Below are positions 1 to 47,671 of a DNA stretch of 47,671 nt, one piece after another. This DNA is from Wenzhouxiangella sp. GTDB lineage: Bacteria > Pseudomonadota > Gammaproteobacteria > Xanthomonadales > Wenzhouxiangellaceae. The DNA lies in the NCBI GenBank assembly GCA_007694055.1, contig RECK01000178.1, positions 1-47,671 on the forward strand, in the 5' to 3' direction. A program made the translations under genes and the position numbers. Numbering within the stretch: the first letter of the stretch is position 1; every line of letters begins with the position of its first letter. The notes beneath the pieces were generated by a model. That model saw only the letters and a list, made by a program, of their open reading frames with translations. It searched no databases and was not told the origin of the DNA.

Positions 1-84
1 CAAGCGGTCGACTTTCTCCAGAAACTCGATGCGGAAGCCGCTTTCGGCAGCCAGCCGGTGAAGGGATTCGGCCGACAGGCTCAT
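1..84 (-). CDS. AbiEii-type nucleotidyltransferase toxin, N-terminal fragment (cut by window edge)
   Basis: Only the first 28 codons are present, starting at ATG 84-82 and reading MSLSAESLHRL... to ...FLEKVDRL. The start overlaps the antitoxin stop in an ATGA arrangement (TGA at 83-81), so the two are translationally coupled. The short N-terminus, with an A-E-S-G-F-R-I-E-x-L-E-K-V pattern, is what I recall of the start of AbiEii/AbiGii nucleotidyltransferase toxins. Members of that family block growth by nucleotidylating tRNA acceptor ends or related targets. The catalytic GSxxD region lies outside the window and cannot be checked. The call rests mainly on the AbiEi-like partner and the overlap. 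Confidence 0.72.
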   Translation of the reverse strand, partial: MSLSAESLHRLAAESGFRIEFLEKVDRL

Positions 85-875
85 GCCAGCTCATCCCAGC
101 TCTGTTCGGCGAGGGAGACGGGAACCACCAGGTTCCAGCGGGAGAGGTAGCGCGTGGGTTCGCTGCTGGTGCGATCGAGGTAATGCGCACTGGCCGGTGA
201 ATGCTCACGCAGCTTGTCGAGCGTCTGGTCGTCGACCATCAAACGAGAACGGTTGACCTCCAGGAACCAGCCGACCTTGGCAGCCGTGGTGGCATTATCC
301 AGTGCCTCGACATAGCGGCACACTGTCGGCAAGTCCAGGTACTCGATCATGTCAAGCGAGCGCCAGACCTCCTCCCAACCGCCACACAGCTCGGGCCGAT
401 CCAGGACATCCACAAACGTGCGCTCCAGCCCGGTAACCCTGAGTGGAACGCCGGAACGATCCAGGGTTTCAATGCCGATCTCATGCTGATCGCGCCGCGT
501 CAGGGCCAGCGGGGTTGAAACCGGCCGATACAGGGTGCCCCTGAACTCGAACGGACGCAATTTGCGTTCGGCGAGAAACTGGACCTCATTGAAGCTGCTG
601 TAGGCTCGACCATGCAACTCCAGGGCACTGTGATAGGCCAGGGTGGCGTGGGGTGTGATGTGCCCGGCAATCAGGAACGGATCGACCGGGCAGCTTTCCG
701 GCTCGGAGCCCGGCGGGACGACCCAGTAAAGTCCGCGGCGAACCGGAAGAATGTGCCCTCGTTTGCGGTGGTAGTCCAACGAAGCCTTGCGGCCGGTGCC
801 GCTAATATTGGTCGCGGCCTCGAACTGGTCGATGCGAAACAGCTTGTGCTGCTTGATAAAGGACCCCGGCTCCAT
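81..875 (-). CDS. AbiEi-family antitoxin / transcriptional regulator
   Basis: A 264-residue protein of the AbiEi family (COG5340-like), the antitoxin half of a type IV toxin-antitoxin pair. Known AbiEi proteins have an N-terminal winged helix that autorepresses the operon and a C-terminal domain that neutralises the toxin indirectly. Visible here are an N-terminal segment with R-I-D-Q-F-E-A-A (about 14-21), a basic wing-like R-K-R-G-H-I-L-P-V-R-R-G-L-Y stretch (about 37-50) and the typical ATLAYHSALELHG segment near residue 80. The GLERTFVDVLDRPELCGG stretch near residue 150 is also characteristic of the family. The start at ATG 875-873 has a GGAAA Shine-Dalgarno at 893-889. The stop overlaps the toxin start by 4 bp. 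An inverted repeat immediately upstream suggests autorepression. Confidence 0.88.
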   Translation of the reverse strand: MEPGSFIKQHKLFRIDQFEAATNISGTGRKASLDYHRKRGHILPVRRGLYWVVPPGSEPESCPVDPFLIAGHITPHATLAYHSALELHGRAYSSFNEVQFLAERKLRPFEFRGTLYRPVSTPLALTRRDQHEIGIETLDRSGVPLRVTGLERTFVDVLDRPELCGGWEEVWRSLDMIEYLDLPTVCRYVEALDNATTAAKVGWFLEVNRSRLMVDDQTLDKLREHSPASAHYLDRTSSEPTRYLSRWNLVVPVSLAEQSWDELA

Positions 876-938
876 GACTTGATATATTTCCGCTTAAGGC
901 ATAAATACAGTATGCTTTACGAGCATATATATCAAGTC
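876..938 (-). promoter_or_regulatory. abiE operator/promoter: 12-bp inverted repeat
   Basis: Perfect 12-bp arms at 876-887 and 927-938 (GACTTGATATAT / ATATATCAAGTC) flank a 39-bp spacer. A second, smaller inverted repeat, TATGCT/AGCATA (911-916 and 922-927), lies inside. On the minus strand the distal arm contains a -35-like TTGATA (935-930). The proximal arm fills the gap between the Shine-Dalgarno and the ATG. Known AbiEi antitoxins bind paired inverted repeats to repress their own operon, so these arms are the obvious candidate operator. The A+T richness contrasts with the surrounding GC-rich DNA. The -10 is not clear. Confidence 0.6.
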
Positions 939-957
939 GGGTCTGCCTGATCGCGCT

Positions 958-998
958 CCTTCGGAGGGCTGTACTCTATCCAGCTGAGCTGCGGGCGC
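958..998 (-). pseudogene. tRNA-Arg (anticodon CCG), 5' half only
   Basis: Reading the minus strand from 998 gives an acceptor 5' strand GCGCCCG, a D-arm (GCTC..AGCTGGATA..GAGT), the anticodon 5' strand CAGCC and the loop CTCCGAA with anticodon CCG. The 3' anticodon strand matches for two bases (GG) and then diverges. No variable loop, T-arm (no TTCGA) or acceptor 3' strand follows. Position 8 is C rather than the nearly invariant U. The gene is therefore broken in the anticodon stem and the AbiE operon begins about 20 bp further on. This fits disruption at a tRNA attachment site or a deletion. Confidence 0.75.
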
Positions 999-1117
999 GT
1001 AGGCGCGGAGTATCGCAAAGTATCCTTGATTGGGGGTTGAGCGGCGCTTTGCTCAAGTTGCTGAATTTCTGCGGCAGAGCCTATTGATGGGCGGGGGCTC
1101 TGCGGTGACGATGCCTT

Positions 1118-1146
1118 TTGCCGCCATTCTCACGTTCTGTGATAAT
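1118..1146 (+). promoter_or_regulatory. Possible sigma-70 promoter
   Basis: TTGCCG (1118-1123), a 17-bp spacer and GATAAT (1141-1146) on the plus strand. No protein gene follows in this direction. A transcript starting near 1153 would run through two consecutive stem-loops (1198-1260) and could stop at the weak hairpin ending at 1304. Chance occurrence is possible. Confidence 0.25.
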
Positions 1147-1188
1147 ATTTCATGGTACGGCTGTGCAAGAAGCTTCTGGCTTCGCAAT

Positions 1189-1237
1189 AAAAAAGAGGGC
1201 CGGCGCCCGAAGTGCAGGGAGGGTGTGGGCGCCGGCC
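1189..1237 (-). terminator. Intrinsic terminator (minus strand)
   Basis: An 11-bp perfect GC stem (1227-1237 with 1198-1208) with an 18-nt loop is followed on the minus strand by CTC and a run of six T (1194-1189). It lies about 110 bp beyond the stop codon of the GGDEF-EAL gene and would also insulate it from the tRNA remnant and abiE. Confidence 0.7.
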
Positions 1238-1318
1238 AGAACGGTGCTGTGAACCGTTCTATTGAGTAATACGGAATCTGGCCGGTTTTTGGGTCACCGG
1301 TTTTGTGAAATCTTTCTC

Positions 1319-1343
1319 AAAAAAGGGTGCGCGCGGTCGCGCG
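1319..1343 (-). terminator. Weaker intrinsic terminator just after the GGDEF-EAL gene
   Basis: On the minus strand a short CG-repeat stem (1338-1343 with 1330-1335) is followed five bases later by TTTTTT (1324-1319), starting directly after the stop codon at 1348. The 2-nt formal loop means the real stem is shorter. It may act together with the stronger hairpin at 1189-1237. Confidence 0.4.
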
Positions 1344-1347
1344 GGCA

Positions 1348-3612
1348 TCATTGGTGAGCTTCAGTTGCGACATTCCGCCACGGCAGTTCTCCGGTCAGCA
1401 TGGTGCTGATGGCCTCGGCTTCGACCGGGCGAGAAAAAAGGAAGCCCTGGGCGAAATCGCATTTGAATTGTCTGAGCAATTCGAGCTGGTCCAGCCGCTC
1501 CACTCCTTCGGCCACGGTTTGCATGCCCAGATCCCCGGCCAGGCTGCAGATGGTACGGGTGATCGCCTGGTCTTCGTGGTCATCGGCCAGGTCCTGGATG
1601 AAACCGCGATCGATCTTGACTACCGAGATCGGGAAGTTTTTCAGGTAGGCCAACGATGAATAGCCCACTCCAAAGTCGTCGACCACGATCCGCATTCCAA
1701 TATCGTTGAGCTTTTCCAGCATGCGACGGTTGCGCATGAGGTTTTCGATCAGCACTTCCTCGGTGATCTCGAGGTGGATCAGCTCCGGCTGGATTCGATA
1801 CCTGTGCAACAGCATGCTGAGTTTTTCGGCGAAGTCACCCTCTCGTACCTGGGCACCGGAAACATTCACGGCCAGGCCCGGCGGTTGTTTCACGCTTTTT
1901 TTCCACTCCGCCAGGTCACTCAGTGCGCGCTCCAGAGCGAACTCGCCCAGCCGCCCGATCACCCCGGTTTCCTCGGCCACCCGTATGAATTCCTGTGGCG
2001 GCACCTGGTAACCCTTTTCGTGCTGCCAGCGCAGCAACGCTTCCAGGCCAACCAGGGAAAGGTCCTTGACGCTGACGATTGGCTGATAGACCACCCGAAA
2101 CTGGCCGGCATCCAGGGCATGGCGAATATCACGGCTGAGGTTCAGCCGATGCTGGGCCTGGCTGAACATCTCGCGGGTGAACACGGCAAACTGGTTACGC
2201 CCGGCATTCTTTGCCTTGAACAGGGCGGTATCGGCGTTTTGAATCAGGTCGGCAACGGTTTCGCCTGATTCGGAGTAGTAGGCAATACCGATACTGGCCG
2301 ATACGAAGAATCGGTTGTCGTCAATGGCAAAGCCGTGGTCCAGCGAGCGCAGAATGTTGATGGCCAGCTGCTCGATATCCTCCCGCAAAGGCCGAATTGC
2401 AGCGATCAGGAACTCGTCACCCCCGTGCCGGCCGACAAAATCGCGATCTTTCAGGACCGTCGCCAGTCGGCGCGGGATCTCGCACAAGAGCTGATCACCG
2501 AGCTGGTGGCCAAGGGAATCATTGATGTCCTTGAACTGGTCAAGATCAAAGAACATCAGGGCCAGCTGGCCCTTCTCACCTTCGCTGTCGGCGAGGATGC
2601 GCTCCAGGTAGCGCGTGGAGCCGGTCCGATTGGGTAGCCCGGTCAAGGTGTCATGCGTGACCAGCAGCTCCATTTCCTGCTCGGCCAGCTCGCGCTCCCG
2701 GATTTCCTGCTCCAGCCTGTTGTTCGAGCGGGCCAGGACGTTGGCGTGACGGCCGGCATTCAGGGCAAGAAAGGTAACGATAGCCAGCAGCAGCGAAACC
2801 GCGCTGCCACCGATGATTGCGACCCGGGGCAAGGCGGAGGCATATTGCTGTCGTGAGGATTCGCTGAGGCCGAATTCAAACTCCATGGCATCGCCATCGC
2901 CATCCAGATCAATGGCAAATCCTGCCTGCCACTGGTAGGTATTGAATTCGTCCGGCTCGGGATAGGGAAAAACAATCTCACCCCTGGATCTCACTCTAAG
3001 CTTCAGCTCATCGCGAAACATATCGGAAATCATGCGCTCGACCGCATCGGGCACACTGAAGGTGGCGGCGAGGAAACCGCGGTGCGCCACACCGACCCCG
3101 ATGGGGTGATAAAAGGTCAGGGTGAAGCGCCCACCCGGAATGAGCACCGGTCGGGCGATGACAAATTCGCCGGTCTGGCTTGCTTCTCGAAGCGCACCCG
3201 CATGGTATCTGGCCGGAGCGAAAATCAGCCGCGCGTCACTCGTCGCTGCATCGCTCTGCTCGATCCAGATAATCTCGAGCTCGGGGTCCAGCACCCCGAT
3301 GGCATGGTAAAAGGCATGATGAGATTTGAACAGGCTCACCTCGCGCTGCCAGCCGGACCAATCCTCCAGCCCGTGGTAGTCGAACCGTGCCGCCATGCGC
3401 TGATGAGCCAGGATTTGCTCATTGACGCCGTCCAGCATGTCGGCGTGCACGTATTCGGCCAACTGGCGGACGTGCCGCTCAAGCGTTGCATCCTGGTCAT
3501 CGACCAGGCTGCGATAGAACAGGTAGTTGGCGGCAAGTGCGGCTATGAGGATCAGAAATGCCAGCAGCAGCGCTGCCTGCGGAGTTCCGGAAGCCCGCTC
3601 ACTTGCACTCAT
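1348..3612 (-). CDS. Membrane sensor GGDEF-EAL protein (c-di-GMP synthesis/degradation)
   Basis: A 754-residue inner-membrane protein. It has an N-terminal transmembrane helix (about 13-33), a periplasmic sensor region of about 220 residues, a second helix near 260-283, then GGDEF and EAL domains. The GGDEF motif is intact (397-401, RHGGDEF). The inhibitory RxxD site is KxxD, so product inhibition is probably absent. The EAL domain keeps EALLRW (524-529), the Asn of NVSGAQ, EITEE, DDFG, the Lys of VKIDR, EGVE and QGF, so phosphodiesterase activity is expected. The frame stays open far upstream, but the start is placed at ATG 3612-3610, with GGCGGG upstream and the hydrophobic signal anchor right after it. 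An upstream extension would run antisense through two other genes. It is transcribed alone, divergent from the membrane protein at 3764. Confidence 0.92.
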   Translation of the reverse strand: MSASERASGTPQAALLLAFLILIAALAANYLFYRSLVDDQDATLERHVRQLAEYVHADMLDGVNEQILAHQRMAARFDYHGLEDWSGWQREVSLFKSHHAFYHAIGVLDPELEIIWIEQSDAATSDARLIFAPARYHAGALREASQTGEFVIARPVLIPGGRFTLTFYHPIGVGVAHRGFLAATFSVPDAVERMISDMFRDELKLRVRSRGEIVFPYPEPDEFNTYQWQAGFAIDLDGDGDAMEFEFGLSESSRQQYASALPRVAIIGGSAVSLLLAIVTFLALNAGRHANVLARSNNRLEQEIRERELAEQEMELLVTHDTLTGLPNRTGSTRYLERILADSEGEKGQLALMFFDLDQFKDINDSLGHQLGDQLLCEIPRRLATVLKDRDFVGRHGGDEFLIAAIRPLREDIEQLAINILRSLDHGFAIDDNRFFVSASIGIAYYSESGETVADLIQNADTALFKAKNAGRNQFAVFTREMFSQAQHRLNLSRDIRHALDAGQFRVVYQPIVSVKDLSLVGLEALLRWQHEKGYQVPPQEFIRVAEETGVIGRLGEFALERALSDLAEWKKSVKQPPGLAVNVSGAQVREGDFAEKLSMLLHRYRIQPELIHLEITEEVLIENLMRNRRMLEKLNDIGMRIVVDDFGVGYSSLAYLKNFPISVVKIDRGFIQDLADDHEDQAITRTICSLAGDLGMQTVAEGVERLDQLELLRQFKCDFAQGFLFSRPVEAEAISTMLTGELPWRNVATEAHQ

Positions 3613-3684
3613 GTTTTGCCCGCCATTGGCGGAACGGGCCTTGCAAACAGCTGCCGTTTCACGATGATTGGCCCGTAAACCCTG

Positions 3685-3713
3685 TTGGGGAAAGCGATAT
3701 GCGAGAGTATAAC
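3685..3713 (+). promoter_or_regulatory. Sigma-70-like promoter
   Basis: TTGGGG (3685-3690), a 17-bp spacer and TATAAC (3708-3713) lie about 50 bp before the start at 3764, so this is the likely promoter of the small membrane protein. Confidence 0.5.
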
Positions 3714-3763
3714 GAAAGCAAGGCGGACACCGCAGTGGCGGCAACGGTTCGGAGCACCGACTG

Positions 3764-4180
3764 ATGGATTTGCAGTTTCTGGCCTTTCCACCAACCCGGC
3801 TGCTGGCAAGCATCGCAGCCGGCCTGGTTGTTTCCCTGGTACTGAGCGAGGGCCTGCTTGCCCTGCTTCCCTGGCTGGTACATGGTTTCGAGCGCCCCGT
3901 GCCGGCAGCCGCCATGCCGGAGCCAGCTGCGCTTGCCTGGCAGCTGCTGATCTGGACCCTGGCCGCTTTCGTGTCGGCAACCCTGGCAGCCGCGATGGCT
4001 GGACCACGCTCGGCCGGCTGGGTAGCCGGCGGACTGTGGCTTTTTCCGATATTGCTCAGCTGGGGATTGATGGGTCTGGACAGTCGGATGCTGCTGGCTG
4101 CCGCGCTGTTGGTGGTCACGGCAACCCTGGCCGGGGCCGGCCTGGCGCGGCGCGTGGAGAACTCGACGCAGCCCGGCTGA
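3764..4180 (+). CDS. Small hydrophobic membrane protein of unknown function
   Basis: A 138-residue protein with about four predicted transmembrane segments (roughly 12-38, 58-80, 84-102 and 108-128). It has few charged residues apart from an arginine pair near the C-terminus. I recognise no family. It sits between a promoter-like sequence and the c5-type cytochrome, whose own -10 element begins about 20 bp after this stop, so the two are probably separate transcripts. Function cannot be assigned. Confidence 0.7.
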   Translation: MDLQFLAFPPTRLLASIAAGLVVSLVLSEGLLALLPWLVHGFERPVPAAAMPEPAALAWQLLIWTLAAFVSATLAAAMAGPRSAGWVAGGLWLFPILLSWGLMGLDSRMLLAAALLVVTATLAGAGLARRVENSTQPG

Positions 4181-4201
4181 CTTTCCCTTAAGCGCCTGCG
4201 A

Positions 4202-4207
4202 TATAAT
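4202..4207 (+). promoter_or_regulatory. -10 element TATAAT for the cytochrome gene
   Basis: A perfect TATAAT. The only -35-like match is CTGACT at 4177-4182 with a long 19-bp spacer, so the promoter may be weak or activator-dependent. The leader to GTG 4288 would be about 75 nt. Confidence 0.4.
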
Positions 4208-4287
4208 CCGGGGTTTGGCGCGCACGCCGCAGGGCGAGTGACGCTTGATTTGCAACGTAATCGAACATTAAATGAGGTTGACCCAGC

Positions 4288-4791
4288 GTGTCTGCTGAGC
4301 ATGATCGTCTTTTCATCCGGAACTTCAGCCTGACCCTGGTCGGGCTGGTGCTGTTCACCATCGTCATCATTTTCGCTGCCCGGGCGATTCACAGCCAGCT
4401 TGAGCCCAGCGAGAATCCGGCCCGTGAAGCAGCCAGGATCGACCGTCTGCAACCCGTCGCTGGCGTCTTTGCCGGCGAAACCGGGCGCGCGGCGGCTGCG
4501 GCCGCAGTAGCGGCAGCGGCTGCGGCCGCACCCCAGGTAGCATTCGACGGCTCGCTGGATGGCGGGCTGATCTATGAACGCGCCTGCGCCAGCTGCCACG
4601 AGGTCGGCGCCGCCGGCGCACCGCTGATGGTTGCCAGCGCCTGGGCCGGACGCCTGGAAAAGGGCATGGAAACGCTGGTTGCCAATGCCATCGACGGCAT
4701 CGGGGCCATGCCGCCGCGGGGCGGCCGTCGCGACCTCAGCGACGAGCAGATCGAAATTTCAGTTGCCTACATGCTCGACATGCTTGATTGA
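4288..4791 (+). CDS. Membrane-anchored c5-type cytochrome
   Basis: A 167-residue protein with an uncleaved N-terminal helix (about 12-32), an Ala-rich linker (68-81) and a monohaem cytochrome c domain. The haem site is CASCH (100-104). The likely axial methionine is M141 in GAMPPRGG, a pattern typical of the cytochrome c5 family. It should carry electrons on the periplasmic face, probably between the respiratory chain and a terminal oxidase; the partner is not visible. The start is GTG 4288 with a GAGG about 11 bp upstream. The 3' end overlaps the convergent acpH gene by 33 bp. The linker is encoded by an imperfect 24-bp repeat that could vary in length between strains. Confidence 0.88.
   Translation: MSAEHDRLFIRNFSLTLVGLVLFTIVIIFAARAIHSQLEPSENPAREAARIDRLQPVAGVFAGETGRAAAAAAVAAAAAAAPQVAFDGSLDGGLIYERACASCHEVGAAGAPLMVASAWAGRLEKGMETLVANAIDGIGAMPPRGGRRDLSDEQIEISVAYMLDMLD
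4492..4530 (+). repeat. Tandem 15-of-24-bp repeat in the poly-Ala linker
   Basis: The 15-mer GCGGCTGCGGCCGCA occurs at 4492-4506 and again at 4516-4530, in frame and 24 bp apart, encoding the Ala-rich linker. An in-frame gain or loss of one unit would change the linker by eight residues. Confidence 0.75.
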
Positions 4792-5373
4792 CGGGTCGGG
4801 CCAACTTCGCACCCTGGCCTGAAGATCGGGAAATAGACTGAGAAACACCGCCTCGAGCCGAGCTTCGTGCCGATCGAGCAGATCAAGCCCGCTGGCCAGC
4901 GGGCTTTTTCGTGCGTGCCGACGGGCCAGGCCGCTGAAGATCTGCTGCAGCATGTCGCGGTCCTGGTAGCGCTGCCAGAGTCGATGCTCCCGGGCCCAGG
5001 CGGCAAATGACGCCAGGCGCGGCGGCAGATCCGGCCCGTGCCGTGCCAGCAAGGCATCGATGGAACGGGCATATTGTTCGATTGGGGCCGGACCGAACCT
5101 GGCCCAGTGTCGACTCAGCATGTAATCGAACAGCACGTCGACGATCACGCCCCCGTAGCGTCGCCAGGGTGGGGCCAGCTCTGACAGGAAGGCGCGTACG
5201 GCAGGATGTTGATCAGACCAGGCATCAATGCGCCGGTGCAACAAAACGCCCCGCACCCAGGGCGATGGCAGGGATGCCAATGCCTGCCTGCCCTTGACGT
5301 GATCGCCCAGCAAAGCGCCCAAGCGCAGTCCGTCATCACTGCCGGCCAGCACGAAATGAGCAAGGTGATTCAT
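4759..5373 (-). CDS. acpH: Acyl carrier protein phosphodiesterase (DUF479)
   Basis: A 204-residue protein starting MNHLAHFVLA with a GALLGDHVKG segment, then LHRRIDAWSDQHP and YGGVIVDVLFDYMLSRHW. These are hallmarks of AcpH, which removes the 4'-phosphopantetheine arm from acyl carrier protein. The His and Asp residues in those motifs belong to the HD-like metal site. I place the start at ATG 5373 because the upstream 41 codons do not resemble the family. It is divergent from the alpha/beta hydrolase at 5472. Its last 33 bp overlap the end of the cytochrome gene. Confidence 0.87.
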   Translation of the reverse strand: MNHLAHFVLAGSDDGLRLGALLGDHVKGRQALASLPSPWVRGVLLHRRIDAWSDQHPAVRAFLSELAPPWRRYGGVIVDVLFDYMLSRHWARFGPAPIEQYARSIDALLARHGPDLPPRLASFAAWAREHRLWQRYQDRDMLQQIFSGLARRHARKSPLASGLDLLDRHEARLEAVFLSLFPDLQARVRSWPDPSIKHVEHVGN

Positions 5374-5471
5374 CGATATGCATGCCTTCGGGCTCTGAGT
5401 TATCATAATCGCCTTTGCAAGATCGCCAAGTTGATGGCGAATCAGGCAAGCCACCAGGAGCCAGGACCGAA

Positions 5472-6128
5472 GTGCTCGACCCTGACACTTTTCCAACCGA
5501 AACCGCCGAATTCTTCCTCACCGGGCCGGCCGGCAAGCTCGAAGTGCTGACCGATTTCCCGGAAGACGATCAGGTGCGTCCAGCCGTAGCCGTGCTGTGC
5601 CATCCGCACCCGCGTCATGGCGGCACCATGCGCAACAAGGTGGTCACCATCATGGAGCGCTCGCTGCGCGAGCTCGGCTTGCCGACGGTTCGCTTCAACT
5701 ACCGCGGGGTGGGCGAAAGCGAGGGCGAATTCGACGATGGTGACGGCGAGACGGCTGATCTTGCTGCCGTTGTCGACTGGGTTCGCCGGGTGCGACCCGA
5801 TGCCGACTTGTGGCTGGGCGGCTTTTCTTTTGGCGCCTACATTACCGTCAAGGCCGCCCAGGACCTGCCGGTGCGCCAGCTGATTTCCATTGCGCCACCG
5901 GTAGAGCGCTACGGCTTCGAGAACTTCGTGCCGCCAAACTGCCCGTGGCTGGTCGTGCAAGGCGATGAGGATGATGTCGTGTCACCGGAAGCCGTGGTGA
6001 CCTGGGCCGAGGCGCTGGACCAGAAACCCAGCCTGGTGATGATGGAGGGCACCGGCCACTTCTTCCACCGCCGTTTGATGGACCTGCGCGGCCTGATCAA
6101 GAACCACGTCCAGCCCAACCTGCCCTGA
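5472..6128 (+). CDS. Alpha/beta hydrolase (COG2945-like)
   Basis: A 218-residue single-domain hydrolase. The CHPHPRHGGTMRNKVV segment (43-58) is typical of the COG2945 group. The nucleophile lies in GFSFGA (S119), with acidic candidates D165 and D168 in QGDEDD and a catalytic H196 in GTGHFFH. The substrate is unknown. The GTG at 5472 is favoured because CAGGAG lies at 5455-5460; an in-frame TTG at 5415 would add 19 atypical residues. It is followed 9 bp later by zapE, and the two are probably co-transcribed. Confidence 0.85.
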   Translation: MLDPDTFPTETAEFFLTGPAGKLEVLTDFPEDDQVRPAVAVLCHPHPRHGGTMRNKVVTIMERSLRELGLPTVRFNYRGVGESEGEFDDGDGETADLAAVVDWVRRVRPDADLWLGGFSFGAYITVKAAQDLPVRQLISIAPPVERYGFENFVPPNCPWLVVQGDEDDVVSPEAVVTWAEALDQKPSLVMMEGTGHFFHRRLMDLRGLIKNHVQPNLP

Positions 6129-6137
6129 GTTGCCGGC

Positions 6138-7232
6138 ATGGGGGCCGAAGCTGCATCCGGGCCGCTACACGCCTACACGGCGCTGGTCGAGCAGGGTCGG
6201 CTGAGCGCAGATCCGGCCCAGCAGCGCCTGACCGAAACGCTGCAACAGCGATTCGAGACACTGCTTTGCAGTCATGGCGGCGTCCTGGCCCGCCTCAGGC
6301 GCAAGCGCAAACCCGTTCGCGGCCTCTACCTGCATGGCAAGGTGGGTCGCGGCAAGACCATGCTGATGGATCTTTTCGCTGCCTGCCTGCTGGATGCCGG
6401 CATCCCGGTATGGCGAATTCATTTTCATCGCTTCATGGACCACGTCCACGGCGAACTGGCCGGACTCGAGCACAAGCGCGACCCGCTGGCCACGGTGGCC
6501 AGGCGCATCGCCGACCGGGCCGGCGTGCTGTGCTTCGATGAATTTCACGTCGGCGATATCGGTGACGCGATGATTCTGGGCGAATTGCTGCGTCACCTGT
6601 TTGGGCGCGTCACCCTGGTTGCCACCAGCAACACCATACCCGACCAACTCTACGCCGACGGACTCCAGCGGGCCCGATTCTTGCCCGCCATCGAGGCCAT
6701 CAAGCGGCATTGCGACGTGATCAACCTGGATGCCGAGGACGATTACCGTCTGCGCGAGCTGGTCCAGCATCCGGTCTATTACGCCCCCCAGACCGCTGCA
6801 ACCCTGGCGACCCTGGAAGCGGAATTTGCCGCGCTGGCCGCCGGCGAACGGATAAGCACCCAGCCGATCAAGATTCGCGGCCATGTCATCGAACCGATCA
6901 AGCGGGCCGGCCCGGTAGCCTGGTTCGACTTCGCCACGCTTTGCGAAGGCCCCCGTGCCAGCGCCGACTACATCGAACTGGCCCGTCGCTTCGGCACCAT
7001 CGTCATCAGCGATATCCCGCAGCTGGACAACGATGACAACGACGCCACCCGCCGCTTCATCCACTTCGTCGATGAATGCTATGACCGTGCGGTCAAACTG
7101 ATTATTTCGGCTGAAGTCGAGCCGCAGCAGCTCTACCGGGGCAAACGCCTGGCAGCCGTGTTCGAGCGGACCCGCTCGCGCCTGATCGAAATGCAGAGCC
7201 GCGCCTACCTCGCCCTGCCGCACCGGCCCTGA
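6138..7232 (+). CDS. zapE: Cell division ATPase ZapE (AFG1-like)
   Basis: A 364-residue AAA-type P-loop protein. It has Walker A GKVGRGKT (67-74), Walker B VLCFDEFHV (130-138) and a sensor-1 segment VATSNTIPDQLY, all diagnostic of the AFG1/ZapE family. ZapE associates with the Z-ring under stress or low oxygen in E. coli; mitochondrial Afg1 assists turnover of respiratory subunits. The length matches the family. The start at ATG 6138 directly follows the hydrolase gene, though the upstream Shine-Dalgarno is weak. It converges with the TetR gene across a 25-bp gap. Confidence 0.93.
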   Translation: MGAEAASGPLHAYTALVEQGRLSADPAQQRLTETLQQRFETLLCSHGGVLARLRRKRKPVRGLYLHGKVGRGKTMLMDLFAACLLDAGIPVWRIHFHRFMDHVHGELAGLEHKRDPLATVARRIADRAGVLCFDEFHVGDIGDAMILGELLRHLFGRVTLVATSNTIPDQLYADGLQRARFLPAIEAIKRHCDVINLDAEDDYRLRELVQHPVYYAPQTAATLATLEAEFAALAAGERISTQPIKIRGHVIEPIKRAGPVAWFDFATLCEGPRASADYIELARRFGTIVISDIPQLDNDDNDATRRFIHFVDECYDRAVKLIISAEVEPQQLYRGKRLAAVFERTRSRLIEMQSRAYLALPHRP

Positions 7233-7257
7233 GCCAGGCCTGAACGGCCGCACCGGG

Positions 7258-7851
7258 TCAGAACTCGACCAGGGTCTCGATCACGTGCTGGACGTAGTTG
7301 TTGAATTCCGGCTCGTCACGGTCCGGCACCAGCCCCTGGGCCTGGAGCTGCAGGTAGCCGACATAAGATGAGTAAACCAGGTTGGCCCGCTGTCGTGCCG
7401 CCAGGCCATCAAGCCCCAGCTCTTCGAAAGCACCGCTCAGATACTCGATACGACGCGAGGTGACGCGTCGCAGCACGGGCCCGACGCGCGGATCGTCCGG
7501 GGCCGCGCAAAGTGCGACATAGATGCGATGGGTCAGCGTTTGTCGACTGGTGCGCCAGACAAACTGGGCCAGGCGCTCGGCCGGTTGCTGGTCGGCCTTG
7601 AGGGCCAGTTTGAGATGGTAGCTATCCTGGTTTTCCCAGCGCTCCAGGGCGCGCTCCAGCAATTCGTCACGACCGGGAAAGTGCCAGTAGAAGCTGCCCT
7701 TGGTGATTCCGAGGCGCCGCGCCAGCGGTTCCACGGCCAGCGCACTGACGCCTTTTTCAGCAATCAACTCAAGCGCCGCCTGCTCCCAGTCGGCAGGAGT
7801 CAGGGTTGCGCGATCGGGGCCGGGACGGCTGGCAGGGGTGGAACTGGACAT
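7258..7851 (-). CDS. TetR-family regulator, probably of the hydrolase-fadE operon
   Basis: A 197-residue repressor with an N-terminal three-helix DNA-binding domain. The LARRLGITKGSFYWHFPGRDELL segment (about 43-65) is the standard TetR recognition helix and its followers. The C-terminal half is a ligand-binding domain of unknown specificity. It is divergent from the hydrolase-fadE operon across only 54 bp, so it most likely controls that operon and itself. An acyl-CoA-type ligand is a reasonable inference from the fadE neighbour, not something the sequence shows. Confidence 0.9.
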   Translation of the reverse strand: MSSSTPASRPGPDRATLTPADWEQAALELIAEKGVSALAVEPLARRLGITKGSFYWHFPGRDELLERALERWENQDSYHLKLALKADQQPAERLAQFVWRTSRQTLTHRIYVALCAAPDDPRVGPVLRRVTSRRIEYLSGAFEELGLDGLAARQRANLVYSSYVGYLQLQAQGLVPDRDEPEFNNYVQHVIETLVEF

Positions 7852-7905
7852 GGTCAGGCATCATACTCTGAAATCAAGGCCGCATGCGCAGCATTGGAGG
7901 CTTGC

Positions 7906-8859
7906 ATGCACAACAAACCGAAGACCGCTGGTGCACCATTGACTAAATCAAAATCCACCCCCATACTCAAGCGTATGGAAGCAGTACGCAAACTCAACGA
8001 CGATATCCGGCGCCGCCAGATCTGGACCGATGACGGGGTTCGGCTCAGCCTGCGCTATTACGGCGACGATCGCGCGCCATGCATCTTGATGGCTCACGGC
8101 TTCGGTCAGACCCAGTATGCCTGGGAAGGCACCGGACGCCGGCTGGCCGCGGCCGGATGGCAAGCGGTCAGCTATGACGCCCGCGGTCACGGCGAATCGG
8201 ATCGCGCCCCGAACAACGACTATGACTTCGAGCAGTTTGTCGAAGATTTTCGTCGCGTCTGCGATTCCTTGCCCAACTTGCCTGTGGTCATCGGGGCATC
8301 CATGGGCGGCCTGATCGCCCTGCTGGCGCATTCGGAAAAGCCGAAAGTCGATTTGCGCTCGCTGGTGCTGGTCGATATCGCGCCGCGCTGGGACGAACGC
8401 GGGGTCACCGCCATGCTGGCCTTCATGCGTCAGCACCCGGAAGGGTTCGCCAGCCTGGAAGAAGCCGCCGAAGCCGTCCGCGGATTCCTCCCGCACCGCA
8501 GGCGCGGCGGCAAGAACAGCAATCTTGACCGCAATCTGCGCCAGGCGGCCAACGGTCGCTGGTACTGGCACTGGGATCCGGCCATGCTCGCCCTGGCCGA
8601 GAAGAGCAGCAATCTCCAGACGCGTCTGCAGTCGGCCAGCCGGCGCCTGAAATTACCCGCAATGCTGGTCTCCGGCGGCATGAGCGAGCTGATCGGCGCC
8701 GAGCATGCCGAAGAGTTTCTGAAACTGGCCCCGCACGCCGAGCATGTTGAAGTACCCGATGCCTCGCACATGGTGGCCGGTGATGCCAACGATCATTTCC
8801 TGTCGGCGATAGCCCCGTTTTTACAGCGCCAGGCTGCGCAAGGAGCCTCCAAATCATGA
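7906..8859 (+). CDS. Alpha/beta hydrolase in the fadE operon
   Basis: A 317-residue cytosolic hydrolase with oxyanion motif AHGFGQTQ (63-70), nucleophile elbow GASMGG (S132), acid in the SYDARGHGESD region and a catalytic His in DASHMV near residue 290. ATG 7906 is chosen because GGAGG (7896-7900) sits five bases upstream; the frame stays open further upstream but would run antisense to the TetR gene. The stop overlaps the fadE start (ATGA), which implies translational coupling. A role as a lipase, esterase or thioesterase feeding beta-oxidation is inferred from context. Confidence 0.87.
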   Translation: MHNKPKTAGAPLTKSKSTPILKRMEAVRKLNDDIRRRQIWTDDGVRLSLRYYGDDRAPCILMAHGFGQTQYAWEGTGRRLAAAGWQAVSYDARGHGESDRAPNNDYDFEQFVEDFRRVCDSLPNLPVVIGASMGGLIALLAHSEKPKVDLRSLVLVDIAPRWDERGVTAMLAFMRQHPEGFASLEEAAEAVRGFLPHRRRGGKNSNLDRNLRQAANGRWYWHWDPAMLALAEKSSNLQTRLQSASRRLKLPAMLVSGGMSELIGAEHAEEFLKLAPHAEHVEVPDASHMVAGDANDHFLSAIAPFLQRQAAQGASKS

Positions 8860-11336
8860 TGATTCTTTTCCTACTTCTCGCCATTCTCGGCGCGGCCCTG
8901 GCCTGCGCCTACTTCAAGACCAGCATCACCATCTGGACCATTGCAACGGCCGTGGTCCTGCTCGGATTCACCGTTGCCGGTCAGCCTGGCTGGATCAGCC
9001 TGACCCTGGTCTGGCTTGTTTTCGCTGCCGTGGCCATTCCCTTGAATCACCGGCCGTGGCGACGCCAGTTCATCACCGCCCCGGTCCTGAAGATGTTCGC
9101 CACCATGACCCCGCAGATCTCGGAAACCGAGCGGGTGGCGCTGGAGGCAGGCACGGTGGGCTTTGAAGGCGAGCTGTTCTCGGGCCGCCCGCGCTGGAGC
9201 CGGTTCATCAAAAAGCCGCTGCACGAGCTGACCGTCGAGGAGCAGTCCTTCATCGACGGGCCGGTTGAAGAACTGTGTGACATGATCAACGAGTGGGAAA
9301 TCTCTCACTATCGGGCCGGCTTGTCGGACCAGGTCTGGGATCATCTGCGCAAGCAGGGCTTCCTCGGCATGATCATCCCGAAAAAATATGGCGGCCTCGG
9401 TTTTTCGGCCGTGGCCCATCGGGCCGTACTGGAAAAAGTCGCCGGCTTGAGCTCCACGGTGGGTTCTGTTGTGGCCGTACCCAACTCGCTGGGCCCGGCC
9501 GAGCTGTTGCTGCATTACGGCACCGATGAGCAGAAAAACCACTACCTGCCGCGCCTGGCCGATGGCCGCGAAATCCCCTGTTTCGGCCTGACCAGCACCA
9601 CGGCCGGCTCGGACGCCACTTCAATCGCCGACTACGGCGTGGTCTGCAAGCAGAAGTACAAGGGCAAGCAGACCCTGGGTATCAAGCTGAACTTCGAGAA
9701 GCGCTACATCACCCTGGCCCCGGTGGCCACCGTGGTCGGCCTGGCTTTTCGCCTGTACGATCCCGACGGCCTGCTCGGCGAACAGGCAGACCGTGGCATT
9801 ACCCTGGCCCTGGTCCCGCGCGATACCCCGGGAATGGAGATCGGACGCCGCCATTTCCCGCTCAACAACCCGTTCCCCAACGGGCCGATTATCGGCAAGG
9901 ACGTCTTCATTCCGCTCGACTACCTGCTCGGTGGCACCGAGTACGTTGGACAGGGCTGGCGCATGCTGGTCGAATCCCTGTCGGTGGGTCGGGCGATCTC
10001 GCTGCCGTCTTCGGCGACCGGCGGATCCAAGACCGCGGCGCTGGCCACGGGCGCCTATGCCCGCATCCGCAAGCAGTTCAACATGCCCATTGGCCGCTTC
10101 GAGGGCGTGGAAGAGGCGCTGGCACGGATCGCCGGTTACACCTATGCCATGAGCGCGCTCAGCCGCCAGACGGCCTCGGCCGTGGACGACGGCGAAAAAC
10201 CCTCGGTGCCCGGCGCCATCGCCAAGTACCACGCCACGGAAATGTCGCGCGAGATCATCAAGGACGCCATGGACGTGCATGGCGGCAAGGGCATCATCCT
10301 CGGGCCGAAGAACTACCTGGGACGCGCCTGGCAGGGCGCGCCGATCTGGATCACCGTGGAAGGGGCCAATATCCTGACCCGCTCCATGATGATTTTCGGC
10401 CAGGGCGCCATCCGCTGCCATCCCTATGTACTCAAGGAGCTTGAGGCCCTGCAGATCGAGGACCAGGACGAGCGCCTGGCCGAGTTCGACCGCCTCCTGT
10501 TCGCCCATGTCGGCCACAGCATATCCTGCGCCGTGCGCTCCTTCATCCTGGGCCTGAGCTTTGCCCGATTCGCCGCCGTGCCGGGCGACCGCCGCACCCG
10601 CAAGTATTACCGCAAGCTGACCCGCTACAGCGCCGCTTTTGCGTTCCTGGCCGATATCGCCATGCTGACCTACGGCGGCAAGCTCAAGCAGAAGGAAAAG
10701 ATTTCCGGTCGCCTGGGCGATGTCCTCAGTCAGCTCTACATCTGCTCGGCCATGCTGCGCCGCTTCGAGCATGATGCGCGACCGGCCTCCGACCAGCCCA
10801 TCCTGGCCTGGGCTTTCCATGACGCCGTCTACAAGATCCAGCACGCCATGCGCGGCGTGATCGACAATTACCCGTTTGCCTGGGTACGACCCTTCCTGCG
10901 GCTGGTCATTTTCCCGCTGGGCCGGGTCGAGCGGGCCCCGAACGATCGCCTGGGACACAAGGTCGCCTCGCTGCTGTTGTCCCCATCCGAAACCCGCGAT
11001 CGCCTGACCCGTGGCATCTATACGTCCGACCGCAGCGGTTATCCGATCGGCTTCATGGAGAAGCTGCTGCCTGACGTGATTGCCGCCGAGCCGCTGGAAC
11101 GCAAGCTGCTCAAGGCGTCCCGGAACGGCCAGATATCGGGCTACACCTTCGAAGAACAGCTGGAACAGGCCGTGGCTGCCAGCGTGATTACGGAGCGCGA
11201 GCGCGAGTTCCTGCTCGACGTGCGCAAGCGCACCCTGGAAGTCATCTCGGTGGACGATTTCGAGCTGGAGGAAATCCAGGGCGGACTCAGCGCCTTCGGC
11301 GACAAGGTTCGCGGCCAGCGCAAGAAGGCGGCCTGA
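8856..11336 (+). CDS. fadE: Acyl-CoA dehydrogenase FadE
   Basis: An 826-residue protein matching the long bacterial FadE (about 800-820), with two N-terminal hydrophobic segments (about 1-17 and 25-65), an FAD-binding acyl-CoA dehydrogenase core and a C-terminal FadE-specific domain. The catalytic base is expected at E502 in ITVEGANILTR. The CFGLTSTTAGSDA and DVHGGKGI segments are typical. It catalyses the first step of fatty-acid beta-oxidation. The start overlaps the hydrolase stop and is preceded by AGGAG. A strong terminator follows at 11373. Control by the divergent TetR protein is likely. Confidence 0.95.
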   Translation: MMILFLLLAILGAALACAYFKTSITIWTIATAVVLLGFTVAGQPGWISLTLVWLVFAAVAIPLNHRPWRRQFITAPVLKMFATMTPQISETERVALEAGTVGFEGELFSGRPRWSRFIKKPLHELTVEEQSFIDGPVEELCDMINEWEISHYRAGLSDQVWDHLRKQGFLGMIIPKKYGGLGFSAVAHRAVLEKVAGLSSTVGSVVAVPNSLGPAELLLHYGTDEQKNHYLPRLADGREIPCFGLTSTTAGSDATSIADYGVVCKQKYKGKQTLGIKLNFEKRYITLAPVATVVGLAFRLYDPDGLLGEQADRGITLALVPRDTPGMEIGRRHFPLNNPFPNGPIIGKDVFIPLDYLLGGTEYVGQGWRMLVESLSVGRAISLPSSATGGSKTAALATGAYARIRKQFNMPIGRFEGVEEALARIAGYTYAMSALSRQTASAVDDGEKPSVPGAIAKYHATEMSREIIKDAMDVHGGKGIILGPKNYLGRAWQGAPIWITVEGANILTRSMMIFGQGAIRCHPYVLKELEALQIEDQDERLAEFDRLLFAHVGHSISCAVRSFILGLSFARFAAVPGDRRTRKYYRKLTRYSAAFAFLADIAMLTYGGKLKQKEKISGRLGDVLSQLYICSAMLRRFEHDARPASDQPILAWAFHDAVYKIQHAMRGVIDNYPFAWVRPFLRLVIFPLGRVERAPNDRLGHKVASLLLSPSETRDRLTRGIYTSDRSGYPIGFMEKLLPDVIAAEPLERKLLKASRNGQISGYTFEEQLEQAVAASVITEREREFLLDVRKRTLEVISVDDFELEEIQGGLSAFGDKVRGQRKKAA

Positions 11337-11372
11337 CCGGCCCTGCTGCGCGCCAGGCATTTTGCGCTATAC

Positions 11373-11404
11373 TCGGCCCCGGCTCTCCGGGGCCGATTTT
11401 TTTT
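11373..11404 (+). terminator. Intrinsic terminator after fadE
   Basis: A perfect 10-bp stem TCGGCCCCGG / CCGGGGCCGA (11373-11382, 11387-11396) with a CTCT loop, then eight T (11397-11404). A TATACT at 11368-11373 overlaps the left edge of the stem. If that is a -10 for btuB, initiation would fall inside the stem, so I favour the terminator reading. Confidence 0.88.
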
Positions 11405-11407
11405 GTT

Positions 11408-11608
11408 CTGCAGGTGTCTCGGCCTTCAAGGCCGAGGTGAAACGGGAAGCCGGTGAGAGACCGGCACTGCCCCCGCAACTGTAACCGGCGTCGACTGCCC
11501 TCAGGCAGCGACGATGTCCATCAACGCCACTCGGCCACCAGGCCGGGGAAGGCCAGGACAGCGACCCGAATCCCGGGTCGACCGGAAGTCAGGAGACCGG
11601 CCTTGCAG
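11408..11608 (+). promoter_or_regulatory. Cobalamin (B12) riboswitch upstream of btuB
   Basis: The conserved core is clear: GGGAAGCCGGTG (11444-11455), CCCCGCAACTGTAACCGG (11471-11488) and the B12-box region GGAAGTCAGGAGACC (11584-11598). The closing P1 stem can form between CTGCA (11408-11412) and TGCAG (11604-11608). Cobalamin riboswitches bind adenosyl- or related cobalamins and switch off uptake genes; the next gene is btuB. Its promoter was not identified with confidence. Confidence 0.93.
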
Positions 11609-11736
11609 TTAGTTCGATAACCTGGCGGCTGCGGCGGGCAGCCCGGATGGTCTGCGTGCGCCTGCACCAGCTCCCCTCCGTTTGTCCGCGTGGCCGCGAC
11701 CAATCTGCGCGGGTGAGCGCGGGGAGTCGCATCAAC
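11609..11736 (+). promoter_or_regulatory. Riboswitch expression platform with possible Shine-Dalgarno masking
   Basis: A 128-nt leader links the aptamer to btuB. The btuB ribosome site GGGGAG (11721-11726) is perfectly complementary to CTCCCC at 11671-11676, so a ligand-dependent fold could hide it. No stem followed by a T-run is visible between aptamer and start. Translational control is therefore the more likely mode. This is inference from complementarity only. Confidence 0.45.
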
Positions 11737-13527
11737 ATGAGTCATTCAAGGCAAGTCGGACCGATCCGCTCGGTCCTGGCAGGTTTTCTTCTTTTCCCGG
11801 TTTTCGCGCTTCAGGCAGCAGACAGCGTCGGTGAGCCCCTGGTGGTCACGGCCACGCGTGGCGAACAGGCCCTGTCTGACAGCCTGGCCGCGGTATCGGT
11901 CATCGATCGCGAACGCATTGAACGCAGCCAGGCGCCGGACCTGATCGAGCTGTTGCGCCTGGAAGCCGGCGTGGATGTCGCGCGCACCGGCGGACCGGGA
12001 GGACAGACCAGCGTTTTCCTGCGCGGCACCAATTCCAACCATGTACTGGTTCTGATTGACGGCGTGCGCGCCTCGGCCTCCGGTACCGGTGGCTTTGCCT
12101 GGGAGCTGCTCGACCCGGCCATCATCGAGCGCATCGAAATCGTGCGCGGCCCGCGCGCCGCGCGCTGGGGCTCGGATGCCATTGGCGGCGTGATCCAGAT
12201 TTTCACCCGCCGCGCCGAGGGCGTGACCGTGCGCGCCGGTTACGGGCGCTACCGTGATCGCAGCCTGGTCGCATCCGCCGGTACCGGCAGCGCCGGTCTG
12301 ACCGCTGCTGCCCGGCGGGTGGGTGGGTTCTCGTCTCAGAATGAGCGCGGCTTCGCCTTCGATCCGGACGATGACGGCTTTCAGAACTTCAGCCTGGCCG
12401 GGTCAGCCAGCCAGGCGCTTGGCCGGGGTGTGCTCGATATCAGCGCCCGCCTGGCCCAGGGCGAGACGGAGTTCGATCAGGGCGAATCGGACTTTCTGAA
12501 CTACGCTGCCAGCCTGAGCTACCGATCCGACCTGGACGCGGACTGGCGCTGGCAGGCCAGCCTGGGCGCGCATCGCGATCGCCTGGAAACCGAGACACCG
12601 TTCGGCGAGTCCGAGGCCATTACCCGTCGCACCCAGGCCGGGGCACAGGTCGAAACCACGCTCGGCGCAAGCAGCCGCCTGCTGTTTGGCGCTGATGGCT
12701 GGCAGGAGTCCGGCGTCAGCCGCGGTCAGTGGGCCGAATCGCGCTACAACATCGGCGCCTGGGCCGGCGTGGACGGCAGCATCGAGGCTTTCGACTACGA
12801 GTTCAGCCTGCGCGGGGATCGTGATGAACTGTTTGGCTCGGCACTGACCGGCAATGTCGCCGGCGGCTGGCGCCTGAGCGACGACTTCAGGCTGCTGGGC
12901 AGCCTTGGGCGAGGCTTCCGGGCACCCACCTTCAACCAGCTGTTTTCGCCCGGTTTCTTTGGTTCCTTTGCCGGCAACCCCGATCTTGACCCGGAAACCA
13001 GCTGGGCCACCGAACTGGGGCTGCAATGGCGATTGGGCAGCGGCCAGCGGGCCCGTTTGAGCCTGTTCGAAAACCGGATCGATGACCTGATCGACTTTGC
13101 CGGGGTGGATTTCCAGGCCATCAACATCCGCGAAGCCCGGATCCGCGGCATCGAGTTCCACTATGGCCTGATCCTCGATGCCTGGCGCGGCGATCTGCAG
13201 CTGACCTGGCAGGATCCGGAAGACCGCGACAGCGGCCAGGACCTGTTGCGCCGCGCCCGCGAGAAAGGAAGCCTGGCCCTGGATCGGGTACTGGCCAACG
13301 GTGCCTGGCTGGGGGCCGAGCTGGTCCATGCGGGCACTCGCTTCGATGTCGGCCAGGCTCGACTGCCCTCCTACACACTGGTCAACCTGCGCGCCGGCTG
13401 GCCGCTGGGCCAGGGCCTGAGCCTGGAGGGCCGGGTCGAGAACCTGACCGACCGGGATTACGAGCAGCTGGTCGGCTTCAACACCCACCGCCGCTCGCTG
13501 TTCCTGGCCCTGTCCTGGGCCCAATGA
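11737..13527 (+). CDS. btuB: TonB-dependent vitamin B12 receptor BtuB
   Basis: A 596-residue outer-membrane receptor. It has a signal peptide (about 1-27, ending LQAADS), a TonB-box-like EPLVVTATR (about 32-40), a plug domain with GGPGGQTSVFLRGTNSNHVLVL split around residues 80-105 and VRGPRAARWGSDAIGGVI, and a beta-barrel ending LFLALSWAQ. The length and plug pattern match BtuB. ATG 11737 is chosen for the signal peptide right after it and the GGGGAG upstream; an upstream extension would lie in the riboswitch leader. The cobalamin riboswitch makes the substrate assignment strong. The stop abuts the convergent DUF6164 gene with no gap. Confidence 0.92.
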   Translation: MSHSRQVGPIRSVLAGFLLFPVFALQAADSVGEPLVVTATRGEQALSDSLAAVSVIDRERIERSQAPDLIELLRLEAGVDVARTGGPGGQTSVFLRGTNSNHVLVLIDGVRASASGTGGFAWELLDPAIIERIEIVRGPRAARWGSDAIGGVIQIFTRRAEGVTVRAGYGRYRDRSLVASAGTGSAGLTAAARRVGGFSSQNERGFAFDPDDDGFQNFSLAGSASQALGRGVLDISARLAQGETEFDQGESDFLNYAASLSYRSDLDADWRWQASLGAHRDRLETETPFGESEAITRRTQAGAQVETTLGASSRLLFGADGWQESGVSRGQWAESRYNIGAWAGVDGSIEAFDYEFSLRGDRDELFGSALTGNVAGGWRLSDDFRLLGSLGRGFRAPTFNQLFSPGFFGSFAGNPDLDPETSWATELGLQWRLGSGQRARLSLFENRIDDLIDFAGVDFQAINIREARIRGIEFHYGLILDAWRGDLQLTWQDPEDRDSGQDLLRRAREKGSLALDRVLANGAWLGAELVHAGTRFDVGQARLPSYTLVNLRAGWPLGQGLSLEGRVENLTDRDYEQLVGFNTHRRSLFLALSWAQ

Positions 13528-13899
13528 TCAGTTGGTCTGACCGAGCTGAAGCACCGGCGCGAAGAAGATCATCAGGATAAAGATGGCCAGCAACAGGTAA
13601 GCCACGGTTCGCACGGGCTGGCGCCGGGCCAGGGACCACCAGGTCTCGATCCGGCCTTCCCGGCGGGCCTGCTCGAGTTCGGCACGGGATCGCTGCAGCC
13701 GCTCATCCTGGTACTGGTCCAGCAACTGGCGCGCGCGAGGATAATCATCCTCGTTGCGCAGCCAGATGCCGCCGGCGGTAATGCCAAGCGGTCCCGCCGG
13801 CGTTCGATAATGCTCGATGGCGTGGCTGGCCATCAAGGCGGCCACTTCCTCGGCCTCATCCTCGGGCACATTGCGCAGATTCATCAGCAAACGGGGCAT
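13528..13899 (-). CDS. DUF6164 family membrane-anchored protein
   Basis: A 123-residue protein beginning MPRLLMNLRNVPEDEAEEV with an AGGIWLRNEDDYPRAR segment, the pattern I associate with DUF6164. The N-terminal 60 residues resemble a small ferredoxin-like, signal-transducing-protein-type (DUF2007-like) fold. A charged helix follows, then one C-terminal transmembrane helix (about 98-118). The function is unknown. It is transcribed alone and converges with btuB without a spacer. Confidence 0.78.
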   Translation of the reverse strand: MPRLLMNLRNVPEDEAEEVAALMASHAIEHYRTPAGPLGITAGGIWLRNEDDYPRARQLLDQYQDERLQRSRAELEQARREGRIETWWSLARRQPVRTVAYLLLAIFILMIFFAPVLQLGQTN

Positions 13900-13984
13900 G
13901 TTGCTCTGGCCTGTGATCTCGACAAGGATGGCATTCTAACTTGCTGGTTTGCATCGCCGGCATGGCTTGAGTTAGATTTACCTG

Positions 13985-14008
13985 AAATGGCAACTTTAAA
14001 TGGCAACT
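13985..14008 (+). repeat. Direct repeat upstream of the TPR-GGDEF gene
   Basis: AAATGGCAACT occurs at 13985-13995 and 13998-14008, two bases apart (13-bp period), in the divergent gap between the DUF6164 and diguanylate cyclase genes. It could be a paired regulator site; no known operator is recognised. Confidence 0.5.
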
Positions 14009-14099
14009 GCGGATCATGGCAGCCCGGTGGCCAGCCGATGATCTGACGAACGGCGGCGGCTGACGGGGTGGTCTCCACGGGGGAACGAGGCAGCAGGGA

Positions 14100-15851
14100 A
14101 TGACCTTCCGAGAAACACGAGCCGGCCCGCTTGCGCTGGTCATGGCAATCATCCTTATCTGCGAACCAGCGGGTGCCGCCATGTCCGACGAGGCATGGGA
14201 TGAACAATTGGCCCAGGTCCGGCATTTCAACACCATCGGCCAGGTGGCGCAGGCACGGCAACTGCTGGTGCAACTGACGCCGGCACTTGCCCAGGCAGGG
14301 CCCGACCAGGCCTTCGAATACGCTTTGCTGGACGCTCACAACCTGGCCCTCGGTGGTGAGCTGGAACAGGGCGCGCTCGCCCTGGAGCCGCTCTTGGCGA
14401 CCACGACCGACCGGACCAGGCGATTCCGCGCCCTGACGCTGGCAGCCAATCTCGCTGCGGCCGGACGCCAGCACGAAAAAGCGTTTACCCATCTCCGCGA
14501 CGCATTGGCTCTGCGCCAGCACATCGACCATCCGGAATATCTCAGCCAGATGCTGAGCAATGCTGCCCAGATGCTGGCCGCGGCCGGAGAAACCGAGCGC
14601 GCCATCGCCCTCGGCCAGGAAGCGGTTCAGGCAGCCCAGGCCAGCGGAATCGCACGCGAGCAATGCGTGTCGGGCCAGCGCCTGGCTTACGCCAAGGAGA
14701 AAAACGGCCAACTGGACGCGGCCGCCGAGGCCATCCTGGCTGCACTGGCATTTTGCCGGGCTGCCGGCGATCGGGTGTTTTCGGCAACACTGGCCATGCA
14801 GAAAGCCGCCCTGCTGACAAGCCGCGGGGAGAACGGCGCAGCACTGCACTACCTGGACCGCGCCGAGCGCCTGTTCGAACAGGCCGACTATGATCGCGGG
14901 CTGGCGATAGCGCGGGTCCGCCGCGCCATCCTGCTGGCCGGAACTGGCCAGATCGATGCTGCCACGGACCTGGCCCGTGGCCAGATAGCCATCCTGACCC
15001 AGGCCGGGCTCTGGGACTACGTTTCCGAAGCGCATGGCCTGCTCGCGCAAAGCGCCGGTGACGGCGGCGATTATGTCCTCAGCCTGGATCATCTCAATCA
15101 ACGCATCGAGACCGAGCGACGTCAACTCGAGCGCGAGCGGGCGCGCCGCCTCGCTTACCTGCAGATCGCTTTCGAACTTGACCAGCGCGAGGCCGAAGTG
15201 GAACAACTGCGCAACCAGGCTCTCAGCGATGCGCTGCTTGCCCAGGCCAGCCAGCAACGTTCCCGCCTGCAGATATTCGGCTACCTGGCGGCAGCCCTGC
15301 TGATCGTGATCTTGATCCTGTTGGTCTGGCAGGCCAGCCGCGAAGGACAACACTATCGCAGACTCGCGCGGCGTGATGGCCTGACCGGGCTCTACAACCA
15401 CACTCGATTCTTCGAGAACACCGATGCGCTACTGAAACGTTCGGCCAGGCGCGGCATACCCCTAACCCTGGTTCTGGCCGACATTGATCATTTCAAGCAA
15501 ATCAATGATGAGCACGGTCACCTGGCCGGCGATACCGTGCTTGAACGCGTCGGCGCCCGCTTGCGGGCAGGCTTTCCGCCACCTTCGGTATGTGGCCGTA
15601 TCGGCGGCGAGGAATTCGGCATGGTATTGCCGGGCACCGGCATGGATGAAGCCTTGCGCCGAGTAGAAAGCTTGCGCGAGGAGATCAACCGCAAGCGCGA
15701 GAGCGACCACCCGGCCGACATCCGCATGAGCTTCGGCCTGGCCGAACAGCGACCGGGCGACTCCCTGGCCTCGTTTCGCCAGCGCGCCGACGATGCCCTC
15801 TACCAGGCCAAGCGCCAGGGGCGCGATCGCGCCGTCTGCGCCACCTGCTGA
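14100..15851 (+). CDS. TPR-containing membrane diguanylate cyclase
   Basis: A 583-residue protein with an N-terminal signal sequence (about 1-26), a periplasmic region of TPR-like helical repeats (about 35-330), a coiled segment, a transmembrane helix (389-412) and a cytoplasmic GGDEF domain. The active motif is GGEEF (502-506) with the preceding RIGG. DIDHFKQINDEHGHLAGD carries the metal-binding Asp and substrate contacts. The RxxD inhibitory site is missing (Ser at the Asp position). It should make c-di-GMP in response to a periplasmic protein or peptide signal. It is probably monocistronic and converges with the M28 peptidase across 39 bp. Confidence 0.9.
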   Translation: MTFRETRAGPLALVMAIILICEPAGAAMSDEAWDEQLAQVRHFNTIGQVAQARQLLVQLTPALAQAGPDQAFEYALLDAHNLALGGELEQGALALEPLLATTTDRTRRFRALTLAANLAAAGRQHEKAFTHLRDALALRQHIDHPEYLSQMLSNAAQMLAAAGETERAIALGQEAVQAAQASGIAREQCVSGQRLAYAKEKNGQLDAAAEAILAALAFCRAAGDRVFSATLAMQKAALLTSRGENGAALHYLDRAERLFEQADYDRGLAIARVRRAILLAGTGQIDAATDLARGQIAILTQAGLWDYVSEAHGLLAQSAGDGGDYVLSLDHLNQRIETERRQLERERARRLAYLQIAFELDQREAEVEQLRNQALSDALLAQASQQRSRLQIFGYLAAALLIVILILLVWQASREGQHYRRLARRDGLTGLYNHTRFFENTDALLKRSARRGIPLTLVLADIDHFKQINDEHGHLAGDTVLERVGARLRAGFPPPSVCGRIGGEEFGMVLPGTGMDEALRRVESLREEINRKRESDHPADIRMSFGLAEQRPGDSLASFRQRADDALYQAKRQGRDRAVCATC

Positions 15852-15890
15852 GGCCGGTGACGCCCTCATCAGTGGCAAGCAGCCGTTTGG

Positions 15891-17336
15891 TCAGTCAGCC
15901 GCTTCGGCGCGGGCACTTTCTTCGGCCAGCAGGGCCGGTCCGGAACCGAAATCGATCGGCGACTGGGCGGCCAGCCAGGCCAGTACGGCGTAGGCTGCCG
16001 CGTTCTGAGCCAGCTCCTGCGGGTCGATCTTGTCGAGCGTGTCGTTCTCGGTGTGGTGATAGTCGAAATAGGTGGTCCCATCCTGGCGCAAATCGACCAC
16101 GGCCAGCCCGTGCGGCAAGGACGGCAAGAAGTCGGGGCCGCCGGAGGCCCTGCGGCCACCCAGGGCAATACCCAGCGGTTCGAGTTCGCGCTGGATGGCC
16201 TCGATGACCGGCCAGGCTTCATCGACAACGCGTGCCCCGATCTCGTAAATCGGCCCGGCACCAAAATCCGACTCGGCGCCCAGCTGCAGGTTCTCGAAGT
16301 TGTCGCGATGGGCGTCGGCCCAGGCCCGCCCGCCCCACAGGCCAATTTCCTCGGCGGCGAAAAAGATCAGGTGGATGGAACGGTCCGGACGCTGGTCCAG
16401 GTCCAGGATCAGCCGCCCCGCCTCGGTAATGATGGCAATGCCCGCGCCATCATCCAGGGCACCCGTGCCGACATCCCAGGAATCAAGATGCGCACCCAGG
16501 GCAACGATTTTCTCCGGGTACTTCGCCCCGGTGATTTCGGCGATGACGTTGTGGCTGGTGTAGGCCTCGGTTTTCTGGGCATCGATTTCCATGTGCAGGC
16601 GAACCGGCTCTCCCAGTCCGACCAGGCGCTCGAGCTGATCGGCATCGGGATTGGAAATGGCGGCAGCCGGCAGGCGCCGCTGACCGACATCGAAACGCAT
16701 GCCGCCGGTATGGGCAAAGCGATTGGTCGAGGTGCCGATGGAGCGGATGATGACCCCGGCCGCACCCAACTCGGCGGCGACGATGGCCCCGCGCGATCGT
16801 GCCTGCACGGCCGGACCGTAGCCGGAGCCATCACGGGCCCGGCTCATGCGATTGCGAATGAACACGATGCGACCCGACACATCCTCCGGCGTGGCCGCCT
16901 GCAGGGCGGCCAGGTCGTCGAACATCACCACCTCGGCCTCGATGCCACCGACCGGCGTCGGTGGCGAAAAGCCGATCGCCAGTGCCTCCATGCGCTGCTC
17001 GACCGGCGCGGTGACCCGGATCCGCTCGAAGCCGCGCGACCAGGTCGGGAAGGTCACCGGCTCCAGCCAGACCCGATCGAAACCGAGATTGGTCAGCAAC
17101 TCTTCAGCCCAGGCCACGCCCCGCGCATCGGCTTCCGTGCCGGCCAGGCGCGGTCCGACCCGCGTGGTCAGGTCTTCAACGACATCGAAACCACCGTCGC
17201 GGCTCAGGGCCTGGTCACGGAGCTCGCGGGCAATCGCCAAATCATCTTCGTGGAACAACTCGGCAGCCAGCGGTGCCATGGGCAGCGCGGCAATCAGCAG
17301 GGCAATCAGCAGGGCAAGAAAAAGCGTCAGTCTCAT
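15891..17336 (-). CDS. Secreted M28-family zinc peptidase with PA domain
   Basis: A 481-residue exported peptidase. It has a signal peptide (about 1-25), an inserted PA-like domain (about 130-250) and an M28 catalytic domain. Expected zinc ligands are H283 in GAHLDSWD, D295 in ALDDGAG, E330 beside catalytic E329 in FAAEEIG, D357 in ESDFGAG and H428 in YHHTENDT. M28 enzymes of this layout are aminopeptidases or glutamate carboxypeptidase-like. The start at ATG 17336 has GGAG eight bases upstream and begins the signal peptide. It lies 96 bp downstream of rppH on the same strand and may share its transcript. Confidence 0.92.
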   Translation of the reverse strand: MRLTLFLALLIALLIAALPMAPLAAELFHEDDLAIARELRDQALSRDGGFDVVEDLTTRVGPRLAGTEADARGVAWAEELLTNLGFDRVWLEPVTFPTWSRGFERIRVTAPVEQRMEALAIGFSPPTPVGGIEAEVVMFDDLAALQAATPEDVSGRIVFIRNRMSRARDGSGYGPAVQARSRGAIVAAELGAAGVIIRSIGTSTNRFAHTGGMRFDVGQRRLPAAAISNPDADQLERLVGLGEPVRLHMEIDAQKTEAYTSHNVIAEITGAKYPEKIVALGAHLDSWDVGTGALDDGAGIAIITEAGRLILDLDQRPDRSIHLIFFAAEEIGLWGGRAWADAHRDNFENLQLGAESDFGAGPIYEIGARVVDEAWPVIEAIQRELEPLGIALGGRRASGGPDFLPSLPHGLAVVDLRQDGTTYFDYHHTENDTLDKIDPQELAQNAAAYAVLAWLAAQSPIDFGSGPALLAEESARAEAAD

Positions 17337-17432
17337 CAGGTCTCCAGGGTCTGGTCGTTCATCCGGTCTGCCGGCTTGCACGGCGATGAACGAAGAAAAA
17401 GATGGCCAATGCCATCGGAAAACTCGGATTAC

Positions 17433-17915
17433 TCAGTCACCGTTGGCGGGAAGCAGCGGCTCGAAATGCTTCAGAGCACGAGTATAAACGCGTCGCTTGA
17501 AGGTGATGACATGCCGGGCCGGGTACCAGAAGTCGACCCAGCGGTACTCGTCGAACTCCGGCTTGTCGCAGGCGTTCAGTCGAAAAGCGTCATCTTCGGC
17601 CAGGAAATGAAGCAGGAACCAGACCTGCTTCTGGCCTATGCACATCGGCTTCTGATGGCGGCGGCGGTAACGGCGCGGCAGACGGTAACGCAACCATCCC
17701 GGGGTCGAGGCGAGAACGCGAACATGGTCGCCCGACAGCCCGGTTTCCTCGGTCAGCTCGCGATACATCGCTTCAAGCGGCGTTTCGTCGGTATTCATGC
17801 CACCCTGGGGAAACTGCCACCCATCCTGACCGGCGCGGCGCGCCCAGAAAACGCGCCCGTCATTCCGTGCCAGGACGATCCCCACATTCGGGCGAAAACC
17901 GTCTGGATCGATCAT
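17433..17915 (-). CDS. rppH: RNA pyrophosphohydrolase RppH (Nudix)
   Basis: A 160-residue protein with [15 protein letters not shown] at the N-terminus and a perfect Nudix box from G38 to L60 ([13 protein letters not shown], then RELTEETGL). The QVWFLLHF and [20 protein letters not shown] segments are RppH signatures. RppH removes pyrophosphate from the 5' end of mRNAs to start decay. The length matches the family. It is divergent from the btuC-like gene, with an 89-bp intergenic region. Confidence 0.96.
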
Positions 17916-18004
17916 GGCTATTGTTCAGGCACCGGCTGTGATACCGTGCCGCAAATTTATCAACTGCCCTGAATGTTAATCAATTCAAACGTTTCTTACC
18001 AGTC

Positions 18005-18970
18005 ATGGCGAACATCATGAAGCGGGGAATGGTCTGGATTTTGCTGGCGCTGTCGGTGCCGGCCAGTGTATTGCTGGCCGCCAGCGTAGGCAGCACCGGC
18101 TGGCAGTGGCCCTGGGAACAGGACGAAGCGATGCGCCGCATCGTGTTTGAACTGCGCTTGCCGCGCGCAATCGCGGCCCTTGTGGTTGGCAGCCTGCTGG
18201 CCCTGGCCGGCTGCCTGATGCAGGTATTGCTGCGCAATCCGCTGGCCGACCCCTACGTACTTGGCCTGTCCGGGGGCGCTGCGGCCTTTGCCCTGGCCGG
18301 CATGATGTTCGGCCTGACTTTCATTCCCGTGCCCGTATTGGCCTTTTGCGGTGCCCTGCTGAGCCTGATCGTGGTGTTCGTGCTGGCTCGCGGTCGCGGG
18401 CCGTGGAGCACGACACGGGTGCTGCTGACCGGCGTGGTGGTTGCGTCCGGCTGGGGTGCGTTGATTTCGCTGATGCTGGCCACCGGCCCCGATGCCAGCC
18501 TGCGCAGCATGCTGTTCTGGCTGATGGGCGACCTGAGCCACGCCCGCCTTTCGGCCTGGTGGCTGGTGCCGCTGACCGCCGCCATAAGTCTGCTCTGGCT
18601 CAGGGCCCGCAGCCTGAACGTGATGAGCGCCGGCGCGCTGCAGGCCGCCCTGCTGGGCGAGTCCAGTCGCTCCCGCTTCTGGGAGATCTACCTGGCAGCC
18701 TCGCTGCTGACCGGGCTGGCGGTGTCCATGGCCGGGGCCATCGGGTTCGTCGGCCTGATCATTCCCCACCTGATGCGCCTGGTCGTGGGCAGCGATCACC
18801 GGCGCCTGCTGCCGGCCGCGGCCCTGTTTGGCGGCAGCTTCCTGGTCCTGGCCGACACCCTCGCCCGCACCGTGCTCAGCCCGCGCCAGCTGCCGGTAGG
18901 CGTGCTGACAGCCCTGATCGGGGTGCCGTTATTCTTGCTCCTGCTCAACCGTGCGGTCAGGATTCGCTGA
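18005..18970 (+). CDS. FecCD/BtuC-type ABC permease
   Basis: A 321-residue inner-membrane permease of the FecCD/BtuC family. About nine to ten transmembrane segments are visible, with the family motifs RLPRAIAALVVGSLLALAG, NPLADPYVLGLSGGAA and GFVGLIIPHLMRLVVG (the ATPase-contacting loop). The family imports vitamin B12, haem or ferric siderophores with a periplasmic binding protein. B12 is favoured because a riboswitch-controlled btuB lies 4.5 kb upstream, but no binding protein (BtuF) and no riboswitch accompany this gene. The ATPase gene begins at the base after its stop codon. Confidence 0.9.
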   Translation: MANIMKRGMVWILLALSVPASVLLAASVGSTGWQWPWEQDEAMRRIVFELRLPRAIAALVVGSLLALAGCLMQVLLRNPLADPYVLGLSGGAAAFALAGMMFGLTFIPVPVLAFCGALLSLIVVFVLARGRGPWSTTRVLLTGVVVASGWGALISLMLATGPDASLRSMLFWLMGDLSHARLSAWWLVPLTAAISLLWLRARSLNVMSAGALQAALLGESSRSRFWEIYLAASLLTGLAVSMAGAIGFVGLIIPHLMRLVVGSDHRRLLPAAALFGGSFLVLADTLARTVLSPRQLPVGVLTALIGVPLFLLLLNRAVRIR

Positions 18971-19753
18971 ATGGAACCAACACTGCTAAGCACTCGCCAG
19001 CTGTCGGTGCGCATCGGGGATGTGGTGGTCGTCAACGACCTCGACCTCGAGGTTCGGCCGGGTCAGTTCTGGGGCCTGCTCGGCCCCAACGGCGTCGGCA
19101 AGACCACCTTGCTGAAAACCCTGGCCGGGGTTCATCCGGCCTTGGCCGGCCAGGTTTTGCTGGACGAAACGCCACTGCAAGACCTGAAACGACGCGCCAT
19201 TGCTCAACGCCTGGGCATGCTGCCCCAGCACACCCAGTATGTTTTCGAGGCCTCCTGCGAACAGACCGCGCTGGTCGGGCGCCACCCTCACCTGCGGGCC
19301 TGGGACCGAGAGAGCGACGCCGATAGAAAACGCGCCCGCCACGCCCTTGACGCACTGGGCTTGATCAATCTGGCCGATCGCAGCTGCATGGACCTTTCCG
19401 GCGGCGAGTCCCGACGCCTGGCCCTGGCCACCGTGCTGGTTCAGGACCCGGCCGTGCTGTTGCTCGATGAACCCACCAACCACCTGGACCCGGCCAACCA
19501 GGTCACCATCCTCGATGTACTGAGCCGAAAAGTCCGCGGCGAAGGCAAGGCTGCGGTGATGGCGCTGCATGAAGTCAACCTGGCCACCTGCTACTGCAGC
19601 CACGTGTTGCTGCTGTACGGGGGTGGCGAGTTCGAGGCCGGGCCTACCGAGAGCCTACTCGACAGCGAGCGCCTGAGCCGGCTGTATCGCTGCCGCATGC
19701 GGCTGGTCGATGACGGCAGCCAGAAGGTTTTTGCGGTGGCCGGTCAGTCCTGA
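18971..19753 (+). CDS. BtuD/FecE-type ABC transporter ATPase
   Basis: A 260-residue ATP-binding subunit. It has Walker A GPNGVGKTT (38-46), Q-loop Q86, signature LSGGE (142-146), Walker B VLLLDEP (162-168), D-loop HLDP and switch H200. It pairs with the permease immediately upstream (0-bp gap) to power uptake of cobalamin or an iron complex. The signature has E in place of the usual Q after LSGG, a common variant. The last 10 bp overlap the convergent methyltransferase gene. Confidence 0.93.
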   Translation: MEPTLLSTRQLSVRIGDVVVVNDLDLEVRPGQFWGLLGPNGVGKTTLLKTLAGVHPALAGQVLLDETPLQDLKRRAIAQRLGMLPQHTQYVFEASCEQTALVGRHPHLRAWDRESDADRKRARHALDALGLINLADRSCMDLSGGESRRLALATVLVQDPAVLLLDEPTNHLDPANQVTILDVLSRKVRGEGKAAVMALHEVNLATCYCSHVLLLYGGGEFEAGPTESLLDSERLSRLYRCRMRLVDDGSQKVFAVAGQS

Positions 19754-20814
19754 CGGCGACACACCAGCAGGCTGTGGCCCTGGCCAATCTGCTCTTCTTC
19801 GCTCTCCACCTTGAGCCCGGCCCTCTCGATCAGGGGCAACAGCTGGTCGCGGCGGTAAAAGCGACTGTTGCCGGTCGCCAGGGTGGTGAAGTACAGGGAG
19901 ATGGCATTGAGACTGTAACGGGCCGCGTCGTGGATCTGGCGATCGGGGAACAGTTCGACGATGTACAGGCGTGTCGACGGCGCCATGGCCACGGCAGCAC
20001 GCTTGAGCAGGGCCACGATCTGAGACACTGAGAAACAGGCCAGCAGCTGGCTCATGACCATGGCATCGGCCCCGTGCGGCAGCTCACAGTCCGGATCAAG
20101 CAGATCGGCCGAATGCAGACCGACCCGGTCACCGAAACCTTCGTCATCCAGGCGCTGGCGGGCCAGCTCGAGCACATCGGGCAAATCGACCAGGGTCATC
20201 TGTACTTGCGGGCAATGGCCAAGACAGCGCGCGGCCAGGTTGCCGGTATTGGCACCGATATCCACCACATGCGTCGGCGCATGGGCGAAGATCCGCGGCA
20301 CCAGGGCCTCGAAAGCCCGTTCCGAGAAAAACTGGTCGAAGCGAAACCAGCTCTTCGCCGCCGGCTGCTCCAGTTCGGCCAGGCCCTGGTAAAGGGTCTG
20401 CCAAGGCCCGAAATGAGCCAGGCCGGCGGGTTTCTCCGCGGCCAGGGCCTGAGGAAGCCGGGCCATGCCGTGGTAGGCAAAGTCACGGGTGAAGTCCATG
20501 TTGACCCGGGTCAGCTCATCGTTGAGCAGCACGCTGCCCAGGGCCGCCAGGATCAGGTGCTCGTCGCTGCGTTCGACCAGGCCAAGATCCACGGCAAAGT
20601 CCGTCAGAACCGATACCGCGTAGGGGCTCAGTCCACTTTCCTCAGCCAGCTCGGCCTCGCTCAGGCCTTGCGCACCGGCGCGCTCCAGCGCATCAAGCAG
20701 ACCCTGGTCGCGCATGGTGATAGCGGCCCAGAAGGCGAACGGGGCGAAAGCCAGGCTTTGCGCGGCAGCACGCGCCTGGCCGGTCGGAAGACGGGTTTTT
20801 TTTGTGCAGGTCAT
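19744..20814 (-). CDS. SAM-dependent methyltransferase with N-terminal winged-helix dimerisation domain
   Basis: A 356-residue class I methyltransferase. The first 110 residues look like the winged-helix dimerisation domain of O-methyltransferase family 2 (LSEAELAEESGLSPYAVSVL). The SAM site is VVDIGANTGNLAARC (about 188-202), followed by LVDLPDVLELARQRL. The C-terminal LYIVELFPDR and GHSLLVCRR are also typical. The substrate is unknown; relatives modify small aromatic or polyketide-like compounds or pigments. A T8 run in the plus strand marks A-rich DNA just inside the start. The gene overlaps the end of the ABC ATPase gene by 10 bp. Confidence 0.85.
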   Translation of the reverse strand: MTCTKKTRLPTGQARAAAQSLAFAPFAFWAAITMRDQGLLDALERAGAQGLSEAELAEESGLSPYAVSVLTDFAVDLGLVERSDEHLILAALGSVLLNDELTRVNMDFTRDFAYHGMARLPQALAAEKPAGLAHFGPWQTLYQGLAELEQPAAKSWFRFDQFFSERAFEALVPRIFAHAPTHVVDIGANTGNLAARCLGHCPQVQMTLVDLPDVLELARQRLDDEGFGDRVGLHSADLLDPDCELPHGADAMVMSQLLACFSVSQIVALLKRAAVAMAPSTRLYIVELFPDRQIHDAARYSLNAISLYFTTLATGNSRFYRRDQLLPLIERAGLKVESEEEQIGQGHSLLVCRRQD

Positions 20815-21101
20815 CGCTTGATTCGAAAAACTTAGGGTGGGTGAAATGGGTAACTACGGCGGCCAGACCGTAATGCCGCAGTATAAGAAATCCTGATGCG
20901 CCAGGCTGAACCGCTCAGGTTGGTTCTCTCTTGGGCGGTTGAACGGCTTTTGCCTGGGCCGGTCTGGACGCGTCTTGCGGGCCTGGTTCGGTCCTCATCG
21001 ACCTCGACAACGAGGCGCAACTACGCCCCTGGGCTCAAGGCTACTGACGATTTACAGGGCTTTGTGCACCAAGCCCGCGAAAATACGCTAGTCTTTAGTG
21101 C
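20815..21101. other. Divergent intergenic region, methyltransferase / ATP-grasp
   Basis: 287 bp with no gene I can support. On the minus strand a TATACT (20885-20880) about 65 bp before the methyltransferase start is a plausible -10, but without a good -35. On the plus side TTGTGC (21062-21067) precedes the ATP-grasp start by 35 bp with only a poor -10 (TACGCT or TAGTCT). Confidence 0.5.
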
Positions 21102-22544
21102 ATGGACTTCAACGACTATTCGGCCGGGGACTTTCACGACGAGTTGATCGGGCCCGGTGGCCGGCCCCGGGCGGCGTCTCGGGCGCTGTGGAAGTACCTG
21201 AAGAACCTGGACCGGAGTGAGCTTGACGAGCGAAGAGCGGCCTGCGAACTGGCCGCCATGGTCGCCGGCATCACTTTCCGCGTTTACTTCGAAGATACCG
21301 GCGTTGACCGGGCCATGCCGTTCGACCTGATTCCGCGCGTGATTGCGCTGCGCGAATGGCAACAGATCGAGGCCGGCCTGAAGCAGCGCGTGCGCGCCCT
21401 CAACCTGTTCATCGACGACCTCTACAACGACCAGCGCATCATCAACGATGGCGTGTTTCCAGCCGATCTGCTGACCGGCTCGGTGAATTTTCGCGAGCAA
21501 TGCCGCGGATTCTCCCCGCCGCTGGGTATCTGGGCCCATATCTGCGGCTCGGACCTGGTGCGCGATGCAGAGGGCACGATGTACGTGCTTGAAGACAACC
21601 TGCGCATCCCTTCGGGCGTGTCCTACATGCTGGAAAATCGCCAGGTCATGAAGCGCGTCTTTCCCGAGCTTTTCGAAGACTCGGGCATTCAGCCGATCGA
21701 CGACTACGCCTCGCAGCTCTACGATACGCTGGCCTCCCTGTCGCCGCGACCGGCCGACTATCCCAGCGTGGTCGTGCTGACCCCGGGCATGTACAACTCG
21801 GCCTACTTCGAACATGCCTACCTGGCCCAGCAGATGGGCGTGCAGCTGGTCGAGGGACGCGACCTGGTGGTCGATGACAACGACGATGTGTACATGCGCA
21901 CCGTGGCCGGGCTGGAGCTGGTCGACGTGATCTATCGACGCGTCGACGATGAATTCCTGGACCCGGAGGTTTTTCGCGAGGATTCGCTGCTGGGCGTGGC
22001 TGGCCTGATGCGCGCCTGGCGCTCCGGCAAGGTCGCCCTGGCCAATGCACCCGGCGCCGGGGTGGCCGACGACAAGGTGGTGTATTCGTGGGTGCCAGAC
22101 ATCATTCGCTACTATCTCGGCGAAGAGCCGCTGATCAAGAACGTCCCGACTTACCGCTGCGAGGACCCGGACCAGCGCGCCTGGGTCATCGAGCGCCTGG
22201 ACGAACTGGTGGTCAAGCCGGCCAACGAGTCCGGCGGTTACGGCATGCTGATCGGACCGCGCTCGACCAAACGCGAGCGCAAGGAGTTCGCCAAGCTGAT
22301 CGAAGCCGATCCACGCAACTACATCGCTCAGCCCACCCTGGCGTTGTCGACCTGCCCGACCATTGTTCAGGGCGGGGTGGGACCGCGCCACATCGACCTG
22401 CGTCCCTTCGTGCTGTCGGGCCAGGAAACTTACGTGACCAACGGCGGCCTGACCCGGGTGGCGCTGAAGGCCGGATCGCTGGTGGTCAATTCCTCGCAAG
22501 GTGGCGGCAGCAAGGACACCTGGATCGTGGACACGGACCGCTGA
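21102..22544 (+). CDS. Circularly permuted ATP-grasp (DUF404/DUF407) protein
   Basis: A 480-residue protein of the circularly permuted ATP-grasp type, a predicted amide or peptide ligase. Typical segments are NLFIDDLYNDQ, ILKD-type DNLRIPSGVSYMLENR (about 165-180), the nucleotide-binding VVKPANESGGYGM (about 370-382) and a C-terminal SQGGGSKDTWIVD. Family members occur with alpha-E proteins, transglutaminase-like or other peptidases and Anbu. Iyer and Aravind predicted from such context that they modify peptides, but no substrate is established. It is the first gene of a three-gene cluster, with the alpha-E start one base after its stop. Confidence 0.9.
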   Translation: MDFNDYSAGDFHDELIGPGGRPRAASRALWKYLKNLDRSELDERRAACELAAMVAGITFRVYFEDTGVDRAMPFDLIPRVIALREWQQIEAGLKQRVRALNLFIDDLYNDQRIINDGVFPADLLTGSVNFREQCRGFSPPLGIWAHICGSDLVRDAEGTMYVLEDNLRIPSGVSYMLENRQVMKRVFPELFEDSGIQPIDDYASQLYDTLASLSPRPADYPSVVVLTPGMYNSAYFEHAYLAQQMGVQLVEGRDLVVDDNDDVYMRTVAGLELVDVIYRRVDDEFLDPEVFREDSLLGVAGLMRAWRSGKVALANAPGAGVADDKVVYSWVPDIIRYYLGEEPLIKNVPTYRCEDPDQRAWVIERLDELVVKPANESGGYGMLIGPRSTKRERKEFAKLIEADPRNYIAQPTLALSTCPTIVQGGVGPRHIDLRPFVLSGQETYVTNGGLTRVALKAGSLVVNSSQGGGSKDTWIVDTDR

Positions 22545-22545
22545 C

Positions 22546-23478
22546 ATGCTCTCGCGACTGGCTGAAAACCTCTACTGGCACGGACGCTACCTGGAGCGGG
22601 CCGAGGATCTCGCCCGCCTGATCAACGTCAATGCCCACCTCAACCTCGATCTCCCCTCGGGCTTGAGCGCCGGCTGGGAACCGCTGGTGCGCATCACCGG
22701 CAACGCGGCCCGTTTCAAGGCCGAGGAGCGGGAGGCCGGCGAACGCCAGGTGGTGCGTTTCCTGTTGTCCGACGAGGCCAACTCCGGATCGCTCAAGGCC
22801 ACGCTGGAGAATGCGCGCGAAAACCTGCGCTCGGCCCGTGACCTGCTGCCGCGCGAGGTCTGGGAGCAGATGAACGGTCTTTACATCAAGGGCAACGAGC
22901 AACTGACCGGCAACCTGTCCAAGCGTCGCCGGCACGAGTTCCTGCGCGAGCTGATCCTCGACTGCCAGCAGATCGCCGGCACCCTGCTGGGCTGCATGAG
23001 CCAGGATCATGCCTACGATTTCATCCTCATCGGCCGCTACCTGGAACGGGCCGACATGACCACCCGCATTCTCGAAGTGCGCGGCTACGACCTGCTGCCG
23101 GATGACATCGAGAACCTGAGCCCCTACGAGTCAATTCAGTGGATGAGCGTGCTGAAGTCGCTGACCGGATACCAGATGTACCGCCGCCATGTGCGCCTGC
23201 GCGTCAACGGCAACGACGTGCTGCGCTTTCTGTTGCGCAACGACGAGTTCCCGCGCTCGGTGATGTTCTGCCTGCGCGCCCTGGAAGCCCTGATCGAGGG
23301 CCTGCCGGGCGAGGACGACCAGGCCCTGAGAGCGATCACCCGCCTGCAGCGCACCCTGAATGAAACCAAACTGGTCGGACTGCGCGGTGAGCCGCTGGGC
23401 AAGCTGATGGACAAGCTCCAGATCGAACTGGCCGAAACCCACGATGCGGTACGCCAGACCTGGTTCCCGTCGCTATGA
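22546..23478 (+). CDS. Alpha-E domain protein (DUF403)
   Basis: A 310-residue, largely alpha-helical protein beginning MLSRLAENLYWHGRYLERAEDLARL, the standard opening of the alpha-E (DUF403) family. A second E-R-A-D helix follows at YDFILIGRYLERADMTTRIL. The repeated R-Y-L-E-R-A motifs are the family hallmark. The biochemical role is unknown. It nearly always pairs with circularly permuted ATP-grasp proteins, as here (1-bp gap), which suggests a shared complex. The start at 22546 is set by family alignment and by the preceding stop codon. Confidence 0.92.
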   Translation: MLSRLAENLYWHGRYLERAEDLARLINVNAHLNLDLPSGLSAGWEPLVRITGNAARFKAEEREAGERQVVRFLLSDEANSGSLKATLENARENLRSARDLLPREVWEQMNGLYIKGNEQLTGNLSKRRRHEFLRELILDCQQIAGTLLGCMSQDHAYDFILIGRYLERADMTTRILEVRGYDLLPDDIENLSPYESIQWMSVLKSLTGYQMYRRHVRLRVNGNDVLRFLLRNDEFPRSVMFCLRALEALIEGLPGEDDQALRAITRLQRTLNETKLVGLRGEPLGKLMDKLQIELAETHDAVRQTWFPSL

Positions 23479-23509
23479 TACCGACTGTCGACTCAGCCCT
23501 GAACAAATC

Positions 23510-24559
23510 GTGAAGACCTTTCGCTGCACCTGCGGCAATACGCTCTATTTCGAGAACACCCAGTGCATGCAGTGCGGCCGCAAGCTCGGTTTCCTGCCCG
23601 ATGTGCTGACCCTGTCGGCGCTGGCGCCCGACGGCAAGGACCAGTACCTGGCCCTGGCGCCGGAGGCCAACGGCCAGCACTACAAGCCGTGCCGGAATTA
23701 CTCGGAGCAGGATGCCTGCAACTGGATGGTGCCGGTAGACGATCCGGAGCCGTACTGCATCGCCTGCCGGCTCAACCAGGTCATTCCCAACCTGGACAAA
23801 CCCGGCAACCGGGCCCTGTGGATCCGCGTCGAGCAGCGCAAGCGCCGCCTGGTCTATGACCTGAGGCGCTACCGCCTGCCGGTTTTTCCACAGACCAGTC
23901 ACCCGGGCACGGGCCTGGCTTTCGCCTTTCTGGAGGACAATCCCGAGGGGCTGGAGTTTGCCGATCACCACCAGGGCAGCCAGATCATGACCGGCCACGC
24001 CAATGGCCTGATCACGATCAACATCGCCGAAGCCGACGATGTCGAGCGCGAGCGCATGCGCCTGCAGATGAACGAGCAGCAGCGCACGCTGCTGGGACAT
24101 TTCCGCCACGAAAGCGGTCACTATTACTGGGATCGGCTGGTGGCCAACGGCCCGTTCCTGGCGCGCGTTCGGGACCTGTTCGGCGACGAGCGCCAGAACT
24201 ACGCGCAGGCCCTGGACAACTATTACAACAACGGTCCACCGGCCAACTGGCAGAACACGCACGTCAGCGCCTATGCCAGCTCGCACCCCTGGGAAGACTG
24301 GGCCGAGTGCTGGGCCCACTTGCTGCAGATTACCGACACCCTGGAAACGGCCGTGGCCATTGGTCTGGCCCCGCCCGAGGCGATGGACAGCGACATGGAC
24401 AAGCGTGTTGCCCAATGGGTCAAGCTGGCGCTGAAGATCAATCTGATCAACCGCTCGCTGGATCAGCCCGACCCCTACCCCTTCGTGCTGTCACCGCCGG
24501 TGGTCGACAAGCTCAAGCTGGTTGACGAAATCATCCGCCACAGCGGCTTTACGCCGTAA
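23510..24559 (+). CDS. Zinc-ribbon putative metallopeptidase (COG4307-like)
   Basis: A 349-residue protein. The N-terminal zinc ribbon has C6, C8, C19 and C22 (FRCTCGN, CMQCGR), with further cysteines at 61, 70, 83 and 86. The C-terminal part has a zincin-type HESGH (200-204, GHFRHESGHYYWD) and a conserved HPWEDWAECWAH (259-270) that may provide the third metal ligand. It matches the putative zinc-binding metallopeptidase family often found near ATP-grasp/alpha-E genes. GTG 23510 is favoured because the zinc ribbon begins right after it; an ATG at 23444 would overlap the alpha-E gene. It converges with the Anbu gene across 35 bp. Peptidase activity is predicted only. Confidence 0.85.
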   Translation: MKTFRCTCGNTLYFENTQCMQCGRKLGFLPDVLTLSALAPDGKDQYLALAPEANGQHYKPCRNYSEQDACNWMVPVDDPEPYCIACRLNQVIPNLDKPGNRALWIRVEQRKRRLVYDLRRYRLPVFPQTSHPGTGLAFAFLEDNPEGLEFADHHQGSQIMTGHANGLITINIAEADDVERERMRLQMNEQQRTLLGHFRHESGHYYWDRLVANGPFLARVRDLFGDERQNYAQALDNYYNNGPPANWQNTHVSAYASSHPWEDWAECWAHLLQITDTLETAVAIGLAPPEAMDSDMDKRVAQWVKLALKINLINRSLDQPDPYPFVLSPPVVDKLKLVDEIIRHSGFTP

Positions 24560-24594
24560 CGCTCCCGGCCTGGTGGGCCAGGACCGCGCCGCGA

Positions 24595-25320
24595 TCACTC
24601 CCAGTCAAAACGCGGCAACTCGGCAAACAGGCGGTCAAGTCCATCGGCCCAGGCCCCGCTCAGTGCCTTCAGGTAGGGGTTTTCGGCATCGAAGTACAGG
24701 CTTTGGGACGGCTTGAGCGTATCGGCTTCATACAGCATCAACTCGATCGGCGGCCCGACACTCAGGTTGGATCGCATGGACGCATCCATCGACAGCATGG
24801 CGCAGCGGCCGGCGCGCTCCAGCGTGATCCCGGAACGAATCATGCGATCGAGGATCGGTTTGCCGTACTTGGTCTCCCCAATCTGCAAGAAAGGCTTGGC
24901 CCGCGAGGCGGCAATGTAATTGCCCTGCGGGTAGATGAGGAACGCCTCGTGAACCTGGCCACGGATCTGTCCACCGAGAATGAACGAGGCTTCCATCATG
25001 CCGCTGGACTGCTCTGACTGACCGGCGAAATCGTTTTGCACCCGCTGGCTGAGTTCGCCAACGTAACGGGCGATCTCATCCAGGTGCGGTATCGTGTTCA
25101 GATTGTGCTCGGCGCCGACGAGATCACGTTCAAGGCGCGTCGTCACTGCCTGGGTCGTGGCCAGGTTACCGGCCGACAGCAGCACGATCATCCGATCCGG
25201 GGCAGTCTGGAACCGGTGCATCTTGGAATACACGCTGACATCGTCGACGCCGGCGCTGGTGCGTGAGTCGGAACAAAATACCAGGCCGGCCTCAAGCCGG
25301 ATGGCCACGCAGTAGGTCAT
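24595..25320 (-). CDS. Anbu / BPH proteasome-like peptidase
   Basis: A 241-residue Ntn-hydrolase of the Anbu (ancestral beta subunit, also BPH) family. After removal of Met1 the nucleophile would be T2 (MTYCVAIRLEAGLVFCSDSR). D18 and K33 (SVYSKMH) occupy the positions of the proteasomal catalytic Asp and Lys. GLVFCSDSRTSAG is a family signature. Anbu assembles into open helical or ring-like particles, and its physiological substrate is unknown. It faces the ATP-grasp/alpha-E/metallopeptidase cluster, the usual genomic partners, but on the opposite strand. It lies 61 bp downstream of the RND membrane-fusion gene, so it may be read from the efflux promoter. Confidence 0.93.
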   Translation of the reverse strand: MTYCVAIRLEAGLVFCSDSRTSAGVDDVSVYSKMHRFQTAPDRMIVLLSAGNLATTQAVTTRLERDLVGAEHNLNTIPHLDEIARYVGELSQRVQNDFAGQSEQSSGMMEASFILGGQIRGQVHEAFLIYPQGNYIAASRAKPFLQIGETKYGKPILDRMIRSGITLERAGRCAMLSMDASMRSNLSVGPPIELMLYEADTLKPSQSLYFDAENPYLKALSGAWADGLDRLFAELPRFDWE

Positions 25321-25381
25321 ATACTAGTGAATTCCGCAGATTCATGAACGGTGTCGGCAATCGGGAATTATAGTGCCGGGC

Positions 25382-26419
25382 TCAGCCGCGTACCGAAACT
25401 TCCTGACCGGGCCGCAAGCGCTCATTGCCACGCACCACCACCTTGTCCCCGGCCTGGATCGGACCGCGGACCTCGATCCAGTCCCCCTCGCCTATACCGG
25501 TGGTCACGCGGATGCGCCGAGCCTTGTTTTCTTCGTCAACGATAAACACCGTAATGCCGTCACCGCGCAGTACCAGGGCATCGCGCGGCACGGCCAGCAC
25601 CTCGCGCACGTCGGCAGTCGGGATGGTCACGCGCACCGTCTGGCCAACCGGCAGCGAGGCATCGAGATCCAGGCGCAGCTCGAACACGTGGCGCGATTCA
25701 TCGCCCACGCTGACAACGGTACGCACCGGCACCTGGTGCATCTGATCGAGACCGGCCGTGATCAGCAGCTCGTCGCCGGCGCGCACGAAACGGTAATAGT
25801 TCAGCGGCGCCCGGGCCACAACCTCCAGGCTGTCCGGGTTGACCAATCGCACCACCCGGGTACCGGCCGCCACGCGCTCGCCGGCCTGGGCGACGCGCTC
25901 GGCGATCATGCCGGGAAAAGGGGCCTTGATCCGGGTACGCTGGAGTTGCTCTTCGACCTGGCCCAGGCGGGCATTGACCACGGCCAGGTCGGAGGCGGCG
26001 ATATCGCGCTCCGATCGGGTCTGGTCGATCTGGCTGACCGCGGCCAGGTTGGTCTCGGCCAGGCGCTCGAAGCGGACCAGGTCCCCCTCGAGGAAGTTCA
26101 GACGGGCCTGCGCCCGAGCCACTTCGGCAGCCAGTTCCTGGGCGCGCAGGCGCAGGCTGGTATCCTCGATCATGGCGATAACCTCACCGGCCTCGACCCG
26201 GCTGCCGACGTCGGCCACGCTGATCAGGCGCCCATCCACCTCGGCCGACAAAAACGCGTCCGAGCGCGACACCACGGTACCGGCGACCTGCATGGTCGGA
26301 GCCATGGCGGTAAACCGAGCCTCGCCGACTTCGACGGTAGATGCACCGCCCCACTGGGCCTGAGCCGGCACGACAAGGACCACCAGCGCCGCAAGTAGGG
26401 TGATTTGAGTCTTGTTCAT
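25382..26419 (-). CDS. RND efflux membrane-fusion protein
   Basis: A 345-residue periplasmic adaptor. It has a signal peptide (about 1-21), a lipoyl-like half motif (VDGRLISVADVGSRVEAGEVIAMI split around 65-85), an alpha-helical hairpin (about 95-165), a second lipoyl half (RIKAPFPGMIAERVAQAGE) and beta-barrel/membrane-proximal domains. It bridges the RND pump to an outer-membrane channel, which is not encoded in the window. The start at 26419 is set by AGGAG just upstream; an in-frame ATG five codons earlier overlaps the pump's stop. It is the second gene of the pump operon, 11 bp after the transporter. Confidence 0.93.
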   Translation of the reverse strand: MNKTQITLLAALVVLVVPAQAQWGGASTVEVGEARFTAMAPTMQVAGTVVSRSDAFLSAEVDGRLISVADVGSRVEAGEVIAMIEDTSLRLRAQELAAEVARAQARLNFLEGDLVRFERLAETNLAAVSQIDQTRSERDIAASDLAVVNARLGQVEEQLQRTRIKAPFPGMIAERVAQAGERVAAGTRVVRLVNPDSLEVVARAPLNYYRFVRAGDELLITAGLDQMHQVPVRTVVSVGDESRHVFELRLDLDASLPVGQTVRVTIPTADVREVLAVPRDALVLRGDGITVFIVDEENKARRIRVTTGIGEGDWIEVRGPIQAGDKVVVRGNERLRPGQEVSVRG

Positions 26420-26430
26420 GATCTGGCTCC

Positions 26431-29400
26431 TCATGCCGGCACCACGTCGCCCGTAACGGAGGGCACCTTTTCTTCGTTGACCCGCAGCAGACTGGGCAGC
26501 AGGATCAGGGTAAACAGGGTTGACAATGCCATGCCGCCGACAATTACGGCAGCCAGGCCTCGATACAGTTCCGTGCCAGCACCCGGCAGCAGCAACAACG
26601 GCAACATGCCGAACAGGCTGGTGAAGGTGCTCATCAGAATTGGTCGCAGTCGCAGTCGCACGGCCTGCTCGACCGCATCGCGTCGACCCAGGCCTTCACG
26701 CTCGCCGTCACGGGCCCGGTAGACCAGCAGAATGGCGTTGTTGACCACCAGCCCCAGCAGAATGACAAAACCGATCATGGTCAGCATGTCCATGGCCTGT
26801 CCGGTCAGCGCGCCCACCAGGCGCAAGCCGAGAATGCCGCCGACGGTCGCCATGGGGATGGTCAGCAGCACCAGCACCGAGTCGCGGAATGACCGGAACA
26901 GGGCCGAGATCAGCAGGTACAGGATAACGATGGCCAGGATGAAGCTGCCGGCCAGGTTACGCAGGGTTTCGCCCAGGGCTTCGGCCGTGCCACGGTAGGT
27001 GATCACGCCATCGGCCGGAAGGGCAGCCCGCAGCTGCGGCTCGACTTCGCGCTGAAGAATTTCTATCGCGGTTTCCATGGGCATGCCCGAGGGCGGAGTA
27101 ACCTGCAAGGACAAGGTCCGACGCCGATCGATGCGGCGGATCTGGTTGGGTCCGGCAGTGCGCTCAAGGCGGGTCAGCTCACCGAGCGTGGCAATCTGTC
27201 CAGAGGGTGTTGCCACCGGCATGGACATGAGTTCTTCCGGCGTCAGCCAGCCTTCACCGCGCAGGATCACGTCAAGGCGACGATCGCCGTCAAAGTAATC
27301 GCCCAGGAAAGCGCCGTTACCCAGCGCCCGGATCAGGGTGGCGACATCGTTGCGGGTCCAGCCCAGCTCGGCAATGCGGCGGTCGTCGGGCACCAGGCGC
27401 AACTCCGGCTCGGACAGGTCAAGGCCCGGCTGCGGGCGAACGCTGGCATCGGGCATGGCCTGGCGAATGGCAGCGAAACCGATCTGGCCGGCGTCAAGCA
27501 GGTCTTCGAAGTCTGAAGCCTGCAGATCGACATCAATGCGGCGGCCGCCACGACCGCCGAATATCGGCGAACGGTTGGCAAAACCGATGGTGTCCGGCAA
27601 GTCGGCCAGGAATTCCCGGTTGACGACCTCGAGCAGGCGATCGACTTCGCGATCGTTCTCGGCCCGAACCCCCATGAAGGCCCCGGTACCAAAGAAGCCA
27701 AGAAATGCGTTGAAGATCTTCGGCTCCTTTTCACCGGTAAAGTGGGGCGCCATTCGTTCGTTGATCACGTTGATCAGCTCACGCTCGGCCGTGTCCGGGC
27801 CCATGCCAGGCGGGGTCTGGATGAATCCGAAAATGAAATTGCGCTGGCCCTCGGGCAGGTAGTCGGCCGGCGGCAGCAACAACAAGGCCACCAGGATGGG
27901 CACCGTGGTCAGGCCACCGATCCAGCCCCAGCGCCGGCGCGGGGTATCGGTCAGACGCATGACCAGGCCGGTCGCCTCTTTCCACCAATGCTGATGGCGA
28001 TCGACCAGGCGAGCCTCGCCAAGCAGGCGATAGCTGGCCGTGGGCAGCACGATGATGGCCACCAGCAGCGAACAGACGATGGCCGCGGCAATGACCACGG
28101 CCAGGTCGGCGAACAGCTGACCGGCTTCGTCCTGCAGGAAGATCACCGGCAGGAAAATCGCAACCGTTGTTGCCGTCGAGGCCAGCAAGGCGCCCCAGAC
28201 CTGGCCGGTGCCCCGATCAGCGGCCTCCATGGGATCGCGCCCCTGTTCACGTTGGCGGACGATGTTTTCCAGCACCACGATGGCCGCATCCAGCACCATT
28301 CCGGTTGCAAAGGCCAGGCCGGCCAGCGAAATGACGTTCAGGGTACGTCCGGCCGCATCGAGCACCATGAACGAAAAGCACAGGCACAGCGGAATGGCCA
28401 GTGCGACCATCAGCGTCGCACGCAGTTTGCGGAAGAAGAACCACAGCACCAGGATCGCCAGGCTCATGCCCAGCAGAAGATTGGTGGCCACCATGCGGAT
28501 GGACTGGCGGATGTAGATGGTGTCATCCGAAACCTGGACGATGTAGAGGCCGGCCGGGCGCAGATGCGTTTCTTCCAGTTCGGCGACCGTGGCCCGGAGC
28601 TGACCCATGACCTCGAGCACGTTGACCCCGGGCTCGGCGATGACGTTCATCGAGATCGACGGGCCGCCGTTCTGGGTCATCACACCGGTGTTGTCGCGCA
28701 TGACCCGATCGACCGTGGCCACGTCACCGAGAAAGACCGGCCTGCCGTCGCGCCACTCCAGGACCAGGTTCTGCAAGTCGGGAATGCTGTAGCGACCGGC
28801 AAAGCGGACCGTGAACTGACGCCGTCCCACTTCCTGGAAACCGCCGGATACATCTGCGTTCTGGCCCAGTCGCTGACCGATCCGGGTCGGATCAATACCA
28901 ATGGCCGCGGCCCGGTAGGGATCGAAGGTGATGCGTACCTCGAACGGACGTCCGCCGCGCGGGTTGGCCGAGGAAACACCGGGGATACGCTCCATGCGCT
29001 CCTTGATGACTTCCTGGACGAAATCCTGATATTCGATGATTGGCCGATCATTCCCGGGCAGCGGACGAATCGAAAACCAGGCAATCGTGTCGCCAAACTG
29101 GTCGGAACCGACCCGGACCGTGGGCTCACTGGCGTCGACCGGATAACGCTGCACCTGGTTGAGCCGGTTGATGACCTCGATCAGGGCGCGGTTGATATCG
29201 GCATTGACGTCGAATTCCAGGTTGATCGACGCTCGACCCTGGCTGGCTGTTGACTGCATCCGCTGCAGACCGGGAACGTCACGAAGCTGGTTTTCCTGCG
29301 GCTCGATGATCTCGGACTCGATCTCGGCCGGAGACGCCGCCCGCCAGCCGGTCGAAACAGAGATCGACGGCCGATCGATGTTGGGCGTCATCTGGACGGG

Positions 29401-29496
29401 CAGGCGACTCAGGCTGATCAGGCCGAAGATCACCAGCAAAATGCAGCCCACGGCCACGGCGACCGGGTTGCCCAGTCCAATACGGGTCAATGGCAC
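26431..29496 (-). CDS. RND-family efflux transporter (AcrB-like)
   Basis: A 1021-residue inner-membrane proton antiporter with two large periplasmic loops and 12 transmembrane helices. RND signatures include the N-terminal NPVAVAVGCILLVIFGLISL and TM4 GMVLDAAIVVLEN (D403). TM10 reads LGLVVNNAILLV. Compared with AcrB, only one of the two TM4 aspartates is kept (the second is Ala) and the TM10 lysine is Asn (N919). This variant proton-relay pattern occurs in other RND branches. The start is GTG 29496 with AGGAG upstream. The substrate is unknown. A consensus-like promoter lies at 29555-29526. It is co-transcribed with the adaptor and possibly with Anbu. Confidence 0.94.
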   Translation of the reverse strand: MPLTRIGLGNPVAVAVGCILLVIFGLISLSRLPVQMTPNIDRPSISVSTGWRAASPAEIESEIIEPQENQLRDVPGLQRMQSTASQGRASINLEFDVNADINRALIEVINRLNQVQRYPVDASEPTVRVGSDQFGDTIAWFSIRPLPGNDRPIIEYQDFVQEVIKERMERIPGVSSANPRGGRPFEVRITFDPYRAAAIGIDPTRIGQRLGQNADVSGGFQEVGRRQFTVRFAGRYSIPDLQNLVLEWRDGRPVFLGDVATVDRVMRDNTGVMTQNGGPSISMNVIAEPGVNVLEVMGQLRATVAELEETHLRPAGLYIVQVSDDTIYIRQSIRMVATNLLLGMSLAILVLWFFFRKLRATLMVALAIPLCLCFSFMVLDAAGRTLNVISLAGLAFATGMVLDAAIVVLENIVRQREQGRDPMEAADRGTGQVWGALLASTATTVAIFLPVIFLQDEAGQLFADLAVVIAAAIVCSLLVAIIVLPTASYRLLGEARLVDRHQHWWKEATGLVMRLTDTPRRRWGWIGGLTTVPILVALLLLPPADYLPEGQRNFIFGFIQTPPGMGPDTAERELINVINERMAPHFTGEKEPKIFNAFLGFFGTGAFMGVRAENDREVDRLLEVVNREFLADLPDTIGFANRSPIFGGRGGRRIDVDLQASDFEDLLDAGQIGFAAIRQAMPDASVRPQPGLDLSEPELRLVPDDRRIAELGWTRNDVATLIRALGNGAFLGDYFDGDRRLDVILRGEGWLTPEELMSMPVATPSGQIATLGELTRLERTAGPNQIRRIDRRRTLSLQVTPPSGMPMETAIEILQREVEPQLRAALPADGVITYRGTAEALGETLRNLAGSFILAIVILYLLISALFRSFRDSVLVLLTIPMATVGGILGLRLVGALTGQAMDMLTMIGFVILLGLVVNNAILLVYRARDGEREGLGRRDAVEQAVRLRLRPILMSTFTSLFGMLPLLLLPGAGTELYRGLAAVIVGGMALSTLFTLILLPSLLRVNEEKVPSVTGDVVPA

Positions 29497-29525
29497 GAAT
29501 GTTTCTCCTCTCCAAGAGCGCGCAG

Positions 29526-29555
29526 ATTAGCGGAGGGCTGTAGGGATTCTGTCAA
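29526..29555 (-). promoter_or_regulatory. Promoter of the RND operon
   Basis: On the minus strand a perfect TTGACA (29555-29550), an 18-bp spacer and GCTAAT (29531-29526), about 30 bp before the GTG start. The rest of the 271-bp divergent gap (29497-29767) holds a stem-loop CCGGAG/CTCCGG (29720-29725, 29733-29738) close upstream of the Shine-Dalgarno of the plus-strand gene. I see no gene in the gap. Confidence 0.55.
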
Positions 29556-29767
29556 TCCAGATATCATCCACGAATTGACCATCGGTTTGGCCAATAGTGC
29601 CCCGGAATTTCGTACTGTTGTCCAGCCAGGGGGGCTTGCCATGACCGAAATCGCGACATTAGTCACGGAATCGGGTAATGTAGCCGCTCAAGGGGTGGCT
29701 GGGGCCATAACAAAACTGACCGGAGCCAGATCCTCCGGCTTTCGGGTGTTCAGGAGGGTGCTGCTCC

Positions 29768-31861
29768 GTGCAGGACATTGAAACCATCATCGCGGTTCAG
29801 GTCGCCCAATCGGTATTCAGCCTGATCCTGGCCGCGCTGCTGCTATCGTTCCTGATAGCGTTCAAACATCGATTTCTGCGCCACTGGTCACTCAGCTGCC
29901 TGGCCATGTCACTGTACCTGGGCACGGCGGCGCTGATCTCGAATGGACTGCAAGACGGCAGCATCGACCCGAACCTTCGCCTGGGCCTGTCCATGTTTTC
30001 CCTGGCCATGGCCTACCTGCACGTGCTTTGGTTGATGATGGGCGCCTGGGAGGCGGTGACCGAGCGGCCCGTTCCGACAGCGCTGAATCTCGCTCTGGTC
30101 GTCCTGATGGTGGCTGTCGGCGTGGGCAGCGCACTCATCACCCCTTTTGCCGCAGACGCTGCAGCGATACGCAACCTGGTGCGTTTTTCCCTCCTGCACG
30201 CGGTTACCGGCATCGCCTTTGCGGTCACTGCAATCATGCTGTGGCGCTCGCTGAGGTCCAGCGATATGTTCAGCGCGCGCCTGGTTCCGCTGGCCTTCAG
30301 CGCCTACGCCAGCTACATGCTGTATATCAGTGCGATCAGCGCCTGGATGACTCTCAACAACGAGGTGCTGACGCACGCACGCTATACCGGGCTGGTCGGA
30401 TTCCTGCTGCAGATCCTGATTGGCTACAGCATCGTGATCTGGCTGCTGGAAATCGAACGCCGGCGCAGTATGCGCGCCCGCAGCCAGGCCGAGAGCGCGG
30501 AGCAGCGCCTGGTTCATTTCCGCATGCACGATCAGGCCACCGGACTGCCGAATCGACGCCAGCTTCAGGACCAGCTGGCCACTGAAGTCAGCTCGGCCAC
30601 CCCCAAGCGCAACCGGGTTGCCGTGCTTGCCATCGGCGTACATCGCTTCAAACTGATCAGTCAGGCCCTGGGCTGGCAGGAGACCGATCGCATGGTGCGC
30701 AAGCTGGCCGAGCGGCTGCGCCAGCGTCTCCCGGCCGATGCCATTCTTGGCCGGGCTGGCGAGCGCGACTTCCTCGCCATTCTTCCCAACGTAGGCAGCC
30801 GGCAAAGAGCCACGGAAAAGTGTCGACAGATCCTCTCGGCCACCTCCGAGCCGTTGGTGCACCACGGCCAGGAGCTGTTCCTGGCGCTCAGCGGCGGCAT
30901 GTGCCTGGCACCCGACGACCAGATCGATGCCGTGGCCCTGATCGACCTGGCCCAGCAGGCCCAGATGGAAGCCGTCACCAGCGGACAAGGCCTGGTCGTT
31001 CACCGCAGCCGACGGGTCGACACTGAACCGCACAACCTGATCAAGCTCGAGCAGGAGCTCAGGACCGGGGTGCGCGAAAACCAGTTCCAGCTATATTTCC
31101 AGCCCCTGGTCAGCATCCGCCAGCGGCGGGTGACCGGGTTTGAGACGCTGCTGCGCTGGAATCACCCCAAGCGCGGATTGCTGACACCGGGCACCTTCCT
31201 CCAGCAGGCTGTGCGCCTGGGCATTCTCGATGAACTGGAAGACCAGATCCTGCACCAGGCGCTGAGCCAGCTGCACGAATGGCAGAATGACCTGGCCGTG
31301 CCGGCGGTAACCGTCTCGATCAACCTGTCTGCCCAGCGCTTTCAGCAGCCGGACCTGGCCGGCAAGCTGGCCGAACTGTGTCGATCGATGAAGGTTGACC
31401 CGAACGATCTCCACCTGGAAATCACCGAAAGCACGGCCATGCAGGATTTCGAGGCCGGCCTGAACACCATCTCCCAGCTGCGCGAGCTGGGCTGCAAGAT
31501 CTGCCTTGATGACTTCGGGACCGGCTACAGTTCCCTGTCCCATCTGCGTCGTCTGCAGGTCGACTACGTCAAGCTCGACCGCAGCTTTATCGTCAACCTC
31601 GAACGCGACCGCCACGAACGCGACATGACCCGGGCCGTGGTCGACCTGATTCACAGCCTGGGCATGACCGTACTGGCCGAAGGGGTGGAAACGCGCCAGC
31701 AGCTCGGCTACCTGATCCAGTGCCGGGTCGATGTAATCCAGGGCTTCCTGATGGGCAAGCCGCGCCCCGCTGCAGCCTATCGCCGAGCCCTGCTTGAGCC
31801 CCAGCTGCTCATGCGCGAGGCGGTGCCGGAAGCGCAGCGCGAACCCGTGCAATCCGACTGA
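29768..31861 (+). CDS. Multi-TM protein with degenerate GGDEF and intact EAL domain
   Basis: A 697-residue protein with an N-terminal membrane domain of about seven helices (about 10-232), a degenerate GGDEF domain and an EAL domain. The cyclase motif reads GERDF near residue 331, so synthesis is unlikely. The EAL signature is ETLLRW (459-464). The residues needed for hydrolysis are present: Asn in INLSAQ, EITES, DDFGTG, Lys in VKLDR, EGVET and QGF. It is therefore most likely a c-di-GMP phosphodiesterase, with the GGDEF-like part regulatory. The start is GTG 29768 with AGGAGG (29752-29757) upstream. Its 3' end overlaps the convergent cca gene by 53 bp. Confidence 0.9.
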
Positions 31862-33077
31862 TTCGCTCGCGCTGCATGGCCTCGGCAATCCCTGGGCCGA
31901 CCAGCCCCTGGGCCACAAAGGGCCCGGCTGCAACCGAGGCCGCCTCGGCATAAGCCCGCCGCAGGTAGTCGGCCTGCGGGTAGGGATCGTCTTCGCGACC
32001 CAGGCGCCCGCGCAGGTCGGCCATGCAGGCCAGCAGGAAATCGTCCAGGCGCTGCGGCCGCCGCCAGGCATCGAGCTGGCCGAACAGCCGCTCCACGGTA
32101 GCCGGCTTCAAATCCAGGGCCCGATGCGCGTGAAGGTGAAACTCCCCGACCCGCAAGGCCAGCTCGCGGCAGGCCACCGGCACGGCCAGGCGCTGGCACA
32201 GCCCAGCGATTGGCGCCAGACCGCGTTGCTCGTGGCCGCGGTGTGATGGCCATTCCGATTCTGGCGTCAGGGCCTTGCCGAGGTCGTGAACCAGGCAGGC
32301 AAAGCGCACCGGGAGCGGGGCCTGAAGCCGTGCAGACTGGTCCAGCACCATCAGGGTATGGCGCCCGGTATCGATTTCTGGATGGTAGCGGGCCGGCTGC
32401 GGTACGCCGAACAAGGCATCGACCTCGGGCAGGATCACCGCCAGGGCCCCGACCGATCGCAACACCTCGATAAAGCGCGAGGGTCTTTCGTGCATCAGCG
32501 CTCGCTGCATTTCCTGCCACACCCGCTCCGGAACCAGGTGATCCACTTCCCCGTCGACAACCATTTGCCGGCACAAGGCCTGGGTTTCTGCGGCAATCTC
32601 GAAATGCTCGAAGCGGGTGGCGAACCGGGCCAGGCGCAGGATGCGGACCGGGTCTTCGCGAAACGCCTCGCTGACGTGCCGCAGCACACCGCGCTGAAGA
32701 TCAAGCCGGCCATGGAAGGGGTCGACCAGTTCGCCGTCCGGACCCAGCGCCATGGCATTGACGGTGAGGTCTCGCCGGGCCAGGTCCTGCTCCAGGGTGA
32801 CATCGGCACCGGTGTGGAAAACGAAGCCATGGTAGCCGCGCCCGGATTTGCGCTCGGTTCGGGCCAGCGCGTACTCTTCATGGGTCCGGGGATGGAGGAA
32901 GACCGGGAAGTCGCGCCCCACCGGCCGGAAGCCGCGCCGGATCATGTCCTCGGGCGTGGCGCCGACGACCACGTAATCCCGATCCGGGGCCGGCAGGCCA
33001 AGCAGCTGGTCACGAACCGAGCCGCCGACCTGGTATACGGCCAGACCGGCGTCGGGTTCAGCTTGCGTCACGGTCAT
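31809..33077 (-). CDS. cca: CCA tRNA nucleotidyltransferase with HD domain (multifunctional CCA protein)
   Basis: A 422-residue enzyme that adds or repairs the 3' CCA end of tRNAs. The nucleotidyltransferase head carries [14 protein letters not shown] (14-27) and the catalytic DRDYVV (D32, D34). [10 protein letters not shown] and the neck [16 protein letters not shown] follow. The C-terminal HD phosphohydrolase motif [20 protein letters not shown] marks the gammaproteobacterial multifunctional type. The start at ATG 33077 (or GTG 33071) overlaps the end of the NDUFA9-like gene by up to 20 bp, consistent with the operon slt - NDUFA9-like - cca. The 3' end overlaps the GGDEF-EAL gene by 53 bp. 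Confidence 0.95.
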
Positions 33078-34017
33078 CAGGGCCAGTGCGGGCACGACCG
33101 TGGCGACCACTGGCGCCGAGCCAGGTCGGGGCCAGTTCACCCATGCCCCAGGGCTGAATATCCAGGCGCAGAAAGCCGTTCTCGGTACAGACACTGTCCA
33201 GCTGCAGCGATTTGAAGTTGTCACTGGAAAACGGCTTGCCGGGCACCAGGTTGAACGCCATGCCCTGCATCTGCCCCATCCAGTCCGGCAACCCGATAAT
33301 CAAACGGCGCAGACCCAGCTCGTCGCGCAGCCAGACCACCAGCTCCTTCAAGGCCCAGACCTCGCTGCCACACAGCTCGTAGACCTGGCCGTCAAGACGC
33401 TCGCCGGCAATCACCCGGGCAAAGGCTTCGACTACATCACCCACGTAGACCGGCGCAAAGCGCGCGTTGGGACGGGCCAGCGGCAACATGGGGGAAATCT
33501 TGAGCAGGCTGGCGAAACGGTTCAGAAAGCTGTCATCCGGACCGAATATGGTCGAGGGTCGGAAGATGGCGGTGTCAAGCAGGCCGCTGACCTGGGCTTG
33601 CTGAACCAGTTGCTCGGCCTGGCCCCGGGTTTGCAGGTAGTAGCTGCTGCCCTCACCGGCATTGATCGAGCTCATCTGAATGAATTGACTTACCTGCGCC
33701 GCCTCGCAGGCGATGATGATTTTTTCGACCAGTTCGACGTGGGCGCGGCGGAACCCCTTGCCGCCAAAACCTCGCTCGTTGAGAATGCCGACCAGGTTGA
33801 TGGCCAGGTCGTGACCTTCCAGCGCCTGGGTCAGTGAATCGAGATCGTACGGCCGGCACTGGCGGATACGCACACCGGGCACGATGGCCAGGTGGCGGGC
33901 GGCCGGCGCGTAGCGCGTGGCAATGGTGACCTCATGGCCATCAGCTGACAGGCGTCTGACCAGGTGGCCGCCGACAAATCCGGATCCCCCGAGAATGAAT
34001 ATCTTTTTTCCGCTCAC
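33058..34017 (-). CDS. NAD(P)-binding epimerase-like protein (complex I NDUFA9 family)
   Basis: A 319-residue atypical short-chain dehydrogenase with the nucleotide-binding [17 protein letters not shown] (7-23), then a degenerate catalytic region and [21 protein letters not shown], characteristic of the NDUFA9-like group. Bacterial members are of uncertain function; in mitochondria the relative is a structural complex I subunit. GTG 34017 is preferred because AGGAG lies nine bases upstream; an ATG at 34041 would add eight residues. It sits between slt (39-bp gap) and cca (overlap), a middle gene of the operon. Confidence 0.88.
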
Positions 34018-34056
34018 TGGTCCGGCTCCTTCACGATTCAAGCCTTGATTGTAACG

Positions 34057-36030
34057 TCAGGGTGTGCAGCTGAAGCCTTGACCCTCAGGGACAAGCCCGG
34101 GAAGCAGGTTTTCGGCCAGCACGCGCGGCGGGCGCTGCAACTGCCATTCGTATAGCGTGGCAAAGGCCAGCACCCGCGGCACGTAATCGCGGGTCTCGAA
34201 AAATGGCAGCGTTTCCAGCCAGATATCCGGATCGGCAAGCGGCCGGGAATCCAGCCAGCGCGCGAGCGCGCTGATGCCGGCGTTGTAGGCCGCGGCAACA
34301 TGTATCCAGCGGTTGTCGTAGCGGGACTGCAGCTCAGCCAGGTGGGCCACGCCCAGCGGGATGTTGATTTCCGGGGCCATCAAGCTGGCCTGTCCGTTGA
34401 AAGCCAGGCCGTTGCGCCGGGCGACCGCCTCGGCCGTGGTGGGCATGAGCTGCAGCAACCCCCGGGCCCCGGCCGGCGACAGGGCATCGGGCTGCATTGC
34501 CGATTCGGCCCGCATCAGGCCATAGATCAGCGCCGGATCCACGTCCCAGCGCTGACTGGCCGCAATGACCTGTCCCTTCTCGATCATCGGGAAGCGCCAC
34601 GGATAAGCTTGCATGGCACCGGCATTACCCAGCGCATGGATTGCGCGATCGTACCACTGGTGCGAGGCGGCCAGCAGCGCGGCCTGGCGCAACTCCTCCT
34701 GGCTGAGGCGGCGGGCAAGACTGATCCAGGTGCGCCGGGCATGGTGATTGAGGCCGACATGCCACAGCTCCAGGGCACGCTCGAACTCGGCATCCCGCAT
34801 CAGGCGGCGCTGGACGGCGCCATTGGCACTCAACTCCTCGCTGCACACGGTCAGATCCTGACCGAGGCGGGTGGCAGCCAGGAAGCCGTAGTAGTTGGCC
34901 TCGGCAGCCAGGCTGGCATAGGCAACCAGCGCTTCGGGCCGATTGAGTTCAGCCAGGGCCCGACCGCGCCAGTAGCGCCAGCGCGGGCGCGCCTGCTCGA
35001 CCAGCGGCATGGCCTGAATGGACTCCAGCACCGCTTCCCAATGACCGCCGGCCAGCGCGGCGCGCGTTCGCCACTCCAGCACCTGTTGATCGATGTGCGC
35101 CGGGTCCAGGGCATCAATCGCGGCCAGCGCGCCCTCGTCCAGGGCCACAGCCTGGTACAGGGCAATCTCGCGCGTGATTCGACCAAGCTGGTCTTCCGGC
35201 CAGTCGAAATGACCGCGCAGCAGGCGCCAGGCGCCATCGGCGCGCTGCCAGTCCGAACGCGCCAGTCCAACCAGGCCGGTCTCGACAATCAGCCTGGCCT
35301 GCTCGTGATCCGGCCAGCGCCGCGCCTCGCGCAGCGTGGGATAGCGCTGTGCCTGCATGGCAAGCCAGCGATCGGCCCAGTAGCGCCGGTCGCTGTCAAG
35401 GTAGCGACGCAGGTACCGGGCCATATTGCTTTCGCCGGCACGCAGGGCCAGGTGGAAACGCTGCCAGGCCAGGTCCGGGGTGAGATGGCCCTGGCGTCGC
35501 CACCAGGAAAAAACCGGGTCGCAGGCACGATGCTGGGACTGACCGACCAGCCAGAGTGATTCGACCGTGGCCGCCAGGCCCTCGGTACGCCCGGCGGCCA
35601 GGTCGGCACGGGCCAGGTGACAGCGCACTTCGGCGATAGTCGAGGCGCGGCCATGACGGGCCAGCGCCTCGTACTCGCCCCGTCGTGCCAGGCTGCGCAG
35701 CCAGGATGCTTCCAGGGCGCCGGCAAATGACCAGTCACGATGGCGAGCGAGAAATTGTTCCGCCACGACTTCAGGCACCTGGTCGATGCGCTGGCGCAGC
35801 AGCTCGAACTCCAGGAACGGTGTGAGCGGGTAGTCGCGCAGATCGATAATGGCCTGCAGCACCGCGGCCTGGTTGCCGCGCGCGGCATCCGACCAGGCAG
35901 CCCGGAACCGCTCCCGCTCGGCTTCGCGATCGGGCATGTCCGGCTCGGCTGCAAGCACGCCGGCCGCGACCATGCAAGCGGCGAGAAAACCGGCCAGTGA
36001 CCGCGCGACCCTGCCAACACTTGCCATCAT
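34057..36030 (-). CDS. Soluble lytic murein transglycosylase (Slt70-like)
   Basis: A 657-residue periplasmic peptidoglycan lyase. It has a signal peptide (about 1-28), a long alpha-superhelical U-domain rich in W, R and A, a linker and a C-terminal lysozyme-like SLT domain. The catalytic glutamate is E509 in LMRAESAMQP, followed by SPAGARGLLQLMP and the AAYNAG motif. The length matches Slt70 (about 645). The start is the first of two adjacent ATGs (36030, 36027) with GGAG about 12 bases upstream. It is the first gene of the operon with the NDUFA9-like gene and cca, and is divergent from the TSUP permease. Confidence 0.93.
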   Translation of the reverse strand: MMASVGRVARSLAGFLAACMVAAGVLAAEPDMPDREAERERFRAAWSDAARGNQAAVLQAIIDLRDYPLTPFLEFELLRQRIDQVPEVVAEQFLARHRDWSFAGALEASWLRSLARRGEYEALARHGRASTIAEVRCHLARADLAAGRTEGLAATVESLWLVGQSQHRACDPVFSWWRRQGHLTPDLAWQRFHLALRAGESNMARYLRRYLDSDRRYWADRWLAMQAQRYPTLREARRWPDHEQARLIVETGLVGLARSDWQRADGAWRLLRGHFDWPEDQLGRITREIALYQAVALDEGALAAIDALDPAHIDQQVLEWRTRAALAGGHWEAVLESIQAMPLVEQARPRWRYWRGRALAELNRPEALVAYASLAAEANYYGFLAATRLGQDLTVCSEELSANGAVQRRLMRDAEFERALELWHVGLNHHARRTWISLARRLSQEELRQAALLAASHQWYDRAIHALGNAGAMQAYPWRFPMIEKGQVIAASQRWDVDPALIYGLMRAESAMQPDALSPAGARGLLQLMPTTAEAVARRNGLAFNGQASLMAPEINIPLGVAHLAELQSRYDNRWIHVAAAYNAGISALARWLDSRPLADPDIWLETLPFFETRDYVPRVLAFATLYEWQLQRPPRVLAENLLPGLVPEGQGFSCTP

Positions 36031-36087
36031 GTACCCGTGTACTCCAACATGCTGCTTCATCATCCGCCGTTTGACCGTCGAGGACAA

Positions 36088-36873
36088 GTGCTGTTCACCC
36101 TGATTCTTCTCTTGCTGACCGGATTGCTTGCCGGTGTCCTGGCCGGACTGCTTGGCATCGGCGGCGGCCTGGTCATCGTCCCGGCCCTGACCTGGATCCT
36201 GCTCGCCGAGGGCGCGGCCGTGGACGTTGCCGTACCCATGGCCGTGGCCACTTCGCTGGGCACCATGCTCATGACTTCGGCCAGCGCGATCTGGTTTCAT
36301 GATCGTCGCGGCGGCATCGACTGGGCCTGTGTGGGAAGGCTGGCACCGGCGGTCGCGGTCGGTGCCCTGGCCGGTGCCTGGCTGGCCCTGCTGCTGTCCG
36401 GGCCGTGGCTGGCCCGGGTATTCGCCGTCATCGCCGGCCTGATCGGACTGCGCATGCTGCTGGCCAGCGCAACTCAGGTTGCCGAACGCACACCCTGGCC
36501 ACGCGGCTGGTACCTGTTCGGGCCGCTGATCGGCGCTGTTTCGGCCATGATCGGCATCGGCGGTGGCAGCTTCAATGTCCCTTACCTGGCCCGCAACGGT
36601 TACCCCATGGTGCGTGCCGTGGCCATCGCCTCGACCTGCGGCTGGCCTATCGCCCTGGGTGGAGTGATCGGATTCCTTGTGCTTGGCGCCGGCACCGTGC
36701 AGCATCCGGTCAGTTACGGGTACCTGTACGGACCCGGCCTGCTGGCCATCGGCATCGCCGGGATGGTTGGCGCCCCGGCCGGCGTGGCGCTGGCCCACCG
36801 GCTGCCGCAGCAGCGCCTGAAGCGGGTGTTCGGACTAATCCTGATCCTGGTCGCGATCCGCATGGCCTGGTAG
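36088..36873 (+). CDS. TSUP-family (TauE/SafE) permease
   Basis: A 261-residue membrane protein with about eight transmembrane helices and two repeats, each with a GIGGG motif (LAGLLGIGGGLVIVPAL near 22 and MIGIGGGSFNVPYL near 155). These define the TauE/SafE family, exporters or importers of sulfite, sulfoacetate and similar organosulfur anions. The substrate is unknown. The start is uncertain: GTG 36088 follows GAGGA and gives a family-like N-terminus, while in-frame ATG 36049 and GTG 36037 would add hydrophilic residues. The 3' end overlaps the EEP nuclease gene by 39 bp. Confidence 0.86.
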   Translation: MLFTLILLLLTGLLAGVLAGLLGIGGGLVIVPALTWILLAEGAAVDVAVPMAVATSLGTMLMTSASAIWFHDRRGGIDWACVGRLAPAVAVGALAGAWLALLLSGPWLARVFAVIAGLIGLRMLLASATQVAERTPWPRGWYLFGPLIGAVSAMIGIGGGSFNVPYLARNGYPMVRAVAIASTCGWPIALGGVIGFLVLGAGTVQHPVSYGYLYGPGLLAIGIAGMVGAPAGVALAHRLPQQRLKRVFGLILILVAIRMAW

Positions 36874-37656
36874 CGCAACGCTGCCATCCAGGTTGACCGT
36901 CATGGCCAGCGGTCGATGGTCGGAGTAGGTGACCGGGAGCACCTCCAGGCTGGCGATGTTCATGCGCGGCGAAACGAGGATGTGGTCGATTGCGCGCTGC
37001 GGATCCCAGGAGGGAAACGTCAGGATGCCCTGGTCGGGAATGATCAGCCCGGCCTGGTCACAAAACTCCAGCAATTCGCGCGATCGCGGCCCGGTATTCA
37101 AGTCGCCCATGGCCACGACGTTGGGATAATCGCGGACCAGACCGGCCACGTAGCGCAGCTGCTGGGACCGGGCCCGGCGCCCCAGCGCCAGGTGCAGCAC
37201 TACCAGCCACAAGGCCTGCGGCCCCTCACCGTAGCGCACGAACATGGCGCCACGGCCGGGGATGGCGCCCGGCAAGCGATGCTCTTCGATGGCGCTGGGT
37301 TTGATCCGGCTCAGCAGGCCATTGCCGGCATGGGCCAGAACGCCAACCTTGCGGTTGCCCTGGTGACTCCAGTGTTCAAATCCGGCATGCGTAGCCAGGT
37401 ACTTGGCCTGGTTGAGGAAGCCCGATCGCAGGCTGCCGCAATCGACTTCCTGCAGGGCCACGATGTCGTAATCGGCAACCAGTTCGGCGATCGCATCGAG
37501 ATTGGCGATGCGCTGATTGTTCGGCAACACCTGACGCCAGCTCGAGGTGAAGTACTCCCGATATTTTCCTGTGGTGGTCCCGGCCTGAATGTTGTAACTC
37601 AGCAGCTTGAGCTGCTGTTTACCGGGTTCCGGGGCCACGGATTCGGCAGAGGGCAC
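36835..37656 (-). CDS. Endonuclease/exonuclease/phosphatase (EEP) family protein
   Basis: A 273-residue protein with the EEP fold motifs LKLLSYNIQAG (metal-site Asn), IVALQEVD (Glu), GDLNTGP (Asp/Asn), a C-terminal AIDHILVS and SDHRPLAM (catalytic Asp-His). The family cleaves phosphodiesters in nucleic acids, lipids or inositol phosphates, and the substrate here is unknown. There is no signal peptide. The GTG start (37656) lies two bases after the dsbA stop (TAA-GA-GTG), so it is the last gene of the cytochrome c4 - dsbA - EEP operon. Confidence 0.9.
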   Translation of the reverse strand: MPSAESVAPEPGKQQLKLLSYNIQAGTTTGKYREYFTSSWRQVLPNNQRIANLDAIAELVADYDIVALQEVDCGSLRSGFLNQAKYLATHAGFEHWSHQGNRKVGVLAHAGNGLLSRIKPSAIEEHRLPGAIPGRGAMFVRYGEGPQALWLVVLHLALGRRARSQQLRYVAGLVRDYPNVVAMGDLNTGPRSRELLEFCDQAGLIIPDQGILTFPSWDPQRAIDHILVSPRMNIASLEVLPVTYSDHRPLAMTVNLDGSVALPGHADRDQDQD

Positions 37657-37658
37657 TC

Positions 37659-38354
37659 TTAGTCCGATGCCACCTCGGTCGAGGTCGCCTCGACGCCAAC
37701 TTCGCTTGCAGCCTCGGCTGCATCATCGGTCAGGCCCAGCGCCTCGGCTTCGCGTGCGACCAGGTAATCAACCGCGGCCAGCATTTGCTCGTAGGAATCG
37801 AAATTGGACGGCGTAAGACGCCACTTGCCCTGGACGATCATGGTTGGCGTCTGGCGCACGCCGAAACGACTGACATCAGTGCGATTGCGACCCATGTGAG
37901 ATTCAACGGCGAATGACTGGGCGGTATTGATGAAGGTCCCCGTCTCGACGCCGAAGTCACTGTAAATGGCGGCCACGTCCTCGAAATTGCGAATCTGGCG
38001 CCGCTCGTCGTGGAGCGCCTTGAACACGGCCTCGTGCGCATCTTCGCCCAGCCCGAGCACCTGGGCGGTGTAGTAAGCGCGGGCGAACAAATCCCAACCG
38101 CGTTGCAGCCCGATGGGCAGGCGCGAAAACTCGACGAACTCGGGGGCCGACTCCTCCCAACGCTTGATCACGGGATGAAAATTGCGGCAGGCCGGGCATG
38201 GGTAGGCGAAGGCCTCAACCACTTCAACCCGGTCCTCGGGCACCGAGTTGGGCGTGCCGATGCGTTCGAAGTGGCGACCTTCCTCGAAGGTCTGTGCGAC
38301 CACGGGCAGGGAGATCAGGGCCAGCAGACCGGCCAGGGTTGAAATCGCTTTCAT
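37659..38354 (-). CDS. dsbA: Periplasmic thiol:disulfide oxidoreductase DsbA
   Basis: A 231-residue thioredoxin-fold protein with a signal peptide (about 1-20). The active site is CPAC (53-56, FAYPCPACRNF) and the cis-proline loop reads RQTPTMIV. It oxidises cysteines in exported proteins and is recycled by DsbB, which is not in the window. The dipeptide between the cysteines is PA rather than E. coli PH, so its redox potential may differ. The last 25 or so residues form an acidic/Ala-rich tail (DDAAEAASEVG...) beyond the usual fold. It follows cytochrome c4 (57-bp gap) on the same strand, a common gammaproteobacterial arrangement. Confidence 0.93.
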   Translation of the reverse strand: MKAISTLAGLLALISLPVVAQTFEEGRHFERIGTPNSVPEDRVEVVEAFAYPCPACRNFHPVIKRWEESAPEFVEFSRLPIGLQRGWDLFARAYYTAQVLGLGEDAHEAVFKALHDERRQIRNFEDVAAIYSDFGVETGTFINTAQSFAVESHMGRNRTDVSRFGVRQTPTMIVQGKWRLTPSNFDSYEQMLAAVDYLVAREAEALGLTDDAAEAASEVGVEATSTEVASD

Positions 38355-38411
38355 GCTTTTCTCGGATCCAAATTTGCGCAAAGACACTGCTAAAGACCGA
38401 ATCCGGCCTGA

Positions 38412-39047
38412 TCAGTTCCGCCCGGCCGTCGGCCAGCGAGCGACATGCAGTCCTTCCATGTAGGAGCTGACCGCCTCGATCTCTTCGTCGGTCAAGCGCG
38501 CGGCAACGCCCACCATGATCAGGCTGTACATGTCGTCATCGCCGTTGTGCTCGCCGGCACGGTAGCGGCGCAGCCGGTCTGCCGAGTGGTCGGCATGCTG
38601 GGCTCGAACGACCGGGTAATGCGCACCCGGAACGCCGTTGCCGGCCGGGCCGTGGCAGGCCGCGCAGGCCGGCACGCCCGTTTCACGATTGCCGTCGTGG
38701 TAAATCTTGCGCCCCAGGGCAACCAGATCTTCATCGGCAACGCCAGGCTCCAGCGACTGCTGCTCGTAGAAGGCCGCGATATCAGCAATGTCCTGGTCGG
38801 AAAGATTCATGACAAAGGGCATCATCTCCGGCACATCACGCTGGCCGTCGCGGACCAGCCGGGTCTGACGCGCCGCGTAGTCGGCATGCTGGCCAGCGAT
38901 CTTGGGCCAGGCCGACACGGCACTGTTGCCGTCGGTGCCGTGACAGGCCGCGCAGGTCGCGGCTTTCTGCTCTCCGGCTTCGGGATCACCGACGGCCACG
39001 GCCATCAGCGGCGCCAGGGCCAGTAACATCACCAGGTATCGTGCCAT
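38412..39047 (-). CDS. Dihaem cytochrome c4
   Basis: A 211-residue periplasmic protein with a signal peptide (about 1-19) and two cytochrome c domains. The haem sites are CAACH (32-36) and CAACH (128-132). Axial methionines are expected near M76/M80 (MMPFVMNL) and M178 (SLIMVG). Cytochrome c4 carries electrons between the bc1 complex and terminal oxidases. The start at ATG 39047 precedes the signal peptide with GGA close upstream. It is the first gene of the operon with dsbA and the EEP gene, and is divergent from engB across 78 bp that contain an overlapping pair of -10-like elements around 39092-39098. Confidence 0.94.
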   Translation of the reverse strand: MARYLVMLLALAPLMAVAVGDPEAGEQKAATCAACHGTDGNSAVSAWPKIAGQHADYAARQTRLVRDGQRDVPEMMPFVMNLSDQDIADIAAFYEQQSLEPGVADEDLVALGRKIYHDGNRETGVPACAACHGPAGNGVPGAHYPVVRAQHADHSADRLRRYRAGEHNGDDDMYSLIMVGVAARLTDEEIEAVSSYMEGLHVARWPTAGRN

Positions 39048-39125
39048 TTTCCGAGGTACTCCGTTTCGAGGGTCGAGATTTCCAAACCTGCTATTATCGC
39101 TGCTTGCCATCGCCCGTGCCAGCCC

Positions 39126-39758
39126 GTGACCGATATTGTATCGCTGCTCCACCGCGCACAGTACCTCGACAGCATCCACAACATGCCGCAACTGCCCCCG
39201 GATGCCGGTATCGAGGTGGCTATCGCGGGCCGCTCGAACGCCGGAAAATCCAGCCTGATCAATCGCTTGTGCCGACAGAACTCGCTGGCAAAGACGAGCC
39301 GGACCCCGGGACGCACGCGCCAACTGGTTTTCTTCCGGCTTGACCCCTTCCGCCACCTGGTCGACTTGCCGGGCTATGGCTATGCCAAGGTCAGCGGCGA
39401 CCTCAAGCGGCACTGGCACGGCCTGATCCAGACTTACCTGGATCGTCGCCAGGCGCTGGCCGGGCTGATCGTGGTCATGGACATTCGCCATCCGCTCAAG
39501 GACTCCGATGTCGAGCTGATCGAGTGGGCCGGCAGTCGCGGCCTGGCGTTGCATCTGGTGCTGACCAAGGCCGACAAGCTCGGCCGGGGCAAGCAAAAGG
39601 AAGCCTACATGCAGGTGCGCGGCAGGATTGCCTCGGAGGTTGGCGTCCAGGTGTTCTCGGCCACCTCAGGTCTGGGACTGGAAGAACTGCAGGATGTCTT
39701 CAAGGCCTGGTTCAGGCCCGATCAGTCGCTCGGCGAGATCGACAACCCCGGCCAGTAG
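39126..39758 (+). CDS. engB: Ribosome biogenesis GTPase EngB (YihA/YsxC)
   Basis: A 210-residue small GTPase. It has G1 GRSNAGKSS (35-43), a G2 region around SRTPGRT (58-64), G3 DLPGYG (80-85), G4 TKAD (147-150) and a G5 SATSG-like segment. EngB is needed for assembly of the large ribosomal subunit. The length and motif order match the family. It starts with GTG 39126. The position opposite cytochrome c4 is conserved in many gammaproteobacteria. Its 3' end overlaps the convergent PilZ gene by 37 bp. Confidence 0.95.
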   Translation: MTDIVSLLHRAQYLDSIHNMPQLPPDAGIEVAIAGRSNAGKSSLINRLCRQNSLAKTSRTPGRTRQLVFFRLDPFRHLVDLPGYGYAKVSGDLKRHWHGLIQTYLDRRQALAGLIVVMDIRHPLKDSDVELIEWAGSRGLALHLVLTKADKLGRGKQKEAYMQVRGRIASEVGVQVFSATSGLGLEELQDVFKAWFRPDQSLGEIDNPGQ

Positions 39759-40147
39759 TCAAGCTGGGTCAATTCGCGCTCGAGCATGGCCGAATCACCC
39801 AGGTTGTCGGCAACCAGGGCCTTGAGACGAGCGAAGCTTTCCTCATCGACAGCAACAAAGCGACAGGCCAGCGTGTCAGCCTGGACTCGAACGGCACGCA
39901 CCATGAGATCCAGCACCACCCGGTCGTTACGCTGCTGGCCGGACAGGCGCAGGTGCAGTGAGCCGTTATCGACCAGGCTTTCGGCCTTGCGCCGCGATAC
40001 CGGGTCGTCGCCAAGACGGATCAGGGCACCGTTGATCGACAGGTCCAGCAATTCGCAGTCCCATACCCCGCCCGCGCCCAGATCAAGCCGACACACGGCA
40101 TCGAACGGAAACCGATGGAATCGCCGTCGTTCCTGTTGCTGACTCAT
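39722..40147 (-). CDS. PilZ-domain protein (c-di-GMP receptor candidate)
   Basis: A 141-residue single PilZ domain. The c-di-GMP binding elements are RRRFHRFPF (8-16, RxxxR type) and DLSINGALI (the D/NxSxxG motif). It could couple c-di-GMP from the nearby GGDEF/EAL enzymes to a motility or surface function; the target is unknown. ATG 40147 is selected because GGAGG lies about eight bases upstream, and the longer frame upstream has no family similarity. It converges with engB (37-bp overlap) and is divergent from dusB. Confidence 0.9.
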   Translation of the reverse strand: MSQQQERRRFHRFPFDAVCRLDLGAGGVWDCELLDLSINGALIRLGDDPVSRRKAESLVDNGSLHLRLSGQQRNDRVVLDLMVRAVRVQADTLACRFVAVDEESFARLKALVADNLGDSAMLERELTQLDYWPGLSISPSD

Positions 40148-40327
40148 GACCTTGCCTCCCGCCGGCTTTTGGTCCTGGTGCGCAGCAGCCCGTGCGACTG
40201 CGACCGATTTTGTCCGGACTGATAGCGTGAATAATACACTGCGGCCAGGCACCGCGAAGCTGATCCCCCCGAGCATCGGCTAAACTGCACGTTCAGAAGA
40301 GGAACACGCCCGACACCGCCCTCATTC

Positions 40328-41308
40328 ATGCACATCGGCCCGCATCAGATTTCACCCGCGATCGGCCTGGCCCCCATGGCCGGCGTTACCGACAAGCCGT
40401 TCCGGCTCCTGTGCAAACGCCTGGGCGCCGGCCTGGCGGTGTCGGAAATGACCACGGCCGATCCCGGCCTGTGGCATACGCGCAAGTCGCGCAAGCGCAT
40501 GGACCACGCCGGAGAGCCTGAACCGGTCAGCGTTCAGATTGCCGGCACCGACCCGCAGCGCATGGCCGAGGCTGCCCGCCACAATGCTGCCCTGGGTGCC
40601 GACATCATCGACATCAACATGGGTTGCCCGGCCAAGAAAGTCTGCAAGGCCTGGGCCGGCTCGGCCCTGATGCAGGACGAGGCGCTGGTAGCGCAGATCC
40701 TGAAGGCCGTGGTTGCAGCGGTCGATGTGCCGGTAACCCTCAAGATCCGCACCGGCTGGGCTGCCGATCAGCGCAACGCGCCGACCATCGCCCGCATCGC
40801 CGAGGATTGTGGCATCGCCGCCCTGGCCATCCATGGCCGGACCCGCGACCAGAAATATGCCGGCCAGGCCGAGTACGACACCATTGCCGGCATCAAGCAG
40901 CAGCTCTCCATCCCGATCCTGGCCAATGGCGATATCGATTCGCCCATGAAGGCCCAGCGGGTCCTGGAGTACACCGGTGCCGACGGCCTGCTGATTGGCC
41001 GGGCAGCCCAGGGCCGGCCCTGGATCTTTCGCGAGATCAGCCACTTCCTGGCCACCGGCAAGCATCTGCCCGAACCGTCAGCGGCCGAGGTCTGCGCTAT
41101 CCTGATCGAGCACCTGGAAGCCCTGCATGCCTTTTACGGCGAACAGGCCGGGGTGCGCATTGCCCGCAAGCACCTGGGCTGGTACGCCGCGGACCGGCCG
41201 CAAAACACCGCGTTTCGCGCCGTGGTCAACCGCGCCGAAAGTGCCGCCGAACAGATCGACCTGACCCTGGGCTATTTCGAACACCTGGCACTTCGAGCCG
41301 CAGCCTGA
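40328..41308 (+). CDS. dusB: tRNA-dihydrouridine synthase DusB
   Basis: A 326-residue flavoenzyme with the N-terminal GLAPMAGVTDKPFR (FMN-binding) and the catalytic NMGCPAKKVC (C100). The FMN-phosphate segments IHGRTRDQ and ANGDIDSP, and LIGRAAQGRPWIF, are also clear. DusB reduces uridines in the D-loop of tRNA. A -35-like TTGTCC upstream (about 40214-40219) followed by TAATAC is a possible promoter. In many gammaproteobacteria fis follows dusB in one operon. Here no fis is present, and the next gene is an unrelated amidohydrolase after 76 bp. Confidence 0.95.
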   Translation: MHIGPHQISPAIGLAPMAGVTDKPFRLLCKRLGAGLAVSEMTTADPGLWHTRKSRKRMDHAGEPEPVSVQIAGTDPQRMAEAARHNAALGADIIDINMGCPAKKVCKAWAGSALMQDEALVAQILKAVVAAVDVPVTLKIRTGWAADQRNAPTIARIAEDCGIAALAIHGRTRDQKYAGQAEYDTIAGIKQQLSIPILANGDIDSPMKAQRVLEYTGADGLLIGRAAQGRPWIFREISHFLATGKHLPEPSAAEVCAILIEHLEALHAFYGEQAGVRIARKHLGWYAADRPQNTAFRAVVNRAESAAEQIDLTLGYFEHLALRAAA

Positions 41309-41384
41309 GCAGGCCCATGACAACCGGAACGCCACAGCTTGCTGCTTTTCCCCTGACCTCCACGCCCCCAGCCGAGCCCCAGCC

Positions 41385-42713
41385 ATGCGCCTGATTGTCG
41401 TTTTGATACTAGCCCTGTTCACCGCCGCCGCAGCGGCCGGCGATCGTCTCGCCCTGGTCGGCGGTACGCTGATTGACGGCAACGGTGGTCCGCCGCTGGC
41501 CAACAGCGTGATCCTGGTGGCCGATAAGCGCATCACCGCGGTCGGCCAGGTCGGCCAGCTGGAGATACCCGCAGACCACCGGGTCATCTCTACCGAGGGC
41601 ATGAGCGTGTTGCCGGGACTGTGGGACATGCATGTCCATCTGATGATCACCGGGCATGCCGACTACGCCCACTGGCGTCGTCACTACACTCACCGCCTGC
41701 GCGATGAAATCATGCCGGCCGCTGCGCGCCAGCTGCTCTGGGCAGGAGTGACTTCGGCCCGCGACCTGGGTGCACCGCTGGACGACATCCTGGCCATTCG
41801 CGAAGCCATCGCCAGTGGCGACATACCCGGCCCGACGCTGTATGTGTCCGGCCCCTTCATTCAGCATCGGCCCTATCCCGGCACGGATCATTACCGCTGG
41901 GGCGTGCACGGCGTCGACGATGCCCGGGCCCGGGTGCGCGAGCTGGCCGAGGCCGGCGTCGATGTCATCAAGCTGATCGACCATGACCAGATGAGCGAGG
42001 AAGAATACCTGGCCGTGGTTGAGGAGGCCCATGCCCATGGTTTGCCGGTGGTTGCCCACGCCCACCGCCCGGAGGAAATCCTGCGCGGCCTGCGCGCCGG
42101 GGTCGACAATTTCGAACACACCGGCCTGGCGACGGCGCCGATCTACCCGGCAGACGTGATCGAGGCCCTGGCTGCACGGACGGCGCGCATGGATCTCGGA
42201 CCGCTGTACTGGACGCCCACGGTGGAACCGCTGTTCAACTATGTCCACACCATCCGCAACCCGGAACACCTCGACGATCCGTGCTGGCATCAGGGCCTGG
42301 CCGAGGACACCATCGAGGACATCCGCGCCTCGATCCGTCATCCCGAGCGCCTGCCCTACTTTCAGCTGACCGCGGCACGCAAGCCGACGCTGCGGCCGAA
42401 ATTCGACCAGCTGCGCGAAGCCGGTGCCACCCTGCTGATCGGCACCGACTCCGGCGTGCCCTTGAGCTTCCACTGCCAGTCGACCTGGGCCGAGCTGGAA
42501 GTCTGGGTCAATCACATGGATATGGACCCCATGGACACCATCCGCGCGGCCACCTACTGGCCTGCCCGCATGATGGGCGTGCTGGATGATGTGGGGACGG
42601 TCGAGGCCGGAAAGTACGCCGACATCATCGCCGTGCGCGGCGACGTGCTGCGCTTCATCAACATCCTGCGCGATGTCGACATCGTGGTCCGCCACGGCCA
42701 GCAGTTCCGCTGA
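41385..42713 (+). CDS. Secreted metal-dependent amidohydrolase
   Basis: A 442-residue TIM-barrel hydrolase with a signal peptide (about 1-18). The metal site is of the imidazolonepropionase/prolidase-like amidohydrolase group: HVH (H83, H85), the probable carboxylated K196 in VIKLIDHD, H225/H227 in AHAH, H245 in FEHTG and the Asp of GTDSG near residue 366. Relatives include Xaa-Pro dipeptidases and other imide or peptide hydrolases; the substrate is unknown. It lies 76 bp after dusB on the same strand, but its periplasmic nature makes functional coupling unlikely. Confidence 0.9.
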   Translation: MRLIVVLILALFTAAAAAGDRLALVGGTLIDGNGGPPLANSVILVADKRITAVGQVGQLEIPADHRVISTEGMSVLPGLWDMHVHLMITGHADYAHWRRHYTHRLRDEIMPAAARQLLWAGVTSARDLGAPLDDILAIREAIASGDIPGPTLYVSGPFIQHRPYPGTDHYRWGVHGVDDARARVRELAEAGVDVIKLIDHDQMSEEEYLAVVEEAHAHGLPVVAHAHRPEEILRGLRAGVDNFEHTGLATAPIYPADVIEALAARTARMDLGPLYWTPTVEPLFNYVHTIRNPEHLDDPCWHQGLAEDTIEDIRASIRHPERLPYFQLTAARKPTLRPKFDQLREAGATLLIGTDSGVPLSFHCQSTWAELEVWVNHMDMDPMDTIRAATYWPARMMGVLDDVGTVEAGKYADIIAVRGDVLRFINILRDVDIVVRHGQQFR

Positions 42714-42735
42714 GCGGATCGAGGCCAGCAGGGCG

Positions 42736-43890
42736 TTACCAGGTCAACTGCACGTTCCACTTGACCTGGTTGTCGTCAACGCCACGGGCGTCTTCGATGT
42801 GCTCCAGCGAGGCCGACATCTTCCCGTCCAGGTCGGGCAGCACCTGCGCCAGCCACTTGCTGAAATCAAGCAGCAGTGACAGACGCTCGCGCTCAACCGG
42901 GCTGGCCAGCGGCACGAACCAGAGCGGATCGTTGGCATGCAGCCAGCGCGCCGTCAAACCCACCCAGCCCAGATCGCGGCTGAGCATCACGTTCATCGCC
43001 CACCGGGCCGGCGTCGAGACAGGCTCTGGCACCGTGGCCTGATCGACCTGGCGCCAGGCCATGTCCAGACCCAGCTGCCAGCCGGACCGGGACAGTGTTT
43101 GCTTGAGACCAAGCTCGTAGGCCGGTTCGACTGCCGGCAAGCCAAAGTCCTGCCATTCCGGCGATACCCGCTGCAGCCGCAAGCGGTTGTCCAGCACCCG
43201 GCCCCAGCGCCAGGCCAGCGCTTCGGACCGGGCAGCCAGCCCAACCACACCGCGTGCCGGCGCGTGAATACGACAGGTCTGGCCGGACACATCGAGGGCA
43301 AGATCGCTGTCCTCGATCATCGGCAGCGACGACAGGCGCAGGTTGGCCTGCAGATGGCAGTCCAGGGCCTGACCCGACACCGTCACATCGCGTGGCGGGG
43401 CCCAGTGCAGGTCCAGGGCGAGGAAATCAGGCTTCCACTGCAGCTGGGCGCGCTGGCTGTCCGACCGCGCCTCGCCGTTGAATGACCAGCGCAGATCCTG
43501 TTGATTGTGGACATCGATCTGCACGGGTGCACCCAGCGCAGCCGGCAACTCCAGCTTCAGCTCCTGGCGCAACGACTGGCGACCCAGTTCCGCGGGCACG
43601 CTGCCGTTGCTGTATTCATCAGCAGCCAGGCTCTGAATCAATGCGTCGGATTGCAGCGAATAGGAAGCGTTGTAGCGCAGCACCTGCTCGGCGCTGCCGG
43701 CCTCGATCCGACCTTGCAAAAGTCCGGCATCACCATCGGTCGGCGCAGCCAGCAGGCTGCGGGATTCGAATGCGAGATATCCGCTGCCATCGGCGCCAGG
43801 ACCATCGGTCGTTCGCGGCCCCACAGCGGAACAGGCCGGCAGCAGCAGCGGCAGCGAAAGGATCAACGCGGTTGTAGCGGCTCTTCGCAT
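42736..43890 (-). CDS. Predicted lipoprotein of unknown function, beta-strand rich
   Basis: A 384-residue exported protein with a lipoprotein signal (LLLPAC, lipidated C20, followed by Ser, which would direct it to the outer membrane). The mature part alternates hydrophobic and polar residues in short stretches (QLQWKPDFLALDLHW, LRLSSLPMIEDSDLALDV) and ends NQVKWNVQLTW, with an aromatic C-terminus. The pattern resembles a beta-barrel or beta-sandwich outer-membrane-associated protein. I recognise no family. ATG 43890 directly precedes the signal; the Shine-Dalgarno is weak. It is divergent from the lipocalin gene across 185 bp. Confidence 0.75.
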   Translation of the reverse strand: MRRAATTALILSLPLLLPACSAVGPRTTDGPGADGSGYLAFESRSLLAAPTDGDAGLLQGRIEAGSAEQVLRYNASYSLQSDALIQSLAADEYSNGSVPAELGRQSLRQELKLELPAALGAPVQIDVHNQQDLRWSFNGEARSDSQRAQLQWKPDFLALDLHWAPPRDVTVSGQALDCHLQANLRLSSLPMIEDSDLALDVSGQTCRIHAPARGVVGLAARSEALAWRWGRVLDNRLRLQRVSPEWQDFGLPAVEPAYELGLKQTLSRSGWQLGLDMAWRQVDQATVPEPVSTPARWAMNVMLSRDLGWVGLTARWLHANDPLWFVPLASPVERERLSLLLDFSKWLAQVLPDLDGKMSASLEHIEDARGVDDNQVKWNVQLTW

Positions 43891-44075
43891 CAGGCAACAC
43901 AGGGAAACAACAGGGCCAGACTCAACTTTCAGACCATAACCGCTCAAACCAGGACTGGCAAGTCTTCAGGCTGCCTGGCAAACCGGGATTGTGAAGAAGG
44001 TCTCGGAAACATGCCGCACGGCAAGGACAGCCAGGCTTCAGCCCGTCTTCACCTGCTTCGTTGTCCAATGCAGTC

Positions 44076-44630
44076 ATGAAACGTATACCCCTTGTTCTGA
44101 TTCTCCTGCTCGCCGTGGCCGGCTGTGCCTCGACCGGCAATGCCCCGCCGCTGGCAACGGTGGACCGCGTCGATCTCGATCGCTACGCCGGCCAGTGGTA
44201 CGTGATTGCCAACATCCCCTACTTCGGCGAGCGTGGCAACGTTGCTGGCAGGGCAATCTACCGCCTGCGCGACGACGGGCGCATGGACGACATCTATCTT
44301 TACCGCAAGGGCGACTTCGATGCCCCCGAGCGCAGCCTGGAAGGCATCGCCTGGGTGGTTGACGAACAGAGCAATGCACGCTGGAAGGTGCGCTTCTACT
44401 GGCCCTTTACCTTCGATTACTACATCGTTGACCTGGATGCCGACTACCAGTGGACCCTGGTCGGCCATCCGTCCCGCAAATACGCCTGGATCATGGCCCG
44501 AGAGCCGCGCATGGAAGACGCGCTGTACCAACATCTGCTGGCCCGGCTCGACGAGCTTGAGTTCGACTCCAGTGCGCTGAAGAAAGTCCCGCAATTTCCC
44601 GAACAGGTCGGCCAGCCCGGTTTTCAGTAG
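44076..44630 (+). CDS. Outer-membrane lipocalin (Blc-like)
   Basis: A 184-residue lipoprotein with lipobox AVAGC (C17), then Ala-Ser, and a lipocalin barrel starting at YAGQWYVIANIPYF (GxW, G39-x-W41). The GHPSRKYAWIMAREP segment corresponds to the second lipocalin motif. Bacterial lipocalins of the Blc type bind lysophospholipids or fatty acids at the outer membrane and are often stress-induced. The start is ATG 44076. No strong promoter is evident in the divergent gap. It is about 100 bp upstream of the sigma-factor gene on the same strand. Confidence 0.92.
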   Translation: MKRIPLVLILLLAVAGCASTGNAPPLATVDRVDLDRYAGQWYVIANIPYFGERGNVAGRAIYRLRDDGRMDDIYLYRKGDFDAPERSLEGIAWVVDEQSNARWKVRFYWPFTFDYYIVDLDADYQWTLVGHPSRKYAWIMAREPRMEDALYQHLLARLDELEFDSSALKKVPQFPEQVGQPGFQ

Positions 44631-44730
44631 GCAATTTCCCGGCATCGCGCCAGGCCCGTTCCAGGTGCTAGACTAAATCCCCATCAGATCGTTCCGGCAC
44701 CCTGTGTCGGAAGATCGCAAGGGGATGAGA

Positions 44731-45300
44731 ATGGAAAACCAGGCAGACCTGACCCGACTGCTAAAAGACTGGTCCAACGGCGATCAAGACGCTGGCGAGC
44801 GTCTGATGCGCCTGGTCTACCACGAGCTCAAATCCCTGTCGGCAGGGCGCCTGCGCGCCCATGCCGGTTCGGTCACCCTGCAGGCTACCGAACTGATCAA
44901 CGAGGCCTACCTGCGGTTGTCTTCCCAGTCGGAAACCGAATGGCAGAATCGCAGCCACTTCTTCGCCATTGCCGCCACGGTCATGCGCCGTATCCTGCTC
45001 GATCGCGCCCGCCATCGGCACAGTGCCAAGCGTGATCGACGGCTGGAGTCGGAACCACCCACGGAGCTGGAAGACATGTCGCCCGTGCGCGCCGAGCAGC
45101 TGATCAGCCTCGATATGGCCCTGGAACAGCTGGCAACCCTGTCGCCGCGCCAGGCACGGGTGGTTGAACTGCGCTACTTCGGCGGACTGAATATCGAGGA
45201 AACCGCACTGGCCCTGGACATCTCGGCGGCAACGGTCAAGCGCGACTGGAATCTCGCTCGCGCCTGGCTGCTGCAAAAAGTGCCCGCGGGAGACTTTTGA
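44731..45300 (+). CDS. ECF sigma factor (TIGR02999/ECF43-like)
   Basis: A 189-residue sigma-70 family factor. Region 2 contains TLQATELINEAYLRL (49-63) and a region 2.3/2.4 FFAIAATVMRRILLDRARHR. Region 4 has LSPRQARVVELRYFGGLNIEETALALDISAATVKRDW. The usual acidic DAEDLVQE motif of region 2.2 is replaced by QATELINE with threonines at 49 and 53. In ECF43-type factors such as Vibrio EcfP, which lack this acidic motif, a partner kinase phosphorylates a threonine here to activate the factor. ATG 44731 is chosen for AAGGGG upstream; GTG 44704 and ATG 44725 are alternatives. The kinase gene starts 6 bp after the stop. Confidence 0.92.
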   Translation: MENQADLTRLLKDWSNGDQDAGERLMRLVYHELKSLSAGRLRAHAGSVTLQATELINEAYLRLSSQSETEWQNRSHFFAIAATVMRRILLDRARHRHSAKRDRRLESEPPTELEDMSPVRAEQLISLDMALEQLATLSPRQARVVELRYFGGLNIEETALALDISAATVKRDWNLARAWLLQKVPAGDF

Positions 45301-45306
45301 GGGGGC

Positions 45307-47661
45307 ATGGACGCCAAACGCTGGCAAGCGATCGGAGACCTGTTCACCCAGCTCAGTGAGCTGGACGATCCCGACATGCTGGCGCACCGACTCGATGCGC
45401 TGCGCGCCGAAGACGCAGCGCTCGCCGCAGAAGTGGAGGCCCTGCTCGCCAGCCATGGTCGGGGCAACAGCTTCCTTGACCAGCCGGCCCAGGCCGAGGC
45501 AACGGCCATGCTGGCCGAACAGGTCCAGAGCCGCCTGATCGGTCAGAAGATTGGACCCTGGATCATCGACGCCTTGTTGAGCGAGGGCGGCATGGGCAGC
45601 GTCTACCGGGCCCACCGCGACAACAAGGATTTCGGCCAGCATGTCGCCCTCAAGCTGATTCGGGCCGGACTCGAATCTCCCCAGCTGATCGAGCGCTTCG
45701 GACACGAACGACTGTTGCTGGCCAAGCTGTCCCACGCCAACATCGCCCGCCTGATTGACGGCGGCACATCGCAGGACGGGCTGCCCTGGCTGGCCATGGA
45801 ATACGTCGATGGCTTGCCGATCGACCAGTGGTGCGACGAGCAGCGCCTGGATGTCAATCAGCGCCTGGGCTTGTTCGACCAGGTCTGCAGCGCCGTGCAC
45901 TTTGCCCATCAAAACCTGATCATCCACCGCGACATCAAGCCGGCCAACGTGCTGGTCGACGAGCACGGCCAGGTCAAGCTGCTGGATTTCGGCATCGCCA
46001 AGCTGATCGAAAACAGCGTCGACCCGGACAAGACCCGGACCCAGCTGCGCATGATCACGCCCAGCGCGGCCAGCCCCGAGCAATTTCGCGGTGAACCGGT
46101 CACGACCGCCAGCGACGTCTACTCGCTGGGCTTGCTGCTGTACCGACTGCTGACCGGCGGCCCGGCCTACCGCATCGATGCCACCACCCCGGTTCTTGAC
46201 ACTGAACGCCTGATCTGTCGCGACATGCCAACCCGGCCCAGCCTGGCCGTGCGCGCCAGTGATGCGCTGGAAGCCATCGCCCAGGCGCGCCAGACACGGC
46301 CGGATCGCCTGCCCCGCCAGTTGCGGGGCGATCTCGACACCATCGTGCTCAAGGCCCTGCGCAAGGAGCCACGGCGCCGCTATGGCTCGGTCGCCGAGCT
46401 GGCCGAGGACCTGCATCGCTACCGCCGCGGCCTGCCGGTGGCCGCGCGTCCTGATTCGGTCGGCTACCGGGCACGCAAGTTCGTTACCCGACACTGGGTC
46501 GGCCTGACTGCGACCGCAAGTACCTTCGCTGCCCTGCTGATTGGCCTGGCGGTGGCGATTCACCAGACCGGGCAGGCCCGGGCCGAGCGCGACCGGGCCC
46601 AGCAGATCAACCAGTTCCTGCAGACCATACTGCTCGAAGCCGACCCTTACCAGGCCGGTGCCGAAGCCACGGTCCGCGATGTACTGCGAACGGCCAGTAC
46701 CATGATCGGTGAGCGCTTTCCCGACCAGCCGGCCATTGAGGCACCGCTGCGTCACACCATCGGCTACACCCAGCTGAGCCTGATGGAACTGGATGCCGCG
46801 CTCGCCAACCTGGCCCGCGCCGACCAACTCAATCGCCAGCTTTACGGCCGGCAAGATGACCGCACCTTGATGACCCAGGCCTACATCGCCTGGATCGATT
46901 ATCGGCGCGGCGACCCTGGTCGAGCGGAGGCCGGCTATCGAGCCGTTCTGGAGCGGCTCGGCCCCCACCATGACCATGAGACCCGGGCCACCATCCACAA
47001 CGACTTCGGCGTCATCCTGGCAGAGATGGAACGCTGGGAAGAAGCCCTCGAACAGCAACAAAAGTCCCTGCAGATCTGGCTGGACCACGAACCGGAGCGG
47101 GCCGAAGTCGGCATCGCCTACAACAACATCGCCTTCAACCTGCACGGCCTGGAGCGGCTCGAGGAAGCCCGCGAATGGTATGAGCGCGCGCTGGATTGGC
47201 AACGCAGAGAGGCGCCCGAAGGCGGCAGCGTCGACCTGGCCTACAACCTCAACAACTACGGCATCCTCCTGCGCGACCTGGGCCTGGCCGAGCAAGCCAT
47301 GCCCTACTATCGCGAATCACTGGCCATGCGGATCAATACCCTCGGCCCCGAACATGCCTTTACCGGCACCGGGCACCTGAACCTGGGCCGACTGTTGCTG
47401 GAAATGGGCCGGACAGACGAGGCCCGGGAAGAACTGGAACGAGCGGTTGAGATATCCGAAGCCACGTTGCAGGAGGATCAGCTCCAGATGCTGCTGTCTC
47501 ACGCCTCGCTGGCCCGTGCCAGGTTCTTGCAGGGTGAGACCGAAGGCGCGGCAGCAAGGCTCCATGAGCTCCAGCAGCGGATGATCGCGGCCAACGCACC
47601 GCAACCCTTTCTCGACCAAATCGGCGACTGGCTGAGAGCAGCGCAACAGGCAGAGCCCTGA
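45307..47661 (+). CDS. Transmembrane Ser/Thr kinase with C-terminal TPRs
   Basis: A 784-residue protein. It has an N-terminal helical segment (1-80), a kinase domain (about 82-370), a transmembrane helix (about 397-419) and an extracytoplasmic TPR array (about 440-780). The kinase has a glycine loop LSEGGMGSVY (91-100), K116 in VALKLI, HRD (207-209) with K211 and N214, and DFG (227-229), so it should be active. An SPE replaces the usual APE. The TPRs probably sense a periplasmic ligand. The start ATG 45307 has GAGGGGG overlapping the sigma-factor stop, so the pair is translationally coupled. The likely substrate is the upstream sigma factor. The gene ends 10 bases before the window edge. Confidence 0.93.
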   Translation: MDAKRWQAIGDLFTQLSELDDPDMLAHRLDALRAEDAALAAEVEALLASHGRGNSFLDQPAQAEATAMLAEQVQSRLIGQKIGPWIIDALLSEGGMGSVYRAHRDNKDFGQHVALKLIRAGLESPQLIERFGHERLLLAKLSHANIARLIDGGTSQDGLPWLAMEYVDGLPIDQWCDEQRLDVNQRLGLFDQVCSAVHFAHQNLIIHRDIKPANVLVDEHGQVKLLDFGIAKLIENSVDPDKTRTQLRMITPSAASPEQFRGEPVTTASDVYSLGLLLYRLLTGGPAYRIDATTPVLDTERLICRDMPTRPSLAVRASDALEAIAQARQTRPDRLPRQLRGDLDTIVLKALRKEPRRRYGSVAELAEDLHRYRRGLPVAARPDSVGYRARKFVTRHWVGLTATASTFAALLIGLAVAIHQTGQARAERDRAQQINQFLQTILLEADPYQAGAEATVRDVLRTASTMIGERFPDQPAIEAPLRHTIGYTQLSLMELDAALANLARADQLNRQLYGRQDDRTLMTQAYIAWIDYRRGDPGRAEAGYRAVLERLGPHHDHETRATIHNDFGVILAEMERWEEALEQQQKSLQIWLDHEPERAEVGIAYNNIAFNLHGLERLEEAREWYERALDWQRREAPEGGSVDLAYNLNNYGILLRDLGLAEQAMPYYRESLAMRINTLGPEHAFTGTGHLNLGRLLLEMGRTDEAREELERAVEISEATLQEDQLQMLLSHASLARARFLQGETEGAAARLHELQQRMIAANAPQPFLDQIGDWLRAAQQAEP

Positions 47662-47671
47662 TGGCAATAGG

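Follow-up and report, generated by a model that had tools for sequence, protein, structure and literature searches.

We identified, on a contig of a Wenzhouxiangella genome, the 5' half of a tRNA-Arg(CCG) gene that is joined at its last base to an AbiE toxin-antitoxin operon, and found that the same tRNA gene is broken within one base of this position in related genomes, with other DNA behind the break. Our best reading, which we consider about evenly poised between right and wrong, is that the window holds one, attL-like end of an element inserted site-specifically in the tRNA-Arg(CCG) anticodon loop. Site-specific insertion is preferred because the break at nt 40 recurs with other DNA and because the AbiE homology starts at the junction. 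The window, that is the whole stretch of 47,671 nucleotides analysed here, is the entire contig C394 of a genome assembled in 459 contigs (G000), and its left edge is the contig end.

The half gene is located at positions 958..998 on the minus strand, where it comprises linear nt 1-41 of the tRNA with the anticodon at 962-964, and is non-functional. Its identity is confirmed by two intact genes of the same genome (G000:C82:6707-6783 and C193:4535-4611), both called tRNA-Arg(ccg) by ARAGORN and both on contigs separate from the fragment, to which window positions 958-998 are identical at 39/41 nucleotides (E = 4.9e-11 in the genome search and 3.1e-13 in a small custom database). The two differences from the intact copies are a T to C change at linear nt 8 (window 991) and a T to A change at linear nt 29 (window 970, in the anticodon stem). 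The fragment reaches one gene end and stops at the anticodon stem-loop, a known crossover sublocation. Past the break, the next 957 bases contain neither a complete tRNA gene nor an integrase; ARAGORN called no tRNA in the window, and no candidate for the tRNA-Arg 3' half matching at least 30/44 positions was found anywhere in it. A functional RNA made from the tRNA half was considered and dropped, since the window copy is apparently decayed.

The AbiE operon lies on the same strand. The abiEi antitoxin gene (81..875, minus strand) is assigned by PADLOC (PDLC02270 AbiEi, 3.1e-104), while its match to Pfam AbiEi_4 (3.6e-5, score 24.2) falls slightly under the cut-off of 25, and no NCBIfam model matched either AbiEi or AbiEii. 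The abiEii toxin gene starts at 84 in an ATGA overlap with the AbiEi stop and extends over 27 codons to the contig end (1..84, minus strand); these 27 aa match at 89% the AbiEii of genome G022, which is a Pfam AbiEii protein, and the remaining part of AbiEii is not in the G000 assembly. Between AbiEi and the tRNA half is the leader (877..937, minus strand), which we read from the sequence as a candidate AbiEi operator with promoter and which can be aligned in five AbiE loci. It contains an outer inverted repeat with arms at 877-887 and 927-937 and an inner imperfect repeat at 896-903 and 911-918. The junction itself is at 957..958 (minus strand): the nearest AbiEi relative, at 89%, is found in genome G002, and the AbiE locus of that genome (G002:C45) matches the window over 957 bases at 91% nucleotide identity, starting at window 957 and so adjoining the last tRNA base. 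Thus, the original prediction of a 41-nt tRNA-Arg 5' half on the minus strand, decayed at C8 and followed at its exact end by AbiE, is upheld, and its proposed check for another tRNA-Arg(CCG) in the genome yields the two intact copies on C82 and C193.

Close relatives of the AbiE operon are also found away from this tRNA gene. In the stretches examined around the four close AbiEi relatives (G002, G022, G181 and G018), no complete tRNA was called and no tRNA-Arg 5' half was present (best 21-23/40), indicating that this AbiE can sit elsewhere, which we count against the insertion model. The same stretches rule out that AbiE constantly travels with tRNA-Arg halves. AbiE-type genes are common in the genus: counting partial hits, 19 of 30 genomes yield 32 matches to PF08843. 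We do not argue for enrichment at tRNA-Arg(CCG), since only 3 of the 32 matches lie within ~5 kb of the tRNA gene, two of them in one genome, which is too few. In favour of the insertion model, the closest AbiEi relative, in G002, is arranged 3' end to 3' end with an integrase remnant of the family seen in genome G028 (see below), and a stretch some 40 bases ahead of that remnant (L157 ~968-1014), near the AbiE closest to that of the window, reads as a 3' half left by an anticodon-loop break in a different tRNA, presumably tRNA-Val(CAC); Rfam gave no tRNA match there.

On the other side of the tRNA half, the upstream flank (999..1008, minus strand) is common to genome G006, in which contig C81, next to the same GGDEF/EAL gene, aligns with window 959-1008 at 90%. 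In the window, this gene is placed at 1348..3600 on the minus strand, with an approximate start, on the basis of Pfam GGDEF and EAL matches and of its relatives. Across the genus, it is often found next to tRNA-Arg(CCG), and the best match to the GGDEF region of the window is again G006.

The 5'-half pattern was matched in 24 of the 30 genomes of the genus, and tRNA-Arg copies were classified in 30 loci from 28 genomes. Leaving out a contig of G008 that ends exactly at nt 40 and a contig of G016 that ends at nt 55, this classification gives seven 5' halves in six genomes: one each in G006, G014, G027 and G029 and two in G028, all broken at linear nt 40, and that of the window, broken one base further at nt 41. 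The G008 contig end (L052 1-40) may reflect strain variation at the crossover point. Later breaks, in the T-loop region, are seen in 5' copies of G001 (one) and G019 (two) and constitute a different case, and the incomplete genome G021 contains no copy matching the 5'-half pattern and one orphan 3' half of tRNA-Arg(CCG) (L257 ~647-707). As a separate observation, L057 (6756-7228) holds three tRNA-Arg copies at a spacing of 198 bp, in two of which a GC-rich insert disrupts the T loop; L169 and L055 have copies interrupted in a similar way.

Three unrelated kinds of DNA follow the halves broken at nt 40 or 41. At five loci, the half leads into ACTGAG or ACTGAC and then, past a promoter-like stretch, into a complete tRNA; in G028, into ATGTCC and an AbiEii gene; and in the window, into the AbiE leader. 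Of the two origins offered by the original prediction, integration fits much better than a deletion scar, since other species have a break at this position but continue with other sequence. Relatives that carry the same fragment without AbiE, which that prediction had named as evidence against itself, do exist: G006, G014, G027 and G029 have a half ending at nt 40 and, in place of AbiE, a short spacer followed by a complete tRNA.

A fuller structure is preserved in G028 (L044). Counted from the GGDEF gene, this locus shows twice the series of AbiE operon, integrase remnant and 5' half, after which come 43 nt and an intact tRNA. The second AbiE operon is unrelated to the first and in the opposite orientation, the AbiEi types being PDLC02237 and PDLC02227 (PADLOC). 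Both integrase remnants read away from the tRNA halves and belong to one family, one of them with a PF12167 match, and both match an integrase of G010 whose Pfam domains include PF12167 and PF00589. Leading up to and including both 5' halves is a direct repeat of 609 bp at 90%, which contains the 5' half together with a promoter-like stretch and GGCACG repeats. In G012, an intact tRNA is preceded by a stretch that matches the flank of the first half over 144 bases at 96.5%, the 40 nt of the half being counted in, so that the two genomes represent the occupied and the unoccupied state as far as the G012 contig reaches; that contig ends at this flank and no GGDEF gene is visible on it. The G028 structure is what would be left by an element that carries a promoter and 5' half rather than the usual 3' half. 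Against this model, the interval from the GGDEF gene to the first AbiE operon of G028 yielded no 5' half, although one is expected there, and the stretches examined around intact integrases of the family (G003, G010, G018 and G027) contain no complete tRNA and no tRNA-Arg half. Elsewhere, in three genomes (L179, L181 and L182), a PF12167-family integrase, interrupted in L181, is followed by two conserved genes (~137 aa and ~462 aa) next to a transporter-like gene, with no complete tRNA nearby.

A different arrangement is seen where a complete tRNA follows the half. The spacer between the 5' half and the complete tRNA is 43 nt in G006, G014, G027 and G028 and 42 nt in G029. In G006, the acceptor pair 6/67 of the complete tRNA is U-A while the orphan half has C6, indicating that the complete gene is a separate allele. 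Defining a terminator as a hairpin-and-T structure of -8 kcal/mol or better, a threshold chosen after the values were seen, we found terminators in 0/4 three-prime flanks with the unit of half and complete tRNA versus 13/21 without it (n = 25, with no flank from G006 and with the G010 flank shortened by a contig end; one-sided hypergeometric p ~0.04, calculated by hand). From this contrast and the G006 allele, the tRNA-Arg(CCG) site seems to be used also by islands of another kind, which bring a whole tRNA gene with them, and the elements in G006, G014, G027 and G029 look like this mode, a point against the insertion model proposed for the window. Outside the genus, contig C38 of genome G397 (L254 1290-1438 and C38 ~123.8 kb) has a tRNA-Met 5' half (nt 1-39), 33 nt and a complete tRNA-Met, with an integrase matching PF12167 and PF00589 ~1.1 kb further on and a 3' fragment (nt 51-77) ~53 kb away. 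An integrase beside tRNA-fMet in G353 was discarded as a further case, the tRNA there being intact with no fragment in 59,701 bases.

For the window, we infer an element to the left, with an integrase, a link to C82 and a role for AbiE. More specifically, a tyrosine-recombinase element would recombine at the CTCCGAAG core, leaving the native host promoter and 5' half at the GGDEF side, where they would decay, and placing its own AbiE operon at the next base after the tRNA half. The other end of the element would bring a new promoter and 5' half to the host 3' half, and the tRNA joined in this way would keep one working gene, possibly the copy now on C82 with its ancestral-type terminator. AbiE would be cargo and may stabilise the element. 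Counting against this model, neither an integrase nor a far end is linked to the window, and the assembly contains no more of AbiEii.

In G000, the other end could be either C82 or C193, neither of which is linked to the window by sequence. The terminator on C82 resembles the one that G026 has next to its GGDEF-linked tRNA, and the promoter region of C82 resembles that of the G028 halves, which together fit a 5'-restoring mode leading from the window to C82; a DDE transposase fragment is found at the contig end. C82 may nevertheless be a separate locus, because one of its genes is also present (86%) at the G005 tRNA-Arg locus, where the contig stretch shows no GGDEF gene, and this speaks against the insertion model. 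C193 begins at tRNA nt 1 (L005 4535-4611) and has no terminator hairpin. A gene ~3 kb downstream of its tRNA, presumably metK, matches at 55% a G024 gene that lies ~12 kb downstream of the GGDEF-linked tRNA there; the G024 and G005 matches point in different directions. At E 1e-15, no protein of C82 or C193 was shared with other loci. The unlinked contig C133, which encodes a related, truncated integrase, was tried as the missing left neighbour and rejected, having no AbiEii and an integrase cut at the contig end.

The tRNA-carrying islands allow another history, possible although on balance doubtful, in which the native gene was first split by an island bringing a complete tRNA-Arg, after which an AbiE element entered the leftover core of the orphan 5' half, the intact copy beyond AbiE then being C193. 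Consistent with such a succession, the best match to the GGDEF region, G006, has a 5' half separated by 43 nt from a complete tRNA of a different allele; loci with the complete-tRNA unit are without the terminator, subject to the post hoc threshold on 0/4 versus 13/21; and C193 starts at tRNA nt 1, is likewise without a terminator and matches the gene downstream of the G024 GGDEF-linked tRNA. G397:C38 further demonstrates a complete-tRNA island at tRNA-Met. The two steps would, however, leave the ancestral-type terminator beside the intact C82 tRNA unexplained, and a search allowing up to 3 mismatches, in which matches with 2-3 mismatches were taken from their letters as other tRNAs, revealed no orphan 3' half in G000 or in the single-contig genome G027.

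The decay of the half gene and the abundance of AbiE-type genes in 19/30 genomes would also suit a deletion that removed the 3' half and ended by chance before a nearby AbiE operon. We find this improbable, as the break coincides exactly with the AbiE module's edge and lies within one base of that in six further halves, and a random deletion would need to meet both edges. Misjoining of unrelated sequences at the tRNA repeat during assembly or binning might be suspected from the fragmentation into 459 contigs and from C193 ending exactly at tRNA nt 1; it is very improbable given that the half has two private substitutions, that 41 bases are presumably short for an assembler overlap, and that the break recurs in other genomes, the single-contig G027 included. 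Within the preferred reading of a site-specific insertion, the candidate operator ends 20 bases from the crossover, and we speculate, with little confidence, that AbiEi binds over the attachment site and holds the element in the chromosome; on this view, unrelated AbiE operons would have been captured repeatedly at tRNA-Arg(CCG) through selection for antitoxin-gated excision and not as chance cargo.

We consider the recurrent AbiE cargo the most interesting feature of this locus. Three different AbiE operons at tRNA-Arg(CCG) in two genomes provide a natural series for studying why toxin-antitoxin systems collect at attachment sites, and, in a little-studied genus, a single tRNA gene appears as a repeated landing site through insertions leaving 5' halves. 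For annotation, half tRNA genes beside defence genes can be explained without a new RNA. Among the literature matches listed, no open-licence title or abstract opening concerned AbiE at tRNA 5' halves.

Insertion that leaves a 5' half appears to be a rarer variant of an established mode of integration. The Islander report (PMC4383910) gives a 5' fragment in 159 of 3919 tRNA islands, a known minority, so that the original prediction was only partly right in calling the break unusual. Like those islands, the window combines a displaced fragment broken in the anticodon region with an intact gene of the same identity elsewhere, and tandem arrays, here G028, occur in both; unlike them, its fragment and intact gene are on different contigs with no linked integrase, and it could not pass the Islander filters as described there. 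A short shared core, a broken host tRNA and a same-isotype tRNA supplied by the element also characterize tRNA-dependent lysogeny, as outlined by Guerrero-Bustamante and Hatfull 2024 (PMC10865867). That system fits the G006-type loci and G397:C38, which resembles it and is a candidate tRNA-carrying island outside actinobacteriophages, from which the examples considered here come; the window differs in having no complete tRNA in the 957 bases after the break, with the tRNA on the unlinked C193 as a candidate for a carried gene. For AbiE itself, the abstract on ICESsuHN105 (PMC11062541), a conjugative element of Streptococcus suis, reports that its AbiEi binds palindromes in its own promoter and affects the stability of the element. 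An effect of AbiE on the stability of an integrative element is therefore already published. The window differs from that conjugative element in that AbiE directly adjoins the attachment site and transfer genes are not visible; what the two have in common is an AbiEi/AbiEii operon.
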